64,000 nt of DNA, taken from Bacteroidetes bacterium 43-93. GTDB lineage: Bacteria > Bacteroidota > Bacteroidia > Chitinophagales > Chitinophagaceae. Positions within the stretch are counted from its first letter, which is position 1. Each line of letters begins with the position of its first letter. Of the stretch, positions 1-64,000 are shown piece by piece. The position numbers and the translations under genes were made by a program. The notes below the pieces were generated by a model, which did not search any database, was not told the DNA's origin, and saw only the letters and a program-made list of their open reading frames with translations. The DNA is taken from the NCBI GenBank assembly GCA_001897855.1, contig MKUO01000023.1, positions 62,001 through 126,000 on the forward strand, read 5' to 3'.

Positions 1-216
1 GCCCGCATTACTATATGCAGCGATAATATAATCTGCTGCTTTATGCTCCCCGTTGCTACCTGTACGCCTGCCTTCCAGTGCATCTGATGCCAGGTAGCCG
101 ATATCAGCTTTTAGCTGTTTGATGGTCTTTTTATCATTATTTCCTTTCGCTAAAACCTGTTGAGAAAATAAGGCAGATAACAATACAACAACCAATGCCG
201 TTTGAGGAGCTTTCAT
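1..216 (-). CDS. M28-family metallopeptidase, N-terminal part (cut by window edge)
   Basis: Reading leftwards from an ATG at 216, 72 codons stay open to the window edge. The protein begins with a signal peptide (MKAPQTALVVVLLSALFSQQ, cleavage likely near residue 22). Around residues 35-60 it has the pattern D-I-G-Y-L-A-S-D-x-L-E-G-R-x-T-G-S, followed by H-K-A-A-D-Y-I. This segment is typical of the mature N-terminus of secreted M28 zinc aminopeptidases, which trim N-terminal residues from peptides in the periplasm or outside the cell. The zinc ligands lie beyond the window, so the family call rests on this N-terminal signature only. A TAnnTTTG element lies 18 nt upstream of the start. Confidence 0.72.
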   Translation of the reverse strand, partial: MKAPQTALVVVLLSALFSQQVLAKGNNDKKTIKQLKADIGYLASDALEGRRTGSNGEHKAADYIIAAYSNAG

Positions 217-234
217 TTCTATAATTTGAGTAAG

Positions 235-242
235 CAAAATTA
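235..242 (-). promoter_or_regulatory. Putative -7 promoter element (M28 peptidase)
   Basis: TAATTTTG on the minus strand matches the Bacteroidota -7 consensus TAnnTTTG. It lies 18 nt upstream of the M28 start codon. No convincing -33 TTG is visible at the usual distance. Confidence 0.4.
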
Positions 243-290
243 TACGATTTACGCCGCCTTGTTGGATGCAGGCATTAAAATCTTATTATT

Positions 291-322
291 AAAAACAAAA
301 AGCCCGCTCCAATGAGCAGGCT
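291..322 (-). terminator. Rho-independent terminator of scpB
   Basis: On the minus strand a 9-bp stem (301-309 with 314-322, one G-T pair, loop of 4) is followed by TTTTGTTTTT. It lies 25 nt past the scpB stop codon. Confidence 0.85.
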
Positions 323-346
323 CCTCTTAAGATTGTAAAAGCTCCC

Positions 347-988
347 TTATTCTCCGGTATTTTCTATGAGGGTACCCTCAGCAGTTACCAGTACTTGTGC
401 CTCGTCTTCGGGCTGGGCTTCGCTTCCGTTTGTTGGAAGCACTATTTCAATGTTCGTAATGTCTTTTAATTGCGGCAACTCTCCGGAATTGTTGATGCCC
501 AGGTAATCCATAAAGTTTTTGGATGTGGCATACGTAAGCGGCTTACCGATCATATTCTCGTTACGGCCTACAATAACGATCAATTCTTTTTCCAGCAGTT
601 TCTGGATAGAATAATCGGCACTTACGCCGCGGATAAATTCGATCTCGCTCTTAGTGATCGGCTGTTTGTAAGCGATAATAGCCAGTGTTTCCATGGCAGC
701 AGCAGACAGCTTTTTGATATGTTTATCTCCATTCAGCTGAAGAACGGTTTTATGATATGCTTTTTTGGTAAGGAACTGGTAGCCACCACCTGCCTCCCTA
801 AGCTGGAAAGGATAGTATGCAGCTTCATATTTTTCCCTGACAGCTTCGATGCAAGTTGCAACGCGCTCCCCTTCTATGATCTCTTCCAAAGCCTGAGAAA
901 GCATGTCTGTCATTTCCATTAACGTTATAGGACGTTCGCTGGCAAATATCAGTGCTTCTACGTGTGGCATTAATTGTTCGATATCCAT
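347..988 (-). CDS. scpB: SMC-Scp complex subunit ScpB
   Basis: This encodes ScpB, the winged-helix dimer that joins the kleisin ScpA and SMC in the bacterial condensin for chromosome segregation. The 213-residue product opens with I-E-x-L-M-P-H-V-E-A-L-I-F-A-S-E-R-P-I. Its centre carries the family hallmark M-E-T-L-A-I-I-A-Y-K-Q-P-I-T-K-x-E-I-E-x-I-R-G-V. The frame stays open upstream to 1096, but the ATG at 988 matches the family N-terminus and has a clear AAGGAG ribosome site 8 nt ahead, so I choose it. The acidic tail (residues ~180-213) is not part of the conserved fold. scpA is not in the window. A strong terminator follows. Confidence 0.95.
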   Translation of the reverse strand: MDIEQLMPHVEALIFASERPITLMEMTDMLSQALEEIIEGERVATCIEAVREKYEAAYYPFQLREAGGGYQFLTKKAYHKTVLQLNGDKHIKKLSAAAMETLAIIAYKQPITKSEIEFIRGVSADYSIQKLLEKELIVIVGRNENMIGKPLTYATSKNFMDYLGINNSGELPQLKDITNIEIVLPTNGSEAQPEDEAQVLVTAEGTLIENTGE

Positions 989-1158
989 AAATATTCTCCT
1001 TTCAGGTACACATCGAAAATAAGATAGCCCTGATTTTTTCACCCGAAAAGAAATGCACAGGTGTGGGTAAAAACAGGCTCTCCCATTGTTTAACACGGCA
1101 AATTTACGCCAGGTATAGTTAAGATTATCTGAAATATATTGTGTCCTTCAATGATACC

Positions 1159-1180
1159 TGACTGTGTAATTATTCAGTCA
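1159..1180. other. Small inverted repeat in the gap between scpB and the lipoprotein gene
   Basis: TGACTG and CAGTCA flank a 10-nt A+T-rich centre, 60 nt upstream of the lipoprotein start codon. It could be an operator-like dyad or chance. The rest of the gap 989-1239 shows no gene. Confidence 0.25.
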
Positions 1181-1239
1181 TATATATGGAAATGTCGCTT
1201 TTGATGCTGGATTATTAGATATATTGCCGTTCTAATTTT

Positions 1240-1740
1240 ATGAGAAAGCATATTTACCTCTTCTTTGCGGCGGTTATAGTCCTCTCTGTAGCCTGCAAAA
1301 CAGCAAAACCGTCTGCGGGAAGCAATGTGTCGGGAAATGAAACAACCGCAGCGAATGATAATAAAACCACAGGCTCGTACATACTTGCCGTGATACTAAA
1401 AGCCAGCAGGAAGGCTGACTCTTCTATTGCTTTTGAAGTATCTAAAGTGAATAAGGTTGCCGGTAAGCTTAAACCCGGACAAAATGACAATTCCGGTGAC
1501 GACTATACGGTGACATTTGCCGATGACAAGGATGTAGCTCTTGCTACCTATCGCATCAAAGACCCCCTCAATACCTGGATCGAATCCTCAGATGAAACAG
1601 GAGCATTGAAAACGATTCCTGTTAACAGAAATGAAGATTTTATCTCTGTACGGACCAATTACAATACCGGGATGAAAAAGATAATTATTCAAAAAACTAA
1701 ATCAACTGATAAACAAGTTATTCCTTTAAATATAGAATAG
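1240..1740 (+). CDS. Putative lipoprotein, unknown function
   Basis: 166 residues. The N-terminus has a charged start, a hydrophobic stretch and a lipobox L-S-V-A-C at about residues 15-19, so the mature protein is probably anchored to a membrane by lipid on Cys19. A low-complexity linker rich in S, N, T and K (~20-45) follows. The globular part contains a repeated T/D/Y pattern but no motif I can assign. The stop codon is one base before the start of the M64 peptidase, which implies co-transcription and perhaps a partner role for the peptidase. The function is unknown. Confidence 0.75.
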   Translation: MRKHIYLFFAAVIVLSVACKTAKPSAGSNVSGNETTAANDNKTTGSYILAVILKASRKADSSIAFEVSKVNKVAGKLKPGQNDNSGDDYTVTFADDKDVALATYRIKDPLNTWIESSDETGALKTIPVNRNEDFISVRTNYNTGMKKIIIQKTKSTDKQVIPLNIE

Positions 1741-1741
1741 T

Positions 1742-3145
1742 ATGCGTCTAAAATTACAATGGTTATGTGCAGCAGGTCTTTTATGGGCTTCTTCAGCAAA
1801 TGCCCAAACATTTCCGGTAAGCAGTATTAATATCAATGGGGCTGATACCAACCGTATCAATATCGTAGTGCTTCCGGATGGCTTTCTTTCTACACAGCTT
1901 GATACCTTTAAGGACAAGGTAAAAAGCATACAGACTTACGTGTTCAGTGCAAGCCCTTATAAAGAGTATGCGAAATTCTTCAACGTATATAGCATACAGG
2001 TGCCATCTGCGGAGGCGGGCACCACACACCCCGGTACCGCAACCGATGTAACTGAACCTGCATCACCGGTCCAGTCTCATAATACTTACTTCAGATCTAC
2101 CTACGATAATGGCGGTGTACACAGGGCGGTATGGGCACAGAACAGCTCCGGTATTTTCAGTGTTTTAAATGCCAACTTTCCTATGTATGATGTACCAATG
2201 GTTTTGGTAAACGATCCCGAATACGGAGGCACAGGTGGTAGCTATATTACTTTCAGCATTAACTCATCGGCCAATGAAACAGCAGTACACGAATTGGGGC
2301 ACACTTTCGGCAAACTATGGGATGAATACTGGAATAATATGCCGGGCGAGCATCCTAATATGACCCAGGATAACAGCACCGTGACCAATGTATGGCATAA
2401 ATGGATAGGAACGGGTGGAGTAGGCATCTACGCACATGGTACCAGCGGAGTAGAAGCATCCTGGTATCGTCCGCATCAAAACTGTAAAATGCGTTTTCTG
2501 AATGTGCCACTCTGTGCCGTATGTAAGGAAAATATCATCGACCGCATCTATGATAAGGTGAACCCGATAGATGCTTATATACCTGCTAATACCGGTAAGA
2601 TACAGAGCTCTGCTACACCAATGACTTTCTCCTTCACACCGGTGAAGCCTAACCCAAATACACTCCAGTATAAATGGACGTTGAACGGTAATACCATCAA
2701 CACGACAGATACCAATATATCTATCAACGAATCGCAACTGAACATTGGAGCGAATACGCTTATTGCTACCGTAACAGACACTACGCTGATGTCGCGCTCC
2801 TATACGCCGGCAAAAGGATATATGTTCTCCGTGCAATGGACTATACAACGGAATTGGACGAGCTCAGTAAGCAATATTCTAGCGGACAACAGGTTTAGCT
2901 ATAGCTTCTACCCAGTGCCGGCTAAGAATACAGTGAACCTTTATTGCAATAACAATACTAATGCAACTTCACTTGATTATGCCATAACAAGCATGACAGG
3001 TAGCGTTGTTAATTCCGGTAAGATGAACATCAATAAAGGTGAACAAACTGTGCCTATGAACATTAGCGGCCTGGCAGCGGGTACTTACAACATCAGCCTG
3101 CGTGGTGAAGGTGTGGTAATAGATGCAAGGATCATTATAGAATAA
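1742..3145 (+). CDS. M64-family (IgA-peptidase-like) metallopeptidase with T9SS sorting domain
   Basis: 467 residues with a signal peptide ending near A-N-A-Q (residue 22). The catalytic zinc site is H-E-L-G-H at 183-187, followed by L-W-D-E-Y at 192-196, the extended M64 pattern. Upstream, V-V-L-P-D-G-F at 42-48 is also typical of the family. Residues ~290-370 form an Ig-like segment. The last ~75 residues (from F-Y-P-V-P near 388) are a type A T9SS C-terminal sorting domain, so the enzyme should be exported and attached to the surface or secreted. Its substrate cannot be told from sequence; the IgA-peptidase name comes from a distant founder member. It is coupled to the lipoprotein gene upstream. 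Confidence 0.9.
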   Translation: MRLKLQWLCAAGLLWASSANAQTFPVSSININGADTNRINIVVLPDGFLSTQLDTFKDKVKSIQTYVFSASPYKEYAKFFNVYSIQVPSAEAGTTHPGTATDVTEPASPVQSHNTYFRSTYDNGGVHRAVWAQNSSGIFSVLNANFPMYDVPMVLVNDPEYGGTGGSYITFSINSSANETAVHELGHTFGKLWDEYWNNMPGEHPNMTQDNSTVTNVWHKWIGTGGVGIYAHGTSGVEASWYRPHQNCKMRFLNVPLCAVCKENIIDRIYDKVNPIDAYIPANTGKIQSSATPMTFSFTPVKPNPNTLQYKWTLNGNTINTTDTNISINESQLNIGANTLIATVTDTTLMSRSYTPAKGYMFSVQWTIQRNWTSSVSNILADNRFSYSFYPVPAKNTVNLYCNNNTNATSLDYAITSMTGSVVNSGKMNINKGEQTVPMNISGLAAGTYNISLRGEGVVIDARIIIE

Positions 3146-3165
3146 TAACTTATCAACTTAAATGA

Positions 3166-3200
3166 AAAGCGGCGCTTAGATTTCTAAGCGCCGCTTTCTT
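3166..3200. terminator. Strong bidirectional terminator between M64 peptidase and nuoN
   Basis: A perfect 15-bp stem (3166-3180 with 3183-3197) has a 2-base loop and A/T-rich flanks on both sides. It lies between two convergent genes and can serve both. Confidence 0.9.
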
Positions 3201-3212
3201 TATCAGGATAAC

Positions 3213-4592
3213 TTAAATATTAGCTAAAACCAATTGCGGGACACAGCCTATCAATATTACCAGGGCACAAGTAATAGCCATCAGCAGCTTATCTGTACCG
3301 GTAACTTCTGAGCTAAATTCCGGTTCACCTTGCTTAAAGTACATGGCGATGATAACGCGGAAGTAGTAATAGGCGCTGATCGCAGCCATCAGCAATGCGA
3401 ATATTACCAGCCACAGCAAGTTGCCTTGTTTTACAGCGGCCATTAAGACAAAGTACTTTGCCATAAAGCCACCTGTAAGCGGTATGCCTGCTAATGATAA
3501 CAGGAAGATGGTAGTAAAGAATGCCAGTGCGGGATTTTTCTTTGCAAGCCCATTGAAGCCATCATAGGTATAATCCTTAAGCTTCAGCAGTACGGAGAAC
3601 ATACCAATGGTAGCCACACTGTAAGCTACTGCATAGAGTATCATTCCCTGCCATGCGGTAGCATTTACTGCAATGATGGCAAACAGCATAAAGCCAGCCT
3701 GCGCGATAGAAGAATATGCGAGCATACGCTTTACACTCTGCTGAAATACCGCAGTGATGTTACCTACAAATAAGGTGGCTGCGGTAATGATCGCCAATAT
3801 CATCATCCAATGATCGCTAAGCGAACCGAAGGAGACACTAAACAGGCGCATAAATGCCAGGAACGCTGCAGCCTTTACAATCGTAGCCATAAAAGCGGTG
3901 AACGGAGTAGGCGAACCATCATACACATCGGGTGTCCACATATGCATAGGTACTGCAGAAACCTTGAATGACAGCGCCACCATCAGGAACAGGATACCGG
4001 ATAATGCCAAGGGATTCAGCGAATCAGATTGCAGGAAAGTATATTCTACAATATTGAATGTACCTGTCGCTCCGTATAATAACACGATTCCCATTAACAG
4101 GATACCTGTAGAGAAAGAACCCATCAAAAAGTATTTCAGGGACGCTTCACTGCTTTTCAGATTGCGCTTGTCGCTACCTGCCAATATATACTGAGGTATA
4201 GAAATGATCTCAATACCTATGAACAGCATCAATACATTATTATAACTGCTTAGTAGATAAACACCACATAATATAAAAGCTATCAGGGCAAAATATTCTG
4301 CAACGTGCATGCCTACACGTTGTATGTCTTTATTTACCAGCATTACATATAGCAGCGTACAGGCAGTCATCAGCAGGTTGAACCACAGACCATAACGATC
4401 TATACGCAGCATGTTGTTAAACAGCACCTGCGGCTCTGATGGCGAGGTAGTTGCCAACTCCCATATATTTACGCCCAGCAACAAAAGAAAACCTACAACC
4501 GCGATGGATGCAATGGATCTTTTGTCCTTTGTTGCCAGTCCGGCAAACATCAGGATGATGCCAAGTAATGTTGCAGCTATTATTGCCTTCAT
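3213..4592 (-). CDS. nuoN: NADH-quinone oxidoreductase subunit N
   Basis: 459 residues, almost entirely transmembrane helices (about 13-14). It is an antiporter-like proton-pumping subunit of the membrane arm of respiratory complex I. Family marks include the conserved stretch S-G-I-L-F-L-M-V-A-L-S-F-K-V-S-A-V-P-x-H-M-W-T-P-D-V-Y-D-G-S-P-T with its buried Lys, and the helix K-R-M-L-A-Y-S-S-I-A-Q-A-G. It is the last gene of the nuo operon. The gap to nuoM is 88 nt without an evident promoter, and a strong terminator follows. Confidence 0.96.
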   Translation of the reverse strand: MKAIIAATLLGIILMFAGLATKDKRSIASIAVVGFLLLLGVNIWELATTSPSEPQVLFNNMLRIDRYGLWFNLLMTACTLLYVMLVNKDIQRVGMHVAEYFALIAFILCGVYLLSSYNNVLMLFIGIEIISIPQYILAGSDKRNLKSSEASLKYFLMGSFSTGILLMGIVLLYGATGTFNIVEYTFLQSDSLNPLALSGILFLMVALSFKVSAVPMHMWTPDVYDGSPTPFTAFMATIVKAAAFLAFMRLFSVSFGSLSDHWMMILAIITAATLFVGNITAVFQQSVKRMLAYSSIAQAGFMLFAIIAVNATAWQGMILYAVAYSVATIGMFSVLLKLKDYTYDGFNGLAKKNPALAFFTTIFLLSLAGIPLTGGFMAKYFVLMAAVKQGNLLWLVIFALLMAAISAYYYFRVIIAMYFKQGEPEFSSEVTGTDKLLMAITCALVILIGCVPQLVLANI

Positions 4593-4680
4593 ATTATTTT
4601 TATCTGACCGGTTACCGCATTTGGTACGGCAACTGTTTAATTAATTATTTTATTGTTTTACAAATCTCTTCCGCTATACC

Positions 4681-6120
4681 TTATGGCACTATCATCGTTG
4701 CTACGCTAGCCGTCATATCCAGCAATGGTTTAGGATAAACACCTAATACCAGTATGATCGTGATAATAATTCCCAATCCTATATATTCATTCAGGCTCAG
4801 GTCCTTCGCGATCACCATTTCTGTAGCATTACCATAAGCCGATTTCTGAATCATGTTCAGTGTATAGATAGCACCGAGAATAATTCCAAGACCGGCAACC
4901 ACCATAAATGTGATATGATAATTAGACACTCCCTGGAACAAACCATTGAACAACATGAACTCACCCACAAAACCGTTGGTCAGTGGCAGCGCAATATTAG
5001 CGAGTGAAATGATCACCAGAGCTATCGCCATTTGTGGTGCAGTACTTGCCATGCCGCCCAGCTTGGTCATATCGCGGGTACCCCAGCGTTGTTCTACCAT
5101 ACTTACGATCAGCCACATACCGGTAATATTGATACCGTGGTTGAACATCTGCACCATCAAACCGTGCATACCAACATTGCTTTGAGAGAAAGCAGCTGCA
5201 GACATCAGGCCCATGTGCGCTATGGATGAATACGCTACCAGGCGCTTCAGGTCAGTTTGCACAATAGCTATGAATGAAGCATATACGATACCGATGATAG
5301 ACATGATAATTACGGTATCGCTCCAGAAAGCTACACCAGCCGGAACAACAGGTAACAACCAGCGAACTACCGCAAACAGACCCATCTTTACCATCAGGGC
5401 ACTCAGCACGATGGTAACAGAAGTAGGCGCTTGTTCATAAGTATCAGGCTGCCATGTATGGAAAGGGAATATCGGCATCTTGATAGCAAAGGCTATGAAG
5501 ATCATCCAGAAAAGCCATTGCTGTGTTACCGGATCAAGCGAAGCACCTGCACGTACTATATTAGGCCAGCTGTATGCATTTGCACCCGGGTTTTGCATAG
5601 ACAGGTAAATGATGGCGGCCAGCATAATAAGGCTACCAACGAACGTGTACACAAAGAATTTGAAGGTTACCTGTATGCGTTTTTCACCACCCCAACGCGA
5701 GCAAAGGAAATAAACAGGTATCAGCGCCAGCTCCCAGAAGAAGTAGAATAATAATGCATCATAAGCAAGGAATACACCGGTGATGCCAGCCTGTGCCAGC
5801 AGCATTAGTCCGTAAAATGAAGCAGGGTTCTCTACATCTTTATTCCAGTTTGTAATAAATATTACCGGCATTACAATGCCAACCAGCAGGCAAAGCATGG
5901 CTGCCATACCATCCGCCTGTAAACTTATTTGTGTACCCAGTGTAGGGATCCAGGGCATGTTGAATGTCAAAGGTTCAGCGTGGCCTGCTACGCTCACATA
6001 TGCTGCAACCCCCAGTGTTACCAGGGAGCTAACCAAAGCAAGGCCTTTAGCAGCATTGCCTGCCATAAAGCTGAAAATGCCCGCTATTAAAGGAACCAGT
6101 ATGAGTAATGTCAAAATCAT
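4681..6120 (-). CDS. nuoM: NADH-quinone oxidoreductase subunit M
   Basis: 479 residues, about 14 transmembrane helices. It is the second antiporter-like subunit in the complex I membrane arm. Visible marks are the helix F-F-W-E-L-A-L-I-P-V-Y-F-L with the key Glu, and the segment F-A-I-K-M-P-I-F-P-F-H-T-W-Q-P-D-T-Y-E with the discontinuous-helix Lys. The K-R-L-V-A-Y-S-S-I-A-H-M-G helix is also present. Length is normal for the family. It lies 39 nt downstream of nuoL in the same operon. Confidence 0.96.
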   Translation of the reverse strand: MILTLLILVPLIAGIFSFMAGNAAKGLALVSSLVTLGVAAYVSVAGHAEPLTFNMPWIPTLGTQISLQADGMAAMLCLLVGIVMPVIFITNWNKDVENPASFYGLMLLAQAGITGVFLAYDALLFYFFWELALIPVYFLCSRWGGEKRIQVTFKFFVYTFVGSLIMLAAIIYLSMQNPGANAYSWPNIVRAGASLDPVTQQWLFWMIFIAFAIKMPIFPFHTWQPDTYEQAPTSVTIVLSALMVKMGLFAVVRWLLPVVPAGVAFWSDTVIIMSIIGIVYASFIAIVQTDLKRLVAYSSIAHMGLMSAAAFSQSNVGMHGLMVQMFNHGINITGMWLIVSMVEQRWGTRDMTKLGGMASTAPQMAIALVIISLANIALPLTNGFVGEFMLFNGLFQGVSNYHITFMVVAGLGIILGAIYTLNMIQKSAYGNATEMVIAKDLSLNEYIGLGIIITIILVLGVYPKPLLDMTASVATMIVP

Positions 6121-6159
6121 AATGCTAATGCAATTGTTTGCAGTTGCTATCTATTAATA

Positions 6160-8055
6160 TTATCTAATCCAGAAAAAACTTAGTGCAAATAAGATGGTAA
6201 TACCTATCACCATAGCGAATATGTAAAAGCCCACCTGCCCCGTTTGTATCAAACGTACACGATCGCTTCCCCAACGTACGGTTTTACCCACGCCGTTCAC
6301 AATGCCATCGATACCCATACGCTCTACGTACTTATCCAATATTTTAGATAAGCCTTCCAGCGGGCGAACGATCACTGCATCGTACAGCTCGTCGATATAC
6401 CATTTATCAGCAAAGAATTTTTTAAGTCCTGTGTATTGGCCTTCAAACTTGTCAACCGCAAATGATTTGAAAGTAGCGAATATGATAATGGCCAGGCCAA
6501 TAACTGTACCACCAAACAAATAATATTCTGATGTAACCATGGAACCACCTTCTTCGTGAACCAAAGCAGGCACACCTGATTTTGCAAGGAACTGGTTCAG
6601 GTAATCATGGCCACCAAATAATTCCGGCAATTGTACAAAACCACCTACCAGAGAAAGTATAGCCAGGACAATTAGCGGCAATGTCATTTGCCATGGAGAT
6701 TCATGTAGATGATGTTTTTGATTTTCGGTGCCGCGGAAACTTCCGAAGAATACCAGCATCAGCAGGCGGAACATATATATAGCAGTCAGCACTGCCGTAA
6801 ATGTTCCCACCCAGAAGTATATTTTATTATGCTGCAAAGCCGCCAATAATATTTCGTCTTTAGAAACAAAGCCTGAAGTGAATGGGAAACCGGAGATAGC
6901 CAGCACGCCTACCAGGAAGGTGATGAATGTAATCGGTAGTTTTTTACGGAGACCACCCATATATTTAATATCCTGCTCGCCACCCATTGCGTGTATTACG
7001 CTACCGGCTCCAAGGAACAACAACGCTTTGAAGAAGGCGTGTGTCATCACGTGGAAGATACCCGTTGTATAAGCACCTACACCTAACGCAAGGAACATAT
7101 AACCGAGCTGGCTAACAGTAGAGTAAGCCAGTACTTTCTTAATATCATTTTGATAGAGCGCTATGGTTGCAGCCAGTAAAGCTGTTGCCAAACCTATAAC
7201 CGCAACCAGGTTTTGTGCAATTGGTGCCAGGTCGTACAACGCCGCGCTACGCGCTATCATATAGATACCGGCAGTAACCATCGTTGCAGCGTGTATCAGC
7301 GCAGATACCGGAGTCGGACCCGCCATTGCATCTGGCAGCCATGTATATAAAGGTATCTGGGCGCTTTTACCCATAGCACCTACAAACAGGCAAATAGCTA
7401 TTGTATTATATAATGCACCAGGTACTGCAACCTGGCCGCTGCTTAGCTGACCAAAGAATTGCTGGTAGGAAAGGGTACCGTAGTTCAGCAGTATCAATAA
7501 CATGCCCACCAAAAAGCCAAGGTCACCGATACGGTTCATAACGAAGGCTTTTTTAGCAGCATTGGTATAATCGCGATTTTTAAACCAGAAACCAATCAAC
7601 AGATATGAGCAAAGACCTACACCTTCCCAACCGATGAACATTACCAGGTAGTTAGCGCCTAATACCAGCAACAGCATCGAGAATACGAACAGGTTCAGGT
7701 AGGCAAAGTATTTTACCATGCCCTCATCATCGTGCATATACGATGTAGAATACAGGTGTATCAGGAAACCGATACCTGTAATGATCAGCAGGAACAAAGA
7801 AGACAAACTATCTACCTGGAAAGCAAAAGGTATGTACAGCTTGCCCGATTGAATGAAATCGAACAGGTTAACTACCGTAGAAGCACCTGTGCTTTTTACT
7901 TCAAAGAATATACCCAGCGATACGCAAAAAGAAGCAAGTATTGCTAGGCTGCCTATTACACCTCCTGCCGTTTTAGGGATCTTTCTCCAGCCAAGGCCGT
8001 TGATCAGGAAACCTATTAACGGAAATAAAGGAACTAAGTAAACTAAGTTAGTCAA
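6160..8055 (-). CDS. nuoL: NADH-quinone oxidoreductase subunit L
   Basis: 631 residues. This is the distal antiporter-like subunit of complex I, with about 14 helices plus the long lateral helix and C-terminal anchor (from ~500). Conserved pieces include F-I-G-W-E-G-V-G-L-C-S-Y-L-L-I-G-F-W and P-L-Y-T-W-L-P-D-A-M-A-G-P-T-P-V-S-A-L-I-H-A-A-T. The only start giving the family N-terminus is a TTG at 8055, 4 nt after the nuoK stop codon. A TTG start with tight spacing suggests translational coupling to nuoK. Confidence 0.95.
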   Translation of the reverse strand: MTNLVYLVPLFPLIGFLINGLGWRKIPKTAGGVIGSLAILASFCVSLGIFFEVKSTGASTVVNLFDFIQSGKLYIPFAFQVDSLSSLFLLIITGIGFLIHLYSTSYMHDDEGMVKYFAYLNLFVFSMLLLVLGANYLVMFIGWEGVGLCSYLLIGFWFKNRDYTNAAKKAFVMNRIGDLGFLVGMLLILLNYGTLSYQQFFGQLSSGQVAVPGALYNTIAICLFVGAMGKSAQIPLYTWLPDAMAGPTPVSALIHAATMVTAGIYMIARSAALYDLAPIAQNLVAVIGLATALLAATIALYQNDIKKVLAYSTVSQLGYMFLALGVGAYTTGIFHVMTHAFFKALLFLGAGSVIHAMGGEQDIKYMGGLRKKLPITFITFLVGVLAISGFPFTSGFVSKDEILLAALQHNKIYFWVGTFTAVLTAIYMFRLLMLVFFGSFRGTENQKHHLHESPWQMTLPLIVLAILSLVGGFVQLPELFGGHDYLNQFLAKSGVPALVHEEGGSMVTSEYYLFGGTVIGLAIIIFATFKSFAVDKFEGQYTGLKKFFADKWYIDELYDAVIVRPLEGLSKILDKYVERMGIDGIVNGVGKTVRWGSDRVRLIQTGQVGFYIFAMVIGITILFALSFFWIR

Positions 8056-8058
8056 CGC

Positions 8059-8358
8059 CTAGTGTTTTAATCTGTTTAAAATATTAATGTCTACCGAATG
8101 CACCTTGCGATACATCATAACAATGATCGCCAACCCTACTGCTACTTCCGCAGCTGCTACCACCATGTTAAAGAACACGAATACCTGTGCAGAACCGTCG
8201 TTGTGCATCTTTGAAAATGCAACTAACAGCAGGTTCACGGCATTTAGCATCAGTTCTATACACATGAAGATGATAATGGCATTGCGGCGCATAAGCGTAC
8301 CCATGATGCCTATGCAAAAGAGCGCCATGCTCAGAAATAAATAATACTGTATCGGCAT
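8059..8358 (-). CDS. nuoK: NADH-quinone oxidoreductase subunit K
   Basis: 99 residues and three transmembrane helices, the standard length. It is part of the proton path in the complex I membrane arm. The conserved helix 2 Glu in [13 protein letters not shown] is present (near residue 35), as is the second Glu in [11 protein letters not shown] (near 70). It lies between nuoJ (34 nt upstream) and nuoL (3-nt gap). Confidence 0.97.
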
Positions 8359-8392
8359 TTATTTACGGTCAGTTTTTACCTAGTATTTAAAA

Positions 8393-8896
8393 TCAGGCTA
8401 CTTCTTCTTTTTTACCTATCACAACCGCACCGATCATCGCACTTAAAAAGAGTACACTGCTTATTTCAAAAGGCAGGACGAATTGCGTAAACAATGTCTT
8501 ACCCAAATTTTTAATCAATCCTATATTAGTAGGTGTTTGCTCCAGCACGTTTGCACTGGAAGAGCGCAATGCCGCCAGTATCACCAGGAATAATATTCCA
8601 CCCGACACAACGCCCGCGAGCTGCACCAGCCGGTTCTTCTGCGGTTCTGTATCTGCATTGAGGTTCATTAACATGATAACGAAGAGGAACAATACCATGA
8701 TAGCACCTGCATAAACGATGATATTAACGATCGCAAGGAACTGTGCGTTCATCAGCAGGTAGTGGCCGGATATTGCAAAGAAAGTAGCTATGAGAAACAA
8801 TACGCTGCTCACAGGGTTGCGGCTTAGTATTACGCCTAACGCGCAACCCAATGCCATAACCGTAAGAACCCAGAAACAGATTTGGTATAAACTCAT
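8393..8896 (-). CDS. nuoJ: NADH-quinone oxidoreductase subunit J
   Basis: 167 residues, five predicted helices. It is a core membrane subunit whose third helix takes part in coupling. The conserved stretch N-I-I-V-Y-A-G-A-I-M-V-L-F-L-F-V-I-M-L is present at about 57-76. The 4-nt gap after nuoI and 34-nt gap to nuoK fit one transcript. Confidence 0.96.
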   Translation of the reverse strand: MSLYQICFWVLTVMALGCALGVILSRNPVSSVLFLIATFFAISGHYLLMNAQFLAIVNIIVYAGAIMVLFLFVIMLMNLNADTEPQKNRLVQLAGVVSGGILFLVILAALRSSSANVLEQTPTNIGLIKNLGKTLFTQFVLPFEISSVLFLSAMIGAVVIGKKEEVA

Positions 8897-8900
8897 ATAC

Positions 8901-9410
8901 TTATTTGGCTTCTTTATTTTTAGGATCAGGAATCAGCAGATCTTCTTTTTTATAAATGAAGCTTGCTCTTGTGTAGTTGGTAGGCATGATCGTCTCTGAC
9001 AGGTAGATTGCATCTTTAGGGCAAGCTTCTTCGCAATAACCGCAGAATATGCAACGCAACATATTGATCTCGTACTTCGCAGCATATTTTTCTTCCCTGT
9101 ACAGATGTTCTTCTCCCGGTTTACGTTCTGCAGCTTCCATAGTAATGGCTTCTGCAGGGCAGGCTACGGCACACAGTCCGCAGGCGGTACAGCGTTCGCG
9201 GCCTTCTTCATCACGGTTCAGGATATGCAATCCACGGAATACCGGGCTAAACGGACGCTTTTCTTCCGGGTAGCTAACCGTAGCTTTCTTTTTAAAGATG
9301 TGTCCTATAGTTATACTAAGGCCTTTAGCTATTGCAGGCAGGTATATCTTCTCTCCAAATGTTATTGGATCGCGATTTACCGGTGCAGCCCTGTTTGTCA
9401 GTTTTTCCAT
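8901..9410 (-). CDS. nuoI: NADH-quinone oxidoreductase subunit I (2x 4Fe-4S)
   Basis: 169 residues. It carries clusters N6a and N6b, which relay electrons along the peripheral arm of complex I to NuoB. The two ferredoxin motifs are intact: C74-x2-C77-x2-C80-x3-C84-P and C120-x2-C123-x2-C126-x3-C130-P. It is slightly longer than compact NuoI proteins because of a basic N-terminal part. It lies 8 nt after nuoH. Confidence 0.97.
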   Translation of the reverse strand: MEKLTNRAAPVNRDPITFGEKIYLPAIAKGLSITIGHIFKKKATVSYPEEKRPFSPVFRGLHILNRDEEGRERCTACGLCAVACPAEAITMEAAERKPGEEHLYREEKYAAKYEINMLRCIFCGYCEEACPKDAIYLSETIMPTNYTRASFIYKKEDLLIPDPKNKEAK

Positions 9411-9418
9411 TTTTCAAA

Positions 9419-10489
9419 TTATTTGATCACCCACAATACCACGATACCTGTTATCAGCATGTTTATCAATGCCAGTGGTATCAGTGATTTCCAACCTAAA
9501 CGCATTAACTGATCGTAGCGGAAGCGTGGCAGCGTCCAGCGTACGAACATAAAGAATAATATAAATCCGATTATTTTAGTCAGCAGTACCAATACACAGA
9601 TGATGGTGAACAACAGCGGAGATACACTCGCTGCCACCTGGTCCATGAATGGGAAGTTATAACCACCGAAGAACAATGTTGCCAATATTGCAGAGCTGAT
9701 AAATAGGTTAATGTATTCTGCGAACAGGAAGAAGCCGAGCTTCATAGAAGAATATTCCTGGTGATAGCCCATGTTCAATTCGCTTTCGCATTCCGGAAGA
9801 TCAAACGGTGCACGGTTCAGTTCTGCGAAAGAGCAGGTAAGGAATATTAAAAAGCCTAATGGTTGTTTAAAGAAATTCCAGGTAAAGTAGCCGTCATGCC
9901 AGAAGCCATGTTGCTGTGATACGATCTCGCGAAGGCTCAGTGAACCGGTCATCATCAGTAGCGCTACCAGGCTGATACCCATTGCCAACTCGTAAGAGAT
10001 AGCCTGTGATGCCGCACGGATACTACTTAACAGGGAAAATTTATTGTTAGAAGCCCAGCCACCAAGCATTACGCCATATACACCAAGGCTCACCACACCA
10101 AACACAAACAGAATACCTATATTAATATCGGCCACCTGCAAAGAAACTACCCTGCCGGTTTGGGTAACATAGTCAGGCCCCCAGGGAACTACCGCACTGG
10201 TCATACACGCGGTAAGCATGGCTAATGCAGGCCCCATAATGAACAGGAACTTGGTAGAACGGTCGGGCAATATCTCTTCTTTAAAGAAAAGCTTACCACC
10301 GTCTGCAAGCGGTTGCAGTAAACCAAACAAACCCGCACGGGCAGGGCCGATACGATCCTGCATTACGGCAGCAACCTTACGCTCGCCCCATGTGGCATAC
10401 ATAGCGATACCCAGTGAACCCAGCAGGATCACTGTGATGAGTATCAGCTTTTCAATGATAAACCAGATATCTACTTGCAACAATTGCAT
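9419..10489 (-). CDS. nuoH: NADH-quinone oxidoreductase subunit H
   Basis: 356 residues with about eight helices. It is the membrane subunit forming the quinone chamber and joining the two arms. Conserved elements are the E-R-K-V-A-A-V-M-Q-D-R-I-G-P loop (~31-44), the acidic loop F-A-E-L-N-R-A-P-F-D-L-P-E-C-E-S-E-L (~222-239), and W-T-L-P-R-F-R-Y-D-Q-L near the C-terminus. It has normal length and lies 32 nt downstream of nuoG. Confidence 0.97.
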   Translation of the reverse strand: MQLLQVDIWFIIEKLILITVILLGSLGIAMYATWGERKVAAVMQDRIGPARAGLFGLLQPLADGGKLFFKEEILPDRSTKFLFIMGPALAMLTACMTSAVVPWGPDYVTQTGRVVSLQVADINIGILFVFGVVSLGVYGVMLGGWASNNKFSLLSSIRAASQAISYELAMGISLVALLMMTGSLSLREIVSQQHGFWHDGYFTWNFFKQPLGFLIFLTCSFAELNRAPFDLPECESELNMGYHQEYSSMKLGFFLFAEYINLFISSAILATLFFGGYNFPFMDQVAASVSPLLFTIICVLVLLTKIIGFILFFMFVRWTLPRFRYDQLMRLGWKSLIPLALINMLITGIVVLWVIK

Positions 10490-10521
10490 AATGGCGCAAA
10501 AGTAATTAGTTCGTTAAAAAA

Positions 10522-11610
10522 TTAATTGTCTTTATTCTTCTTAAAGTCGTCTGAGTGTGCAGGCCCTTCTATTTTAGAAAGATCTACATCCGGCCTGTTC
10601 ACATCACTCACCTTATGTATGTCCAACAGCAGTTTCGGATTCTTTCCTATCACCCTATCAATATATACCGGCTGTTTTACAGTATCTACATAATGGCCCT
10701 GGGAAATTACGCTGTGTCGGTCTATCCTTGACGGCCCTTCTATCACCCAATCCTTCACTTCTTTTTTATGGAAACGGCAATCGTTACATATCCATTCTTC
10801 CACTTCGCCCCATTTATCTTTACGGGCAGTTACACGGAACACCTCATCACCACGCATCCACAGGCGAACTTTACCGCTACATGTAGGGCAATCGCGATGT
10901 GCATCTACCGGCTTGGTAAACCATACGCGGTTCTTAAAGCGGAAGGTCTTATCTGTAAGTGCACCAACAGGACAAACGTCTATTACATTGCCAATGAACT
11001 CATTATCCAGAGATTTGCCCAGGAGTGTGCTGATCTCAGCATGGTCGCCACGCTCCAGAATGCCATGCTCCCTTTTATTGGTCAGCTGGTCTGCCGTAAA
11101 TACACAACGATAACACAGGATGCAACGCGTCATGTGCAGTTGTATATATTCACCTATATCTTCTTTTTCAAACGTACGACGATCAAATTCGTAGCGCGTA
11201 CCCGAAGCACCGTGCTCGTAGCTCAGGTCCTGCAAATGACATTCACCGGCCTGGTCGCAAACAGGGCAATCCAGCGGGTGGTTGATCAGCAGCATTTCCA
11301 CTACACCTTTACGCGCATCCAGCACTTTATCAGAAGTGATATTTTTCACTTCCATGCCATCCATCACAGTGGTACGGCAGCTTGCCACCAGCTTAGGCAT
11401 GGGGCGCGGATCCTTTTCAGAACCCTTGCTTACCTCTACCAGGCAGGTACGGCATTTACCACCACTGCCTTCCAGCTTGCTGTAGTAACACATAGCCGGC
11501 GGGGTTACATCGCCACCAATCATACGCGCAGCGTTCAGGATAGTAGTACCTGCGGGTACTTCTATCGTTATATTATCGATCGTTACTTTAAACTTCGGTT
11601 GTTCTGACAT
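10522..11610 (-). CDS. nuoG: NADH-quinone oxidoreductase subunit G, short form without molybdopterin domain
   Basis: 362 residues. The 2Fe-2S ferredoxin domain has Cys 41, 53, 56 and 78. A His/Cys3 site (H111, C115, C118, C124) and a 4Fe-4S site (C163, C166, C169, C213) follow. Then comes the start of the molybdopterin-type Fe-S region (C241, C244, C275, C278). The protein ends soon after, while classical NuoG continues for several hundred residues. The stop codon is followed at normal spacing by nuoH, so this looks like the genuine short form known from Bacteroidota, not a frameshift. The four-helix-bundle gene separates it from nuoF. Confidence 0.94.
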   Translation of the reverse strand: MSEQPKFKVTIDNITIEVPAGTTILNAARMIGGDVTPPAMCYYSKLEGSGGKCRTCLVEVSKGSEKDPRPMPKLVASCRTTVMDGMEVKNITSDKVLDARKGVVEMLLINHPLDCPVCDQAGECHLQDLSYEHGASGTRYEFDRRTFEKEDIGEYIQLHMTRCILCYRCVFTADQLTNKREHGILERGDHAEISTLLGKSLDNEFIGNVIDVCPVGALTDKTFRFKNRVWFTKPVDAHRDCPTCSGKVRLWMRGDEVFRVTARKDKWGEVEEWICNDCRFHKKEVKDWVIEGPSRIDRHSVISQGHYVDTVKQPVYIDRVIGKNPKLLLDIHKVSDVNRPDVDLSKIEGPAHSDDFKKNKDN

Positions 11611-11615
11611 ACGTT

Positions 11616-11650
11616 AAGTCAAAGGTTAAAAGTCAAAACCAAAAAATCAG
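11616..11650. repeat. Heptad array, right-pointing arm next to the four-helix-bundle gene
   Basis: Consecutive 7-mers AAGTCAA, AGGTTAA, AAGTCAA, AACCAAA, AAATCAG run from 11616 to 11650. The consensus is close to AAGTYAA with an exact 7-nt period. The last bases overlap the end of the four-helix-bundle gene. It forms an inverted pair with the array at 12007-12027. Confidence 0.75.
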
Positions 11651-11997
11651 TTTTTCTTTTTTAAAGAAAGAATAGACGATGCTAAAATCCTGCATATTTC
11701 GTCACATTCTTTCAATAATAATTTTAATTCATTTTCTTTTATTTCAAATCCATCCCTTAGAATACAAATCCAATATTTTGTCTCATTCCCGGATTTCAAA
11801 GCTATTTCGTAGTATCTCTTGAACTCTGTTCTTGAAGAACTATTTGCAGCTTCGACAACGTTAGCACCTATTGACATTGCAGACCTCATAAGCTGCTTTG
11901 CTACAATAGAACTAAAGCTGTTCCAGTTTTTATCTTTCAAATATCTTACCGTATCCAGTGAAAAATTATAACAGCGATATTTTATATCATTTGCCAC
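11647..11997 (-). CDS. Four-helix-bundle protein (23S rRNA-intervening-sequence / Avd-like family) inside the nuo operon
   Basis: 116 residues, GTG start at 11997. The centre reads M-R-S-A-M-S-I-G-A-N-V-V-E-A, then a basic/acidic helix, A-L-K-S-G-N-E-T-K-Y-W and a final helix. This is the pattern of the small four-helix-bundle family first noticed in 23S rRNA intervening sequences, and related to the Avd protein of diversity-generating retroelements. The molecular role is unknown; basic members bind nucleic acid. The gene is visibly more A+T-rich than the nuo genes on both sides, which suggests a separate origin. It is bracketed by heptad arrays in inverted orientation and splits nuoF from nuoG, a position with no functional logic for complex I. 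There is no reverse transcriptase or rRNA nearby. Confidence 0.85.
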   Translation of the reverse strand: MANDIKYRCYNFSLDTVRYLKDKNWNSFSSIVAKQLMRSAMSIGANVVEAANSSSRTEFKRYYEIALKSGNETKYWICILRDGFEIKENELKLLLKECDEICRILASSILSLKKKN

Positions 11998-12006
11998 TTA
12001 CAGCTT

Positions 12007-12027
12007 TTCACTTTTAACTTTTGCCTT
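12007..12027. repeat. Heptad array, left-pointing arm next to the four-helix-bundle gene
   Basis: TTCACTT, TTAACTT, TTGCCTT are the reverse-complement type of the AAGTYAA word at 11616-11650. The array fills the gap between nuoF and the four-helix-bundle gene and reaches the nuoF stop codon. Confidence 0.65.
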
Positions 12028-13375
12028 AGCCCACAGCCGGAACATGTATCGGATCAGCGTAATGCGCTAATCCAAAATTCCTTTTCTGTGATTCTTCAGG
12101 GTTCAGTACATGCCATTCAAATTCATCGCGGAAGTGGCGGATAGCAGCAGCTACAGGCCATGCAGCGGCATCTCCCAGCGGACAAATGGTATTACCTTCT
12201 ATCTTGCGCTGGATATCCCATAGCAGGTCTATATCGCTCATCTTACCTTTTCCGTATTCTATGTTCTTCAGTATTTTATACATCCAGCCGGTACCTTCAC
12301 GACAAGGGCTGCATTGTCCGCAGCTCTCGTGGTTATAGAAACGGGCTAACGTCATAGTATGGCGTACCACGCACTGGTCTTCATCAAACACAATAAAACC
12401 ACCCGAACCCATCATAGAACCGGTAGCGAAGCCACCGTCTGAAAGGCTTTCATAGTTCATATAGCGGGTTTCGCCCTTTGCTGTTTTCAGCAATAGGTTA
12501 GCCGGCAGTATAGGTACAGACGATCCACCCGGTATGCAAGCCTTCAGTTTTTTACCGTTAGCAATACCACCGCAGTATTCATCAGAGAAGATGAACTCTT
12601 CCACTGATTGTGTCATATCTATTTCGTAGATACCAGGCTTTTTTACATTACCGCAAACAGATAACAGCTTAGTACCGGTAGAACGGCCTACACCTATTTT
12701 AGAATAGGCTTCGCCACCCATATTTAATATAGGTACTACGGCAGCCAGCGTTTCTACATTGTTTACCACGGTCGGGCGCATCCACAAACCCTGTATGGCA
12801 GGGAATGGTGGCTTGATACGTGGGTTACCACGTTTGCCTTCCAGTGATTCTATCAGGGCTGTTTCTTCACCGCAGATATAAGCACCTGCACCACGCTGCA
12901 CATATATTTCGCAATCAAACCCGCTGTTCAGGATGTTTTTACCCAGCCAGCCATTGTTCTTTGCTTCTGTTATTGCCTGCTCCAGTATATCTACTATCCA
13001 TGCGTACTCACCACGTATATAAATATAGGTAGCATTGCTTCCCAGTGCGAAGCTGCTCACGATAAGGCCTTCGATCAGCAGGTGCGGAATGAATTCCATC
13101 AGGTAGCGGTCTTTGAAAGTACCCGGCTCTGATTCATCCGCGTTGCACACCAGGTGACGGGGTATTCCTTCCGGCTTGGCCAGGAAGCTCCATTTCATAC
13201 CTGTAGGGAAACCCGCGCCGCCACGGCCACGCAGGCCGCTTTTCTTCACTTCTTCCACTATCTCGTCGGGTGTCATCTTAAACGCCTTCTCTACTGCACG
13301 ATAGCCACCGTTCTTACGGTAGGCATCGTAGTAGCGAATACCCTCAACATGTGCGTGTTCTAATAATAATTTCAT
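12026..13375 (-). CDS. nuoF: NADH-quinone oxidoreductase subunit F (NADH and FMN binding)
   Basis: 449 residues from the ATG at 13375; the open frame extends two codons further to a TTG, which I do not use. The subunit oxidises NADH, passes hydride to FMN and electrons to cluster N3. The FMN/NADH glycine loop G-R-G-G-A-G-F-P-T-G is at about 50-59. C-G-E-E-T-A-L-I-E-S-L-E-G-K-R-G follows in the middle. The N3 ligands S-C-G-Q-C-S-P-C-R-E-G lie near 350-358, with the fourth Cys in C-P-L-G-D-A near 399. It is part of the operon, but separated from nuoE by two foreign genes and from nuoG by one. Confidence 0.97.
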   Translation of the reverse strand: MKLLLEHAHVEGIRYYDAYRKNGGYRAVEKAFKMTPDEIVEEVKKSGLRGRGGAGFPTGMKWSFLAKPEGIPRHLVCNADESEPGTFKDRYLMEFIPHLLIEGLIVSSFALGSNATYIYIRGEYAWIVDILEQAITEAKNNGWLGKNILNSGFDCEIYVQRGAGAYICGEETALIESLEGKRGNPRIKPPFPAIQGLWMRPTVVNNVETLAAVVPILNMGGEAYSKIGVGRSTGTKLLSVCGNVKKPGIYEIDMTQSVEEFIFSDEYCGGIANGKKLKACIPGGSSVPILPANLLLKTAKGETRYMNYESLSDGGFATGSMMGSGGFIVFDEDQCVVRHTMTLARFYNHESCGQCSPCREGTGWMYKILKNIEYGKGKMSDIDLLWDIQRKIEGNTICPLGDAAAWPVAAAIRHFRDEFEWHVLNPEESQKRNFGLAHYADPIHVPAVG

Positions 13376-13379
13376 TATC

Positions 13380-13445
13380 AAGTCAAAAGTTAAAAGTCAA
13401 AAATCAAAAATGACATCATTTTGATCCGGCCTTTTGAATTTTAAT
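13380..13445. repeat. Heptad arrays in inverted orientation upstream of nuoF
   Basis: AAGTCAA, AAGTTAA, AAGTCAA, AAATCAA, AAATGAC run in exact 7-nt steps at 13380-13414. After a short spacer, words of the opposite orientation follow: TTTTGAT at 13419, TTTTGAA at 13432, TTTTAAT at 13439. The two arms could pair into a long imperfect hairpin in RNA between the NTF2-like gene and nuoF. Confidence 0.65.
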
Positions 13446-13862
13446 TTAAATCCTGGTACTCTGCCTGCTAAGCAGCTTCCATTGTTTATTCTTCCATATC
13501 CACACCTGCAACACCATTAACTTAAAATGCACAGGCTTGCCTTCCATCACCACATCTATTTCTGACGTTGCCCGCACACATGCCGTACTGCCTTCCAATG
13601 TTATCTGCTGATCGGTCGAACTGATATTTTTATAGATGATCTTACCATTGTACAGATCTTCTATAAGTTCCCTTTTCGATTGCTTCCAGCCGTTTGAATG
13701 GCCGTAGATCAGTTTATCATCCAGCAGCTTCTTCAGTTCTACCGTATCCCTGTCTACCAGGGCATTAGTAAAATCATCTGCTGCAATACCCGCACTTCTT
13801 TCACTTTGTGCGGATACAGAACTATAAATAAAGAGCAACGAGATCAATACAAGGTATCTCAT
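13446..13862 (-). CDS. Secreted NTF2-like / DUF4440-type protein
   Basis: 138 residues starting at the ATG at 13862; the longer open frame lacks a signal peptide at its start. Residues 1-18 form a signal peptide ending near S-V-S-A-Q. The rest fits the small cone-shaped NTF2-like fold: an N-terminal helix pair (D-D-F-T-N-A-L-V-D-R-D, L-K-K-L-L-D-D-K-L-I-Y-G-H-S-N-G), then strands ending L-Q-V-W-I-W-K-N-K-Q-W-K-L-L-S-R-Q. Such proteins are often ligand-binding or enzymes of unknown substrate, and no catalytic residues can be assigned. The start codon is 1 nt from the stop codon of the START-like gene, so both are translated from the nuo transcript. No known link to complex I. Confidence 0.75.
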   Translation of the reverse strand: MRYLVLISLLFIYSSVSAQSERSAGIAADDFTNALVDRDTVELKKLLDDKLIYGHSNGWKQSKRELIEDLYNGKIIYKNISSTDQQITLEGSTACVRATSEIDVVMEGKPVHFKLMVLQVWIWKNKQWKLLSRQSTRI

Positions 13863-13863
13863 A

Positions 13864-14268
13864 TTAATATCGTTTGGTAGCGTATATATATTCCTCCAGC
13901 GGCCCAAAAAAGTAATCGTCCCAACCCTGCTTTTGCTCATCCGCTTCTTCCTGTGTAGGCAGGTTCGTATGATGTAAGATCACTTTAGTGCCTTCCTTAT
14001 CACTACTCAATAAAAAATGAACTTCTGATGGTGCTGTGCTCTCTTCCCACTCTATCGGTTTCCAGCTGTAAGCCAGCTCTTTATCCGTTAATTTCTTTAC
14101 TTCGCCGCTCACCCATCCGTCAAACATCTGAAATTTTCCACCAACCTGCGGCTCCAGTACCGCTTCTTCACCGCTCCATTTCCTTATCAATGCCGTGTCT
14201 GTCAGCATTTGCATGGTTTGCTTCGGCGTACCCGGTATCACAAATTCCAACTCCAGATCGTACGCCAT
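13864..14268 (-). CDS. START-like / AHSA1-type (SRPBCC) domain protein
   Basis: 134 residues forming one SRPBCC (Bet v 1-like) domain. The first strand Y-D-L-E-L-E-F-V-I-P-G-T is followed by the helix around residues 14-30 with I-R-K-W-S-G. The V-G-G-K-F-x-M-F-D-G-W-V-S-G-E-V segment matches the Hsp90-activator (AHSA1) type, and an amphipathic C-terminal helix G-W-D-D-Y-F-F-G-P-L-E-E-Y-I closes the fold. The fold binds hydrophobic ligands or partner proteins; the ligand is unknown. It sits 5 nt after nuoE and 1 nt before the NTF2-like gene, clearly in the nuo transcript, which raises the possibility of an assembly role. Confidence 0.85.
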   Translation of the reverse strand: MAYDLELEFVIPGTPKQTMQMLTDTALIRKWSGEEAVLEPQVGGKFQMFDGWVSGEVKKLTDKELAYSWKPIEWEESTAPSEVHFLLSSDKEGTKVILHHTNLPTQEEADEQKQGWDDYFFGPLEEYIYATKRY

Positions 14269-14273
14269 AGCTG

Positions 14274-14771
14274 TTAATTATTTACTGCAGCATTTCTTCT
14301 GCACTCGTCTATTATTGCATCTACTTTTTCTTTGGTAAGATGCTCCCTGAAATGCTTGCCCAGCTGCATCATCGGCGCATAACCACATGCGCCCAGGCAT
14401 TCAGCAGGTTTCAGGGTAAACAAACCATCCGTTGTGGTTTCCCCTTCACGAATGTTTAGTTTTTCTTTTATATACTCAATGATATCGTCGCTGCCATTGA
14501 GCATACAAGGCCCTGTGCGGCACACTTCAAATATATATTTGCCGACAGGTTTCAGATTGAACATGGAATAGAAAGTAGCTACTTCGTACACTTCTATTGG
14601 CAGTATGTTCAGCAATTCAGCCACATAATCCATTGCAGATACATCCAGCCATCCGCCGAACTCTTCCTGCGCCAGGTGCAACAGAGGTATCAGCGCACTT
14701 TTTTGCTTCCCATCAGGGTAGCGTGCCATGATCTCTTTTGCTTTATTTAGTTTTTCTTCCGAAAATTTCAT
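14274..14771 (-). CDS. nuoE: NADH-quinone oxidoreductase subunit E (2Fe-2S)
   Basis: 165 residues with a thioredoxin-like fold holding cluster N1a. The four ligands are visible: C84-R-T-G-P-C89 and C125-L-G-A-C129. The N-terminal helical part includes K-S-A-L-I-P-L-L-H-L-A-Q-E-E-F-G-G-W, typical of the 24-kDa subunit. Length is standard. It starts 12 nt after nuoD. Confidence 0.97.
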   Translation of the reverse strand: MKFSEEKLNKAKEIMARYPDGKQKSALIPLLHLAQEEFGGWLDVSAMDYVAELLNILPIEVYEVATFYSMFNLKPVGKYIFEVCRTGPCMLNGSDDIIEYIKEKLNIREGETTTDGLFTLKPAECLGACGYAPMMQLGKHFREHLTKEKVDAIIDECRRNAAVNN

Positions 14772-14783
14772 TTTATAACTGTT

Positions 14784-16025
14784 TTATCCGTCCAGTTCTC
14801 CTGCAATTACGTTCAAACTACTTAATGTGATGATCGCATCACTCAACAATCCGTCCTTAATGATCTCTGGATATGCCTGGTAATAAATAAAGCATGGACG
14901 ACGGAAATGCAGGCGATAAGGTGTCCTTCCGCCATCACTGAGCAGGTAAAATCCCAGCTCACCATTACCACCTTCTACTGCATGGTACACTTCTCCCGGA
15001 GGAGCTTCTATCTCACCCATGATCATCTTGAAGTGGTAGATCAGGGCTTCCATTTTGGTATACACGTCCTCTTTAGGCGGCAGGTGGAATTTATCTGCTT
15101 CCGGTGCATAGAAGATATTCTTCTGTGCAGGATCCGCTTTTTCTATCTCTTCGATCTTCGCTATTGCCTGCTGTATGATACTATAGCTCTGCCAGATCTC
15201 ATCATTACGAACCATATAGCGATCATACACATCACCCGTAGTACCTACAGGTATGGTAAAATCAAAATCTTCGTAAGATGAATAAGGCTGCGCTACACGT
15301 ACGTCATAGTCCACCCCTGCTGCCCGCAGGTTAGGGCCTGTAAAACCATAGTTGAGCGCGCGTTCCGCGTTTATTGGCCCCGCGCCGATACAACGCTCCA
15401 TAAATATGCGGTTGCGATTCAGCAGTGCTTCGAATTCCTTCATCACCTTAGGAAAGCCATCCATGAATTTCTTCAGCTTCTGCCAGGCGACATCCGAGAA
15501 ATTGCGCTCAAAACCACCTACACGGCCAATATTGGTAGTAAGGCGGCTGCCGCATACTTCTTCATATATTTCATAGATCAGCTCGCGCCACTGGAATACA
15601 TAAGTAAAGCCGGTGAGTGCACCTGTATCTACCGCAACTACCGAGTTGCAAATCAGGTGGTCGCCGATACGTGCCAGCTCCATAATGATGACACGCAAAT
15701 AATCTACGCGCTTAGGGAGCTTAAGGCCCAACAGCTTCTCTATGGTCATGTGCCAGCCCATGTTGTTAATGGGAGAGGAACAATAGTTAAGCCTGTCTGT
15801 AAGTGGTGTGATCTGGTAGTATGGACGACGTTCCGCAATCTTCTCGAACGCACGGTGGATATAACCCACAGTTTGTTCTGAACTGAGAACTTTTTCGCCG
15901 TCTATCTCCAGTATGTTCTGGAAGATACCGTGCGTGGCAGGGTGCGTAGGCCCCAGGTTCAGCGTAGTAGTCTGCTTCGCCAGGGACTCCTCTGCCAGCT
16001 GAATATGATGTTGATGCTCAGACAT
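14784..16025 (-). CDS. nuoD: NADH-quinone oxidoreductase subunit D (49-kDa)
   Basis: 413 residues. With NuoB it forms the quinone-reduction site at the junction of the peripheral and membrane arms. Family motifs include L-N-L-G-P-T-H-P-A-T-H-G (~23-34) with the quinone-ligand His, the G-Y-I-H-R-A-F-E-K-I-A-E segment, and F-T-G-P-N-L-R-A-A-G-V. The C-terminal stretch R-T-P-Y-R-L-H-F-R-R-P-C is also present. Length is normal and D is not fused to C. It follows nuoC by 31 nt. Confidence 0.97.
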   Translation of the reverse strand: MSEHQHHIQLAEESLAKQTTTLNLGPTHPATHGIFQNILEIDGEKVLSSEQTVGYIHRAFEKIAERRPYYQITPLTDRLNYCSSPINNMGWHMTIEKLLGLKLPKRVDYLRVIIMELARIGDHLICNSVVAVDTGALTGFTYVFQWRELIYEIYEEVCGSRLTTNIGRVGGFERNFSDVAWQKLKKFMDGFPKVMKEFEALLNRNRIFMERCIGAGPINAERALNYGFTGPNLRAAGVDYDVRVAQPYSSYEDFDFTIPVGTTGDVYDRYMVRNDEIWQSYSIIQQAIAKIEEIEKADPAQKNIFYAPEADKFHLPPKEDVYTKMEALIYHFKMIMGEIEAPPGEVYHAVEGGNGELGFYLLSDGGRTPYRLHFRRPCFIYYQAYPEIIKDGLLSDAIITLSSLNVIAGELDG

Positions 16026-16056
16026 TAGTCTAAAATCAATTTAAGGTCAAAATATA

Positions 16057-16569
16057 TTATACAACTGTTCCTCCACGTCCAAACATTTCATCGTCTTTGT
16101 CTGTACGTGTAGGGTCTTCCATGGGATATTCCTTGCGCATAGGGAAGTAGTCCATATCATCTACATTCAAAATGCGCCTTAGGTCGGGGTGGCCAACAAA
16201 GTTTACGCCGAAGTTGTCAAATGTTTCCCGCTCCATCCAGTTTGCTGCAGAGAACAACTGTGTAGCGGTAAACACATCGGGTTTGCTGATAGGTACAAAT
16301 ACTTTGAAACGCAGCCTTACATTATCTACGAGGTTGTGCATATGGTACACAACACACAATTCTTCATTTACACTATGCGGATAATGCACTGCTGTAAGAT
16401 CTGTGAGAAACCTGAAGCCCATGTCATCATAAAGATGCTGCATTACTTTCAAGTTCATTTCTGACGGTGCCCTGAAGGTGAGCATGCCGTAAGGTTCCTG
16501 CCATTCGGTAAGTTGCTCACCGAATTTTTCAGACAGTTTTTGTTGTATCGTTTCGTTGGTCAATGCCAT
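16057..16569 (-). CDS. nuoC: NADH-quinone oxidoreductase subunit C (30-kDa)
   Basis: 170 residues. It is a scaffold subunit of the peripheral arm. The signature near the C-terminus is present: A-N-W-M-E-R-E-T-F-D-N-F-G-V-N-F-x-G-H-P-D-L-R-R-I-L (about 107-132), followed by the Y-P-M-E-D-P-T-R tail. The gaps to nuoB (56 nt) and nuoD (31 nt) hold A-rich heptad-like sequence. Confidence 0.96.
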   Translation of the reverse strand: MALTNETIQQKLSEKFGEQLTEWQEPYGMLTFRAPSEMNLKVMQHLYDDMGFRFLTDLTAVHYPHSVNEELCVVYHMHNLVDNVRLRFKVFVPISKPDVFTATQLFSAANWMERETFDNFGVNFVGHPDLRRILNVDDMDYFPMRKEYPMEDPTRTDKDDEMFGRGGTVV

Positions 16570-16575
16570 ATGCTA

Positions 16576-16596
16576 TATCAAAACTAAAAGCCAAAA
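16576..16596. repeat. Weak heptad array between nuoC and nuoB
   Basis: TATCAAA, ACTAAAA, GCCAAAA run in 7-nt register, and a word of the opposite type (TTTTGAC) follows at 16611. It is short and degenerate and could be chance, but it fits the pattern of the other nuo gaps. Confidence 0.35.
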
Positions 16597-16625
16597 ACAG
16601 TTTGTGCTGCTTTTGACCTCTGATA

Positions 16626-17189
16626 CTACTGTATTGCGTAGCTTTCCATTAATTGTTTGTATACAGGGCTGTTCCTGCGGCGCAGGCTCTCGTTCTGCAC
16701 CAGGTCCTGCAGTTTGATGATGCCATCCAGTATTGCTTCGGGGCGCGGAGGGCAGCCGGAAACATACACGTCTACGGGTATCACCTGGTCTATACCCTGC
16801 AATACAGGATAAGAATCAAATATACCACCGCTGGATGCGCATGCACCGATGGCAATTACCCAACGGGGCTCTGCCATCTGCAGGTAAACCTGCCTGAGGA
16901 TCGGTGCCATCTTTTTGGCAATGGTACCTGCCACCAGCAGCATATCGCACTGGCGGGGAGTAAAGCCCATACGCTCAGAGCCAAAACGTGCCAGGTCGTA
17001 GTTAGCACCCATTGTAGCCATGAACTCGATACCGCAGCAAGATGTTGCGAATGGCAAAGGCCATAATGAATTTTTACGCGCCAGGCCTATCACTTTATCA
17101 AAAGAGGTAGCCATAAACCCTTCGCCGGAATACCCTTCGGGTATCGGCGCCAATTTCACATTCGTATTATATTGAACCGGACGTCCCAT
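16626..17189 (-). CDS. nuoB: NADH-quinone oxidoreductase subunit B (cluster N2)
   Basis: 187 residues. It holds the terminal 4Fe-4S cluster N2, the electron donor to quinone. Ligands are the tandem pair C51-C52 (in F-A-T-S-C-C-G-I-E-F-M-A), C117 (I-G-A-C-A-S-S-G-G) and C146 (V-S-G-C-P-P-R-P-E-A). Length is normal. The 89-nt gap to nuoA contains a heptad array but no second promoter that I can see. Confidence 0.97.
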   Translation of the reverse strand: MGRPVQYNTNVKLAPIPEGYSGEGFMATSFDKVIGLARKNSLWPLPFATSCCGIEFMATMGANYDLARFGSERMGFTPRQCDMLLVAGTIAKKMAPILRQVYLQMAEPRWVIAIGACASSGGIFDSYPVLQGIDQVIPVDVYVSGCPPRPEAILDGIIKLQDLVQNESLRRRNSPVYKQLMESYAIQ

Positions 17190-17198
17190 ATTTTTAAA

Positions 17199-17233
17199 AA
17201 TTCAAAAGTCAACAATCAAAATTCAAAATGCAA
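17199..17233. repeat. Heptad array between nuoB and nuoA
   Basis: AATTCAA, AAGTCAA, CAATCAA, AATTCAA, AATGCAA are five consecutive 7-mers in exact register. Four of the five carry CAA in positions 5-7 preceded by T. They share the general word of the arrays at 11616 and 13380. Confidence 0.7.
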
Positions 17234-17278
17234 TTCACTACCCTGTCTTCCTCCTTCTGCTTTGCATTCGAATCATAC

Positions 17279-17671
17279 CTAATCTTCCCAATCCAAAGCG
17301 CCTTTCTTTACTATATATATGAACCCACACAGGAAAAAGGCTACAAACATTATAACAGCCATAAACCCTTGCTGGCCCAGCTCCTTAAAATTGATTGCAT
17401 AAGGATAAAAGAAGATCACTTCCACATCAAACAACACAAACAATATAGCTACCAGAAAGTACTTGATAGCCATTGGCTGGCGCGCATTACCAACAGACGG
17501 AATACCGCTTTCAAAGTTTATAAGCTTGTCATGCGTTTTGCGTTTAGGCCCCAGTAACTGAGATGCGCCGATGGTTACTACCACGAACCCGATTGCAACC
17601 ATCAGTTGAAGGGCTACAGGTAGATAACTGAATGGCGTTTGCTGATCTGCCGCCAATAATAAAAAGTTCAT
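17279..17671 (-). CDS. nuoA: NADH-quinone oxidoreductase subunit A
   Basis: 130 residues with three transmembrane helices. It is a small core subunit at the arm junction. The conserved loop K-x-x-N-F-E-S-G-I (~50-57) and the second helix with F-L-V-A-I-L-F-V-L-F-D-V-E-V-I-F-F-Y-P-Y are intact. It is the first gene of the operon, 38 nt downstream of a well-formed promoter. Confidence 0.96.
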   Translation of the reverse strand: MNFLLLAADQQTPFSYLPVALQLMVAIGFVVVTIGASQLLGPKRKTHDKLINFESGIPSVGNARQPMAIKYFLVAILFVLFDVEVIFFYPYAINFKELGQQGFMAVIMFVAFFLCGFIYIVKKGALDWED

Positions 17672-17709
17672 ATTGTAACGATCACTCGGATGTTGTAAAA
17701 TAGAGGCAA

Positions 17710-17739
17710 CAAAGTTACGTGTAAGGCTTGAATATGCAA
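17710..17739 (-). promoter_or_regulatory. Promoter of the nuo operon
   Basis: On the minus strand TTG (17737-17739), a 19-nt spacer and TAACTTTG (17710-17717) match the Bacteroidota vegetative promoter (TTG, 17-23 nt, TAnnTTTG). It lies 38 nt upstream of nuoA, which fits a short leader. Confidence 0.8.
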
Positions 17740-17876
17740 GCTAGTTACAGATATTTGAGTTCCTTTTTTAAGTAAGATTAATATATGTTTATGTTAAGTT
17801 ATATTAAATGTTAAATAGACAAGCTTTCGGGTATTAATTTTACAGTTAGCCTCTAAGAAGGCCGCAAATCTCTTAC

Positions 17877-19073
17877 ATGCATAATCTTTTTAAAATAAAG
17901 GTGTTCCGACTTCTGTTATGCATCACCTATCCATTTGCATTAATATTCATTTACCCTTTGGTACTCCTGAAAAAGAAAAATGCCGGGCACTTATTCTTCT
18001 TTTTCGATAGGTATACCATTGGCGGTGCTCAGCGAGTACACTTAGATATATTGGAAAGTGTTAAGGAGAAACCCAAACAGCTGTATTTCACACGCTTATC
18101 CCAAAATCAAGCATTAAAGGATGAGTTCTTTGCGTTACCAAATTGTGATGTCCGGGATATCCACTTCTGGTGCGACAACCTGTTATTCAGGCTATTTACG
18201 GTTCACTATTATTCATTATATATCAACAGGCATAGAAAAGCACATGTCTTTAGTTCCAACAGTACTTTTTTTTATGATATGCTTTTCTTCCTGAAGAAGA
18301 AGGTGATAAAAACGGAGCTGCTGCACAATTTCACGTATGGCAAAAACGGCATGGAGTTTTTCGGACTTGCCAATTACAAATACCTGGATCACAGGATTCT
18401 GGTCGATTTTGCAACATATAATAATATTGTAAATCAGTACCAAGAATACAACGTAGATAAACGTTTTATGCAAAGGGTGCAGGTGATAGAGCCCGGCGTA
18501 TTTGTTTCATCTGCAATCAAAAAAGATTATAGCCTGCCGCTAAAGGTGCTATATGCAGGCAGAGGCACAGCCCAAAAAAGAATTTACCTATTAAATAAGA
18601 TCGCCGAGAGTTGTATTAAAGCAGCAAAGCCTATACAATTTCATTTTGCCGGTAGTATGATGGATGAATTATCGAAATATGTAAAAGAACATTCGGTAAT
18701 TCATGGCGAGATCAGTGAACCGGCAAAAATGAACGAACTATACGATCAATGCCATGTTATATTAATGACTTCTTCATACGAAGGATTCCCTATGCTGATA
18801 AAAGAAGGCATGGCGCATGGTTGCGTGCCTGTAGTTACCGCGTTGGAAGGAAATAAATCGCACCTTTTTCATAGCCAAAATGCGTTGCTGATCGACGATC
18901 CGGCTAACGAAGATCATGTAGTGGCAAAGGGTATAGAGCTTTTAACTGTATTATGCAATAATCCATTCGAATTGGAACGATTGAGCGATGCGGCTCATAA
19001 TTATGCCAAAACGCATTTTGACAGGAATAAGTTTATTAAAACTTATAACAAGTTTTTGGAGGAACCTGCCTGA
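17877..19073 (+). CDS. Glycosyltransferase family 4-type protein
   Basis: 398 residues. A hydrophobic N-terminal segment (~10-31) may anchor it to the membrane. G-G-A-Q-R-V-H-L-D near 48-56 corresponds to the nucleotide-sugar glycine loop of GT-B enzymes. The C-terminal half has V-L-Y-A-G-R-G-T-A-Q-K-R near 223, and S-S-Y-E-G-F-P-M-L-I-K-E-G-M-A-H-G near 300, the E-x7-E motif of GT4. It probably adds a sugar to a lipid-linked surface glycan; donor and acceptor are unknown. It starts a three-gene block with a GT2 enzyme and a flippase. Confidence 0.85.
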   Translation: MHNLFKIKVFRLLLCITYPFALIFIYPLVLLKKKNAGHLFFFFDRYTIGGAQRVHLDILESVKEKPKQLYFTRLSQNQALKDEFFALPNCDVRDIHFWCDNLLFRLFTVHYYSLYINRHRKAHVFSSNSTFFYDMLFFLKKKVIKTELLHNFTYGKNGMEFFGLANYKYLDHRILVDFATYNNIVNQYQEYNVDKRFMQRVQVIEPGVFVSSAIKKDYSLPLKVLYAGRGTAQKRIYLLNKIAESCIKAAKPIQFHFAGSMMDELSKYVKEHSVIHGEISEPAKMNELYDQCHVILMTSSYEGFPMLIKEGMAHGCVPVVTALEGNKSHLFHSQNALLIDDPANEDHVVAKGIELLTVLCNNPFELERLSDAAHNYAKTHFDRNKFIKTYNKFLEEPA

Positions 19074-19153
19074 ACAATTTACCCTGCATAATTTCAATAG
19101 CAGTGTCTATTTTTGGCCCAACAAGTTGTTATAAACTTTGCTGTAAGGCTTAA

Positions 19154-20131
19154 ATGCCCAATAAAATTAAGATGACCAGGCAACCTTTGATTTCGTTGTG
19201 CGTACCAACCTATAATAGGATAAACTATCTGAAAAGGCTTCTGGATAGCATTTCCGCACAGACATTCAAAGATTATGAGATAGTAATTACCGACAATAGT
19301 GATAACGACAGCGTTTCAGACTTTATTAAAGAATACCCTCAATTACCAATAAAGTATCATAAAAATACGCCACCAACTACAATGGCGGTCAACTGGAACA
19401 TCAACATCTCTAAAGCGAACGGTGTATGGCTGAAAATGATGCATGACGATGACTGGTTTGCTACAGACGATGCTTTGGAAAGGTTTGCAGCAGCAACAAA
19501 CACGAATGCGCTTTTTTTATGCTGCTCCTGGCAAATTATAGATGACAAGACAGGCCAGGCTAAAGCAGGGCGTAATAGCATAGGCGGTTTTAAAAAGATA
19601 CTGAAAAACCCGTTTTTGGTCTTTGGCGATAATATTATCGGCCCCCCTAGCGTCACTATGGTGCATCATTCGGTAGACGTAAGATATAATGAGCGAATGA
19701 ACTGGCTGGTAGATCTTGAATATTATATTGCTGTGCTGAGAAAATATCCTGCTTCTTATATCCCCGAAACCTTAATAAATATTGGGTGGCATGAGCAGCA
19801 AGCCACAGCCTTTGAATTCAACAACAAGTCGACGGAAATAAGGGAGGCCCTGATACTCTGGAATGAATACGGCCCATCGATGATTCCGGGAATTATGAAC
19901 TATGACGCATGGTGGAGGCTAATGCGCAAGCTTAGAATAAAGGACAGTACAGAATTAAACCAATATACGGCGGGTTATCCCGTACCCTTCTTTTTAGATA
20001 ATATCCTATCACTGCAAAATAAATTACCGGTAAGCCTGCTGAAAAAAGGAGCATTTTCAAAACTGTTCATGTCTTACTCCTATTTTTTCCATTTTAGAAG
20101 GAAAGTGAAAACGGTAGCCGCTAATAAATAG
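19154..20131 (+). CDS. Glycosyltransferase family 2 protein
   Basis: 325 residues, GT-A fold. The N-terminus shows L-I-S-L-C-V-P-T-Y-N-R-I-N-Y-L, then Y-E-I-V-I-T-D-N-S-D-N-D-S and the metal-binding acidic run M-M-H-D-D-D-W-F near 95-102. An in-frame ATG at 19172 gives a start closer to the usual family N-terminus and is a valid alternative. The C-terminal ~100 residues are less conserved. It probably acts with the neighbouring GT4 enzyme on the same surface polysaccharide. Confidence 0.88.
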   Translation: MPNKIKMTRQPLISLCVPTYNRINYLKRLLDSISAQTFKDYEIVITDNSDNDSVSDFIKEYPQLPIKYHKNTPPTTMAVNWNINISKANGVWLKMMHDDDWFATDDALERFAAATNTNALFLCCSWQIIDDKTGQAKAGRNSIGGFKKILKNPFLVFGDNIIGPPSVTMVHHSVDVRYNERMNWLVDLEYYIAVLRKYPASYIPETLINIGWHEQQATAFEFNNKSTEIREALILWNEYGPSMIPGIMNYDAWWRLMRKLRIKDSTELNQYTAGYPVPFFLDNILSLQNKLPVSLLKKGAFSKLFMSYSYFFHFRRKVKTVAANK

Positions 20132-20191
20132 CTGTGCGGCAAGTGATAAAATATTAGCAATTCATAGGCATAGAGTATTGAGCGTGAACAT

Positions 20192-20199
20192 TACTTTTG
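20192..20199 (+). promoter_or_regulatory. Putative -7 element close to the flippase start
   Basis: TACTTTTG matches TAnnTTTG and ends 5 nt before the ATG at 20205. If it is used, the transcript would have almost no leader. No -33 element is evident. Confidence 0.35.
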
Positions 20200-20204
20200 C
20201 GCCT

Positions 20205-21692
20205 ATGGGAATTGTTTTCCGCCAGTCTGTAAAAACTACGATCGTCACTTTTACCGGTGCTGCATTAGGAGCAATTACCAATTATATATATGTTTTTGTT
20301 TTTCTCAGGCAGCAATTAGGTTTTTATTCTAATACGATCACCATCGGTGCCACCTTGCAACTCCTCATCATGATGGGTACGGGTTCCGTACTTGCCACTT
20401 ATATACAGAAGTTCTCAGAAAAGGATGAAAGAAGGAAGGTATTGCTATCTCTGTCATTAATAGTAGTAGCAGCTTCCATTCTGTTTTATTCAACTATATT
20501 TTTTGTCTTCAGACAACAGTTTGTGGCACTGTATCATGAACAGGACAGGCAGCTCTTCAATAAATATTACTATGCGTTGCCGCTCCTCATGAGCTTATGG
20601 GGTATCATGTCCCTGTTCGATCATTATTTGATATCTCATGTAAAGATCGCTTTCTCTGCCTTTGTAAAAGAGGTAGTCATAAGAGTGTGCAACCTTATTA
20701 TTATTGCGCTGTATTATTACAGGTATATTGATTTTAATATTTTCATCCTGGCATCCGTATCTATTTATGCGCTGGGTGCCATTATTCTCTTTATAGCAGC
20801 TTCTAAAACACCTGGCTTTGGATTTTCATCCGATTTCAAGGCATTCACAAAACCCGAATACCGCGGAATCATTCACTTTGCATGGTATCACCTGCTTTTT
20901 GGCTTATCCCAAAACTTATTTGGGATGCTGGATTCATTTATGCTGGGTGTACTTGACAAAAGAGGATTTGAAAGCATTGCCGTATATCGCAATGCCGTAT
21001 TTGTAGTAGCACTTATGGTTATCCCTTACAGGGCAATGACCTACTCCAGCTATACAGCACTGAATAAAGCCTATATCGCCAACGACAATGCTTTACTGCA
21101 AAGCCTTTTCAAGCGATCGGCGCTGAATATATTTATTGTTACAATGGCATTGTTTGCCGTGATCCTGTGCAATCTGGATAATCTTGTTGCTATACTACCT
21201 CCCCAATATGCTGCAATAAAACCGGTAATTATGATCATGATGCTGGGCAGAATTATTGATATGGCTACCGGTTTGAACAATGAAGTGATCTCCATATCCA
21301 GGTATTATAAATTCAACTTCCGATCGGCAGGGTTATTAACAGCTACTGTATTTGGATTTAATGTGTTGCTGATACCTAAATATGGTATATATGGCGCTGC
21401 ATGGGGCACTACTCTCGCGTTTACGGCAATTAATATATTCAAGTTGCTCTTTTTATGGTTTAAGATGAGGCTGCAGCCCTTTACAAGGGGCAGCTGGCTT
21501 TCTTTGATTGCTGTTGCTTTGGCCATCGCTGCGGGCTATCTGTTACCTGTAATCGGCGGCCCTATACCCGATGCTATTGTACGCAGCATTCTTATACTGG
21601 CAGTTTATGCCGCTATGCTTTTATGGCTAAAACCGTCTGAAGACCTCCGAAACTATCTTATATCCATAAAAACAAATAAGAGGCTATTCTAG
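20205..21692 (+). CDS. Polysaccharide flippase (Wzx / MVF-type) family protein
   Basis: 495 residues from the ATG at 20205. The frame is open from a TTG at 20178, but the ATG gives the typical short cytoplasmic N-terminus before helix 1. About 12-14 hydrophobic helices span the whole protein, with the arrangement of lipid-linked oligosaccharide flippases (F-R-Q-S-V-K-T-T-I at the start, I-Y-G-A-A-W-G-T-T near 400). It should move a lipid-linked sugar unit across the inner membrane. The two upstream glycosyltransferases would supply that unit. No polymerase or ligase gene is present, so the cluster is partial or the product is a short glycan. Confidence 0.85.
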   Translation: MGIVFRQSVKTTIVTFTGAALGAITNYIYVFVFLRQQLGFYSNTITIGATLQLLIMMGTGSVLATYIQKFSEKDERRKVLLSLSLIVVAASILFYSTIFFVFRQQFVALYHEQDRQLFNKYYYALPLLMSLWGIMSLFDHYLISHVKIAFSAFVKEVVIRVCNLIIIALYYYRYIDFNIFILASVSIYALGAIILFIAASKTPGFGFSSDFKAFTKPEYRGIIHFAWYHLLFGLSQNLFGMLDSFMLGVLDKRGFESIAVYRNAVFVVALMVIPYRAMTYSSYTALNKAYIANDNALLQSLFKRSALNIFIVTMALFAVILCNLDNLVAILPPQYAAIKPVIMIMMLGRIIDMATGLNNEVISISRYYKFNFRSAGLLTATVFGFNVLLIPKYGIYGAAWGTTLAFTAINIFKLLFLWFKMRLQPFTRGSWLSLIAVALAIAAGYLLPVIGGPIPDAIVRSILILAVYAAMLLWLKPSEDLRNYLISIKTNKRLF

Positions 21693-21754
21693 AAGGTATT
21701 TTTGATGATAATTCACTTTTTTATATTCTTAGGGTAAAATAAATTGAAATACGT

Positions 21755-21762
21755 TATTTTTG
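21755..21762 (+). promoter_or_regulatory. Putative -7 element with following C-run (DUF5606 gene)
   Basis: TATTTTTG is followed directly by CCCCC, 19 nt before the start codon. The same TAnnTTTG-CCCCC arrangement occurs at 36899 and, on the minus strand, at 60350. Confidence 0.5.
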
Positions 21763-21781
21763 CCCCCTTTCAAATAGTACT

Positions 21782-22402
21782 ATGGTATACAGAGAAATAG
21801 TAGCGGTAACCGGTTTAAGCGGTCTTTTTCAATTATTAGCCACCAAAAGCGATGGTGCTATTGTTCGCAACCTGGCAGACAAATCAACTAAATTCATATC
21901 TGCCCGCCTGCACAATGTAACTCCTTTAGAAAGCATTGAGGTATATACAACCGGCGATAATGTACGCCTTCACAATGTTTTTCAAAAAATGAAAGACAGC
22001 GAGGGTACCACTCCTTTGGTAGATGCAAAAGCAGATAATAATGCTGTAAAGAGTTATTTCAAAAGCATTTTCCCTGAATTTGACGACGAACGTGTGTATG
22101 TGAGCGATATGAAGAAAATGGTGAAATGGTTTGAAATACTGAAGGCTAATGATATGCTGAACTTCGAATCTATGGAAGAAGCTACAGCTGAAGCAGAAGC
22201 CTCTGCTGCGGAAACTGCAACTGAAGTAGCTGAGGAAAAACCTGCTAAAAAATCAAAAGCTGCTAAAGCTGAAGCTACCGAAGAAGGTGCTGAAGAAAAA
22301 CCAGCAAAGAAAGCCCGCGCCAAGAAAGCTGCAGAACCGGTAGCGGAAGGCGAAGAAAAGCCTGCAAAGAAAACAGCTAAGAAAAAGAAAACCGAAGAAT
22401 AG
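21782..22402 (+). CDS. DUF5606-family protein with lysine/alanine/glutamate-rich tail
   Basis: 206 residues. The first ~125 match a Bacteroidota-specific family (DUF5606 with its following helical part): Y-R-E-I-V-A-V-T-G-L-S-G-L-F-Q at the start, then S-A-R-L-H-N-V-T-P-L-E-S-I-E-V-Y. From about residue 135 to the end the protein is nearly only A, E, K, P and T. E-E-K-P-A-K-K occurs three times, much like histone H1 or the tails of some HU proteins. The tail suggests nucleic-acid or nucleoid contact, but that is inference. The function is not known. It is followed by a strong terminator. Confidence 0.82.
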   Translation: MVYREIVAVTGLSGLFQLLATKSDGAIVRNLADKSTKFISARLHNVTPLESIEVYTTGDNVRLHNVFQKMKDSEGTTPLVDAKADNNAVKSYFKSIFPEFDDERVYVSDMKKMVKWFEILKANDMLNFESMEEATAEAEASAAETATEVAEEKPAKKSKAAKAEATEEGAEEKPAKKARAKKAAEPVAEGEEKPAKKTAKKKKTEE

Positions 22403-22424
22403 TTCTTCCAGATAATAGAAATCT

Positions 22425-22453
22425 AAAAGAGCAGGAAATCCTGCTCTTTTTAT
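22425..22453. terminator. Bidirectional terminator after the DUF5606 gene
   Basis: A 12-bp perfect stem (22425-22436 with 22439-22450) has a 2-base loop and ends in a T-run. It overlaps the last codons of the convergent methyltransferase relic. Confidence 0.88.
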
Positions 22454-22854
22454 TTATACGGATATTTTAATACAAAGCTTTGCTTTTCTTTTATATCCTT
22501 ATTAAAGAAAAAAAGCCCTGTACTGTACAGATCTATATCTATCACTACCTTATTATTTGTTTTTAACGCATCCCAGTTCATTGTGGCCTGCGATGTATTA
22601 TGAATATTCTTTATAATAAACACCGTGCGTTCACCTGCAATAGATATCGCAGATTCTATTTCATCAAAACTATTAATATCGAACTCACTTACTGTCCAGC
22701 CGGAAAAATATGAGGTTGTCCCCGCCACTACATCCCCTTTCATTTTCATGAGCCCCTGTTCGATAAAGGCATACACGAAAGGAGAGTGGATGCCGTGCCT
22801 TGTTTTTGCCTTCAGCCGGTAACGAATGTATTGCAGGAGAGCGTGCAGCGACAT
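22450..22854 (-). pseudogene. Internally shortened class I methyltransferase relic
   Basis: 134 residues, intact frame. The N-terminus (R-Y-R-L-K-A-K-x-R-H-G-I-H-S-P-F-V-Y) and C-terminus (I-D-L-Y-S-T-G-L-F-F-F-N-K-D, K-E-K-Q-S-F) match the two ends of a Bacteroidota SAM-dependent methyltransferase family, whose members I recall as about 250 residues. The central Rossmann core with the SAM-binding glycine motifs is absent. The residual D-D-I-H-W-S element reads K-N-I-H-N-T here. It therefore cannot bind SAM in the family's way; it is either a decaying gene or a repurposed stub. The ATG directly follows the folA stop codon with no gap. Confidence 0.65.
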
Positions 22855-23361
22855 TTATATCTCTTTGATACGCTCCCATTCCTGGAAAGTATAAGCATAG
22901 GCGTGCTTCTCATCCGCCTGGTGCGGTTCTTCCCATACGAGCTTCCAATGTGCGTGGTCTACGTGCGGAAAGAATGCTTCTGCACCTGTTACTTTGGTAT
23001 GCACAACCGTAATATACATCCTGTCAAGAACATTCATCGTTTCAGCAAATATTTTCCCTCCGCCAATTATAAAGCCTTCTTCGTCGTGCGATTCCCTGAG
23101 TCTTTCTACCGCGGCGTTTAGGTCGTCATATAAAAGTACACCTTCAGGCAAGCTCAGATCTTTTTGTGTAGATACCACGATATTCAATCTGCCGGGTAAC
23201 GGCTTACCCAAAGATTCATAGGTTTTCCTGCCCATAAGAACGGGCTTACCTAAGGTTTTGCGTTTAAAAAATTTTAAGTCTTCGGGTAAATACCACGGCA
23301 ATTGGTTATCCCTTCCTATGGCATTTTGCTCGTCTACTGCTACTATAGCTGTAAGGATCAT
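22855..23361 (-). CDS. folA: Dihydrofolate reductase
   Basis: 168 residues. It reduces dihydrofolate with NADPH, regenerating the folate used by the neighbouring thymidylate synthase. Marks are A-I-G-R-D-N-Q-L-P-W (substrate loop), L-P-E-D-L-K-F-F-K with the catalytic acid (E26 or D27), V-L-M-G-R-K-T-Y-E-S (NADPH contact), and F-I-I-G-G-G-K-I-F near 97. The gene is 6 nt downstream of thyA, forming the common thyA-folA pair. Confidence 0.96.
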   Translation of the reverse strand: MILTAIVAVDEQNAIGRDNQLPWYLPEDLKFFKRKTLGKPVLMGRKTYESLGKPLPGRLNIVVSTQKDLSLPEGVLLYDDLNAAVERLRESHDEEGFIIGGGKIFAETMNVLDRMYITVVHTKVTGAEAFFPHVDHAHWKLVWEEPHQADEKHAYAYTFQEWERIKEI

Positions 23362-23367
23362 AAGCTG

Positions 23368-24162
23368 TTATACTGCTACCGGCGCTTTAATATGTGGGTG
23401 CGACTGGTAATTTTTAAGTGTAAAGTCTTCAAATTTAAAATCAAACAGATCTATAACATCGGGGTTCAATTCCATTGTTGGCAGCGGATATGGCTCCCTT
23501 GTAAGCTGAAGTTTTGCTTGTTCTATATGGTTATTATACAAATGCACGTCGCCGAACGTATGGATAAATTCGCCTGGCTGCAGCCCGCATACCTGCGCCA
23601 TCATCATGGTCAGCAACGCGTAGGAGGCTATATTAAAAGGTACCCCCAAAAATACATCTGCGCTACGCTGGTATAGCTGGCAACTTAATTTGCCATCTGC
23701 TACATAAAACTGAAAAAGAGCATGGCATGGAGTGAGCGCCATTTTGCTTAGATCACCAACATTCCAGGCATTTACTATCATTCTCCTGCTATCAGGGTTA
23801 TTCTTTATCTGATTCAGTACATCTTTTATCTGATCATGGGTTTGTCCGTCAGCACCGGTCCAGCTGCGCCATTGATGCCCGTAAACCGGGCCCAGGTCGC
23901 CATGTGTGTCCGCCCATTCGTCCCAAATGCTTACACCATTGTCCTTCAGATATTTTATGTTAGTATCCCCTTTAAGAAACCATAGCAGTTCATAAATGAT
24001 AGATTTCAGATGTAGCTTCTTTGTAGTAACCATCGGAAAGCCTTTTTGCAGGTCGAAACGCATCTGGTAACCAAAACAACTGATGGTACCTGTTCCTGTG
24101 CGGTCACTCTTACTAAGACCCGTATCCAGGATATGCTGCAATAATTTTAAATAGGCTTCCAT
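23368..24162 (-). CDS. thyA: Thymidylate synthase (ThyA type)
   Basis: 264 residues, the same length as the E. coli enzyme. It converts dUMP to dTMP using methylene-tetrahydrofolate. The nucleophile is C146 in [10 protein letters not shown]. Phosphate-binding R-S and the folate site [14 protein letters not shown] follow. The folate product is recycled by folA just downstream. A TAnnTTTG element lies only 7 nt ahead of the start codon. Confidence 0.98.
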
Positions 24163-24169
24163 ACTTCAG

Positions 24170-24177
24170 CAAAATTA
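24170..24177 (-). promoter_or_regulatory. Putative -7 element close to the thyA start
   Basis: TAATTTTG on the minus strand ends 7 nt before the thyA ATG. No -33 match is seen. A 24203-24228 hairpin (CCTGATAT with ATATCAGG) lies further upstream; its role is unknown. Confidence 0.35.
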
Positions 24178-24305
24178 GGATAAACAGGGCTGACTTTTAA
24201 CCCCTGATATAACCATGGGGATATCAGGTTAATATATAGGAAGAGATAGTAACAGTAGACCATCCTTCAAAATTTAATACTTTTATCGCTCATCCTTTTA
24301 ACAGC

Positions 24306-25067
24306 ATGAGTCTTATCCTGCTTTGTTTTTTCGCATTTCTCGCCGGCATTATTGATGCTATGGTGGGTGGGGGCGGGCTGGTACAGTTACCAGCTTTCTT
24401 CGTATTGATGCCGCAACTGAGCCTTGTACAGACTTTGGCATCCAATAAAACAGCCTCATTTCTCGGCACATCGGTATCGGCATACAGGTATATAAAAAGG
24501 GTGCCTATTAACTGGCGACATCTAACCCCTGCCATCATTACCGCCTTTGTAGGGTCTTTTTGCGGCGCACTGCTGGTTAGCTTTATCCATAAGGAACAGT
24601 TTATGCCTTTTATCTTAACTGCGCTTATCCTGGTATTGATCTATACAGTCTTTAAAAAAGAGTTGGGGTTGCATCATGTAGATAAGTCTTTAAGCAATAC
24701 CCGGTATTATGCATACGCTATTGGCACTGGAGTTATTATTGGCTTTTACGATGGATTGATAGGTCCGGGTACGGGAAGCTTCTTGATATTCGCTTTTGTG
24801 GTGTTGTTTGGCTATAACTTTTTGAATGCATCCGCTAATGCAAAGGTGATCAACTGTGTCACCAATATTTCGGCGCTTAGTTTCTTTATCGCCAGCGGAA
24901 ATGTACAGTGGCATCTTGCCATACCGGTGGGCATTGCCAATATGGCCGGCAGCTATACAGGCTCCCATTTCGCATTAAAAAAAGGCAGCGGGTTTATCCG
25001 GTTATTCTTTATACTGATTGTTCTGGCGTTGATCGTAAAACTCGCTTACGATTACTTCCTTTCATAA
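24306..25067 (+). CDS. TSUP-family (TauE/SafE) sulfite/anion exporter-like permease
   Basis: 253 residues with about eight helices in two homologous halves. The N-terminal half holds F-L-A-G-I-I-D-A-M-V-G-G-G-G-L-V-Q-L-P-A and T-L-A-S-N-K-T-A-S-F-L-G-T. The second half repeats the idea with G-F-Y-D-G-L-I-G-P-G-T-G-S-F-L and N-A-S-A-N-A-K-V-I-N. These are the two conserved TSUP repeats. The substrate (sulfite, sulfonate or other organic anion) cannot be told. Its 3-prime end overlaps the convergent GT39-like gene by 16 nt. Confidence 0.9.
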   Translation: MSLILLCFFAFLAGIIDAMVGGGGLVQLPAFFVLMPQLSLVQTLASNKTASFLGTSVSAYRYIKRVPINWRHLTPAIITAFVGSFCGALLVSFIHKEQFMPFILTALILVLIYTVFKKELGLHHVDKSLSNTRYYAYAIGTGVIIGFYDGLIGPGTGSFLIFAFVVLFGYNFLNASANAKVINCVTNISALSFFIASGNVQWHLAIPVGIANMAGSYTGSHFALKKGSGFIRLFFILIVLALIVKLAYDYFLS

Positions 25068-26839
25068 ATATCTTTTCTAACATACACGTTAAAAAAACTA
25101 TCATTGCCTTGCAGTAAATGATAGCCCTGCAAATTCAGATCAATATTGGATTTTTTGTTTAGTATCAATACATCACAAACTGTCGATCCTGCGCTTTGCA
25201 ACGGCTGCGATAATATGTTGTTTCTGTTGTTAGCCATCTTAGCGTCACACAATAGTATATCCTTCATGTAAAATGCCAACCCATCTACTTCGTAACCTAT
25301 TGTATTTATTGATCCGTACTTACTATCTAGCAGCTTATTATAATATTCACAGTCATAGTTAACAGCATAGATCTGCCTTTGTAATTTTTCGAAGCGCCAA
25401 AATTGAATTCCGGCTAATATTGTCGCTGCCAACATCAAGTAAATAAAACCATTCGTCTTGACCTTGCTGATTTTATCTATGGGAAAGGATAACAAGGAAG
25501 CTATAGCCATGTATATTGGCAATAACAAATAAAGCCAGGTTCTCGAAAAAGGAATTGTTCTGTGCACCCAAATTATCATAGCAGGTGACAATAATATCCC
25601 GGCGGCTGTTAGCCATAAAAATTTGTATTTGCTGACTGAGGTATAGAAAGTAACTACCAGAATCAAAATAAGTACTACAGAAAAATAAAAGGCCGTACCG
25701 GTATAGCCGTTTAAAAAACTCCAGGTTTCCCGAAGATGATACCCCATATTCGCGGCTATGAAGTCAGTGCTTCTTGCTACAACTCCATTATTATTCGTGA
25801 GTGCTTGAAATCCATTTCTCCAAATAACAGGCAGGTATAGTGTAAACGTTACCACCGCAATCACCAGGTTAGCTTTTAATGCACTCCATATACTTTTTCG
25901 TTGCCGGGATCTTAAAGCTTCAAAAAAGAAAAAGATATCAACTATAAGGAAATAATACAAAAAAGAGGGGATCGTAAACAACCCGGCAATATTGCTGATA
26001 ACAAACAGAGCATAATATTTCCTCCCTTTATTTCCCCCAACTATATATGTATAGCCGTATAGACTTAATAACGCGCAAAGTAACATGAGCATATATCCTC
26101 TTGCCTGTGTTGCATACAATAGGAAGGGGTAAGAAAATACTAACAGACTCGTTACTATAACTGCCGCCCGGTTACTTAGTACTTTACCTAATAATTTAAA
26201 GAAATACCAGGAGGTTATTATTGCAGATACACTGCTAATAATACGCGTTGCGGGCACAACAGGTATTGGAAGATGAAGCGATACAGACGAAAGGATATTA
26301 TAGAGCACATGATTATTGGGCAGGGGATAATACACTAAGGATGACAATACCCCATTGCCAGAAAAATATAAGTAAGAGTATGCTTCATCATAGTCGTAAG
26401 GTAGTAAGTATATAAAACCAATAAGGATTACCGTTTCTAGAATAATAATGGAAGTAATAGAAATTTTTATTACCCGGGGCAACAATCGGTAGTAATCCAG
26501 ATTATTTTTTACTAACTGCGCTAAGGCCGAAATCCATTTCTCGAAAAACGGAGCTATTAATGGTTTACGATAGAAAACAGTTCTCACTAAAAAAACCAAC
26601 CAGGCAACAACACAGAAAAAGATGGCTGCCTTTAATACAGAGAAAACGATCTTTCCTTTAGGGTCTGATAATAATTCACTAAAGAGTTCCGGTTTGTAAA
26701 TATCATGCGTGACATCTAACAAAAAAGTATTGTAATGGTACCTGTAAAAAGTCCACCCAAACCTTAGTAGTATTGTTGATATAAAAATGATGATCACCAA
26801 CCTAATGGTTGATTCCACCTTGTTTTTATGTCTTTGCAT
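25052..26839 (-). CDS. GT39-like membrane glycosyltransferase, putative
   Basis: 595 residues with about 11-13 helices. After a first membrane segment it shows L-P-Y-D-Y-D-E-A-Y-S-Y near residue 147. This corresponds to the catalytic acidic loop (D-E-A) of the PMT/ArnT-type GT-C enzymes, which move sugars from polyprenyl phosphate donors to lipids or proteins. The C-terminal ~120 residues form a soluble periplasmic part. Acceptor and donor are unknown. Its ATG overlaps the stop codon of the upstream aminotransferase gene by 1 nt (TAATG), so the two are translationally coupled although functionally unlike. Confidence 0.65.
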   Translation of the reverse strand: MQRHKNKVESTIRLVIIIFISTILLRFGWTFYRYHYNTFLLDVTHDIYKPELFSELLSDPKGKIVFSVLKAAIFFCVVAWLVFLVRTVFYRKPLIAPFFEKWISALAQLVKNNLDYYRLLPRVIKISITSIIILETVILIGFIYLLPYDYDEAYSYLYFSGNGVLSSLVYYPLPNNHVLYNILSSVSLHLPIPVVPATRIISSVSAIITSWYFFKLLGKVLSNRAAVIVTSLLVFSYPFLLYATQARGYMLMLLCALLSLYGYTYIVGGNKGRKYYALFVISNIAGLFTIPSFLYYFLIVDIFFFFEALRSRQRKSIWSALKANLVIAVVTFTLYLPVIWRNGFQALTNNNGVVARSTDFIAANMGYHLRETWSFLNGYTGTAFYFSVVLILILVVTFYTSVSKYKFLWLTAAGILLSPAMIIWVHRTIPFSRTWLYLLLPIYMAIASLLSFPIDKISKVKTNGFIYLMLAATILAGIQFWRFEKLQRQIYAVNYDCEYYNKLLDSKYGSINTIGYEVDGLAFYMKDILLCDAKMANNRNNILSQPLQSAGSTVCDVLILNKKSNIDLNLQGYHLLQGNDSFFNVYVRKDIYERK

Positions 26840-27996
26840 TATTGGACTTTAGCTGTAATTGCCAACAGCCTTTCGATTGCTTGTTTTATGGTCTCTTCTT
26901 TCTTGGCAAAACAAAAACGTATCAGCTTATCGTCTTTTTTATTCCTATAAAAGGCACTAATAGGTATGGTGGCTACACCATGTTCCCTGGTAAGCCATTG
27001 CGCAAATTCCATATCGGGTATATCGCTGATCTGCTCATAGCTGACCGTCTGAAAATAACTGCCAGATGCCGGCTGATGTATGGTAAATTGCGTAGCGCTT
27101 AACATGTCAATAAAATGATCACGTTTTTGCTGCATCATTTTAGATACAACAGGCAATCCAGGCTGCGAAAGATAAGTGGCCAGCGCATACTGTGCCGGTG
27201 TGTTTACGGAAAAACAAAGAAATTGATGTATGCGCCTGAATGCTGTTGTAAACTCAGGCGGTGCGATGCAATACCCGATCTTCCACCCGGTATTGTGAAA
27301 CACCTTGCCAAAAGAATATAAAGCAAAGCTTCGGTGCCTGAGTTCAGGATGCTGCAATACAGAATAATGTTGCAGCCCGTCATAGATCAGTTGTTCGTAT
27401 ACTTCATCAGATAAGATGATGATGTTTGTATCACGTACCAGGTCGGCCAGCTTATCCCAGTCTTCCCTTGTCCAGACAGCGCCGGTAGGGTTATGTGGTG
27501 TGTTGATGATAATGGCTTTTGTGCGCAGGCTGATCGCTTTCTGTACTTCATCCCAATCCACAGTAAACGTTGGCGCTTTCAGGCTAATAGTAATTGCCTT
27601 TGCACCGTTGGTTTCAATATTGGGTATATAACTATCGTATGCAGGTTCCAGCACTATTACTTCATCACCCGCTTCGAGGATAGACGTGAATGCTGTATAA
27701 ATAGCATAGGTTGCTCCGGGTGTTATTGTGATCTCAGTATCGGGGTTAATAATTACGTCATACCTTCTTTGAAAATCAGCCGCTATTTGTTGCCGCAATT
27801 GTGGCAGGCCGGGCATAGGAGCGTATTGGTTATATCCTTGTGCTGCTGCCTCACCAAGCAAAGATGCCAATTCTGCACCGATCGGAAAATCAGGGAAGCC
27901 TTGCGACAGGTTGATCGCATTATGCTGCTGTGCAAGGGCACTCATAATGGTAAAAATCGTTGTTCCTTCCGCAGAGTGTTTGTGTGGCAGTAGCAT
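26839..27996 (-). CDS. PLP-dependent aminotransferase, methionine/glutamine (YbdL/KAT) type
   Basis: 385 residues, fold type I class I/II aminotransferase, similar in length to E. coli YbdL. The N-terminus has I-N-L-S-Q-G-F-P-D-F. Substrate and cofactor residues include N-T-P-H-N-P-T-G (166-173), D-E-V-Y-E (197-201) and S-F-G-K-V-F-H-N-T-G-W-K-I-G-Y with the Schiff-base Lys at K231. This subgroup transaminates methionine, glutamine or aromatic amino acids with 2-oxo acids. It lies 3 nt downstream of the mannose-1-phosphate guanylyltransferase gene. An omega-amidase gene further along (60388) could act on its products. Confidence 0.88.
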   Translation of the reverse strand: MLLPHKHSAEGTTIFTIMSALAQQHNAINLSQGFPDFPIGAELASLLGEAAAQGYNQYAPMPGLPQLRQQIAADFQRRYDVIINPDTEITITPGATYAIYTAFTSILEAGDEVIVLEPAYDSYIPNIETNGAKAITISLKAPTFTVDWDEVQKAISLRTKAIIINTPHNPTGAVWTREDWDKLADLVRDTNIIILSDEVYEQLIYDGLQHYSVLQHPELRHRSFALYSFGKVFHNTGWKIGYCIAPPEFTTAFRRIHQFLCFSVNTPAQYALATYLSQPGLPVVSKMMQQKRDHFIDMLSATQFTIHQPASGSYFQTVSYEQISDIPDMEFAQWLTREHGVATIPISAFYRNKKDDKLIRFCFAKKEETIKQAIERLLAITAKVQ

Positions 27997-27999
27997 AAG

Positions 28000-29085
28000 T
28001 TATAGGTATTTATCTCCCTTATTCCTTTTTACCTCGGCTACGTATTCTTTGATCTGCTGTTCGCGGTTGCGTTCACATATCAGTAATACATCGGGTGTAT
28101 CTATTACGATAAAGCGTTCCAGGCCTTGCACTACCAGCAACTTTTCATTCGGCACTTTTATCATGCATTCGCTGGCGTCTATTATCATCACATTATCTCC
28201 ATGTACAGCGTTTCCCAGGTAGTCTTTATCAAAGTTCTCATACGCGCTTTCCCATGTTCCCAGGTCGCACCAGCCGAAATAAGATGGTATCACATATACA
28301 TTCTTTGCCTTTTCCATGATACCATAATCAATAGATATATTGGTGCATTGAGAGTATAAACTGCTAATTATCTCGTGCTCTTTCGGTGTATTATACGCGG
28401 TGGTAGCTTGCAGAAATACTTCATTCATTTCCGGCAAAAACTTTTCAAGGGCCTCCATAATGGTCTTTACATTCCATACAAATATGCCTGAGTTCCAAAG
28501 GAAATCCCCGCTTTTCAGGAAGGTACGCGCCAGGTCCAGCGATGGCTTTTCTGTAAATGTCTTCACCTTATACAATTGATCCAGCTCATCTTCAGCATCA
28601 TATTGTATATAGCCATAGCCTGTATCGGGCCTGGTTGGTTTTATACCCAGTGTAAGCAGGGCATCATGTTGTGCGACAAATTCCAATGCTTCGTGCGCTG
28701 TACGCTCAAATGCGCGCTCATCCATTATCAGATGATCTGCCGGAGACATAATAATATTTGCCTTGGGGTTTAATGCCATCATCTTATGCGCAAAGTACGC
28801 AGCGCAGGGAGCCGTATTTTTTCGTGATGGCTCACTGATGATATTGGCATCGCTCACTTCCGGTATTTGCTCCTTTAGTGTGTTGATATATTGCTGGTTA
28901 GTGATGAAGTAAATATTCTCTTTAGGGCAAATGTTAGTAAACCTTTGGTATGTCCATTGAATCAGGGAACGTCCTGTACCTAATATATCTATAAACTGTT
29001 TGGGATAGCTCATGCGGCTTTCGGGCCAAAACCGGCTGCCGATACCACCTGCCATAATCGCCACGTAATTATTTTCAATGCTCAT
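28000..29085 (-). CDS. manC: Mannose-1-phosphate guanylyltransferase
   Basis: 361 residues from the ATG at 29085; the upstream open frame runs through a terminator hairpin and is not coding. It makes GDP-mannose from GTP and mannose-1-phosphate for surface glycans. The nucleotide-binding signature is A-G-G-I-G-S-R-F-W-P-E-S-R-M-S-Y-P-K-Q-F (residues 11-30). M-S-P-A-D-H-L-I and F-T-E-K-P follow, and the sugar site reads W-N-S-G-I-F-V-W. It is the short form without a C-terminal isomerase domain. It is the first gene of a tight three-gene string with the aminotransferase and the GT39-like protein. Confidence 0.92.
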   Translation of the reverse strand: MSIENNYVAIMAGGIGSRFWPESRMSYPKQFIDILGTGRSLIQWTYQRFTNICPKENIYFITNQQYINTLKEQIPEVSDANIISEPSRKNTAPCAAYFAHKMMALNPKANIIMSPADHLIMDERAFERTAHEALEFVAQHDALLTLGIKPTRPDTGYGYIQYDAEDELDQLYKVKTFTEKPSLDLARTFLKSGDFLWNSGIFVWNVKTIMEALEKFLPEMNEVFLQATTAYNTPKEHEIISSLYSQCTNISIDYGIMEKAKNVYVIPSYFGWCDLGTWESAYENFDKDYLGNAVHGDNVMIIDASECMIKVPNEKLLVVQGLERFIVIDTPDVLLICERNREQQIKEYVAEVKRNKGDKYL

Positions 29086-29136
29086 ACTGTGTGTGAATTG
29101 CGTATAAAAATAGCTTAATCGCCCGACAATAATATG

Positions 29137-29166
29137 AAAAAAGCCCCGCCTTAAATGGCGGGGCAT
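29137..29166 (-). terminator. Terminator of the NifU-type gene
   Basis: On the minus strand an 8-bp G+C-rich stem (29143-29150 with 29157-29164) is followed by TTTTTT. It lies 31 nt past the stop codon. Confidence 0.88.
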
Positions 29167-29194
29167 ACCTGATTTATATAAATTAACGTTTTAA

Positions 29195-29785
29195 TTATTC
29201 TGCTTCTGCCACTACTTCTTTCACTTCCGGTATCACGCGCTTCATCATACCTTCTATACCTGCTTTTAAAGTGATCATGGAAGAAGGACATCCTGAACAT
29301 GCGCCTTGCATCATCAATTTCACGGTACCATTTTCATAGCTTTTATAGCTGATAGCGCCACCGTCCATTTCCACTGCAGGTTTTACATAGTTCTCCAGCA
29401 GTTCTTTGATGCGCTTCACCACGTCCGTATCATCAGAGCTAATAAGATTGGTATCAGCCTTCTTTACTACAAGGTCTTCATTGATCACTACTTTACCCTC
29501 TTCCAAGTACTGTTTCAGAAATTCGCGCACAGATGGTATTACTTCTTCCCAGCGTGTTTCAGGTGTTTTAGTCAGCGTAACAAAGTTGCTGGCAATAAAT
29601 ACACTGCGAATGAACGGGAATGCAAATAATTCTTTAGCCAGGGGTGAAGGCGTAGCCGCAGACTCTTCAGGGAAGTCGATACTCTTTCCCGGATACAGCA
29701 ATTTGTTAGCAACAAACTTCATTGTTTCAGGGTTTGGTGTCATCTCTGTATAGATGCTCACAATCGTATTTCCGGTCTTCAACAT
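29195..29785 (-). CDS. NifU-family Fe-S scaffold protein (Nfu type)
   Basis: 196 residues with two domains. Residues ~10-95 form the Nfu N-terminal domain (E-M-T-P-N-P-E-T-M-K-F-V, P-L-A-K-E-L-F-A-F-P-F-I-R-S-V-F). Residues ~120-190 form the NifU C-terminal domain with the cluster-binding C-S-G-C-P-S-S motif. The protein assembles a 4Fe-4S cluster between two subunits and delivers it to apo-proteins; complex I, encoded in this window, is a plausible client. It is transcribed alone and ends at a strong terminator. Confidence 0.94.
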   Translation of the reverse strand: MLKTGNTIVSIYTEMTPNPETMKFVANKLLYPGKSIDFPEESAATPSPLAKELFAFPFIRSVFIASNFVTLTKTPETRWEEVIPSVREFLKQYLEEGKVVINEDLVVKKADTNLISSDDTDVVKRIKELLENYVKPAVEMDGGAISYKSYENGTVKLMMQGACSGCPSSMITLKAGIEGMMKRVIPEVKEVVAEAE

Positions 29786-29808
29786 TTAGTAACTCTTTAT
29801 TTAGAGTA

Positions 29809-29816
29809 CAAATTTA
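29809..29816 (-). promoter_or_regulatory. Putative -7 element of the NifU-type gene
   Basis: TAAATTTG on the minus strand lies 23 nt before the ATG. The nearest TTG upstream is 24 nt away, slightly longer than usual. The remaining gap up to 30062 shows no gene. Confidence 0.45.
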
Positions 29817-30062
29817 CTTAATAATACGCTACCTACCCATCAATATGCTAAATAGCCCTACAATTGAAACTAATTTCTACATGTTGTGGTTATAACCCCA
29901 AAAAATTACCCAAATTGAAAAAACAAAAAACAACTGATTATCAATGCATTATAATAAAAATGGGTTCTACTGTCCGCCTTTAACATTGTCTTAATTGGGG
30001 ATGGAATGGTTTTTTGTTTTCATATATCGACAGCATGATTGATAACAAAAAAATGTGTAGAT

Positions 30063-30500
30063 ATGAAAAACCTGATTTTAGCCCTGGCAGTTGCAACATT
30101 ACCTGTCGTGGCACACGCTCAAAAAAGTTATTCGAACGGTGAAAGTGTTTATGATCAAAATTATAAGGTATGCCGCATAGATGGTACTTACACTGTCTGC
30201 AGCGAAAACACACCAACGATCGTGAATACAAAAAAGGCGGCAAACAAAAACGACAAGACTATCGCGCAGTTACACAAACTCGATAGATATGTATATGTAA
30301 ACCCTGAACCAAGAACGGTGACCAGCAGTAAGAAAAATCCACGCTTCGGTGCCAGCTATGACGACCCTAACGCTGCTTACCAGGGCAAGGAAAGTGCCAT
30401 TAATGATGGTGTAGATAAGACAATATCCCGCAACATTAATTATATAAATAATAATACAAATTTACCTCCGAACGATGGCGGTAATTCAGATAAAAGATAG
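30063..30500 (+). CDS. Secreted protein of unknown function
   Basis: 145 residues beginning at the ATG at 30063, which opens a clean signal peptide (M-K-N-L-I-L-A-L-A-V-A, cleavage near A-H-A-Q, residue 20). The mature part is polar and rich in N, K, Y and D. It has two Cys in C-R-I-D-G-T-Y-T-V-C that may form a disulfide. No domain is recognised, and the tail looks disordered and Asn-rich. It stands alone between two leftward genes, so it has its own promoter, which I cannot place. Confidence 0.7.
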   Translation: MKNLILALAVATLPVVAHAQKSYSNGESVYDQNYKVCRIDGTYTVCSENTPTIVNTKKAANKNDKTIAQLHKLDRYVYVNPEPRTVTSSKKNPRFGASYDDPNAAYQGKESAINDGVDKTISRNINYINNNTNLPPNDGGNSDKR

Positions 30501-30556
30501 GATGTGTGTGTTTTGAAAAACAGGCTATTCTGCTTCGGCGGGTAGCCTGTTAATTT

Positions 30557-31645
30557 TTAGCGCGCGTCAAAATCTATATGCACCCTTTCTGTCCTCGGGT
30601 GTGACTGGCACGTAAGTACAAAACCTTTCTCCAGTTCGTCTTTCTCCAGCGAATAGTTCACTTCCATATCTACCGCGCCCTCTGTTACTTTGGCACGGCA
30701 GGTACAGCATACGCCGCCTTTGCAGGCATATGGCAGGTCGGCGCCGCTTTTCAGGGCAGCATCCAGTATGCTATCCCCATTGTACGCCAGTTCCATTTCA
30801 AATGTGGTTCCATCAAGTGTAATGCTCACTTTACTCATGGCATCAGATGATGAGCTATGTTCAGAGACCCACCTGTCATGATTAGGTTTTGGCTGATCCG
30901 GGGATGTGAACAGCTCCATGTGTACACTGTCAGATACCATGCCGAGATCTATCAGCTGCTGACGAACAGATAGTATCATTTCCTCCGGACCGCAAACAAA
31001 TGCTTCATCTATAGTTTTGATGTCAATTAAAGTATCGCAAAACTCTTTGCATTTATCAGCCGTAATACGTCCATTGAACAATGGTGTATCCATAGTCTCG
31101 CGACTTAGTATATGGTACACCCTCAGGCGCTGCATGTATTTGTTTTTTAACCCTTCTATTTCTTCGCGGAAGATGATGGTATTACGGTTCTTATTACCAT
31201 AGATCAGTGTAAACTGGCTGTCCGGCTCGGTTTCCAGCACATGCTTCATAATGCTCATCACTGGGGTAATGCCGCTGCCGGCTGCTATGGCCAGGTATTG
31301 TTTTTTTGCTTTGGTAATACCCTTTGGAGAAAATTTTCCCAGTGGAGGCATTACTTCTATTGTTTCTCCGGCCTTTAGTATATCGTTGGCATAGGTAGAG
31401 AACTTACCGGCTTCTACTTTTTTTACTGCCACCCTCAGCTCATGCTCATTTGGGGCAGAGCAGATAGAGTAAGAACGCCTTACTTCCTCACCGTTGAGTT
31501 TGGTCCTGAAAGTCAGGTACTGCCCTGCGACAAACTGAAAAGTATCCGCTAGTTGGGCAGGTATGTTTAATGCTATTGATACGCAATCCTGTGTTTCTTG
31601 GCGGACTTCTTTAACAGTAAGATCGTAAAACTTTAATGCAGACAT
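30557..31645 (-). CDS. PaaE-like 2Fe-2S/FAD/NAD(P) oxidoreductase
   Basis: 362 residues in three domains. An FAD-binding barrel (R-R-S-Y-S-I-C-S near 58-65) is followed by an NAD(P)-binding domain (A-A-G-S-G-I-T-P-V-M-S near 124). The C-terminal plant-type ferredoxin has A-C-K-G-G-V-C-C-T-C and a final Cys in V-L-T-C-Q-S-H-P. This is the order found in PaaE, the reductase of phenylacetyl-CoA epoxidase, and in related phenol hydroxylase reductases. No other paa gene is in the window, so it may serve another oxygenase or desaturase. It is a single-gene unit. Confidence 0.85.
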   Translation of the reverse strand: MSALKFYDLTVKEVRQETQDCVSIALNIPAQLADTFQFVAGQYLTFRTKLNGEEVRRSYSICSAPNEHELRVAVKKVEAGKFSTYANDILKAGETIEVMPPLGKFSPKGITKAKKQYLAIAAGSGITPVMSIMKHVLETEPDSQFTLIYGNKNRNTIIFREEIEGLKNKYMQRLRVYHILSRETMDTPLFNGRITADKCKEFCDTLIDIKTIDEAFVCGPEEMILSVRQQLIDLGMVSDSVHMELFTSPDQPKPNHDRWVSEHSSSSDAMSKVSITLDGTTFEMELAYNGDSILDAALKSGADLPYACKGGVCCTCRAKVTEGAVDMEVNYSLEKDELEKGFVLTCQSHPRTERVHIDFDAR

Positions 31646-31693
31646 CTAAATATTCTAATCGGTGTCAAAAATAGTTTAAATAAAATACGTTTG

Positions 31694-33529
31694 CTAACCC
31701 AGCATATCATCCAGGTTTTCGCGCTTTATCATAGTAAAGACCTTCTTACCTCCGGGCGTATATTCGGGCTGTGCGCAGGCAAATAGTTCATCTATCAGCG
31801 CTTGTTGTGCTTCCTGCCGCTGTATCGCATCTGTATTGCGCGACAGGCGCTTTGCCATATTGGCCAGCAGTTTATCAGTCCTCTTGGCAACGGCATCACT
31901 TGCCTCGTGCTTCAATTGGTCTATTGCTTCATCCAATACATTTTTTTCCTCCCCTTGTGGCAATGCGGTAGGCACGCCCTGCACTACAAAGGTGTTTTGC
32001 CCAAATGGAGAAACATCAAATCCGATGCGCGCCAGGTCGGGTAAAACTTCGGTAAGTAGTATGGCATCCTGCGGAGATAGCTCATATTGCACCGGGAACA
32101 ATAACTGTTGCGAAGGTGTACCGCCGTTGTTATACTCATGCAGCAACCGTTCGTACCAGATACGCTCCTGCGCCCGGCGAATATGTACCAGCATCAGGCC
32201 CGACTTTACCGTAGTTACCAGTAAAGAGCCCTGAACGGATATGATATTGTTATTTTTATTCTGTGTTTCGGTAGTGCTGTGCAGTGTAGCTTGCTGTGGC
32301 TGCAGGTCCTCTTCTATATTCCTTTGGTTCAGCGGTATATTGCTGGCTATTTCATACAGGTCCTTCCAGCGTTGCAAGCTGTCTTTTTTCTCCACAAGAT
32401 GTGCCTGGTTCTTTTGAGTAAAGGCGCTGTACAAATAACCTTTTTCCGTATCCTGCTTTACCTGCTCTGTTACCGGCTGTTGTACAGAAGGTAATTCCTG
32501 TATGCCTGCGTTGAGCGTAAAATCAAGTGATGGCGCTATATTGTATTTCGCCAGCGCGTGTTTCACAGCTGCGTTCAGGTAAGCATACATCAGCCTGTCG
32601 TCCTCAAATTTCACTTCCTGCTTGGTGGGGTGCACATTCACGTCCACTCTTGCAGGGTCAACTTCAAGAAACAAAACATAAAACGGGAAAGTCTCTTTTT
32701 CTATCAACCCTTCGTAAGCCTGTACTACGGCATGATGCAGGTAGGCGTTACGTATAAAACGATTATTAATAAAAAAGAACTGCATACCACGTGTGCGGGT
32801 AGCAGCTTCTGGCTTGCCTATAAAGCCTGTTATATTCAGCAGGTCGGCATGCTCTTCTACAGGTACCAGGTTTTTCTCATACGAGCTGCCTAGTAAACCT
32901 TTGATGCGTGTTTTCAGGTTGCCCGCCTCCAGGTGAAACTGCTCTGCATTGTTATGCCATAAGCGAAATGCCACCTGCGGATAGGCCAGTGCCACACGGG
33001 TAAACTCATCCACCACGTGACGAAACTCTGTAGTGGTGGTCTTTAAGAAATGCCTGCGTGCAGGTACGTTATAAAACAGGTTTTTGATGCAGATATTAGT
33101 TCCGGGTGCTGTAGCGCAGGGCTCCTGTATTTTTACTTCCGTGCCTTCAACAACAATGCGCGTACCTATTTCGGCATCATGCCGGCGTGTTTTCATTTCT
33201 ACCTGTGCTACTGCCGCAACAGATGCCAGCGCCTCTCCCCTGAACCCCATGGTTTTAATGGAAAACAGGTCGTTGATATCGCGTATTTTAGAAGTGGCGT
33301 GCCTTTCAAAGCTCATGCGCGCGTCTGTAGTGCTCATGCCGCAGCCATTGTCTATTACCTGCAGCAATTCCTTACCGGCATCCTTTAGTATCAGCTGTAT
33401 CTCGGTAGCACCGGCATCTATAGCATTTTCCAACAACTCTTTTACCGCAGATGCAGGCCTTTGAATGACCTCTCCTGCAGCTATCTGGTTAGCTATATGA
33501 TCTGATAATAACTGTATTACGTCGGCCAC
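31694..33529 (-). CDS. mutL: DNA mismatch repair protein MutL
   Basis: 611 residues from a GTG at 33529. The open frame continues to an ATG at 33568, but GTG gives the family N-terminus A-D-V-I-Q-L-L-S-D-H-I-A-N-Q-I-A-A-G-E-V. The GHKL ATPase is complete: E-L-L-E-N-A-I-D-A-G, D-N-G-C-G-M, and the T-M-G-F-R-G-E-A-L-A-S motif. The C-terminal dimerisation domain ends with E-Y-T-P-G-G-K-K-V-F. I do not see the D-Q-H-A-x2-E-R endonuclease motif; the equivalent place reads V-H-I-R-R-A-Q-E-R-I. The enzyme may thus lack intrinsic nicking, which should be checked by alignment. Confidence 0.93.
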   Translation of the reverse strand: MADVIQLLSDHIANQIAAGEVIQRPASAVKELLENAIDAGATEIQLILKDAGKELLQVIDNGCGMSTTDARMSFERHATSKIRDINDLFSIKTMGFRGEALASVAAVAQVEMKTRRHDAEIGTRIVVEGTEVKIQEPCATAPGTNICIKNLFYNVPARRHFLKTTTTEFRHVVDEFTRVALAYPQVAFRLWHNNAEQFHLEAGNLKTRIKGLLGSSYEKNLVPVEEHADLLNITGFIGKPEAATRTRGMQFFFINNRFIRNAYLHHAVVQAYEGLIEKETFPFYVLFLEVDPARVDVNVHPTKQEVKFEDDRLMYAYLNAAVKHALAKYNIAPSLDFTLNAGIQELPSVQQPVTEQVKQDTEKGYLYSAFTQKNQAHLVEKKDSLQRWKDLYEIASNIPLNQRNIEEDLQPQQATLHSTTETQNKNNNIISVQGSLLVTTVKSGLMLVHIRRAQERIWYERLLHEYNNGGTPSQQLLFPVQYELSPQDAILLTEVLPDLARIGFDVSPFGQNTFVVQGVPTALPQGEEKNVLDEAIDQLKHEASDAVAKRTDKLLANMAKRLSRNTDAIQRQEAQQALIDELFACAQPEYTPGGKKVFTMIKRENLDDMLG

Positions 33530-33664
33530 TTCTCTTAAAATAGGTATGCAAAGGTAAGATTTAGCCACCTCAATACACCGGTCTTGTAAAAGGTGATGAA
33601 AATCATCAATTTTTCATAACCAAAGTCATTACAGAGCGTTTAAATATGTCTCATCTTTGTATCC

Positions 33665-33774
33665 TACTTAATTACAGAGGCAAATTGCTTTCAAGCAAAA
33701 CAAACAACCTCGGTTTTTAACTAGATATAGTGCATAATGGGTTTGTTGCTCCCTTTCCAGGGAGCATTTTTTTT
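33665..33774 (+). ncRNA. Candidate structured leader RNA or small RNA ending in a terminator
   Basis: A compact hairpin TTGCTT/AAGCAA (33685-33690 with 33693-33698) is enclosed by a GAGG/CCTC stem (33677-33680 with 33708-33711). AACAAAC (33699-33705) can also pair with GTTTGTT (33741-33747). The stretch ends in a canonical terminator. A weak -7-like CATCTTTG lies at 33653-33660. It could be an attenuated leader of the GH3 gene or a separate ~110-nt RNA. Confidence 0.4.
33747..33774 (+). terminator. Rho-independent terminator upstream of the GH3 gene
   Basis: An 8-bp perfect stem (33747-33754 with 33759-33766) has a 4-base loop and is followed by eight T. It points rightwards, but no rightward gene precedes it; mutL upstream runs the other way. 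Confidence 0.85.
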
Positions 33775-33809
33775 ATCATACCCTTTACATCTCTCCGCAA
33801 CAATAAGGT

Positions 33810-33817
33810 TATATTTG
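33810..33817 (+). promoter_or_regulatory. Putative -7 element next to the GH3 start codon
   Basis: TATATTTG ends 3 nt before the chosen ATG at 33821. If it is real, the mRNA would be close to leaderless. It would also explain expression downstream of the terminator at 33747. Confidence 0.35.
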
Positions 33818-33820
33818 TTT

Positions 33821-36800
33821 ATGACCTGTTACAAGCATATTCTTTTTTTTGTTTCGTTCCTTTTCGCTTTTCTCAGTCCATCCGTTTACGCACAGCCGGT
33901 ATATCGCGGGCAACCAACCAGGATATTGCCAAATACGAAGGCTCATTGGGTAGATAGTGTTTATGACAAACTCGAAGATTCAGAAAAGATAGGTCAGCTT
34001 TTTATGGTTGCCGCTTATTCAGGCGGTAAGAATTACAATGAAGAAGATATAAAAAAATTGATATCTGAGCGGCGCATTGGCGGCCTCATATTTATGCAGG
34101 GAACAGCTGAAGCCCAGGCGTCGCTTACCAACCTGTACCAGCAAATGGCTTATGTACCCCTGTTAATAGGTATGGATGCAGAATGGGGCCTGGGTATGCG
34201 CCTTACCGGCGTAGCTAATATGCCCCATTCCATGATGATAGGTGCTACGCACGATACTGCCATTGCTTACCGTATAGGGCAGGCTATTGGCATGCAGTGC
34301 AAAAGGCTGGGGGTGCATATCGATTTTGCTCCCGTTGTAGATATCAATAATAACCCGGAGAACCCTATTATCAACGCCCGGTCTTTTGGGGAGGATAAAA
34401 ACTGGGTTACTAAAATGTCCATCGCTTATATGCATGGCTTGCAGGGCATGGGGGTTATTGCCTGCGCGAAACACTTTCCCGGCCACGGCGATACCAAAGT
34501 AGATTCTCATAACGATCTGCCTACCATTAATAAATCTTTGGCCCAGCTAGACACGCTGGAACTTTACCCATTCCGCGAAATGATAAAGGCCGGAATTAAA
34601 AGTGTAATGGTGGCCCACCTAAACATACCAGCACTGGAAACTGAACCAAATGTACCTACTACATTATCAAAAAACACTATCAACGGTTTACTGAAAACCC
34701 GTATGGGCTTCAAAGGATTGGTATTTACAGATGCGCTGAACATGCAGGGCGTAACCAAATATTATACACCGGGTGATGTGGATGTACGCGCCTTAATAGC
34801 AGGTAATGATATGCTGCTGTTTTCGCAGGATGTACCTGTTGCCATGCAAAAGATACAGGAAGCACTGACCGATGGAAGGCTTAGCTGGAAGGACATTGAA
34901 GGCAAGGTAAAAAAGATACTGGCTGCTAAATATGATGCAGGGCTTTCTGTATTTAAACCGGTAGAATCTGTAAACATCACCAACGACCTGAATCAATATA
35001 CAGAACAGCTTCGCTCCCAAACTGCTAAGAAATCTGTAACCCTCGTGCGTGACCGGAATTTTATCCTCACAGACCTTCTAAATAGCAGGAAGCACGTAGG
35101 GTATATAGGTATCAACGCTACGGACAGCACACGGCTTAGTAACGAATTGCTGAAAGCACTGCCTGATATGAAAGTGCGCTGGCTGCCCAAAGGTGTAATG
35201 ACCTCTGTTGCTAATAAAATAGCAGGCGACGCCACTGATGATGATATTACTATTGTAGCTATTCATAACATGACCTTCTACCCCACCAATGGTAACTATG
35301 GACTGGACGAACAGCAGATGGCCTTCATCAAACAGATGGCTAATAAACGTAGTGTGATGATCGTATTATTGGGCAATGCGTATTTGATGAAGAATATCTG
35401 TGAAGTGGGTTCTGCAATTGTTGCTTATGAAGACGATACTACTACCGAAAACATGGTAGCCCGCGTGCTGTTACGGAAAGAAGATGCACGTGGCGTGCTT
35501 CCTGTAACACCATGTATAGATATGCAAACCGAAGGCCCTGCATTAATTGCAGCAGGCAAAGCCGGAGCGCAAAAATCTGATGAATTGAAATACCTTGACT
35601 TCGCGGAAGACGCAGGTGTTATCAATAACCAGGCGCTTACGAAACTGGACATGTTTATACAGCGCGCTATTGCAGACGGTGCCACTCCCGGGTGCCGTGT
35701 GTTGGCTGCTAAAGACGGAAAAGTATTTTACGACAAAGCTTTTGGATATTATACCTATAAAAAAGATAAAGCTGTAGATAAGAATACCATTTACGATGTA
35801 GCCTCTGTAACCAAAATATTAGCTACCACGCTTGGTGTGATGCGCCTCTATGAAACCGGCAAACTATCACTGGATAAGACAATTGGCGATTACCTGCCAT
35901 GGACACGCCAAAGCAACAAGGCAGACCTGAAAATACGCGACCTGCTGATGCACCAGGCAGGCCTTAAAAGCTGGATACCTTTCTATCGTGAGACAATGGA
36001 TGCTAAGGGCAACCTACGACCAGACCTTTATAGCAGCAAGCCGGATAATAATAACTGGATACAGGTAGCTAGCGGACTGTACCTGCGTGGCGATTATGTT
36101 GACTCTATATGGAGCGAAATACTGGCCAGCCCCCTTGAAAACAAAGGCCGCTATGTGTATAGCGATCTTGATTTCTATTTTCTTGCTGCGATCGTTGAAA
36201 AGATATCCGGGCAACACCTGGATCAATATGTAGATCAGCAGTTCTACAAACCGCTTGGTTTAAAATATATCACTTACCTGCCTCTGAAAAAATTCAATCA
36301 GTCGCAGATAGCGCCGAGCGAAAATGATCTTTTCTTCAGGCATCAGCAGCTAATAGGTTATGTACACGACCAGGGTGCCGCATTATTTGGGGGTGTTGCC
36401 GGCCATGCAGGCATCTTCTCTACTGCCAACGATGTTGCCGTGATCTTCCAGATGCTGCTGAACAAGGGCACCTATGGCGGTAAACGATATTTCAAAAAGG
36501 AAACAGTAGAACTGTTTACACGTTATAACAGTACCATCAGCCGCCGCGGGCTTGCATTTGATAAACCGATACCGGATGCAGATGATGCAGGCCCAACAGG
36601 CAACCGATGCAGCGGCTACACTTTTGGCCACCAGGGCTTTACAGGTACCTGCGTTTGGGCCGATCCTGCTACCGGAATTTTGTTTGTATTCCTGTCTAAC
36701 AGGCTGCAGCCTTCGTCTGATAATAATATGATCAATAAAATGAGCGTGCGTACGGTATCACAGGATTATATATATGAATCTTTGGGATTCCCGATCAACC

Positions 36801-36856
36801 ACGAACGCCCTGCTTTGTATAAAAAAGAACTTGCCGAGAACCTGGCAAACAAATAA
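33821..36856 (+). CDS. Fusion of glycoside hydrolase family 3 (NagZ-like) and class C beta-lactamase-type serine hydrolase
   Basis: 1011 residues from the ATG at 33821, chosen because it opens a signal peptide ending near V-Y-A-Q. The GH3 part (~40-600) shows I-G-G-L-I-F-M-Q-G-T, the NagZ-type loop K217-H218-F-P-G-H-G-D-T-x-x-D-S-H, and the nucleophile D304 in F-T-D-A-L-N-M. The C-terminal ~390 residues are a penicillin-recognising serine hydrolase: S662-V-T-K665, Y-S-D near 770, and G-H-Q-G-F-T-G-T near the end. The pair suggests periplasmic turnover of cell-wall fragments, removing GlcNAc and acting on D-Ala or ester bonds, but the activity is inferred. The frame is also open upstream to 33737, through the terminator. 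Confidence 0.9.
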   Translation: MTCYKHILFFVSFLFAFLSPSVYAQPVYRGQPTRILPNTKAHWVDSVYDKLEDSEKIGQLFMVAAYSGGKNYNEEDIKKLISERRIGGLIFMQGTAEAQASLTNLYQQMAYVPLLIGMDAEWGLGMRLTGVANMPHSMMIGATHDTAIAYRIGQAIGMQCKRLGVHIDFAPVVDINNNPENPIINARSFGEDKNWVTKMSIAYMHGLQGMGVIACAKHFPGHGDTKVDSHNDLPTINKSLAQLDTLELYPFREMIKAGIKSVMVAHLNIPALETEPNVPTTLSKNTINGLLKTRMGFKGLVFTDALNMQGVTKYYTPGDVDVRALIAGNDMLLFSQDVPVAMQKIQEALTDGRLSWKDIEGKVKKILAAKYDAGLSVFKPVESVNITNDLNQYTEQLRSQTAKKSVTLVRDRNFILTDLLNSRKHVGYIGINATDSTRLSNELLKALPDMKVRWLPKGVMTSVANKIAGDATDDDITIVAIHNMTFYPTNGNYGLDEQQMAFIKQMANKRSVMIVLLGNAYLMKNICEVGSAIVAYEDDTTTENMVARVLLRKEDARGVLPVTPCIDMQTEGPALIAAGKAGAQKSDELKYLDFAEDAGVINNQALTKLDMFIQRAIADGATPGCRVLAAKDGKVFYDKAFGYYTYKKDKAVDKNTIYDVASVTKILATTLGVMRLYETGKLSLDKTIGDYLPWTRQSNKADLKIRDLLMHQAGLKSWIPFYRETMDAKGNLRPDLYSSKPDNNNWIQVASGLYLRGDYVDSIWSEILASPLENKGRYVYSDLDFYFLAAIVEKISGQHLDQYVDQQFYKPLGLKYITYLPLKKFNQSQIAPSENDLFFRHQQLIGYVHDQGAALFGGVAGHAGIFSTANDVAVIFQMLLNKGTYGGKRYFKKETVELFTRYNSTISRRGLAFDKPIPDADDAGPTGNRCSGYTFGHQGFTGTCVWADPATGILFVFLSNRLQPSSDNNMINKMSVRTVSQDYIYESLGFPINHERPALYKKELAENLANK

Positions 36857-36861
36857 TTCCC

Positions 36862-36890
36862 AAAGGCTCCGTAAAACGGGGCCTTTATTC
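36862..36890 (+). terminator. Terminator of the GH3 fusion gene
   Basis: An 11-bp stem with one G-T pair (36862-36872 with 36876-36886) and 3-base loop is followed by a T-rich stretch. It lies just after the stop codon. Confidence 0.8.
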
Positions 36891-36898
36891 ATAAATAT

Positions 36899-36906
36899 TA
36901 TCTTTG
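36899..36906 (+). promoter_or_regulatory. -7 element with C-run, E1 dehydrogenase gene
   Basis: TATCTTTG is followed by CCCCC and lies 17 nt before the ATG. No -33 TTG is seen at 17-23 nt. The sequence around the likely start of transcription is the same as at 21755 and 60350. Confidence 0.5.
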
Positions 36907-36923
36907 CCCCCTAAATTATTGCT

Positions 36924-38903
36924 ATGCAATTTGACAGAAGCGGCTTTGATAACGATAAACTCATTGACCTGTATATACAACTGGTGCGTCCCCGCATGAT
37001 CGAAGAGAAAATGCTGGTACTGCTACGCCAGGGCAGGGTGAGCAAATGGTTTAGCGGTATCGGGCAGGAGGCTATTGCTGTCGGCGCTACTATGGCACTC
37101 GATAGTGATGAGTATATAATGCCGCTGCACCGCAACCTGGGCGTATTCACTACCCGCAAAATGCCCTTCGATAAATTGTTTATGCAATGGCAGGGTAAGA
37201 AAGAAGGTTTCAGCAAAGCGCGCGAACGTTCTTTTCACTTTGGCGCCAATGAATACCATATATGTGGTATGATCTCTCACCTCGGTCCGCAACTGGCTAT
37301 TGCAGATGGTATAGCGCTGGCGCATAAACTACGCAAGGAAAATAAAGTATCACTGGCATTCAGCGGCGATGGTGGCACCAGCGAGGGCGATTTCCACGAG
37401 GCGCTGAACGTGGCTGCAGTATGGGGTTTGCCTGTCATCTTTATTATAGAAAACAATGGTTACGGCCTGAGCACGCCTGTTAATGAGCAGTTTGTTTGCA
37501 AGCAACTGGCAGACAGGGCTGTTGGCTACGGCATGAAGGGCATTACTATTGATGGTAACAATATACTAGAAGTATATAAGACCGTAAGCGAGGCAAGAGA
37601 ATATTGCATTCGTGAGCAAAAACCAATACTCATAGAATGTATGACCTTCCGTATGCGCGGACATGAGGAAGCGAGCGGCGTAAAATATGTACCTAAAGAG
37701 CTTTTTGAAGAATGGGGCAAAAAAGATCCCGTTGCCAATTTCGAAGCTTTCCTGTTAGAAAAATCTATTCTGTCCCAATACCTGATAAAAGACATCAGGG
37801 ATGGTATACAAAAAGAAATAGAAGAGGGCCTGGCTACTGGTTTTGCAGCTGCGCCGGTTGTTGCCAATACCGCTGATGAAATGAATGATGTGTATGCTCC
37901 TGCGAACAATCATGCTGTTGCACCTGCAACAGGTAACAGGTCTGACATGAAATTCATCAATGCCATAAGCGATGGCCTGCGCCAAAGTATGGAGAAGCAT
38001 CCTAACCTGGTATTGATGGGACAGGATATCGCTGAATACGGCGGAGCTTTTAAAGTGACGGATGGTTTTGTTGCACAGTTTGGCAAAGAGCGTGTACGCA
38101 ATACACCGCTTTGTGAAAGTGCTATAGTAGGTACCGCGCTCGGCTTGTCCATCAAAGGTTTCAAATCTATGATGGAGATGCAGTTTGCCGACTTTGTTAC
38201 CGTTGGCTTCAACCAGATCATTAACAACCTTGCCAAAATATATTATCGCTGGGGACAGAATGCTGATGTGGTCATCCGTATGCCAACGGGTGGTGGTGTA
38301 GGTGCAGGACCATTCCACTCACAAAGTAACGAGGCATGGTTCACGCATACTCCCGGACTCAAGGTGATCTACCCATCTACGCCGGAAGATGCTAAAGGCC
38401 TGCTGATAGCCGCTATTGAAGATCCTAACCCTGTTATGTTCTTCGAGCACAAAGCATTGTATCGCAGCATAACAGGCAGCGTTCCTGATGATTACTATAC
38501 TATTGAGATAGGCAAGGCAAAACAAGTGCAGGAAGGTTCGGATATCAGCATTATCACATACGGCAGTGGCGTGCATTGGGCATTGGGCTATGCTGCAAAT
38601 CACCGGGATATATCTTTTGACATATTAGACCTCCGTACCCTGCTGCCGCTTGATTACGATGCCATCCGGGCTTCTGTAAAGCGTACCGGCAAAGTGTTGC
38701 TGTTGCACGAGGATACTTTGATAGGCGGCCTCGGTGGAGAGATCGCGGCGTGGATATCCGAAAACTGCTTTGAATTGCTGGATGCGCCTATAGTACGTTG
38801 CGCAAGCCTGGATACACCGGTTCCTTTTGCTATAGAACTGGAGCAAAACTTCCTGGCCAAGGCCAGGCTGGATGAATCAGTCCGGAAACTATCGGCTTAT
38901 TAA
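36924..38903 (+). CDS. 2-oxoacid dehydrogenase E1, fused alpha and beta subunits
   Basis: 659 residues. Residues 1-~320 are the alpha part, with the thiamine diphosphate motif S-G-D-G-G-T-S-E-G-D-F-H-E (near 148-160) and the N-N-G-Y-G-L partner site. A Pro/Ala/Asn linker (~320-340) leads to the beta part from about 342: M-G-Q-D-I-A-E-Y-G-G-A-F, then the C-terminal transketolase-type domain. Together they decarboxylate a 2-oxo acid (pyruvate, branched-chain or acetoin type) and load E2 lipoyl groups. The fused form is common in Bacteroidota. E2 and E3 are not in the window, so the substrate is open; the pattern is closest to branched-chain E1. Confidence 0.9.
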   Translation: MQFDRSGFDNDKLIDLYIQLVRPRMIEEKMLVLLRQGRVSKWFSGIGQEAIAVGATMALDSDEYIMPLHRNLGVFTTRKMPFDKLFMQWQGKKEGFSKARERSFHFGANEYHICGMISHLGPQLAIADGIALAHKLRKENKVSLAFSGDGGTSEGDFHEALNVAAVWGLPVIFIIENNGYGLSTPVNEQFVCKQLADRAVGYGMKGITIDGNNILEVYKTVSEAREYCIREQKPILIECMTFRMRGHEEASGVKYVPKELFEEWGKKDPVANFEAFLLEKSILSQYLIKDIRDGIQKEIEEGLATGFAAAPVVANTADEMNDVYAPANNHAVAPATGNRSDMKFINAISDGLRQSMEKHPNLVLMGQDIAEYGGAFKVTDGFVAQFGKERVRNTPLCESAIVGTALGLSIKGFKSMMEMQFADFVTVGFNQIINNLAKIYYRWGQNADVVIRMPTGGGVGAGPFHSQSNEAWFTHTPGLKVIYPSTPEDAKGLLIAAIEDPNPVMFFEHKALYRSITGSVPDDYYTIEIGKAKQVQEGSDISIITYGSGVHWALGYAANHRDISFDILDLRTLLPLDYDAIRASVKRTGKVLLLHEDTLIGGLGGEIAAWISENCFELLDAPIVRCASLDTPVPFAIELEQNFLAKARLDESVRKLSAY

Positions 38904-38913
38904 ACTTTTAATA

Positions 38914-38945
38914 AAACGCCTTGTAATAAAAGGCGTTTATTATTT
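38914..38945 (+). terminator. Terminator of the E1 gene
   Basis: A 9-bp stem AAACGCCTT/AAGGCGTTT (38914-38922 with 38930-38938) is followed by ATTATTTT. It lies 10 nt past the stop codon. Confidence 0.75.
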
Positions 38946-38966
38946 TCGTTGACGAATACTCATCTC

Positions 38967-39812
38967 ATGCGTAAACCAGGTTTACTATTATTATCCGCTG
39001 CCTTGCTGTTACAATCCTGCAGCAACAACGATAATCCTAACAGGGGCAAACCAATAGTGTTAGGAGATTCATCTACTATCGTTACAGAAAACGATCCTCA
39101 ATATCTGCAGGATTTTGTGGCTGATATTAAAATGAAACAAGCGGAGCCTGAACAGCCCGCTACACCTGCACCGGTGGATGATACAGCTGCAAAACAAGCA
39201 GCAGCAGAAAAAGAGGCAACACCCGCAGTTGCTCCGCCGGAAGCACAGGCTCCTAAAGACAATGGCCTGACCGTAGCATTCAAAGATGTAACTGTTCTTA
39301 TACCCAATATCGTTACGCGTTCCTATCGCCAGCAGAATTTACAAAAAGCCAATGGCGCAAGCTATGAGTTGGTGAGTGGCAATATAAACGGCAATCATAT
39401 CCGTACCAGTGGCGGTAAGGTTGCAAAGGTTTCCCAGCGCTATCAAACTATAATAGCTATAAAAAATGAATTAGGGACATTGTACCTGGAGTCTCTAAAT
39501 ACTACATCAGACTGGGAAGCATTAAGGGGCCGGAATGATGATTATACTATCAGCGGCCTCGACGATCGCCATCTCGAATACCTGAAAACATCGCCTGCCG
39601 GTATACGCAATGCTGTAACCCGTGCTGCAAAGAGCAAGCGCATGAGCAGGGCAACAGAACAAAAATGGCTGAATAGCATTAAGCATGTGCGCAATACCAA
39701 TCAGAAACCAATGGTGGTGGTTCTGCGAAGCGTAATGTGGAAGATAGATGGCAAAGGCGCTGACGGAAGAAACTTCTCCAAACAAATACGACTGGATATT
39801 CCCTTAAAATAG
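38967..39812 (+). CDS. Putative lipoprotein, unknown function
   Basis: 281 residues from the ATG at 38967; the open frame starts earlier only with TTG. The lipobox L-L-Q-S-C is near residue 18. A low-complexity segment rich in A, P, E and K (~55-100) separates the anchor from a globular part (~105-281). That part ends with a strand-rich W-K-I-D-G-K-G-A-D-G-R-N-F pattern. No known domain is recognised. A surface or periplasmic role is likely from the lipid anchor alone. Confidence 0.75.
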   Translation: MRKPGLLLLSAALLLQSCSNNDNPNRGKPIVLGDSSTIVTENDPQYLQDFVADIKMKQAEPEQPATPAPVDDTAAKQAAAEKEATPAVAPPEAQAPKDNGLTVAFKDVTVLIPNIVTRSYRQQNLQKANGASYELVSGNINGNHIRTSGGKVAKVSQRYQTIIAIKNELGTLYLESLNTTSDWEALRGRNDDYTISGLDDRHLEYLKTSPAGIRNAVTRAAKSKRMSRATEQKWLNSIKHVRNTNQKPMVVVLRSVMWKIDGKGADGRNFSKQIRLDIPLK

Positions 39813-39815
39813 TAA

Positions 39816-39851
39816 AACGAAAGAGCCCGTATCACTACAGGCTCTTTCGTT
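39816..39851. terminator. Bidirectional terminator between lipoprotein and ridA-type gene
   Basis: A 12-bp perfect outer stem (39816-39827 with 39840-39851) is extended by three further pairs after one mismatch, with loop TCAC. It sits between convergent genes. Confidence 0.9.
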
Positions 39852-39864
39852 ATCATTGAATATA

Positions 39865-40278
39865 TTAGTCAATAGTCGCTATACACTTCAGCTCAATAGC
39901 TATAGGAGTAGGCAGTGAATTGATCTCTACCGTTGTGCGGCAGGGTTGATTGTCTTTGAAATACTCTGCGTAGATCTTATTATAAGTAGCAAAGTCGCGC
40001 TTCATATTTACCAGGAAAACAGTAACATCTACCAGTTTATCCCAGCTGCTGCCACTTTCTTCCAGTACTATACGTACATTCTCAAATACATTGCGGCACT
40101 GAGCTGCGAAATCAAATTCCAGGAAGTTGCCATTCTTATCCAGTTGCAGGCCCGGTATTTCATTAGTTACCGTACGCGGCCCTATGCCCGATAAAAATAA
40201 AAGATTGCCAACGCGGCGCGCATGAGGATACAATCCTACCGGTGCCGGCGCTTTATCTGTAGATATACGTTCGCTCAT
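39865..40278 (-). CDS. RidA/YjgF-family deaminase, possible 2-aminomuconate deaminase
   Basis: 137 residues, the usual small trimeric chorismate-mutase-like fold. Conserved elements are L-F-L-S-G-I-G-P-R near 28-36, the C-R-N-V-F-E-N-V segment, and C-R-T-T-V-E-I-N-S-L-P near 112-122 with the Arg that holds the carboxylate. General RidA hydrolyses reactive enamines. 2-aminomuconate deaminase of the meta-cleavage branch of kynurenine breakdown also belongs here. It lies 37 nt after an aldehyde dehydrogenase of the type that makes 2-aminomuconate, which supports the specific role. Confidence 0.85.
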   Translation of the reverse strand: MSERISTDKAPAPVGLYPHARRVGNLLFLSGIGPRTVTNEIPGLQLDKNGNFLEFDFAAQCRNVFENVRIVLEESGSSWDKLVDVTVFLVNMKRDFATYNKIYAEYFKDNQPCRTTVEINSLPTPIAIELKCIATID

Positions 40279-40283
40279 ATAAG

Positions 40284-40315
40284 TTCAAAAGTAAAAAATT
40301 CAAAAGTAAAAACGA
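40284..40315. repeat. Heptad-like direct repeats between the aldehyde dehydrogenase and RidA genes
   Basis: TTCAAAAGTAAAAA occurs twice, at 40284 and 40299 (period 15, i.e. two heptads plus one base). The words resemble the AAGTCAA class found in the nuo gaps. Confidence 0.45.
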
Positions 40316-41773
40316 CTATAGGTCAATGCATACATTCTTTACATCGGTAAAGAATTTCAACGCATCCCAGCCACCTTCTCGCCCTACACCTGAGTTTTTA
40401 AATCCGCCAAATGGTGTACGCAGATCGCGCAGCAACCAGCAGTTCACCCAAATGATACCACTGTGCACTTTTGCTGCAACACGATTAGCGCGGCTTACAT
40501 CCTGCGTCCATATCGTTGCAGCTAGTCCGTAGTCACTGATATTTGCCAGTTGCAATGCTTCGTCTTCTGTCTTAAATGGCTGTATGGTTACTACCGGTCC
40601 GAATATTTCTTCCATATTGGTACGGCAGTGCGGACCCAATCCTTCTATAATAGTAGGCTGTATAAAATAGCCATTGGCGCATCGGCCTGTCCCTTTGATG
40701 GCATTGCCACCAAGTAATATAGTACCCCCTTCTTCTTTTGCCAGTTCTATGCAGCTCATCACCTTATCAAAGTGCATTTTGCTTACAACAGCGCCTTGTC
40801 TGCTGCTGTCTTCCAGCGGGTCGCCAACAGTTAGCTTCCGCGCACGTTCTATAAATTCAGCTTTGAATTTTTCGTAGATGCTTTCTTCTACCAATATCCG
40901 GCTGCCGCATAGACATATCTGTCCCTGGTTGGCAAAAGACGACTGCAGCGTTGTACGCATCATCTTATCCCAGTCACAATCTGCAAATATGATATTTGGG
41001 TTTTTACCTCCCAGCTCCAAGGATATTTTCTTGAACATCGGGGCTGCCGTGGCAGCTATGTCTTTACCTGCGCGTGTGCTACCGGTAAATGATATGGCCT
41101 TGATATCCGGGTGTGCTACAATGGCGCTGCCGCAATTAGGGCCCGCTCCATGTAATATATTCAGCACACCGGCCGGTAAGCCTGCTTCCCTGCAAATGAC
41201 GCTCAATAAATACGCAGTCATTGGCGTCACCTCGCTTGGCTTGGCAACAACACAGTTACCTGCTGCCAGCGCCGGCGCTATCTTCCAGGTAAACAAGTAC
41301 AAAGGCAGATTCCAAGGTGAGATACAACCTACAACACCTATCGGCTGGCGAAGGGTGTAGTTGATCGTGCCATTCTCCATATTATGACTTTCGGTAGCAA
41401 AGTGCATCAGCCCGGTTGCAAAGAAGCGAAAGTTGCTCGACGCACGTGGTATGTCTACTTTCTTGCTTAGCCACAACGGCTTCCCATTATCATTGGTTTC
41501 AGCCAGCGCCAGCGCATCCAGGTTTTCATCTATCAGCTCGGCTATCTTGTTCAGTATCTTAAAACGTTCTTCCGCAGGCGTGGTACTCCATTCGGGAAAT
41601 GCCGCCTTTGCAGCACCTACTGCTTCTTCCACATCTTTGGCATCGCTGTCGGGTATCTGGCTATAGACCGCACCGGTTGCGGGGTTTACATTATCTATAT
41701 ACTTTCCGTTGAGCGGAGCCTGCAGATCACCGGCTATATAGTTAGCTATCTGCTTCGGAGCTTCTAAATTCAT
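40316..41773 (-). CDS. Aldehyde dehydrogenase, 2-aminomuconic/2-hydroxymuconic semialdehyde type
   Basis: 485 residues from the ATG at 41773; three codons upstream there is only a TTG. It is a complete NAD-dependent ALDH: S-P-W-N-L-P-L-Y near 157, G-S-T-R-A-G near 232, E-L-G-G-K-N-P near 256, and the catalytic Cys in N-Q-G-Q-I-C near 286-291. E-E-I-F-G-P-V-V near 390 also fits. The overall pattern with a RidA partner fits 2-aminomuconic semialdehyde dehydrogenase, but specificity cannot be proved from motifs. It has its own promoter, lying partly in the upstream gene. Confidence 0.85.
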   Translation of the reverse strand: MNLEAPKQIANYIAGDLQAPLNGKYIDNVNPATGAVYSQIPDSDAKDVEEAVGAAKAAFPEWSTTPAEERFKILNKIAELIDENLDALALAETNDNGKPLWLSKKVDIPRASSNFRFFATGLMHFATESHNMENGTINYTLRQPIGVVGCISPWNLPLYLFTWKIAPALAAGNCVVAKPSEVTPMTAYLLSVICREAGLPAGVLNILHGAGPNCGSAIVAHPDIKAISFTGSTRAGKDIAATAAPMFKKISLELGGKNPNIIFADCDWDKMMRTTLQSSFANQGQICLCGSRILVEESIYEKFKAEFIERARKLTVGDPLEDSSRQGAVVSKMHFDKVMSCIELAKEEGGTILLGGNAIKGTGRCANGYFIQPTIIEGLGPHCRTNMEEIFGPVVTIQPFKTEDEALQLANISDYGLAATIWTQDVSRANRVAAKVHSGIIWVNCWLLRDLRTPFGGFKNSGVGREGGWDALKFFTDVKNVCIDL

Positions 41774-41779
41774 AGTTTG

Positions 41780-41811
41780 CAAAGGTAATTATACTTTAGA
41801 AGGCAACACAA
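41780..41811 (-). promoter_or_regulatory. Promoter of the aldehyde dehydrogenase/RidA pair
   Basis: TTG (41809-41811), 21 nt and TACCTTTG (41780-41787) on the minus strand match the consensus. The -7 box ends 6 nt before the ATG. The -33 part lies inside the 3-prime end of the persulfide dioxygenase gene. Confidence 0.6.
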
Positions 41812-43195
41812 CAGGTGCACCCGGTACCTCTTTTATCTTTCCATATCCGCCTAATACATTGCGCAGGTTGTGGAAGCCCTCTTTTTTAAGGATAGACGCT
41901 GCTATTACAGAACGGTATCCACCGGCACAATGAATGTACAGGTTGGCCTCATCATCTATCATAGCAATATTCGCTTTATCCATCAGCGTATTCAGCGGTG
42001 CATTGTATGCTCCCTTAATATGGCCTGCTTCAAATTCCGTTGGTTTACGCACATCAATGATCTCGAGCTTATTATCGTGGGGAATATCCATTACCAGCTC
42101 TTCGGGATCAACATTGATGATCATATCTATTTTTTCACCGGCATTCTTCCATGCTTCATAGCTGCCATCCAGGTATCCCTGTACATTGTCTATGCCTACA
42201 CGAGAAAGCCTTATAGCACTCTCTTTTTCCGCACCTGGTTCTGTAACCAGCACCAGCGGCTGATCAAATGGCAACAGGCTACCTGCCCATTCTGCAAAAC
42301 GGCCATCAAGGCCTATATTAATGGATTCCGGCACAAAGCCATCTGTAAATACGGTTGCAGCCCTGGTATCCAGTATCCATGCACCTTCTGCAACTCTTTG
42401 TTTGAAATCGGCAATAGACAATGGCTGCAAAGCGGTATTCAAAACACTATCCAGGTTGTCATATCCTTCTTTATTGATGCGTGCATTGATGGGAAAATAT
42501 GCCGGCGGTGTAGTTAATCCTTCTGTTACTACATTGATGAATTCCTCTTTAGTCATATCCTGCAAGGCATAGTTGCTTTGTCTTTGCTCACCGATAGTGC
42601 TATATGTTTCCGGCCCCAGGTTTTTGCCGCAGGAAGATCCCGGGCCATGAGCAGGATACACGATCACATCATCTGCCAGTGTCTTTATTTTGTTTTGCAG
42701 GGAGTCGTACATATAACCAGCCAGCTCTTCTTTGGTAAGGTTGCCGCTAAACAGGTCAGGACGACCAACGTCACCTACAAACAAGGTATCGCCTGTAAAT
42801 ACGCAATAGGGCTTGTCTGACTCATCGCTGAGTAAATAGCAGGTACTTTCAAGTGTGTGCCCCGGTGTATGCAATGCTTTTATCGTTAGCTTGCCTACTT
42901 TAAATTCTTCCCCGTCATTTGCCATGTGGAAGTCGAACCTGGCATTAGTTTGCGGCCCGTAAACGATAGGCGCTCCTGTTTTTTTCGATAGATCGAGGTG
43001 TCCACTTACAAAGTCGGCATGGAAGTGTGTTTCGAATATGTATTTGATCTTCACCCCAAGCTCCTCTGCTTTTTTGATATACTCATCCGTATCTCTCAGC
43101 GGATCTATTACTGCAGCCTCTCCCTCGCTGGCAATAAAATAGGCAGCTTCACTAAGGCAGCCTGTATATAATTGTTCTACTATCATGTGCTTCAT
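41789..43195 (-). CDS. Persulfide dioxygenase (ETHE1-like metallo-beta-lactamase) fused to two rhodanese domains
   Basis: 468 residues. Residues 1-~250 form the MBL domain with the metal site T-H-F-H-A-D-F-V-S-G-H, L-H-T-P-G-H-T and F-T-G-D-T-L-F-V-G-D-V-G-R-P-D-L, as in glutathione persulfide dioxygenases of sulfide oxidation. Two rhodanese domains follow. In the first (~265-355) the active loop has no Cys (V-T-E-P-G-A-E-K). The second (~370-460) has the sulfur-carrying Cys in I-H-C-A-G-G-Y-R-S near 423. The fusion should oxidise persulfide to sulfite and pass sulfane sulfur. It lies 19 nt after the zinc protease gene. Confidence 0.92.
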   Translation of the reverse strand: MKHMIVEQLYTGCLSEAAYFIASEGEAAVIDPLRDTDEYIKKAEELGVKIKYIFETHFHADFVSGHLDLSKKTGAPIVYGPQTNARFDFHMANDGEEFKVGKLTIKALHTPGHTLESTCYLLSDESDKPYCVFTGDTLFVGDVGRPDLFSGNLTKEELAGYMYDSLQNKIKTLADDVIVYPAHGPGSSCGKNLGPETYSTIGEQRQSNYALQDMTKEEFINVVTEGLTTPPAYFPINARINKEGYDNLDSVLNTALQPLSIADFKQRVAEGAWILDTRAATVFTDGFVPESINIGLDGRFAEWAGSLLPFDQPLVLVTEPGAEKESAIRLSRVGIDNVQGYLDGSYEAWKNAGEKIDMIINVDPEELVMDIPHDNKLEIIDVRKPTEFEAGHIKGAYNAPLNTLMDKANIAMIDDEANLYIHCAGGYRSVIAASILKKEGFHNLRNVLGGYGKIKEVPGAPVVLPSKV

Positions 43196-43214
43196 TGTAT
43201 TTAAAATTAATGAT

Positions 43215-43907
43215 TTAATCGTCGCGCCTGTTGTTATACAGCATTATCCAGTATAGCAACTGCGCTATGGATGCCAGTGCTGCAACTACATAAGTCCTTG
43301 CGGCCCATTTCAAGGCATCGGCGGCTTTATCGTGTTCATCGCGGGTGGTAAGATGCGTAGCTTCCATCCATTTCAGCGCACGGTTGCTGGCATCATATTC
43401 AACCGGTAATGTTATCAGTGAAAAAAGGGTAGATGCGGAAAACAGTATGATACCGATTAATAATATCGTTTGATTGCCCCTCCCAAAGAACAAGCCGACA
43501 CCTGCCAGCAATACCCACTGCGCCAGGTTGGTACTCACTTGTACGATAGGTACAAGCGCACTGCGCAGTTGCAGCATTGCATATCCTTTTGCGTGTTGCA
43601 CCGCATGCCCGCACTCGTGCGCAGCTACTGCTGCAGAAGCAATACTACGGCCCGAGTACACATCCGGGCTCAGGTTCACTGTTTTATTTGCAGGATTATA
43701 ATGGTCTGATAAAAACCCATTTGCCGATATTACCTGCACATCGTTAATGCCATTTTCGTGCAGCATTCTCTCAGCCACTTCTTTTCCACTCAGCCCCTCA
43801 TACAATGGCATCTCCCCATACTCCTTGAATTTGCTTTTCAGCCTGAAGCTTACCAGCATACCCAACAACATAGGCACCAGGAAAAAAATTAAATAACTAC
43901 CTAACAT
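43215..43907 (-). CDS. Membrane zinc metallopeptidase (YugP-like)
   Basis: 230 residues. A helix at the N-terminus anchors it to the membrane. The zinc site A-A-H-E-C-G-H-A-V-Q-H (near 93-103) is followed by two hydrophobic segments (~125-165) and a final one near 205-225. D-H-Y-N-P-A-N-K-T-V-N-L-S-P-D-V-Y upstream is typical of the family. Its role is probably membrane protein quality control, but substrates are not known. It starts the unit that continues with the persulfide dioxygenase. Confidence 0.9.
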   Translation of the reverse strand: MLGSYLIFFLVPMLLGMLVSFRLKSKFKEYGEMPLYEGLSGKEVAERMLHENGINDVQVISANGFLSDHYNPANKTVNLSPDVYSGRSIASAAVAAHECGHAVQHAKGYAMLQLRSALVPIVQVSTNLAQWVLLAGVGLFFGRGNQTILLIGIILFSASTLFSLITLPVEYDASNRALKWMEATHLTTRDEHDKAADALKWAARTYVVAALASIAQLLYWIMLYNNRRDD

Positions 43908-44047
43908 GCTCGTTTTTACTTATTTATCCATCAAATAGCTTACCAATGTAAAAATGGCAGTATCTGGTGTGTAAAAATACCGGTTATCTACCAGTTGGGC
44001 GCTATAATTTGCCCTATATCCTTATAGAGCTTTATCTATATATGCCA

Positions 44048-44076
44048 AAAGCGCCGATAATAAATACCGGCGCTTT
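44048..44076. terminator. Hairpin terminator after the TonB receptor gene
   Basis: A 9-bp stem AAAGCGCCG/CGGCGCTTT (44048-44056 with 44068-44076) lies 24 nt beyond the receptor stop codon. The T-run on the minus strand is short. Confidence 0.6.
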
Positions 44077-44099
44077 AATACACGATCTATATTTCTCTC

Positions 44100-46319
44100 T
44101 TAAAACTTAACAGTCAGCCCCAGCATCCAGTTACGGCCCGCCTGCGGAAAATATCGGTTGTCTATTACGTTCTGCCCACCTGTCTGATATACATAATACA
44201 CATAACCGTTGCTTTCATACTTATGATCCAATATGTTATTCAGCGCAAGTGTTGCCATAATCTCTTTGAATGGTTTGATATGTACGCTATAACGCAAGCG
44301 CAAATCGCACAAGCCATAACTCTTCAATGTTCTCAGCTCATCGCCTGAATTATCAAGATATTGCTTACCTACATACTTGCCCATGATATCCAGTGCCAAA
44401 TTCTGCTCATGTTTCATATAGCGGAAAGGCGATAAGGTAATACCACCACCTGCTATTGTACCGGGAGATAATGCTATTGGCGTATTATTATGTACCACCG
44501 CTACCTGTCCGAAGTTTGGATCATCCCAATTATCTATATATTCTGTATAGGTCTTGATCTTATTTTCAGATAAGGTAAGGTTTGCATTTGCCTGCAGCCA
44601 GTACCATGGTTTATACGCTGCCTGCAGCTCCACACCCCTTCGGTAGCTGTTAGGAACGTTGGTACGCGTGTAGGCACCCACGTCATTTATTTGCCCGGTA
44701 AATACCAGTTGATCTTTATAGATCATGTCATACAGGTTGATGCCGGCATTCCATTTGCGCCTGGCAATTTCATAGCCCAGTTCTATATCGTTGAGTCTTT
44801 CCGGCTTAGGCTGTGATAACGGTGATGCTTCGAAATCATCTCGGTTAGGCTCTTTATTAGCTACTGCAAAAGATGCATATACTTTTTGCCTGTTACTGTT
44901 TGTGTTCCTAACCAGGTAAGTAGCACCTACTTTAGGGTTGAAGAAATTGTAATTGGTAGTAGGGTTCAATGTAGGATTATTCCTGAAACCGTTGATGATA
45001 TAGGATACGTTTCGGTATTGCAGGTCTCCAAACAATATCAGGTTGTCGCCAATTGTCTGTTGCGCTTTTACATACAAGTTCAGATCATTCTTCTGTGAAT
45101 GCAGCAAATACCATCGATAGTTATCGGGCACTGCATACTGCGCCCATGTTATATAGCCGTAATGTGTACCAAGGTATTGATTCCAGCCGCCGCCAAAAGA
45201 TACCTGCGTCTTCTTTTTCTCATACAGCAGGGAGAATACGGACCCATAATAATAGTTATCTAACCAAAGCTGACGGGTAAGATCTGTTTGCGTAATGGTA
45301 TCAGCACCATTAATAAAGTTTGGTAACCCGTAAGAACTATAAGATTGGCCTGTTTTATATTCCTGGTAATATCCGAGACCTCTCGTCATGAACATGGCTA
45401 TATGCCCCGACAGGTGCCTGCTGAATTTATGATCGAGGAACAACTGGTAATAATCCTGCTGATAATTATCGGTCTGATCGTTATAATAACTACCGTTAGA
45501 TTTTATTCCCAGTTCGTTAAAGGTGCGATTTGTTTTCAGTGAATCTCCCGGTACGCCATTCCATGCCTGCCCTGTTTTTTCTTTGCCGGTAAGCAGCATA
45601 AACCTCAGAGAGGTTTTTTTGCTGATCTGCCATCCGGCTATCAGTTGCAACGATTTCAGATCACTGGCAGAGCGGTCAATGTAGCCATCAGATGTTATCT
45701 GGGATAAACGTACATCAAACTGAAAGCCGTTTTTCATCAGGCCGGTACCCGCCTTTACAGTATGTTTCCATGTATTAAAGGATCCATAACTATTGCTGGT
45801 TTCTGCGCTTGCTTCATCTGCCTGTTGCAGGTTACTGATGCTCATCGTAGCACCAAACGCACCCGCACCATTGGTAGAGGTACCTACACCACGCTGTAGT
45901 TGTATAGATCCGGTTGAAGATGCTATATCCGGAAAATCAACAAAGAATGCACCTTGTGATTCCGCATCGTTAACAGGGATGCCATTCATGGTTACATTCA
46001 TGCGTATGCCATCTGTACCACGTACGCGTAGCCCTGTATAACCCACACCCGTACCGGCATCTGAGGTTACCACAGCAGAAGGTGTGTATTGCAACAAATA
46101 AGGAAGATCCTGCCCCAGGTTTGCCTTCTCTATGTCTTTGGCTGTGATCTCCGTTTTTACGAATGGCGAATTGGAAGCCGCTCGTAAGGACCGTATCTCT
46201 ATCGGTACCAGCTTTTGTTGTTTGTTGATGCTGGTGTCCGCAGTCTCTGGCTGGGCATTGGCTTGCATGGCAATCGCCGTAGCAATCAATGCCGGTAAAT
46301 GTTTGTAAAAAAAATGCAT
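44100..46319 (-). CDS. TonB-dependent outer-membrane receptor, predicted thiamine uptake
   Basis: 739 residues. A signal peptide ending near A-N-A-Q is followed by a plug domain (~50-165) with D-L-P-Y-L-L-Q-Y-T-P-S-A-V, L-R-V-R-G-T-D-G-I-R-M-N-V and the Q-R-G-V-G-T-S-T-N-G plug end. The remaining ~560 residues form the 22-stranded barrel, ending in R-N-W-M-L-G-L-T-V-K-F with a terminal Phe. It imports a ligand using TonB energy. The TPP riboswitch upstream indicates thiamine or a precursor as ligand, as predicted earlier for receptors under THI elements in Bacteroides. No Shine-Dalgarno precedes its ATG. Confidence 0.92.
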   Translation of the reverse strand: MHFFYKHLPALIATAIAMQANAQPETADTSINKQQKLVPIEIRSLRAASNSPFVKTEITAKDIEKANLGQDLPYLLQYTPSAVVTSDAGTGVGYTGLRVRGTDGIRMNVTMNGIPVNDAESQGAFFVDFPDIASSTGSIQLQRGVGTSTNGAGAFGATMSISNLQQADEASAETSNSYGSFNTWKHTVKAGTGLMKNGFQFDVRLSQITSDGYIDRSASDLKSLQLIAGWQISKKTSLRFMLLTGKEKTGQAWNGVPGDSLKTNRTFNELGIKSNGSYYNDQTDNYQQDYYQLFLDHKFSRHLSGHIAMFMTRGLGYYQEYKTGQSYSSYGLPNFINGADTITQTDLTRQLWLDNYYYGSVFSLLYEKKKTQVSFGGGWNQYLGTHYGYITWAQYAVPDNYRWYLLHSQKNDLNLYVKAQQTIGDNLILFGDLQYRNVSYIINGFRNNPTLNPTTNYNFFNPKVGATYLVRNTNSNRQKVYASFAVANKEPNRDDFEASPLSQPKPERLNDIELGYEIARRKWNAGINLYDMIYKDQLVFTGQINDVGAYTRTNVPNSYRRGVELQAAYKPWYWLQANANLTLSENKIKTYTEYIDNWDDPNFGQVAVVHNNTPIALSPGTIAGGGITLSPFRYMKHEQNLALDIMGKYVGKQYLDNSGDELRTLKSYGLCDLRLRYSVHIKPFKEIMATLALNNILDHKYESNGYVYYVYQTGGQNVIDNRYFPQAGRNWMLGLTVKF

Positions 46320-46332
46320 GGCATAAATATTT

Positions 46333-46359
46333 TTAAATCAAATAATTATGAGGCGCCAT
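46333..46359 (-). CDS. Possible 8-codon leader ORF ahead of the TonB receptor
   Basis: ATG at 46359 reads M-A-P-H-N-Y-L-I and stops at 46333, 13 nt before the receptor ATG. An unusually good Shine-Dalgarno (AGAAGGAG at 46369-46376, spacing 9) precedes it, while the receptor start itself has none. It might load ribosomes that re-initiate on the receptor. It could also be fortuitous. Confidence 0.35.
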   Translation of the reverse strand: MAPHNYLI

Positions 46360-46451
46360 GCCCTTAATCTCCTTCTATTACACTACTAAACAATACATAC
46401 GCAGGCCTTCGTATGGCTTGATAGCAGATGCAATAAAACGATAGCTGATTT

Positions 46452-46528
46452 GCTCATCCCTAACCGGCATTACCCGGTCCAGGTTCAGCGGGTATGATCT
46501 CAGCCTTTAATTTTAGGCACCCCGTTCT
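46452..46528 (-). promoter_or_regulatory. TPP (thiamine pyrophosphate) riboswitch
   Basis: The minus strand carries all parts of the THI-box aptamer in order: ACGGGGTGCC, AGGCTGAGATCATACCC, GAACCTGGACCGGGTAATGCC, then GGTTAGGGATGAG. It lies 132 nt upstream of the receptor. A small hairpin CATACG/CGTATG (46396-46415) and the strong ribosome site at 46369 lie between them. No clear terminator follows, so control may be translational. Confidence 0.95.
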
Positions 46529-46549
46529 GCATTTTACACGCAGATGACA

Positions 46550-46557
46550 CAAAATTA
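46550..46557 (-). promoter_or_regulatory. Putative -7 element for the TPP-riboswitch transcript
   Basis: TAATTTTG lies 21 nt upstream of the first aptamer bases, the right place for a start of transcription just ahead of the riboswitch. Confidence 0.5.
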
Positions 46558-46644
46558 AGTATTAGATTAAAATTTTAAATAAATATTTTTAACCTGAATT
46601 TAATATTGATATTATACTTAATTTCGGACGACAAATTTGAGCAA

Positions 46645-48636
46645 ATGAAAAAATTTAGTACTCTATTTTCAGCAGCGATGCTGGCATTATCCGCTACGGG
46701 TTCTGCACAGACAATTATGTTGCAGGACTTCGAATCAGCAACAATTCCCGCTCTTCCGTCGGGATGGACACAAAACACAAAAGCGACAACAGGTTGGAAA
46801 ACAAATTCTGGCTTTATATCTTTTAACAATGGTTCGTGGATATTAAATCCGCATACTAAATATGCTGTTGTGGATGACTGGAACAATAATGAAACCAATG
46901 ACTCCACAAGGTTAGTATCTCCCGTATTCAGCCTGGTAGGTCATACTAACGCTTACGTAGCAATGGATTATTTCTTTATCCTTGCCAGCTATGGTACTAG
47001 TGGTCCTACAGAGAGCGCATATTTGCAGATAACTACCAATGGAGGTACCTCGTGGACTACTTTAGACACTTTAAAAAATACACAAACAATAGATTGGCGA
47101 TATGAATTCAAAAGCCTCGCAGCTTATGCAGGACAGCCAACTGTGCAGGTAGGTGTGCTTTATAATGACGGCAAAGGCGGTTCAAAAAAACTGATCGGCT
47201 GCGCAGTTGATTATATAAAAGTATATGAGCCTGCAGCAAATGATCTTCGTTTTGTTACTATGACACCGTTTGAAAATTCACCGACTAAGTATGGTGCCAT
47301 TGGTGCTCAGACTACATTTGGTGGTACGGTAGTTAACTATGGTACATTACCGGTGTCTTCCTTTGACGCTACTTATCAAGACGGAACGTCAGCTTCTGTA
47401 ACCGGTACTGTTTCTGCAAGTGTAGCTTCTAATACTGCGCAAACCTTCAGCTTCCCAACCGCTTATACTTTCCCATCTGCTTTAGGTGCGCATAGTATAA
47501 AAGGATGGGTTACTCTGGCAGGTGATGCGGATCACACAGACGATTCAGCAAGTACTTCTGTTATTGTTGCAGGCTTTAAACCAAAGAAAAAACTTTGCCT
47601 TGAAGAAGGTACAGGTACATGGTGCGGTTTCTGCCCAAGGGGTGCCGTATATATGGACTCTATCGCAGGTGCGCATGGCAATGATGTAACTCAAATAGCG
47701 GTACACGATAATAGCCAGGGTGCTGATAATATGGTTGTTACTGCTTATGACCAATTCATAGGTGGTAAAATAGGTGGTTTCCCTAACGTGCTTGTAGATC
47801 GTCGTGAAGTTCATGATCCATCAGCATTATTTGATGTTTATGATGCCCAAAAGGATTATTTCGGCTTTGCTGACCTTACGTTAACTGATATGGGCGCTAC
47901 TAGCTTTGGCTTGTCTGTAAAAGTATCTGTTAAACCTGCAATAGACCTAACAGGCGATTACCGCCTTGCACTGGTACTTGTAGAAAACAATGTACATGGC
48001 CCTTCAGGCGCAGGATGGGATCAACACAACTACTATTATCACCAGGAAAGCAATTTTGGTGTATTAGTAGGTGCAGGACATGACTGGAACAATGAAGGTG
48101 TCCCTACATCTTATGGTTCTAATATAACCGGTGACAATATGTACTATCAGTTTGTAGCACGTGCTATTGTACCATCTGTTACAGGCGCTCCAAGCAGCCT
48201 TCCTGCTACAATGACTGCAAACTCTACTTACGATTATACATTCAACACCACAGTTAACCAGCCATTCAACAGGGCTAACATGAAAGTTGTTGCCATGCTA
48301 ATTAACAATGCAGATGGTTCTATTCTGAACAGTAACGATATGGTAATGCCACTGGGCATCAGCAATGTAGATGCCGGCGTAGAACACCTGACTGTATATC
48401 CTAACCCTGCTACGGATGTGGCGCATCTTAACTTCAACCTGAACGAAAGGGCACAAGTATCTGTACAAGTGTTAGACGCTCTTGGCCGTGTTGTAAGTTC
48501 AGTTAGTGCGCAACAATTCGAAAAAGGTGCACAGAAGATCAACATCAACACTGCAAACCTTGCTTCCGGTGTGTACACTATCAAATTACAAACAGAAAAA
48601 GGTTCTCTGACTCAACAGCTTTCTATAGTTAAATAA
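46645..48636 (+). CDS. T9SS-exported Omp28-like protein with thioredoxin-like C-x2-C site
   Basis: 663 residues from the ATG at 46645 (signal peptide M-K-K-F-S-T-L-F, cleavage near G-S-A-Q). Residues ~25-200 resemble a choice-of-anchor J (jelly-roll) domain with W-x-x-N-T and D-D-W. Residues ~310-560 are the Omp28-related part with G-T-W-C-G-F-C-P-R-G-A-V (Cys pair near 326-329) in a thioredoxin-like setting. The last ~75 residues (V-Y-P-N-P-A-T-D) form a T9SS sorting domain. The likely location is the cell surface; redox or adhesion roles are both possible. It diverges from the TonB receptor. Confidence 0.85.
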   Translation: MKKFSTLFSAAMLALSATGSAQTIMLQDFESATIPALPSGWTQNTKATTGWKTNSGFISFNNGSWILNPHTKYAVVDDWNNNETNDSTRLVSPVFSLVGHTNAYVAMDYFFILASYGTSGPTESAYLQITTNGGTSWTTLDTLKNTQTIDWRYEFKSLAAYAGQPTVQVGVLYNDGKGGSKKLIGCAVDYIKVYEPAANDLRFVTMTPFENSPTKYGAIGAQTTFGGTVVNYGTLPVSSFDATYQDGTSASVTGTVSASVASNTAQTFSFPTAYTFPSALGAHSIKGWVTLAGDADHTDDSASTSVIVAGFKPKKKLCLEEGTGTWCGFCPRGAVYMDSIAGAHGNDVTQIAVHDNSQGADNMVVTAYDQFIGGKIGGFPNVLVDRREVHDPSALFDVYDAQKDYFGFADLTLTDMGATSFGLSVKVSVKPAIDLTGDYRLALVLVENNVHGPSGAGWDQHNYYYHQESNFGVLVGAGHDWNNEGVPTSYGSNITGDNMYYQFVARAIVPSVTGAPSSLPATMTANSTYDYTFNTTVNQPFNRANMKVVAMLINNADGSILNSNDMVMPLGISNVDAGVEHLTVYPNPATDVAHLNFNLNERAQVSVQVLDALGRVVSSVSAQQFEKGAQKININTANLASGVYTIKLQTEKGSLTQQLSIVK

Positions 48637-48657
48637 TCGGGATCTTTCTCAATAAAT

Positions 48658-48690
48658 AAAAAATGCCTCCCAATTGGGAGGCATTTTTTA
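48658..48690. terminator. Bidirectional terminator after the Omp28-like gene
   Basis: A 14-bp perfect stem (48658-48671 with 48676-48689), loop AATT, with A and T runs on either side. It overlaps the end of the convergent gene. Confidence 0.92.
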
Positions 48691-49017
48691 TTGCTCAAAA
48701 TATTCAATGATACATTCTTTCAGGATCCGCTCCTGGCCCTTAAGCCCCTGCGTTTCCACAGGCTTTAGCTGCATATAATGTGGCCAGCCATCGGCATCGT
48801 GTCCTTCATATTCATAATATCCCCTGCGTGCCAGCAATCCGCAAACGGCTATATGTATCAGATCCTGCTTCTGTTCTTTAGAAAATTTCCGGGCAGGTAT
48901 CTTACCGAGTTCGTTTACACCTATAAGGAATAAGACACCTTCCATATCCGGAACCTTTCCAAAGCGTTCCTGCATCAGGAATTCTACCTGTATCCAGCGC
49001 TCTTCAAAATTTTCCAT
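48688..49017 (-). CDS. Conserved hypothetical protein
   Basis: 109 residues, cytosolic, no signal peptide. It is strongly helical and acidic, with E-E-R-W-I-Q-V-E-F-L-M-Q-E-R-F-G near the start and H-I-A-V-C-G-L-L-A-R-R-G-Y-Y-E-Y in the middle. I recall such short proteins only as uncharacterised Bacteroidota families and can assign no function. It lies 26 nt downstream of a tiny membrane protein gene on the same strand. Confidence 0.75.
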   Translation of the reverse strand: MENFEERWIQVEFLMQERFGKVPDMEGVLFLIGVNELGKIPARKFSKEQKQDLIHIAVCGLLARRGYYEYEGHDADGWPHYMQLKPVETQGLKGQERILKECIIEYFEQ

Positions 49018-49043
49018 ATGCCCGCAAAGCTAAGATGAAACCC

Positions 49044-49220
49044 TTACTTCTCTTCGTTCTTTTTCCGATTCCCCATGTCGAGCGCTACACCTATCGCTAT
49101 ACCAAGAGCCATACCCACGGCCAGGTTCTTAAACGCAATACCCATTGCAGCACCAACGGCTACCCCAATGCTCAGGAAAAACCCTTGAGGTATTTTATTC
49201 TTTTGTTCTTTGGTTTCCAT
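49044..49220 (-). CDS. Small glycine-zipper membrane protein (58 aa)
   Basis: The frame from ATG 49220 to TAA 49044 reads M-E-T-K-E-Q-K-N-K-I, then a hydrophobic stretch (residues ~13-49) with small residues at regular steps (G-V-A-V-G-A-A-M-G-I and G-M-A-L-G-I-A-I-G-V), and ends with a charged tail N-R-K-K-N-E-E-K. AGAAGG precedes the start. The pattern is that of glycine-zipper helices packing in a membrane. The composition and clean frame favour a real gene. The function is unknown. Confidence 0.65.
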   Translation of the reverse strand: METKEQKNKIPQGFFLSIGVAVGAAMGIAFKNLAVGMALGIAIGVALDMGNRKKNEEK

Positions 49221-49342
49221 GCCTTCTGTTTAACGACGGATAAATGTATGTATTAAGCCTAAACGGTTTAACTCATTTTTAGGAAAATAAGGTTCCTGAT
49301 GTTTTTAAGATGTAATATATTGCGCCTATTAGTCGGATATAT

Positions 49343-50350
49343 ATGGAAACAAGTACCACACCATTTGATGTAAGAGAGCTCAACGAGCGTATCCATCAGC
49401 AAAGCGCTTTTATAGACCTGCTGACAATGGAGCTGAATAAGACACTGGTTGGCCAAAAACATATGATAGAGCGCCTGATGATAGGTATGCTGGCAAACGG
49501 CCATGTGCTGCTGGAAGGGGTACCCGGCCTGGCAAAAACATTGGCTATCAAATCACTGGCATCGGCTATTCACGCACGTTTCGCACGTATTCAGTTCACG
49601 CCAGACCTGTTACCGGCAGATGTGCTTGGTACCATGGTATATAACCCCCAGGCACACGAGTTTGCCGTGCGCAAAGGGCCTATCTTCGCCAATTTTATAC
49701 TGGCAGATGAGATCAACCGTGCCCCGGCAAAGGTGCAAAGCGCCCTGCTGGAAGCTATGCAGGAACGCCAGGTGACTATAGGCGATAATACCTACAAGCT
49801 GGAAGAACCTTTCCTGGTACTGGCTACACAGAACCCGATAGAGCAGGAAGGTACATATGAATTACCCGAAGCACAGGTAGACCGCTTCATGCTAAAGGTG
49901 ATCATCTCTTATCCTAAAAAAGAGGAAGAACGCCAGGTAATCAGGTACAATCTCAATCCGCAGGGAATGCCTAAGATCAACCCGGTAGTTACTCCTGAAG
50001 ACATCCTGCGCGCACGTCAACTGGTTCGCGAAGTATATATGGATGAAAAAATCGAACAATATATCCTGGATATAGTATTTGCAACCCGCTTTCCTGAGGA
50101 ATATAAACTCAACAAACTGAAGCCACTTATCAGTTATGGGGCCTCGCCACGTGCCAGCATCAATTTGGCGTTAGCCGCCAAGGCTTATGCTTTCATCAAA
50201 CGCCGTGGTTATGTAATTCCCGAAGATATTCGCGCTGTTTGCCACGATGTAATGCGTCATCGTATAGGCATCAGCTACGAAGCGGAAGCAGAAAACATCA
50301 CCAGCGAGCATATCCTCAACGAGATACTGAACGCCGTAGAAGTACCATAG
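49343..50350 (+). CDS. moxR: MoxR-family AAA+ ATPase
   Basis: 335 residues. Walker A is G-V-P-G-L-A-K-T at 59-66, Walker B F-I-L-A-D-E-I-N-R-A near 120, and sensor 1 lies in L-A-T-Q-N-P-I-E-Q-E-G. The C-terminal lid holds S-Y-G-A-S-P-R-A-S-I-N-L. MoxR ATPases act as chaperones, usually with von Willebrand A or DUF58 partners encoded next to them. Here no such partner follows; the gene ends in a terminator enclosed by repeat arrays. Confidence 0.93.
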   Translation: METSTTPFDVRELNERIHQQSAFIDLLTMELNKTLVGQKHMIERLMIGMLANGHVLLEGVPGLAKTLAIKSLASAIHARFARIQFTPDLLPADVLGTMVYNPQAHEFAVRKGPIFANFILADEINRAPAKVQSALLEAMQERQVTIGDNTYKLEEPFLVLATQNPIEQEGTYELPEAQVDRFMLKVIISYPKKEEERQVIRYNLNPQGMPKINPVVTPEDILRARQLVREVYMDEKIEQYILDIVFATRFPEEYKLNKLKPLISYGASPRASINLALAAKAYAFIKRRGYVIPEDIRAVCHDVMRHRIGISYEAEAENITSEHILNEILNAVEVP

Positions 50351-50351
50351 G

Positions 50352-50415
50352 CAGTTTGCAGTAAACAGTAGGCAGTCACGTTGTACTATATATACAGTTG
50401 GCAGCAGGCAATATG
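50352..50415. repeat. Heptad array of CAGTNNN words after moxR
   Basis: CAGTTTG, CAGTAAA, CAGTAGG, CAGTCAC run at 50352-50379 in exact 7-nt register. After a spacer come CAGTTGG, CAGCAGG, CAATATG (50395-50415). These are the reverse complement type of the ACTG words at 50516-50585. Confidence 0.8.
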
Positions 50416-50462
50416 GTGGCTTTTGCTAAACAATTTCTCTAAGATTAATATAATCTGATATT

Positions 50463-50491
50463 AGACCTTAAGCATAAGCTTAAGGTCTTTT
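50463..50491 (+). terminator. moxR terminator
   Basis: An 11-bp perfect stem (50463-50473 with 50478-50488), loop ATAA, ends in TTTT. It lies between the two inverted heptad arrays. Confidence 0.82.
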
Positions 50492-50515
50492 GCTATCCGA
50501 ATACTAACAATTCAA

Positions 50516-50585
50516 ACTGCATACTGAAAACTGCCAATTGCAAACTGTAAACTGCCTACTGAAAATTGCCTACTGCAAACTGTTA
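50516..50585. repeat. Heptad array of ten ACTGNNN words before serS
   Basis: Ten consecutive 7-mers keep exact register: ACTGCAT, ACTGAAA, ACTGCCA, ATTGCAA, ACTGTAA, ACTGCCT, ACTGAAA, ATTGCCT, ACTGCAA, ACTGTTA. The first four bases are ACTG (eight) or ATTG (two); the last three vary. The array is inverted relative to 50352-50415. Confidence 0.9.
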
Positions 50586-50595
50586 GTTATATTTG
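50566..50595 (+). promoter_or_regulatory. serS promoter using a heptad unit as -33 element
   Basis: TTG (50566-50568, inside the ATTGCCT unit), 19 nt and TATATTTG (50588-50595) match the Bacteroidota promoter. The start codon is 19 nt further. Confidence 0.65.
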
Positions 50596-50614
50596 CCACA
50601 CAATTTTATATAAT

Positions 50615-51886
50615 ATGCTGCCGATACAATTATTCAGGCAAAATAAAGAGCTTGTAATAGAAGGACTCAAAAAGAAGAATTTTAAGGAACTGGAACTGGT
50701 GGATGAAATTATCTCTATAGATGAACGCCGCCGCCAGTTGCAGGTAGAAAATGACAATCTTGCAGCATCTATAAACTCAGCATCCAAAAGCATCGGCCAG
50801 CTGATGGCAAAAGGAGAAAAGGACGAAGCTGAAAAAATGAAGGCCGATGTTGCCAAGCATAAAGAGCAAACAAAAGAGCTGGCACAAAAACTCGCAGAAT
50901 TGGAACAGCAGCAGGAAGACCTGATCATCCGCCTGCCCAACCTGCCGCACAGCAGTGTGCCGGCGGGTAAAACACCGGAGGAAAATGAGGTAGTACGCAC
51001 AGGTGGCAACAGGCCCAGCCTTGATGCTCAAAAACTGCCTCACTGGGAGCTTACTGAAAAGTATAACCTGATCAATTTTGAACTGGGAACCAAACTTACC
51101 GGCAGTGGCTTCCCGGTGTACATAGGGCAGGGTGCTAAACTGCAACGTGCACTGATCAGCTATTTCCTCAATTATAATATTGACGCCGGATATACCGAAT
51201 ATTATCCGCCGTATATGGTCAATGAAACTTCTGCACGCGGTACAGGGCAGTTACCGGATAAAGAAGGCCAGATGTATCATGCTACGGAAGATAATTTCTA
51301 CCTGATACCTACGGCAGAAGTGCCTGTTACCAATATTTACAGGGATGAGATCATAAAAGAGGCTGATCTCCCGGTAAAGATGACTGCATACACACCTTGC
51401 TTCCGCAGAGAGGCTGGTTCTTATGGTAAAGATGTGCGTGGGCTTAACCGCCTGCACCAGTTTGATAAAGTGGAGATCGTACAGATCACCAATCCTGATA
51501 AAAGCTATGAAACGCTTGAGGAAATGGTGGCACATGTAGAGCAAGTGCTTCAGAACCTGGATCTTGAATATCGCATCCTGCGCTTATGCGGTGGGGATAT
51601 GAGCTTTACATCTGCACTTACTTACGATTTTGAGGTGTATAGCGCGGCACAGGAACGCTGGCTGGAAGTGAGCTCCGTATCTAATTTCGAATCTTTCCAG
51701 ACCAATCGTATGAAGATCAGGTATAAAGATGGTAACGGCAAAACCCAACTGGCGCATTCATTGAACGGCAGCTCACTGGCTTTACCGCGTATCGTTGCCT
51801 GCCTGCTCGAGAATCATCAAACACCCGATGGCATCAGGATACCGGAAGCACTGCAACCTTACTTTGGTAAAAAGATGATCAGCTAA
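50615..51886 (+). CDS. serS: Seryl-tRNA synthetase
   Basis: 423 residues. The first ~110 form the long antiparallel coiled coil that binds the tRNA-Ser variable arm (runs of K, E, A, Q). The class II catalytic core follows, with motif 2 P-C-F-R-R-E-A-G-S-Y-G-K-D-V-R-G (near 253-268) and motif 3 close to the C-terminus (G-S-S-L-A-L-P-R). Length and all motifs are normal. It is probably co-transcribed with the DUF4293 gene 38 nt downstream. Confidence 0.97.
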   Translation: MLPIQLFRQNKELVIEGLKKKNFKELELVDEIISIDERRRQLQVENDNLAASINSASKSIGQLMAKGEKDEAEKMKADVAKHKEQTKELAQKLAELEQQQEDLIIRLPNLPHSSVPAGKTPEENEVVRTGGNRPSLDAQKLPHWELTEKYNLINFELGTKLTGSGFPVYIGQGAKLQRALISYFLNYNIDAGYTEYYPPYMVNETSARGTGQLPDKEGQMYHATEDNFYLIPTAEVPVTNIYRDEIIKEADLPVKMTAYTPCFRREAGSYGKDVRGLNRLHQFDKVEIVQITNPDKSYETLEEMVAHVEQVLQNLDLEYRILRLCGGDMSFTSALTYDFEVYSAAQERWLEVSSVSNFESFQTNRMKIRYKDGNGKTQLAHSLNGSSLALPRIVACLLENHQTPDGIRIPEALQPYFGKKMIS

Positions 51887-51921
51887 TATTAGGATTTAGA
51901 AATTAGAATTTAGAACTTTAA
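51887..51921. repeat. Heptad array of ATTTAGA words between serS and the DUF4293 gene
   Basis: TATTAGG, ATTTAGA, AATTAGA, ATTTAGA, ACTTTAA run in exact 7-nt register and fill the gap between the serS stop codon and the next start. The word differs from those of other loci. Confidence 0.75.
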
Positions 51922-51924
51922 ATT

Positions 51925-52365
51925 ATGATACAACGCATTCAATCTGTATGGCTGCTCCTGGCGGCATTATGCAATGCAGGCTTGTTCTTTTTTGACTTTT
52001 ATCATGCAGATGTTGTTACAAACGGCGTAGCTGCGGTAGAGCATCTTCGTGTAAATGATCATTACCCATCACTACTCATTGCCCTGGCTATTACTATCAT
52101 GCCCCTGGTGGCCATTTTCCTCTTTAAGAAAAGAAAGCAGCAGCGCACGGTTGTGATATTATCAATTGTATTTACAATTGGTTTTATCTCCAATATATTA
52201 ATGCGCGTTACCAATTTCAATAATAGTGTAACGCCGGCTCCAACCGGTGGCACTTATTGGATAGGGGCGGTATTACCTGCTTTAGCTATTATCTTTATGA
52301 TCATGGCCATCCGTGGTATCAATAAAGATGAGAAACTGGTAAAATCTTTAGACAGGTTACGATAA
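51925..52365 (+). CDS. DUF4293-family membrane protein
   Basis: 146 residues, four predicted transmembrane helices. The start M-I-Q-R-I-Q-S-V-W-L-L-L-A-A is the hallmark of DUF4293, a family I know only from Bacteroidota. A basic loop F-K-K-R-K-Q-Q-R lies between helices 2 and 3, and a charged tail follows helix 4. The function is unknown. It follows serS directly and is closed by a strong terminator. Confidence 0.88.
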   Translation: MIQRIQSVWLLLAALCNAGLFFFDFYHADVVTNGVAAVEHLRVNDHYPSLLIALAITIMPLVAIFLFKKRKQQRTVVILSIVFTIGFISNILMRVTNFNNSVTPAPTGGTYWIGAVLPALAIIFMIMAIRGINKDEKLVKSLDRLR

Positions 52366-52381
52366 ATATCTTGAAAAGAAT

Positions 52382-52410
52382 AAGGCCCTGCAAATTGCAG
52401 GGCCTTTTAA
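52382..52410. terminator. Bidirectional terminator after the DUF4293 gene
   Basis: A 10-bp perfect stem AAGGCCCTGC/GCAGGGCCTT (52382-52391 with 52397-52406) is followed by TT and A/T-rich sequence on both sides. Confidence 0.88.
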
Positions 52411-53208
52411 TTATTTAAAATCAAACCTTAGCCCCACACTTCCCCCAATGGAACTATAAGGATAGGAATACCGTCCATATCTACTTGAACCATCTGCCTT
52501 GAAGGAATAAAAATAATTAGCCTTTATAGGAGCTACAGAAGCTTGCTCGTTTACGTATAATGATAACGAAGTAGAATTAGCTTCAACATAGAACTTAACA
52601 ACTTTGGCAATTTTAAAATCTAATCCTGCTGCACATGCAAACCCGGGTTTAAAGGAAAAATACGTTTGCGATGAACCTTTACCAGAACTGGTAACGCCAT
52701 TTTGCACTTGTGTTACTGTCATTGTACTCTTTAGTCTTGTCGAGACAGGCAAAATCACACCTGCACGCATATATAAATGTACTTTTTTACCGGTTTGCAA
52801 CACTAAAGATGGTGTTAACAATATAGGTAGTTTAGCCTGCTGGACGGTAGTCATAGCATAAGAATATTTATTTGCGGCATCGCTATAGTTAAGGTGAGTA
52901 GTGTATTTAGCTGGCCCTATACCAACACTGGCGTTCAATTCAAGTCCTACATGTTCATTGATCATACTTCCAAGCGCCGCGTTAACGAATGCCCCTGCGC
53001 CATAAGATGCTTTTTTAAGATCCATGTCTGTAAACCCTTGCTTTGTGTTATAAGATGCGTTGCCATTAAGAGGTGTGCCATCAATATCACGACTTTGACC
53101 CGCTGCTGCTGCGCCATAACCACCTCCAATTCTTACATAGCCCTTTTGTGCTTCTGCTTTTAAAGACAGTGCAGATAAAACTGTCAGGATAAAGGTCAAC
53201 TTTTTCAT
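52411..53208 (-). CDS. Outer-membrane beta-barrel protein
   Basis: 265 residues. The signal peptide M-K-K-L-T-F-I-L ends near A-E-A-Q (residue 21). The mature part has alternating strands rich in G, Y, S and T, starting G-Y-V-R-I-G-G-G-Y-G. It ends in V-G-L-R-F-D-F-K, an amphipathic last strand. It is of the small 8-stranded barrel type (PorT/OmpA-like) common in Bacteroidota. It may be structural or an adhesin; no ligand is evident. It has a very good promoter. Confidence 0.82.
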   Translation of the reverse strand: MKKLTFILTVLSALSLKAEAQKGYVRIGGGYGAAAAGQSRDIDGTPLNGNASYNTKQGFTDMDLKKASYGAGAFVNAALGSMINEHVGLELNASVGIGPAKYTTHLNYSDAANKYSYAMTTVQQAKLPILLTPSLVLQTGKKVHLYMRAGVILPVSTRLKSTMTVTQVQNGVTSSGKGSSQTYFSFKPGFACAAGLDFKIAKVVKFYVEANSTSLSLYVNEQASVAPIKANYFYSFKADGSSRYGRYSYPYSSIGGSVGLRFDFK

Positions 53209-53224
53209 AATGTAAATTTGCGCG

Positions 53225-53254
53225 CAAAGATAGCATTCGCAAATTCACATCAAA
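53225..53254 (-). promoter_or_regulatory. Promoter of the beta-barrel protein gene
   Basis: TTTG (53251-53254), 18 nt and TATCTTTG (53225-53232) on the minus strand match the consensus fully. The -7 box is followed by CGCGC, and the start codon is 16 nt away. Confidence 0.8.
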
Positions 53255-53263
53255 ATCAGCCTC

Positions 53264-54427
53264 TTACCTGATCAGTATATAATTCTCCACATCCTTTTTA
53301 GTGATCTTTTTATCAGATAGGATAATGAGGCGTTCCACTACATTGCGCAGTTCGCGAATATTTCCTGTCCAGTTATATTTTTTTAGCGCCTCTATAGCTG
53401 CGTCATCGATTTCCTTAGGAACCTGTTTATATTCTTCACTGATGTCTTTTATAAAATGATCTACCAGTACGGGTATATCATCTCTACGATCATTAAGAGA
53501 TGGTACGTGTATCAATATCACACTCAGCCTGTGGTACAGATCCAGCCGGAACTTCTTCTCCTCTACTTCCTGCATCAGGTCTTTATTGGTAGCGGCTATT
53601 ACGCGCACATCTACTTTTATTTCCTTGTCACCACCTACGCGGGTTATCTTGCCTTCCTGCAATGCACGCAGCACTTTGGCCTGCGCATCATGACTCATAT
53701 CGCCTATCTCATCCAGGAAAAGAGTACCTCCATTGGCTTGTTCAAACTTACCAATGCGCTGCTTGATGGCGGATGTGAAAGAGCCTTTTTCATGGCCAAA
53801 CAATTCGCTTTCTATTAATTCGGCAGGTATAGCGGCGCAGTTCACTTCTACGAGCGGCCCGTTTGCCCTGTTACTCAATTCATGTATGCGCCGCGCCACC
53901 ATTTCTTTACCTACACCGTTTTCGCCTGTTATCAGTACGCGTGCATCTGTTGGGGCTACCTTTTCTATGGTTTCTTTTATCTTTTGTATCGGTGCAGAAT
54001 TGCCAATCATATCTGCACTGCGGGATATTCGCTTTCTTAATTGTTTGGTCTCCGTCACCAGCGATTTCTTATCCATCGCGTTACGGATGGTAATCAGCAG
54101 CCTGTTCAGATCCGGTGGTTTGGATATAAAATCAAATGCTCCTTTTTTTACCGCATCTACCGCCGTTTCTATATTACCATGGCCCGATATCACTATGAAC
54201 GGAATGTCGGGTTTCAGTTCACTGGTTTGTTCCAGCACTTCCAGCCCGTCCATTTTGGGCATTTTAATATCGCAAAGGATACAATCGTAATTGTTCTCCT
54301 TTATCTTCTTAATACCCTCGGCTCCGTCAGCTGCTTCATCTATCGCAAAGCCTTCAAAGCTCAGGATGTCTATTAATGTTTTTCGTATCGACTTCTCGTC
54401 GTCAATGATCAAAATACTTTGCGACAT
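53264..54427 (-). CDS. NtrC-type response regulator without a DNA-binding domain
   Basis: 387 residues. The receiver domain (1-~120) has the acidic pair D9-D10 and phospho-acceptor D53 (L-C-D-I-K-M-P). The AAA+ domain has Walker A G-E-N-G-V-G-K-E (168-175) and Walker B G-T-L-F-L-D-E-I-G-D (234-243). The loop that touches sigma-54 reads G-S-F-T-S-A (215-220) in place of the canonical G-A-F-T-G-A. The protein stops after the AAA+ lid (K-K-D-V-E-N-Y-I-L-I-R) with no Fis-type helix-turn-helix. It may act from solution on sigma-54, or have another output. No histidine kinase is adjacent. Confidence 0.9.
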   Translation of the reverse strand: MSQSILIIDDEKSIRKTLIDILSFEGFAIDEAADGAEGIKKIKENNYDCILCDIKMPKMDGLEVLEQTSELKPDIPFIVISGHGNIETAVDAVKKGAFDFISKPPDLNRLLITIRNAMDKKSLVTETKQLRKRISRSADMIGNSAPIQKIKETIEKVAPTDARVLITGENGVGKEMVARRIHELSNRANGPLVEVNCAAIPAELIESELFGHEKGSFTSAIKQRIGKFEQANGGTLFLDEIGDMSHDAQAKVLRALQEGKITRVGGDKEIKVDVRVIAATNKDLMQEVEEKKFRLDLYHRLSVILIHVPSLNDRRDDIPVLVDHFIKDISEEYKQVPKEIDDAAIEALKKYNWTGNIRELRNVVERLIILSDKKITKKDVENYILIR

Positions 54428-54430
54428 AGC

Positions 54431-55192
54431 TTATTTTTTTACCTCTACCCCTTTGTTATAGCGAACGGTCTTTACAAACTTACCATTCTCATCATACTGT
54501 TTCCACGGACCCTCTTTCTCATTGTCTTCATATTTACCTTCTGCCTTGGTATTGCCGTTCTCATAAAACTCCCTCCAGTTACCCGTTTTAATGTTCTTCT
54601 TATAGGTACCGAGTTCGCTTACTTTGCCGTTTTCGTAGTAGCTAACGGCGTCGCCATCTATATCACCGTCCTGGTATTCATATTCCACTGCCTTTTTGCC
54701 GCTGGCATAGTACCAGGTCGATTTCCCATAATGCAGATCATTATTAAAGCTGCCTTCTTCCTGCTTGATACCTGTCTGGTACCACTTAGTGTATTTACCA
54801 TTCTTTTTACCGTCAGAATAGTAAGTCTCTTCCATACGCGGGCCACGTATATAATATACCCTGCGCGGGCCTTCCAGTTTATCGTCTTTGTATTGCTCTA
54901 CTACATCTACACCTCCTTCTTCGGTTACCCGCATATATACACCATCCCTTTTGCCGTGCAAATATCCCTGCACTGTTTTCGGGTACCCCGATGGCCAGTA
55001 GCTGCTCCATACATTTTCTTTGATACCGTTATGCAGATATCCCTCTTCGTTCACTACTCCCCCGGCGCGTATTTGTATAAACTCCCAGCCATCCGGGTCT
55101 TTACGCTTTAGTGTATCCATATATTGTGCTTCTGCCTTATCTGCTAATAATGCTAATAGTAAGGTTGCAGCCAGGAGGTAATGTTTCTTCAT
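54431..55192 (-). CDS. Secreted MORN-type (YwqK-like) repeat protein
   Basis: 253 residues from the ATG at 55192, which opens a signal peptide ending near K-A-E-A-Q. The mature protein is a series of about nine repeats of ~22 residues with the core Y-x-x-G-K-x-x-G-x-W/Y, for example Y-Y-S-D-G-K-K-N-G-K-Y and Y-Y-E-N-G-K-V-S-E-L-G-T-Y (the MORN_2 motif). Such proteins are often named YwqK antitoxin-like, but nothing here supports a toxin-antitoxin role. The stop codon is 3 nt from the start of the response regulator gene, so the two are co-transcribed. Confidence 0.85.
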   Translation of the reverse strand: MKKHYLLAATLLLALLADKAEAQYMDTLKRKDPDGWEFIQIRAGGVVNEEGYLHNGIKENVWSSYWPSGYPKTVQGYLHGKRDGVYMRVTEEGGVDVVEQYKDDKLEGPRRVYYIRGPRMEETYYSDGKKNGKYTKWYQTGIKQEEGSFNNDLHYGKSTWYYASGKKAVEYEYQDGDIDGDAVSYYENGKVSELGTYKKNIKTGNWREFYENGNTKAEGKYEDNEKEGPWKQYDENGKFVKTVRYNKGVEVKK

Positions 55193-55286
55193 GTGCATAT
55201 TTTGGTCCAATTTAATGATTAATTGTTTTTTGTTCTGCCGTTTAAGACAGTATTAACGTTGCTAATGGTTGTATAATCATGCAAAA

Positions 55287-55318
55287 TTGGCAGCAACACT
55301 CATTTGGATATAACTTTG
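55287..55318 (+). promoter_or_regulatory. Promoter of the pirin gene
   Basis: TTGG (55287-55290), 20 nt and TAACTTTG (55311-55318) match the consensus, 40 nt upstream of the ATG. Confidence 0.65.
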
Positions 55319-55358
55319 CTATAAACTAATGTACATACAATAATAAACTGTAAATAAT

Positions 55359-56078
55359 ATGGCAACAATAAATTATCATCCTGCAAACACAAGAGGTTTT
55401 GCAGATCATGGCTGGCTAAAGGCTAACCATTCTTTCAGCTTTGCAGGCTATCACGATCCTTCCAGGATACATTTTGGCGCATTAAGAGTATTGAATGACG
55501 ATATCATCGCGGGTGGAATGGGCTTTGGCAAACATCCGCACGACAATATGGAGATCATCACCGTAGTGCTGGACGGCGCATTGGAACACAAGGACAGCAT
55601 GGGGCATACACAGGCCTTGTACCCCAACGAGGTGCAGGTGATGAGCGCGGGTACAGGTGTGCAGCACAGCGAATATAACCACAGCAGGGAACAGAATGTA
55701 AATGTGCTGCAGCTCTGGATATTCCCTGATAAAAAGAATGTAGCGCCTCGTTACGATCAAACTGTTTTTGATCCCGCAGAGCGGGTCAATAAATTACAAA
55801 CGCTGGTGTCACCAATTGATAAGGAGGATAGCGGACTGAAGATACACCAGGGTGCATGGATCTACCGCACCACACTAAAGGCTGGCCAAAGCCTGGAGCA
55901 TGATGTACATAGCAGCAGGCACGGCGTATATGTTTTTATGATAGATGGCGAGGCAACTGCAAATGGACAGTTGCTGGGCAAAAGAGATGCTGCAGGTATC
56001 AGTAATACAGATAAGCTGTCGCTACTTGCCAATGCGGACAGTGATATACTGGTTGTTGAGGTACCGATGCAATTCTAA
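55359..56078 (+). CDS. Pirin-family bicupin protein (YhhW-like)
   Basis: 239 residues, two cupin domains. The N-terminal domain carries the metal site H-P-H-D-N-M-E (H58, H60 region), the later Glu/His pair around E-V-Q-V-M-S-A-G-T-G-V-Q-H-S-E, and the start H-G-W-L-K-A-N-H-S-F-S-F. The C-terminal cupin is less conserved. The E. coli relative YhhW shows quercetin dioxygenase activity; the physiological role is uncertain. It is followed 59 nt later by the CDGSH protein gene. Confidence 0.92.
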   Translation: MATINYHPANTRGFADHGWLKANHSFSFAGYHDPSRIHFGALRVLNDDIIAGGMGFGKHPHDNMEIITVVLDGALEHKDSMGHTQALYPNEVQVMSAGTGVQHSEYNHSREQNVNVLQLWIFPDKKNVAPRYDQTVFDPAERVNKLQTLVSPIDKEDSGLKIHQGAWIYRTTLKAGQSLEHDVHSSRHGVYVFMIDGEATANGQLLGKRDAAGISNTDKLSLLANADSDILVVEVPMQF

Positions 56079-56093
56079 ATTAGGTTACAGGGA

Positions 56094-56119
56094 CCTCTTA
56101 TCGTAAATTTGATAAGAGG
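56094..56119 (+). other. Hairpin between the pirin and CDGSH genes, overlapping a -7-like element
   Basis: CCTCTTATC/GATAAGAGG (56094-56102 with 56111-56119) forms a 9-bp stem without a following T-run. TAAATTTG (56104-56111) fits the -7 consensus inside it. It may be a weak terminator or a promoter for the next gene. Confidence 0.35.
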
Positions 56120-56137
56120 CCTCTATAACGAAATACA

Positions 56138-56575
56138 ATGGAAGAAATAACGAAACACTATACCAACGGAGAGATCACCATTGCATGGAAACCCAATGTG
56201 TGCATCCACTCCAAACTCTGCTGGACAGGCCTGCTGGAGGTTTTTGACCCCCGCAAACGCCCGTGGATCGATATGACCAAAGCAGAAACAGATCTTATCA
56301 TCAGCCAGGTGGAAAAATGTCCTTCGGGCGCATTGAGCTATTTCAGGAATGAGGAAAAGCAAAACACGGTTTCTTCTCCCGAAATTGACGTGGAAACCAT
56401 TGTAGAAGTAACTCCTAATGGCCCGCTGATGATCTATGGCAATATCACCATCAAACACAAAAATGGCGAAGAAACCAAAAAGAATAAGGTAACAGCGCTC
56501 TGCCGCTGCGGCCAGTCATCCAACAAACCTTATTGCGATGGCACCCATAGAAAAGTAGATTTTAAAGACGAGTAG
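56138..56575 (+). CDS. Two-domain iron-sulfur protein: divergent 4Fe-4S domain plus CDGSH domain
   Basis: 145 residues. The N-terminal half (Cys 22, 28 and 61 in V-C-I-H-S-K-L-C-W and V-E-K-C-P-S-G-A-L) resembles the divergent 4Fe-4S mono-cluster domain of the YjdI type. The C-terminal part has the CDGSH 2Fe-2S site C122-x-C124-x8-C133-D-G-T-H137. Such fusions are known and probably take part in redox or Fe-S transfer. The next gene begins 2 nt after its stop codon. Confidence 0.9.
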   Translation: MEEITKHYTNGEITIAWKPNVCIHSKLCWTGLLEVFDPRKRPWIDMTKAETDLIISQVEKCPSGALSYFRNEEKQNTVSSPEIDVETIVEVTPNGPLMIYGNITIKHKNGEETKKNKVTALCRCGQSSNKPYCDGTHRKVDFKDE

Positions 56576-56577
56576 GA

Positions 56578-57207
56578 TTGGATATAGTAAAACAAATAGA
56601 GGATCTAAAAGAACGATTACAACTACCACTTCCCGGGCTCTCCGCACAAAACAAAATGGCATCGAGAGTGCGGGAAATGCCCGCTACCATACCCGGCGAT
56701 GCTAAAGAAAGCGCGGTAATGGCTCTGCTGTTCCCCAAACTGGGCGAGTTGAACATGCTACTAATAAAAAGGGTGGAAGATGGTAAGGCTCATGGCGGAC
56801 AAATAAGCTTTCCCGGTGGCAGAAAAGATATGACTGATGCTGACTTGCAGGTAACTGCGCTCCGCGAAACCTTTGAAGAAGTAGGCATTCAGGACGATAA
56901 GATACAAGTGCTGGGAAAACTAACGCCCTTATACATACCGGTGAGCTACAACCGGGTGCAGCCCTTTGTAGGCTTCGCAAAAGAGCATCCGTCTTACAGC
57001 CTTAGCCTCAGTGAAGTGCAGTATGTATTGGAGGTTCCCCTAAAAGATTTCTTTGCACCCGAACGAAAGATACGTACTATGATCACACCTTCCGCCTTTC
57101 CTCATATTACCATAGATGCTCCGGCCTACAAATGGGAAGATGAGCATATTGTATGGGGCGCAACAGCTATGATCATTGCTGAATTAGAGGAGTTAATTAC
57201 CATCTAA
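56578..57207 (+). CDS. Nudix hydrolase, CoA pyrophosphatase type (NudL-like)
   Basis: 209 residues from a TTG at 56578, 2 nt after the previous stop codon. The first ATG (56656) would remove the conserved N-terminal helix, so TTG is preferred. The Nudix box is complete: G-G-R-K-D-M-T-D-A-D-L-Q-V-T-A-L-R-E-T-F-E-E-V-G (near 80-104). The preceding H-G-G-Q-I-S-F-P-G-G is the CoA-specific UPF0035 extension. It hydrolyses CoA or its oxidised forms to phosphopantetheine and ADP. Translation is probably coupled to the CDGSH gene. Confidence 0.9.
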   Translation: MDIVKQIEDLKERLQLPLPGLSAQNKMASRVREMPATIPGDAKESAVMALLFPKLGELNMLLIKRVEDGKAHGGQISFPGGRKDMTDADLQVTALRETFEEVGIQDDKIQVLGKLTPLYIPVSYNRVQPFVGFAKEHPSYSLSLSEVQYVLEVPLKDFFAPERKIRTMITPSAFPHITIDAPAYKWEDEHIVWGATAMIIAELEELITI

Positions 57208-57211
57208 TTCA

Positions 57212-57832
57212 TCACGCATCCTTCCCCGGCACCGTACCAAACACTACATCCCATAACACAGAGCTCACACCGAAACCTTTGTCGGGTGTTTTGTAATGAT
57301 GCAGATGATGGTTTCTCCATAGTGCTTTTAAGAACTTAGGAGGTGCAAAAGCATGTATTGCGTAGTGCATGCTTCCATATATAAGATAGCCAAACAGAAA
57401 ACCCGGGAAAAAAGCAAACGCATATCTTCCCATTGCAAAATACATCAGCGAAAAGATGATGCTGGAAACAACCAGGCTGGGTATTGGCGGCATAAACAAA
57501 CGATCCCTGTCGCGGGGGTATTCGTGGTGTACGCCGTGCATAGTGTACACAAACTTCTGGCTGCGTTCTCCTTCCACTATCATATGAAACAGGTAGCGGT
57601 GCATCATGTACTCAAAAAAGCTCCAGAACATAACGCCTCCTATAAACAAGCCTGTCTCGGCCCATACAGCAAGCCCCCTGTGGGTATTGCCATAATATAG
57701 CAGGTAGAAGATAACCGGGAAGTATATTCCGTATATAACAAACGGATGCGTTTTGCTGAGCGCTTCAAGGATATCGCTCTTAAATAAACGGCCTTGACCC
57801 TTATTTTTAATAGTGGCTCCTTCCTGTAACAT
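57212..57832 (-). CDS. Sterol desaturase / fatty-acid hydroxylase family protein
   Basis: 206 residues from the ATG at 57832; the frame reaches a GTG at 57853. Four helices surround a di-iron site made by His clusters: M-H-R-Y-L-F-H, H-G-V-H-H-E, H-Y-A-I-H and H-H-L-H-H-Y. This arrangement and size fit the short fatty-acid 2-hydroxylase group acting on sphingolipid or other acyl chains. Members of Bacteroidota make sphingolipids, so such a substrate is plausible but not proved. It converges with the Nudix gene with a 4-nt gap and no visible terminator. Confidence 0.88.
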   Translation of the reverse strand: MLQEGATIKNKGQGRLFKSDILEALSKTHPFVIYGIYFPVIFYLLYYGNTHRGLAVWAETGLFIGGVMFWSFFEYMMHRYLFHMIVEGERSQKFVYTMHGVHHEYPRDRDRLFMPPIPSLVVSSIIFSLMYFAMGRYAFAFFPGFLFGYLIYGSMHYAIHAFAPPKFLKALWRNHHLHHYKTPDKGFGVSSVLWDVVFGTVPGKDA

Positions 57833-57960
57833 GGTGGTGTTTTTAAAATGCACCGCAAAAAATATGCCCGCGGCATGTGCGATTGCATTACAAAACTACA
57901 ACCACCATAAAAGCAGTATTATTGCTATACTAAATACTTTTATCAGTGCTACTGATAACC

Positions 57961-60318
57961 CTACACAGAGGCATTCTCATCCTCTTCATCCACCAAAAAG
58001 TCGGCCGACTTATTCTTACGCATTACCTTATCCATCCACAGCAACAGAGCCGGTTGCAGAGTCAGGTTGGTAACCATTGCCAGCAGCAATGTAAGCGACG
58101 TCAGGTAGCCAAGCGATTTGGTACCGTCGAACTGGGATAGTGCAAACACACCAAAACCTGCTATCAGTATCAGCGAAGTATAGATGATGCTCAAGCCGGT
58201 GTCATGTATCGTGCGTTTTACGGTAGTGGCAATATCATCGTCGTGGCGCACCAATTCCTGTTTAAAGTTCACCAGGAACCTGATCGTCACATCTATGGTA
58301 ATACCCAGCGCCACGCTGAATACCAGTACGGTAGAAGGCTTGATAGGAATACCTACCCATCCCATAATGCCGGCTGTTATCAATAACGGAACGATATTGA
58401 TCACCATCGATATCAGCAATATCCTCCACGAGCGGAACAGCACGATCATACAACCAAATATCATGATGAATGCCAGTATCAGGCTATCACGCAAACTATT
58501 GATGATGAACTTGCTACCCTCCAGGAATACGATACTGGTGCCGGTAAAAGTTACATTGTATTTGCTGGTATCGAATATTTGTAATGTCTTAGGCCGGATG
58601 CTGTCGAGCAATATTGGCAACCTCTTAGAGCCTACATCGGCCATATTAATGCTGATGCGTGTTTTTTGCTTGGTACTGTCCATGAAAGAAAGCAGCAGCT
58701 TATTGAACATGCTTTTTTTATCGCCCCGCGCACTCAGGTAGGGTTGTATAAATGCACCATCAAACATATTAGGTACACCATAACTGCTGCTATCGCCATC
58801 GTAATATGCCTGCCTTGCAAATTTGATACCTTCCGTGATAGATAGCGCATGGCCTATTTCAGGGAATTTCTTTAGGAACCGGGTCAGTTCATCCATCTTC
58901 TGCAATACAGGCAATGTAGTGGCTCCGTGTTTCTTTTTAGTATCTATTACTATTTCCAGGGGCATCACACCACGGAAATTGCTTTCAAAAAATTTCAGGT
59001 CCTGGAATACCTTACCGCTCTTCGGCAAGTCATCCACAATATGGCCTACGGTGTTCAGGCGCATCATACCCATTACAGATACGATACATACAACTATGGT
59101 GATGACATAGATAGTAATCCTATGCCCAAATACCCAGTTGGTTAAGGTATTCAGTAATCTATTGATCCAGCCGCTTTCCAGGTAGTTGGTATGCTTGCCC
59201 TTAGGTGGTGGCAGGAAACTGAATAACGCAGGGATGAATACCAGCGATATCACAAATATGGCCATGATATTGATACCTGCTACCAGGCCAAACTCTTTAA
59301 GTATCGCACTCTTGGTAAAGAAGAACACACCAAAGCCTATCGCTGCGGTCAGGTTGGTGAAGAGGGTAACAATACCCATCCTGTCTACCATCCGCAACAG
59401 CCCCTTTGCTTTATTGCCATGCCTGTTATACTCAGAATGGTATTTATTCAGCAAATACACACAGTTAGGTATGCCTATTACTACTATCAGTGGCGGTATT
59501 AGTGCGGTTAACAAGGTTATCTTATAGCCAAGCAGTACTATAGTACCCAGCGACCATACAACGCCCACCGCCACTACCAGCATAGATGCAAGCACTACTG
59601 CAAAAGATCTGAAGAACAACGCAAGGATCACAGCGGTGAGTATAAAGGACATGATCAGGAACAGCCTCATCTCGCTCTGTACCTGTGTAGCCATCATAGT
59701 ACGGATCAGCGGCAGGCCCGAATAGTGCATTTCGGTATTGTACTTCTTCCCAAATTCGTCCGACAGGCCTACTATCTCGTTTACTACGTCCTTACGGTTT
59801 TTAGAATTAAGTACTTCTTTGTTGATGCGCAATGCCATCAGGTAAGCATGCGTTTCCGGATTGTACAGGAAGCCTCTGTAAAATGGCAGGTTGAAAAATG
59901 AGGATTGGATGGAATCTGTATTGATCTCGCCATTATCTGGTACCAATTTCACCACTTTCAGTTGTCCCGTAGCTGTATCTTTTATAAGGTTAATGGCTCC
60001 GGGGATGCTCAGCACATTCTCTACTGCTTTTACTTTTTCCAGTTGGCGAACCAGCGCGGTATAATCTTTAAAGAAAGCAGGATCAAAAAACTTATCGGTC
60101 TTCACACCTATCACCAGCAGGTTGCCATCTTCCCCAAATTGTTTGCGAAATGCCTGGTAATCAATGTATTTTGGATTGTTGGTAGGTATTGCGTTGGTAA
60201 ACTCATAACTCAATTGCACCTTGCTGGCATGGTAGCCCATAAAGGCGGTTGCGGCAAGCAATACTATAAGTAAGGCAATACGGAACTTAATGATAAAAGC
60301 GGCTATGCTATGCCACAT
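57961..60318 (-). CDS. RND/MMPL-family exporter (patched-like)
   Basis: 785 residues with about 12 helices in two repeats, each with one helix followed by a large periplasmic domain (~35-210 and ~415-600) and a five-helix bundle. Signature segments are A-L-I-P-P-L-I-V-V-I-G-I-P-N-C-V-Y-L in the first half, and V-F-S-V-A-L-G-I-T-I-D-V-T-I-R-F in the second, with the acidic residue of the proton relay. This is the class of hopanoid or lipid exporters, not drug pumps of the AcrB type. The substrate is unknown. No adaptor or outer-membrane channel gene adjoins. Confidence 0.9.
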   Translation of the reverse strand: MWHSIAAFIIKFRIALLIVLLAATAFMGYHASKVQLSYEFTNAIPTNNPKYIDYQAFRKQFGEDGNLLVIGVKTDKFFDPAFFKDYTALVRQLEKVKAVENVLSIPGAINLIKDTATGQLKVVKLVPDNGEINTDSIQSSFFNLPFYRGFLYNPETHAYLMALRINKEVLNSKNRKDVVNEIVGLSDEFGKKYNTEMHYSGLPLIRTMMATQVQSEMRLFLIMSFILTAVILALFFRSFAVVLASMLVVAVGVVWSLGTIVLLGYKITLLTALIPPLIVVIGIPNCVYLLNKYHSEYNRHGNKAKGLLRMVDRMGIVTLFTNLTAAIGFGVFFFTKSAILKEFGLVAGINIMAIFVISLVFIPALFSFLPPPKGKHTNYLESGWINRLLNTLTNWVFGHRITIYVITIVVCIVSVMGMMRLNTVGHIVDDLPKSGKVFQDLKFFESNFRGVMPLEIVIDTKKKHGATTLPVLQKMDELTRFLKKFPEIGHALSITEGIKFARQAYYDGDSSSYGVPNMFDGAFIQPYLSARGDKKSMFNKLLLSFMDSTKQKTRISINMADVGSKRLPILLDSIRPKTLQIFDTSKYNVTFTGTSIVFLEGSKFIINSLRDSLILAFIMIFGCMIVLFRSWRILLISMVINIVPLLITAGIMGWVGIPIKPSTVLVFSVALGITIDVTIRFLVNFKQELVRHDDDIATTVKRTIHDTGLSIIYTSLILIAGFGVFALSQFDGTKSLGYLTSLTLLLAMVTNLTLQPALLLWMDKVMRKNKSADFLVDEEDENASV

Positions 60319-60349
60319 GGGCTACTTTTTTATGATGTGAATGAGGGGG

Positions 60350-60357
60350 CAAAAGTA
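60350..60357 (-). promoter_or_regulatory. -7 element with C-run, RND exporter gene
   Basis: TACTTTTG followed by CCCCC on the minus strand, 31 nt upstream of the ATG. It is the third copy of the TAnnTTTG-CCCCC pattern. Confidence 0.5.
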
Positions 60358-60387
60358 GCGAAATATGAGGACTTAGGCTTTATAGCC

Positions 60388-61179
60388 CTATTCCTCGTCT
60401 ACAATGATAAACCTGTCGGCATCTTCCAGGAAAGGCAGGTGCTCCCTTGTCTCTTCGATCACTTCCTTCTGCAATGTTACTGTATGAACAGCCGGCCGGT
60501 CTTTTTGTTGGTATATTTCTTCCCCAAGCGGGCCAAAAACACTGCTTTCGCCAATGTATTGGTGCCCTTTGCCATCTACACCTACCCGGTTAACACCTAC
60601 TACATAGCTCATATTCTCTATGGCGCGTGCGCGCAATAATGTCCTCCAGGCGATGCTTCTCTTTTCTGGCCAGTTAGCTACATATATCAGTACATCATAT
60701 TCCTTGTTCAGATTGCGAGCCCAAACAGGGAACCTGAGGTCGTAACATACCATCGGGCAAATCCTGAATCCTTTTACACTGGTTATCAACCGCTTATTTC
60801 CCGGAGTATAATGCTGATCCTCATCGGCATAACCGAAAAGATGCCTTTTATCGTATTTGCCTACCTGTCCATCCGGTTGCACCCACAGTAGGCGGTTATA
60901 ATAATTGCCCTGCTCTTCTATTATCAGGCTACCGGTGAGAATGCACTTGTATTTCCTGGCTATATCCTTCATCCACTGCACGGTAAGGCCGTCCATCGGT
61001 TCTGCCAAAGTTTCGGGGCTCATGCTGAAACCGGTGGAAAACATTTCGGGCAATACCACTATCTCCCTTTTTTCTTTTATCCCGGCAATCATGCCCTCAT
61101 ATTGTTGTAGGTTGGCTGCTTTATCTTCCCAAACAATATCCGGCTGAATGATACTGATATTAAGTGTGCTTGATGGCAT
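60388..61179 (-). CDS. Nitrilase-superfamily omega-amidase (YafV/NIT2-like)
   Basis: 263 residues. The catalytic triad is visible: E45 (V-L-P-E-M-F-S-T-G-F-S-M), K111 (Y-D-K-R-H-L-F) and C145 (P-M-V-C-Y-D-L-R-F-P-V-W-A-R-N). The setting matches omega-amidases, which hydrolyse 2-oxoglutaramate or 2-oxosuccinamate, the products of glutamine and asparagine transamination. A YbdL-type aminotransferase encoded at 26839 could supply the substrate. It is a single-gene unit. Confidence 0.9.
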   Translation of the reverse strand: MPSSTLNISIIQPDIVWEDKAANLQQYEGMIAGIKEKREIVVLPEMFSTGFSMSPETLAEPMDGLTVQWMKDIARKYKCILTGSLIIEEQGNYYNRLLWVQPDGQVGKYDKRHLFGYADEDQHYTPGNKRLITSVKGFRICPMVCYDLRFPVWARNLNKEYDVLIYVANWPEKRSIAWRTLLRARAIENMSYVVGVNRVGVDGKGHQYIGESSVFGPLGEEIYQQKDRPAVHTVTLQKEVIEETREHLPFLEDADRFIIVDEE

Positions 61180-61213
61180 GATGATTAATGTTAACCCGTT
61201 ACATTATTTTGAA

Positions 61214-61221
61214 TATTTTTG
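61214..61221 (+). promoter_or_regulatory. Putative -7 element, hypothetical secreted protein
   Basis: TATTTTTG lies 25 nt before the ATG at 61247. No -33 match is evident. Confidence 0.35.
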
Positions 61222-61246
61222 ACCTTGTAACGCTAAGACAAAGTTT

Positions 61247-61942
61247 ATGAAAAAAATATTATTCCTCTCACTGTTTATCACCCCTGTGCTGGGTTTTTGT
61301 GGCGATAAAAACAGCCTTTCGGGCAACTGGAAAGAGGTATCCCGCAAAAAATCTGCGAAAGAACCGATTTCCTATACCGATACCATCATGATCAAATTCC
61401 TGACCGGTAACGAGTATGTATGGCAAAAAGCCGGAGGATTCATTTATCGCGGCACGTATAAAATTGAGAATAACTCCCTGGATATGGGCGCGCGCCAGTT
61501 TCTTATAACAGAGCGCAAACCGAATAAACTGGTGTTGCGCGACGATGCAGGCATTTACGAATTTGCTCCTTATACAGAGCCTAAGACTGGCAATGCACCT
61601 GTACACCAGGAAGTAAATGCCCCGGTTAACAGCATTCAGCAAATGGCGGGACAATGGTCTGTTTACAAAGGTACCAGCGACAAAAAGAAGGAATCTATTG
61701 ATTACAGCAGGCAGGTAAAATCGGTCGAAATATTTCCGTCAGAAAAAGATGGTACCTGGGGTAATGTATATTCCCGTCGCGATGCTGATAACGCGCCTTC
61801 CTGGGTGATCAAAAGCTATAGCAATCAAACACTGTATTGCGAAGGAAAAGACAATCGCCAGTTTAAGGTGATCAAATGCCAGGATAACGACCTGATCATG
61901 GAAAGTGAAGGCACTACTTATTTCTTCAGGCAGTTTAAATAA
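61247..61942 (+). CDS. Secreted protein with two lipocalin-like halves, unknown function
   Basis: 231 residues. The N-terminus M-K-K-I-L-F-L-S-L-F-I-T-P-V-L-G-F-C may be a signal peptide or lipobox (Cys18). Two similar halves follow. The first begins L-S-G-N-W-K-E-V-S-R-K (~24) and the second M-A-G-Q-W-S-V-Y-K-G-T (~132). Both continue with strand-rich sequence and end in a turn such as D-L-I-M-E-S-E-G-T-T-Y-F-F. The G-x-W opening is typical of lipocalin-like domains. No ligand can be given. Confidence 0.7.
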   Translation: MKKILFLSLFITPVLGFCGDKNSLSGNWKEVSRKKSAKEPISYTDTIMIKFLTGNEYVWQKAGGFIYRGTYKIENNSLDMGARQFLITERKPNKLVLRDDAGIYEFAPYTEPKTGNAPVHQEVNAPVNSIQQMAGQWSVYKGTSDKKKESIDYSRQVKSVEIFPSEKDGTWGNVYSRRDADNAPSWVIKSYSNQTLYCEGKDNRQFKVIKCQDNDLIMESEGTTYFFRQFK

Positions 61943-61961
61943 CAGGCAACCTATTCAATAG

Positions 61962-61991
61962 AAAAGGGCCGGTATAGCACCGGCCCTTTTT
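61962..61991. terminator. Bidirectional terminator before the ArnT-like gene
   Basis: A 12-bp perfect stem (61962-61973 with 61979-61990), 5-base loop, followed by a T-run and preceded by A. It lies between convergent genes. Confidence 0.9.
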
Positions 61992-63630
61992 ATTGTAATC
62001 GTAATAAGTAATATTTCATCACAGCTTTGTCTCTCGTTGCCGGGTTCAGGAATTCAGGCGTTAATTCGCTCACTTTAAAATAGTCTCCCTGCTGCAACAT
62101 TTCATAATGTGTTTGTTGCTCATTTAGTGCAGTTAATCCTTCCGGCGATGTCAGCACAATTTTTCCCGGCACCAGGCCAAGCGTATCTTCCACCATCAGC
62201 CTGTCTGCATAAAAATGCATGGCGTTCAGCGGATGATCCAGTTTGTATACTACTAGTCCGTTTGCAGGAACATCATGTTGTTTGATGTATTTACCCACTA
62301 CCGTGCCCAATTGATACTTCAGCAGGTTGTAGTAAAAATGGTGCGTGATAAACACATTAGCCAGCATAATAGATGCAGCACTTGCCCAGAAGAACCTGTA
62401 GCTGATCTTCTTATTTATCACGATCAATAGTAACACTACCAGTGCTGCTATCCATAAGCTTGTCATCAACAAACTGCCGGGGAAAACAAATACGATCGTC
62501 ATTAAAGCTGCGATCATGATGAGAAAGGAAACTACTAGCTGGAATGGCTTCATTGCCTTAAATATTCCTGCGTACTTACCGTTCAGCATATCTGCGATAA
62601 GCTTCGCCACCATCAGTGCAGCCAGCGGGAATACTACGAATATATAGTGTGGCAATTGATATTTAGAAGAGCCTAATGCCAGGTAAGCAAGAATAAAGCC
62701 CCCGGTTGTCAGGAATTCCTGGTTTGGGAGTAGTTTGAATTTCTGTTTAATTACCTGTACAATATTGATCACCAACGCAGGCACAAACAGAAACATCCAT
62801 GGCAGAAATGCCCAAAACATACCAACAAAAAGGAACTCGAAAGGCGCATGATTATTCCATGGGCTTTCACCTGTTATCCTCCCAAAACTCTGTGACCAAT
62901 AGAAAAACCTAAGCCCCGAAACATGCGTCAGTCCGTTTACCGATTTTTCAGGGTGCATATCAAACTGCTGATACAGCCCTATACTCATCGGTATCAGGAA
63001 TATACCTATTAGTATCACATCAATAATATGATAAGGGCTGAATATCTTCTTCCAATCGCGTTTCAATACCCAATCGCTGCCAAAGCAAAACATGGGCACC
63101 ATCAAGGCTATAGGCCCCTTGGTCATCATACCGGCGGCAATAGCTGCCGTACCTCCCAATACATATTGCCACCGACGCTTCGCTTCACATTCTTTTATCA
63201 TCCATATAGCCGTTATCACACAGCTCATTAATATGGTATCGGTACGCACATCATTGGTCATTAGGAACATACCCTGGCAACAACCTAATATCAAAGCTGC
63301 CATCCGCCCTGTTGCATCATCATACAGCAACCTGCCTAATCTATATACGGCATACATAGCCCATATAGCAAATAATATGGAGGGGAACTTATATCCAAAA
63401 TCATTTACACCAAATACTTTCATACTCAGCGAGCTTACCCAAAACAGCATAGGTGGCTTATCCAGGTAGTCGAGACCCCGGTCGTATAGATGCAGGTAAT
63501 CCCCGCTTTGCATCATTTCCCGGCTTATTTCGGCATATTGTGTGGCATCTATATCCATCATATCTATGCGAGCGGCAGAAAAGTGCAGCAGTGCAAGCAG
63601 GATGAAAACCCAATTAGGAATCTTTGGCAT
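61990..63630 (-). CDS. GT39 / ArnT-like membrane glycosyltransferase
   Basis: 546 residues with about 12 helices. The first periplasmic loop has D-I-D-A-T-Q-Y-A-E-I-S-R-E-M, with the catalytic Asp pair, and L-D-Y-L-D-K-P-P-M-L-F-W, a hallmark of ArnT. ArnT-type enzymes move a sugar (such as aminoarabinose) from undecaprenyl phosphate to lipid A. The soluble C-terminal part (~430-546) lies in the periplasm. The sugar and acceptor here are unknown. It is a second GT-C enzyme besides that at 25052, and the sequences look unlike. Confidence 0.85.
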   Translation of the reverse strand: MPKIPNWVFILLALLHFSAARIDMMDIDATQYAEISREMMQSGDYLHLYDRGLDYLDKPPMLFWVSSLSMKVFGVNDFGYKFPSILFAIWAMYAVYRLGRLLYDDATGRMAALILGCCQGMFLMTNDVRTDTILMSCVITAIWMIKECEAKRRWQYVLGGTAAIAAGMMTKGPIALMVPMFCFGSDWVLKRDWKKIFSPYHIIDVILIGIFLIPMSIGLYQQFDMHPEKSVNGLTHVSGLRFFYWSQSFGRITGESPWNNHAPFEFLFVGMFWAFLPWMFLFVPALVINIVQVIKQKFKLLPNQEFLTTGGFILAYLALGSSKYQLPHYIFVVFPLAALMVAKLIADMLNGKYAGIFKAMKPFQLVVSFLIMIAALMTIVFVFPGSLLMTSLWIAALVVLLLIVINKKISYRFFWASAASIMLANVFITHHFYYNLLKYQLGTVVGKYIKQHDVPANGLVVYKLDHPLNAMHFYADRLMVEDTLGLVPGKIVLTSPEGLTALNEQQTHYEMLQQGDYFKVSELTPEFLNPATRDKAVMKYYLLRLQ

Positions 63631-63673
63631 GTAAGGAATTTTCCGTGTGCAAAATTAATCGCAATTTTATCGA

Positions 63674-64000
63674 ATGTTGCAATTGCGTCATTTCTCTTTC
63701 GATCTGGCTTTTGAATACCCGTTTACGATAGCCAAAGGTACCAAAACACATCAGCCTACCTTAGTAGTTGGTTTGGGCATGGGCAGACTCGCGGGTTTTG
63801 GTGAAGCACCAGCAATCAGCTACTATAATGTTACGGTAGAAAGTATGATAACGGCGCTGGAGGAAAAACGTGGCGTAATAGAAAGATATGCCCTGATAGA
63901 TCCTAAGCGCTTCTGGCATTTCCTGCATCATTTATTACCGGGTCAGAATTTCCTGATCGCTGCGTTGGATATTGCCGGTTGGGATCTCTTTGCCCAATTG
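63674..64000 (+). CDS. Dipeptide epimerase (L-Ala-D/L-Glu epimerase type), N-terminal part
   Basis: 109 codons are open from the ATG at 63674 to the window edge. The protein starts L-R-H-F-S-F-D-L-A-F-E-Y-P-F-T-I-A-K-G-T-K-T, followed by G-F-G-E-A-P-A-I-S-Y-Y, H-F-L-H-H-L-L-P-G and A-L-D-I-A-G-W-D-L. This is the capping domain of enolase-superfamily dipeptide epimerases, which act on murein-derived dipeptides. The barrel with the catalytic Lys and metal ligands lies beyond the window. A link to wall recycling with the GH3 fusion protein is possible. Confidence 0.85.
   Translation, partial: MLQLRHFSFDLAFEYPFTIAKGTKTHQPTLVVGLGMGRLAGFGEAPAISYYNVTVESMITALEEKRGVIERYALIDPKRFWHFLHHLLPGQNFLIAALDIAGWDLFAQL

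Follow-up and report, generated by a model that had tools for sequence, protein, structure and literature searches.

What is a small, A+T-rich gene doing between nuoF and nuoG? In Bacteroidetes bacterium 43-93 the nuo operon runs along the minus strand of the 64,000-nt stretch of contig MKUO01000023.1 analysed here (the window), and the gap between these two genes holds a single open reading frame, called fhb below, for a four-helix-bundle protein (Table 1). An earlier note on this DNA had seen inverted arrays of 7-nt words around the gene and proposed that it is a mobile cassette, akin to the intervening sequences (IVS) of 23S rRNA but inserted in an operon gap.

Table 1. Positions in the window of fhb, its neighbours, its arms and arrays elsewhere among the nuo genes.
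Feature	Position	Strand	Details
nuoG	10522-11610	-	flanks fhb, downstream side
Gap from nuoF stop to nuoG ATG	11611-12025	-	415 nt, treated as the cassette
Downstream arm (nuoG side)	11615-11638	+	TAAGTCAAAGGTTAAAAGTCAAAA; in operon sense TTTTGACTTTTAACCTTTGACTTA
fhb (four-helix-bundle gene)	11647-11997	-	116 aa; 23S_rRNA_IVP/TIGR02436 family (S23p)
Upstream arm (nuoF side)	12005-12028	-	in operon sense TAAGGCAAAAGTTAAAAGTGAAAA
nuoF	12026-13381	-	flanks fhb, upstream side
Array directly upstream of nuoF, without fhb	13380-13455	-	in sense ...AAATTAAAATTCAAAAGG...TTTTGACTTTTAACTTTTGAC
Period-7 array between nuoA and nuoB	17197-17233	-	polarity that of the downstream arm

The identity of the gene is as the earlier note had it: the protein matches the profiles PF05635 (E 4.5e-19) and TIGR02436 (E 2.4e-22). 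Its PDB relatives are 2rld and 2gsc, which a PDB profile search with fhb returned together with three weak designed proteins and without Avd; PF05635 (2GSC) has been described as homologous to BPP-1 Avd (4DWL) (PMC10053308). The Xanthomonas S23p crystal structure is a toroidal homopentamer of four-helix bundles, and the function of S23p/IVP proteins is stated in the same source as not known (PMC4990558). The unusual composition also holds, with a GC content of 0.316 for fhb against 0.478 for nuoF and 0.473 for nuoG. Only one of the window's 57 called ORFs of at least 100 aa (longest ORFs called by script, with no trained gene finder) has a GC content down to that of fhb, and fhb has the length to be that one. 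The source genome (G000; 3.99 Mb in 27 contigs) contains six fhb genes at E 0.001. Compared by eye, each of the six appears to have a flanking word of its own, the right side being of the reverse-complement type of the left. Elsewhere in the operon, nuoE and nuoF are separated by DUF4440 and AHSA1 genes (13446-14268).

The inverted arrays described in the earlier note are present. An array of AAGTCAA type, AAGTCAAAGGTTAAAAGTCAA, lies at 11616-11636 (+) on the nuoG side, its opposite-strand match, AAGGCAAAAGTTAAAAGTGAA, at 12007-12027 on the nuoF side, and the nuoF-side arm aligns over 24 nt, with a score of 33, to the reverse complement of its nuoG-side partner. The arms are short, about three words each, and the TAA of the upstream arm TAAGGCAAAAGTTAAAAGTGAAAA doubles as the nuoF stop codon. 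Tandem Repeats Finder reports the nuoF side only (12004-12022, score 31), and a strict array rule flags three of the window's 42 gaps, neither fhb arm being among them. A three-copy AAGTYAA pattern with up to three mismatches hits the window six times, some hits overlapping, against 0.01 expected from shuffles, and two of the six are the fhb arms. The same word often forms solo arrays in G000 (66 overlapping hits against three for a reversed control pattern); thus an array alone is nothing special, and it is the matched inverted pair that is. The array directly upstream of nuoF may possibly, on the weak sign of a fold z of -1.5, be a form consisting of arms only, while no clear inverted partner was seen for the array between nuoA and nuoB (fold z 0.5). 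At 50499-50583 the window also has a long period-7 array of CAAACTG type, with about ten copies and no adjoining fhb gene. At 18 places inspected in G000 (L017-L045), 13 of the 15 AAGTCAA arrays between co-directional genes carry TTGACTT on the sense strand, nine of these 13 are no more than 20 nt away from the next start as called, and one of the 15 is fhb's own arm; a role of such solo arrays in translation initiation is possible. Several of these array and junction readings (the G000 fhb loci, the solo arrays, and the nuo and rmlA sites) were judged partly by eye.

Do matched arms accompany such genes in general? Across 36 loci (30 from a search of the genome's bacterial family and the six of G000), comparison of the 200 nt upstream of the gene with the reverse complement of the 200 nt that follow it gave a median score of 31.5 for a locus's own pair and 17 for mispaired flanks, and 24 loci exceeded the mispaired 95% level. 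In a further set from the family, with 10 kb of context, 30 of 40 fhb loci had matched inverted arms at the threshold. These 40 were picked in E-value order among the rows listed, some rows being passed over (near contig ends, with an in-frame stop, from the genome itself, and a few others). Other ORFs of 75-220 aa had such arms in six of 99 cases, or in 3 of 96 after three that were themselves fhb or GxxExxY genes had been removed (Fisher p 3e-18). This count, which the earlier note had proposed, came out in favour of its reading, and a generic small-gene effect is rejected as the cause of the matched arms. Mispaired fhb flanks passed the threshold in 34 of 1560 combinations, and flanks in direct orientation in 4 of 40. 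At lag 7 the flanks of fhb have a self-match of 0.371 and those of controls one of 0.290, the signal recurring at lags 14 and 21, and arrays under the strict rule occur upstream in 12/40 and downstream in 12/40 fhb loci, compared with 4/96 and 5/96 for controls. Furthermore, among 80 named loci from many phyla, the top-ranking 80 of the 586 relatives confirmed for a single six-sequence subfamily alignment, 48 have matched arms and 12 direct matches, against 8 of 189 control ORFs not cleaned of fhb. The association of fhb genes with matched inverted arms is real and general. Ten of the 40 family loci and 32 of the 80 named ones fall below the arm threshold, the latter including loci of Xanthomonas, Tenacibaculum and Gemmatimonadota.

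The arms have a characteristic build. Their words vary between loci and agree within a locus, and are mostly of 7 nt, sometimes of 8. Arms exceed the threshold in 77 of 100 fhb loci, 60 of them with a best period of 7 and 15 with one of 8; for the 48 named loci with matched arms the figures are 33 and 13. Read on the sense strand, the recurrent words of the upstream arm often contain an AG core (AGT, AAG, TAG, AGC), and AG repeats exceed CT repeats there in 49 of the 77 loci against 11 for the reverse (17 ties), and in 31 against 3 (14 ties) of the 48 named loci. When stops and ATGs are looked for only near the arms, the upstream gene's stop codon falls at the first bases of the arm (median -3 nt in 114 loci, 67 of them within 10 nt), and the median distance from the downstream arm to the next ATG is 6 nt (97 loci). 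Stops in all three frames occur in 52 of 118 upstream arms, with 26.3 expected from mononucleotide shuffles, an excess that is suggestive only. The gene reads with both neighbours in 31 of 39 cases and against both in 3 (57 and 1 of 72 in the named set). Orientation bias as a sign of an RNA-dependent element was dropped because control genes show the same ratio (137 and 20 of 252).

Genes of the GxxExxY type (TIGR04256) also stand between inverted repeats, 21 of 30 exceeding the mispaired 95% level (L107-L136), with words of 8-9 nt such as CACAGAGR, CGCAAAGR and CGCAGATNN. In 21 GxxExxY arms from the same bacterial family the best period is 9 in ten and 8 in six, without a lag-7 signal. Direct matches are frequent at these loci as well (10/30 over the 99% level), so the GxxExxY flanks are more complex.

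The behaviour of the arms over evolutionary time supports, on sequence comparison, the view that arms and gene act as one unit and have probably relocated together with their ends. At the same site an upstream arm fits its own downstream arm better than that of an orthologue (33.8 against 24.3, over 25 groups with 81 of the 180 loci; 101 of 125 pairs in the same direction; equalled in 0 of 20000 permutations), which means that both arms change together. An earlier test within the genus was weaker (seven sites, p ~0.005), and the transaldolase, nuoK-nuoL and 'folB?' sites showed no co-change in it. At 65-80% protein identity, arm-word similarity is 34.1 for 54 pairs at the same site and 34.1 for 20 pairs at different sites, where loci recur and pairs are thus not independent, whereas at different sites with 25-55% identity it is 13.4-13.7. 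Two sites count as different here when BLASTP links their longest flanking open frames neither upstream nor downstream of the gene; frames under 50 aa cannot be linked, and pairs linked by one flank only were excluded. At 55-65% identity the same-site value is higher (33.1 in 19 pairs against 20.6 in 122), so site or vertical descent matters too. Overall, arm and protein similarity correlate weakly, with a rank correlation of 0.10 that is exceeded in 4 of 500 Mantel permutations. Likeness stops at the arms: beyond them, 42 of 44 values stay under the background 95% level (22 of the 57 different-site pairs that are at least 60% alike). Copies in KSB1, Nitrospirae and Desulfobacteraceae, 67-69% alike, align across gene and arms, though these are MAG contigs for which wrong binning is possible. 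The earlier note had also wondered whether such proteins ride on arrays or create them. Co-change and shared words speak for riding; creation finds no such backing, as the three strict-rule gaps of the window have no fhb gene inside.

Comparison of sites between relatives supports, again at the level of sequence, a unit that is present or absent between sister species. Among 14 members of the genus (G000 and G002-G014; G001, with a partial match, was left out), the nuoF-nuoG junction holds fhb only in G000, G003 and G004 and lacks it in the other 11, sister species included, so the gene is not universal there, as the junction check suggested in the earlier note now tells us. The copies of G000 and G003 are 74% alike and have similar arms; that of G004 is 42-43% alike to both and has an in-frame stop. 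Eight members have an array of TTTTGACTT type without a gene, G013 has one such word, and G008 and G012 have nothing alike. At these eight array-only junctions, spread over the genus nuoF tree, the gene may have been lost with one arm left behind, or the array may predate the insertion. Because the array persists in the eight empty sites, loss fits as well as gain at nuoF-nuoG, and here the mobile-cassette reading of the earlier note, which comparison otherwise supports, cannot tell the two apart. In other genera the same junction contains fhb in G017 (E 1e-28), a shortened piece in G021 (E 1e-5), and in G015 and G023 a GxxExxY gene (L061, L065; E below 1e-37) between other inverted repeats, as judged by eye. 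One junction can thus hold non-orthologous fhb genes (23-28% or 42-43% alike) or GxxExxY genes.

The sister of G000 on the nuoF tree is G014 (support 100/100), which is without fhb at nuoF-nuoG and has one at nuoK-nuoL, where the gap of G000 is 3 nt long ('GCG|TTGACT') and identical to that of the distant G013. At the rmlA site, matched in 11 of 13 genomes searched besides G000 (G009 and G012 gave no match), G000, G004, G010 and G011 are filled with fhb, and G002, G003, G005, G006, G008 and G013 have a tight stop/start junction with no array; the junction of G014 is tight except for a few nucleotides. G007 retains both inverted arms with the gene missing. This and nuoH-nuoI in G005 are the only two gene-less inverted pairs seen by eye, and no target-site duplication was recognised by eye at the rmlA site.

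The protein itself is under purifying selection. In seven of ten fhb orthologue pairs dN/dS is 0.03-0.12, with dS 1.3-3.1; one nearly identical pair with very few changes gives 0.51, and in two pairs synonymous change is beyond measure, including the window's fhb against that of G003 (pN 0.158, pS 0.769). With the protein kept and synonymous sites saturated, the arms should have decayed unless they are homogenised or selected. Movement appears to be old or rare, since none of 88 within-genome fhb pairs reaches 90% identity (best 68; five loci with a misread frame were left out); a recent burst of copying is rejected on this count. The unit contains no transposase, recombinase or reverse transcriptase, its sole gene matching PF05635 only. 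Reverse transcription in G000 is unlikely. RVT_1 has no match in this genome, which is 98.8% complete, and the numbers of fhb and reverse transcriptase genes do not correlate across 98 genomes (rho 0.13, p 0.19); dependence on reverse transcriptase is rejected on both counts.

What, then, keeps the arms alike? They might pair in the transcript as in an rRNA IVS, with fhb in the loop, excision by RNase III without ligation and selection for the pairing. The anatomy of the Coxiella IVS, with its S23p ORF, complementary ends, tandem heptamers (GACAGAT) and RNase III cleavage, is similar (PMC4990558), stems of heptad words with repeated class switches are known from the Nostoc trnL intron (PMC4476775), and the RNA of the element folds better than shuffles (z -3.1). 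However, inspection by eye shows the arms only partly paired in the predicted fold, and 17 of the 80 named loci, when searched, had no rRNA match. If RNA pairing were the constraint on the arms, an excess of G:U mismatches would be expected, and it is not seen: G:U and A:C number 80 and 104 in the 77 loci and 48 and 62 in the 48 named ones. Because A:C mismatches are at least as many, a process at the DNA level (hairpins on either strand, or template switching between arms) or recognition of the words by a protein would fit better than RNA pairing. I thus regard an RNA element as unlikely here; the resemblance to rRNA IVS drawn in the earlier note stands for the anatomy. As the keeper of arm likeness, RNA pairing is not favoured by the mismatch counts.

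Two further explanations do away with movement. An fhb gene may be ancestral at each site and often lost, empty sites being losses that perhaps left one array behind. Purifying selection, the likeness of the G000 and G003 copies and of their arms, the scatter of array-only sites over the nuoF tree and the same-site excess at 55-65% identity are all as such descent would have it. But it must contend with array-free rmlA junctions in six members of the genus and a nearly tight one in G014, with a nuoK-nuoL junction common to G000 and the distant G013 while the sister G014 is filled, and with non-orthologous guests at one junction, and I think it improbable. The other explanation is that 7-nt slippage arrays with a fixed stop/start polarity are a generic intergenic feature beside which fhb merely sits. 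Solo arrays do abound in G000, with the polarity described above, and heptamer arrays are known to precede start codons (MacGregor 2015, PMC4679880). Yet other small ORFs of the same regions and mispaired fhb flanks rarely show matched arms, arm words track the protein lineage at different sites, and the period differs in GxxExxY units of this family, all of which makes this account very doubtful.

I consider it probable that fhb and its two inverted arms form a mobile intercistronic unit of ~0.4-0.5 kb, with a protein that would recognise its own ends, movement supplied in trans and an insertion that costs little. Such a unit would sit in the space from one gene's stop codon to the next gene's start codon. 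By analogy with the solved pentameric relative, the protein would form a ring able to recognise, in single-stranded DNA or RNA, the words that recur every 7 (or 8) nt in its own arms, and such recognition may mark where the unit begins and ends, so that it could on rare occasions be copied or transferred. The enzymes for those steps would come from host repair, recombination or another element, and mirror-image arms running from stop codon to start codon would keep the insertion cheap for the operon.

How does such a unit compare with known systems? In REPIN/RAYT systems a gene is flanked by inverted short repeats, gene-less forms are dispersed, the RAYT protein is a Y1/HUH nuclease and the REP sequence is common across the genome. 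An fhb gene between inverted arms is similar in layout, but the unit has no nuclease or Y1 (HUH) transposase gene and its words differ by locus; unlike a transposon or IS, it has no transposase of its own. From diversity-generating retroelements, whose Avd is described as a homologue of PF05635 (PMC10053308), it differs in that G000 has no reverse transcriptase match. The 23S rRNA IVS of Coxiella and Leptospira share the protein family, the size of ~0.4 kb and complementary ends, including in Coxiella the tandem heptamers (PMC4990558), whereas the unit of the window lies between protein genes, and arm words vary by locus and follow the protein lineage. The rRNA genes of CPR bacteria have insertions with 23S_rRNA_IVP ORFs scattered over several insertion sites, and shorter forms without ORFs are described (PMC11270868); these insertions differ in their rRNA context and in the dominance of homing endonucleases, and the excerpted text of that paper does not mention heptad arms. 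The P6b stem of the Nostoc trnL intron likewise consists of pairing 7-nt words with repeated switches of word class, but it belongs to a group I intron, and an fhb gene is not mentioned in the excerpts of that paper (PMC4476775). TAACTGA and other heptamer arrays are 7-nt direct repeats, many of them right before start codons, and they occur in a few Bacteroidetes as well; they differ in being single arrays, and the paper makes no mention of S23, four helix or intervening (PMC4679880). IVP genes have been reported within cas operons, one between cmr3 and cmr2 (PMC3936711), and in Flavobacterium columnare a four-helix-bundle gene stands between those for guanylate kinase and nicotinic acid mononucleotide adenylyltransferase (PMC5524665). 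Among the matches listed from a search of the open-licence literature, none describes fhb genes that lie between cistrons and are flanked by heptad arms.

More tentatively, and with somewhat less than even confidence, I suggest that these units represent a widespread, unnamed class of cassettes in which a ring-shaped fhb protein would recognise the 7-nt (or 8-nt) words of its inverted arms and co-evolve with them as lock and key. GxxExxY genes with arms of 8-9 nt and DUF559 genes with CCCCTAAAGGGG arms would be parallel classes, and an rRNA IVS would be a cassette that landed in rRNA. Relatives of S23p/IVP genes occur in the genomes of many phyla. If fhb genes do travel with heptad arms, the family would gain a testable role in recognising its own ends, some of the puzzling 7-nt arrays between bacterial genes would have a cause, and rRNA IVS and small genes that interrupt conserved operons would come under one frame.

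The junctions of the nuo operon hold other small genes in this genus. At nuoJ-nuoK of G009 a DUF559 gene (L313, 3373-3753, minus strand; flanks ~3360-3795) is bracketed by ACCCCCTAGCCCCCTAAAGGGGG and GCCCCTTTAGGGGTTTGGGGT, and gene-less stretches with ends of DUF559 type were seen by eye at nuoK-nuoL in G005, G007 and G009 and, less alike, in G003. Pairs of nucleotidyltransferase and HepT-like genes, of the toxin-antitoxin type, occupy nuoH-nuoI of G004 (L315, 4002-4639) and nuoG-nuoH of G007 (L316, 2580-3174). Finally, the start codon of nuoL is TTG where the nuoK-nuoL gap is 3 nt (G000, G013 and G008) and ATG in the remaining 11 of the 14 genomes, where the gap is longer or filled, as if translational coupling had been lost.
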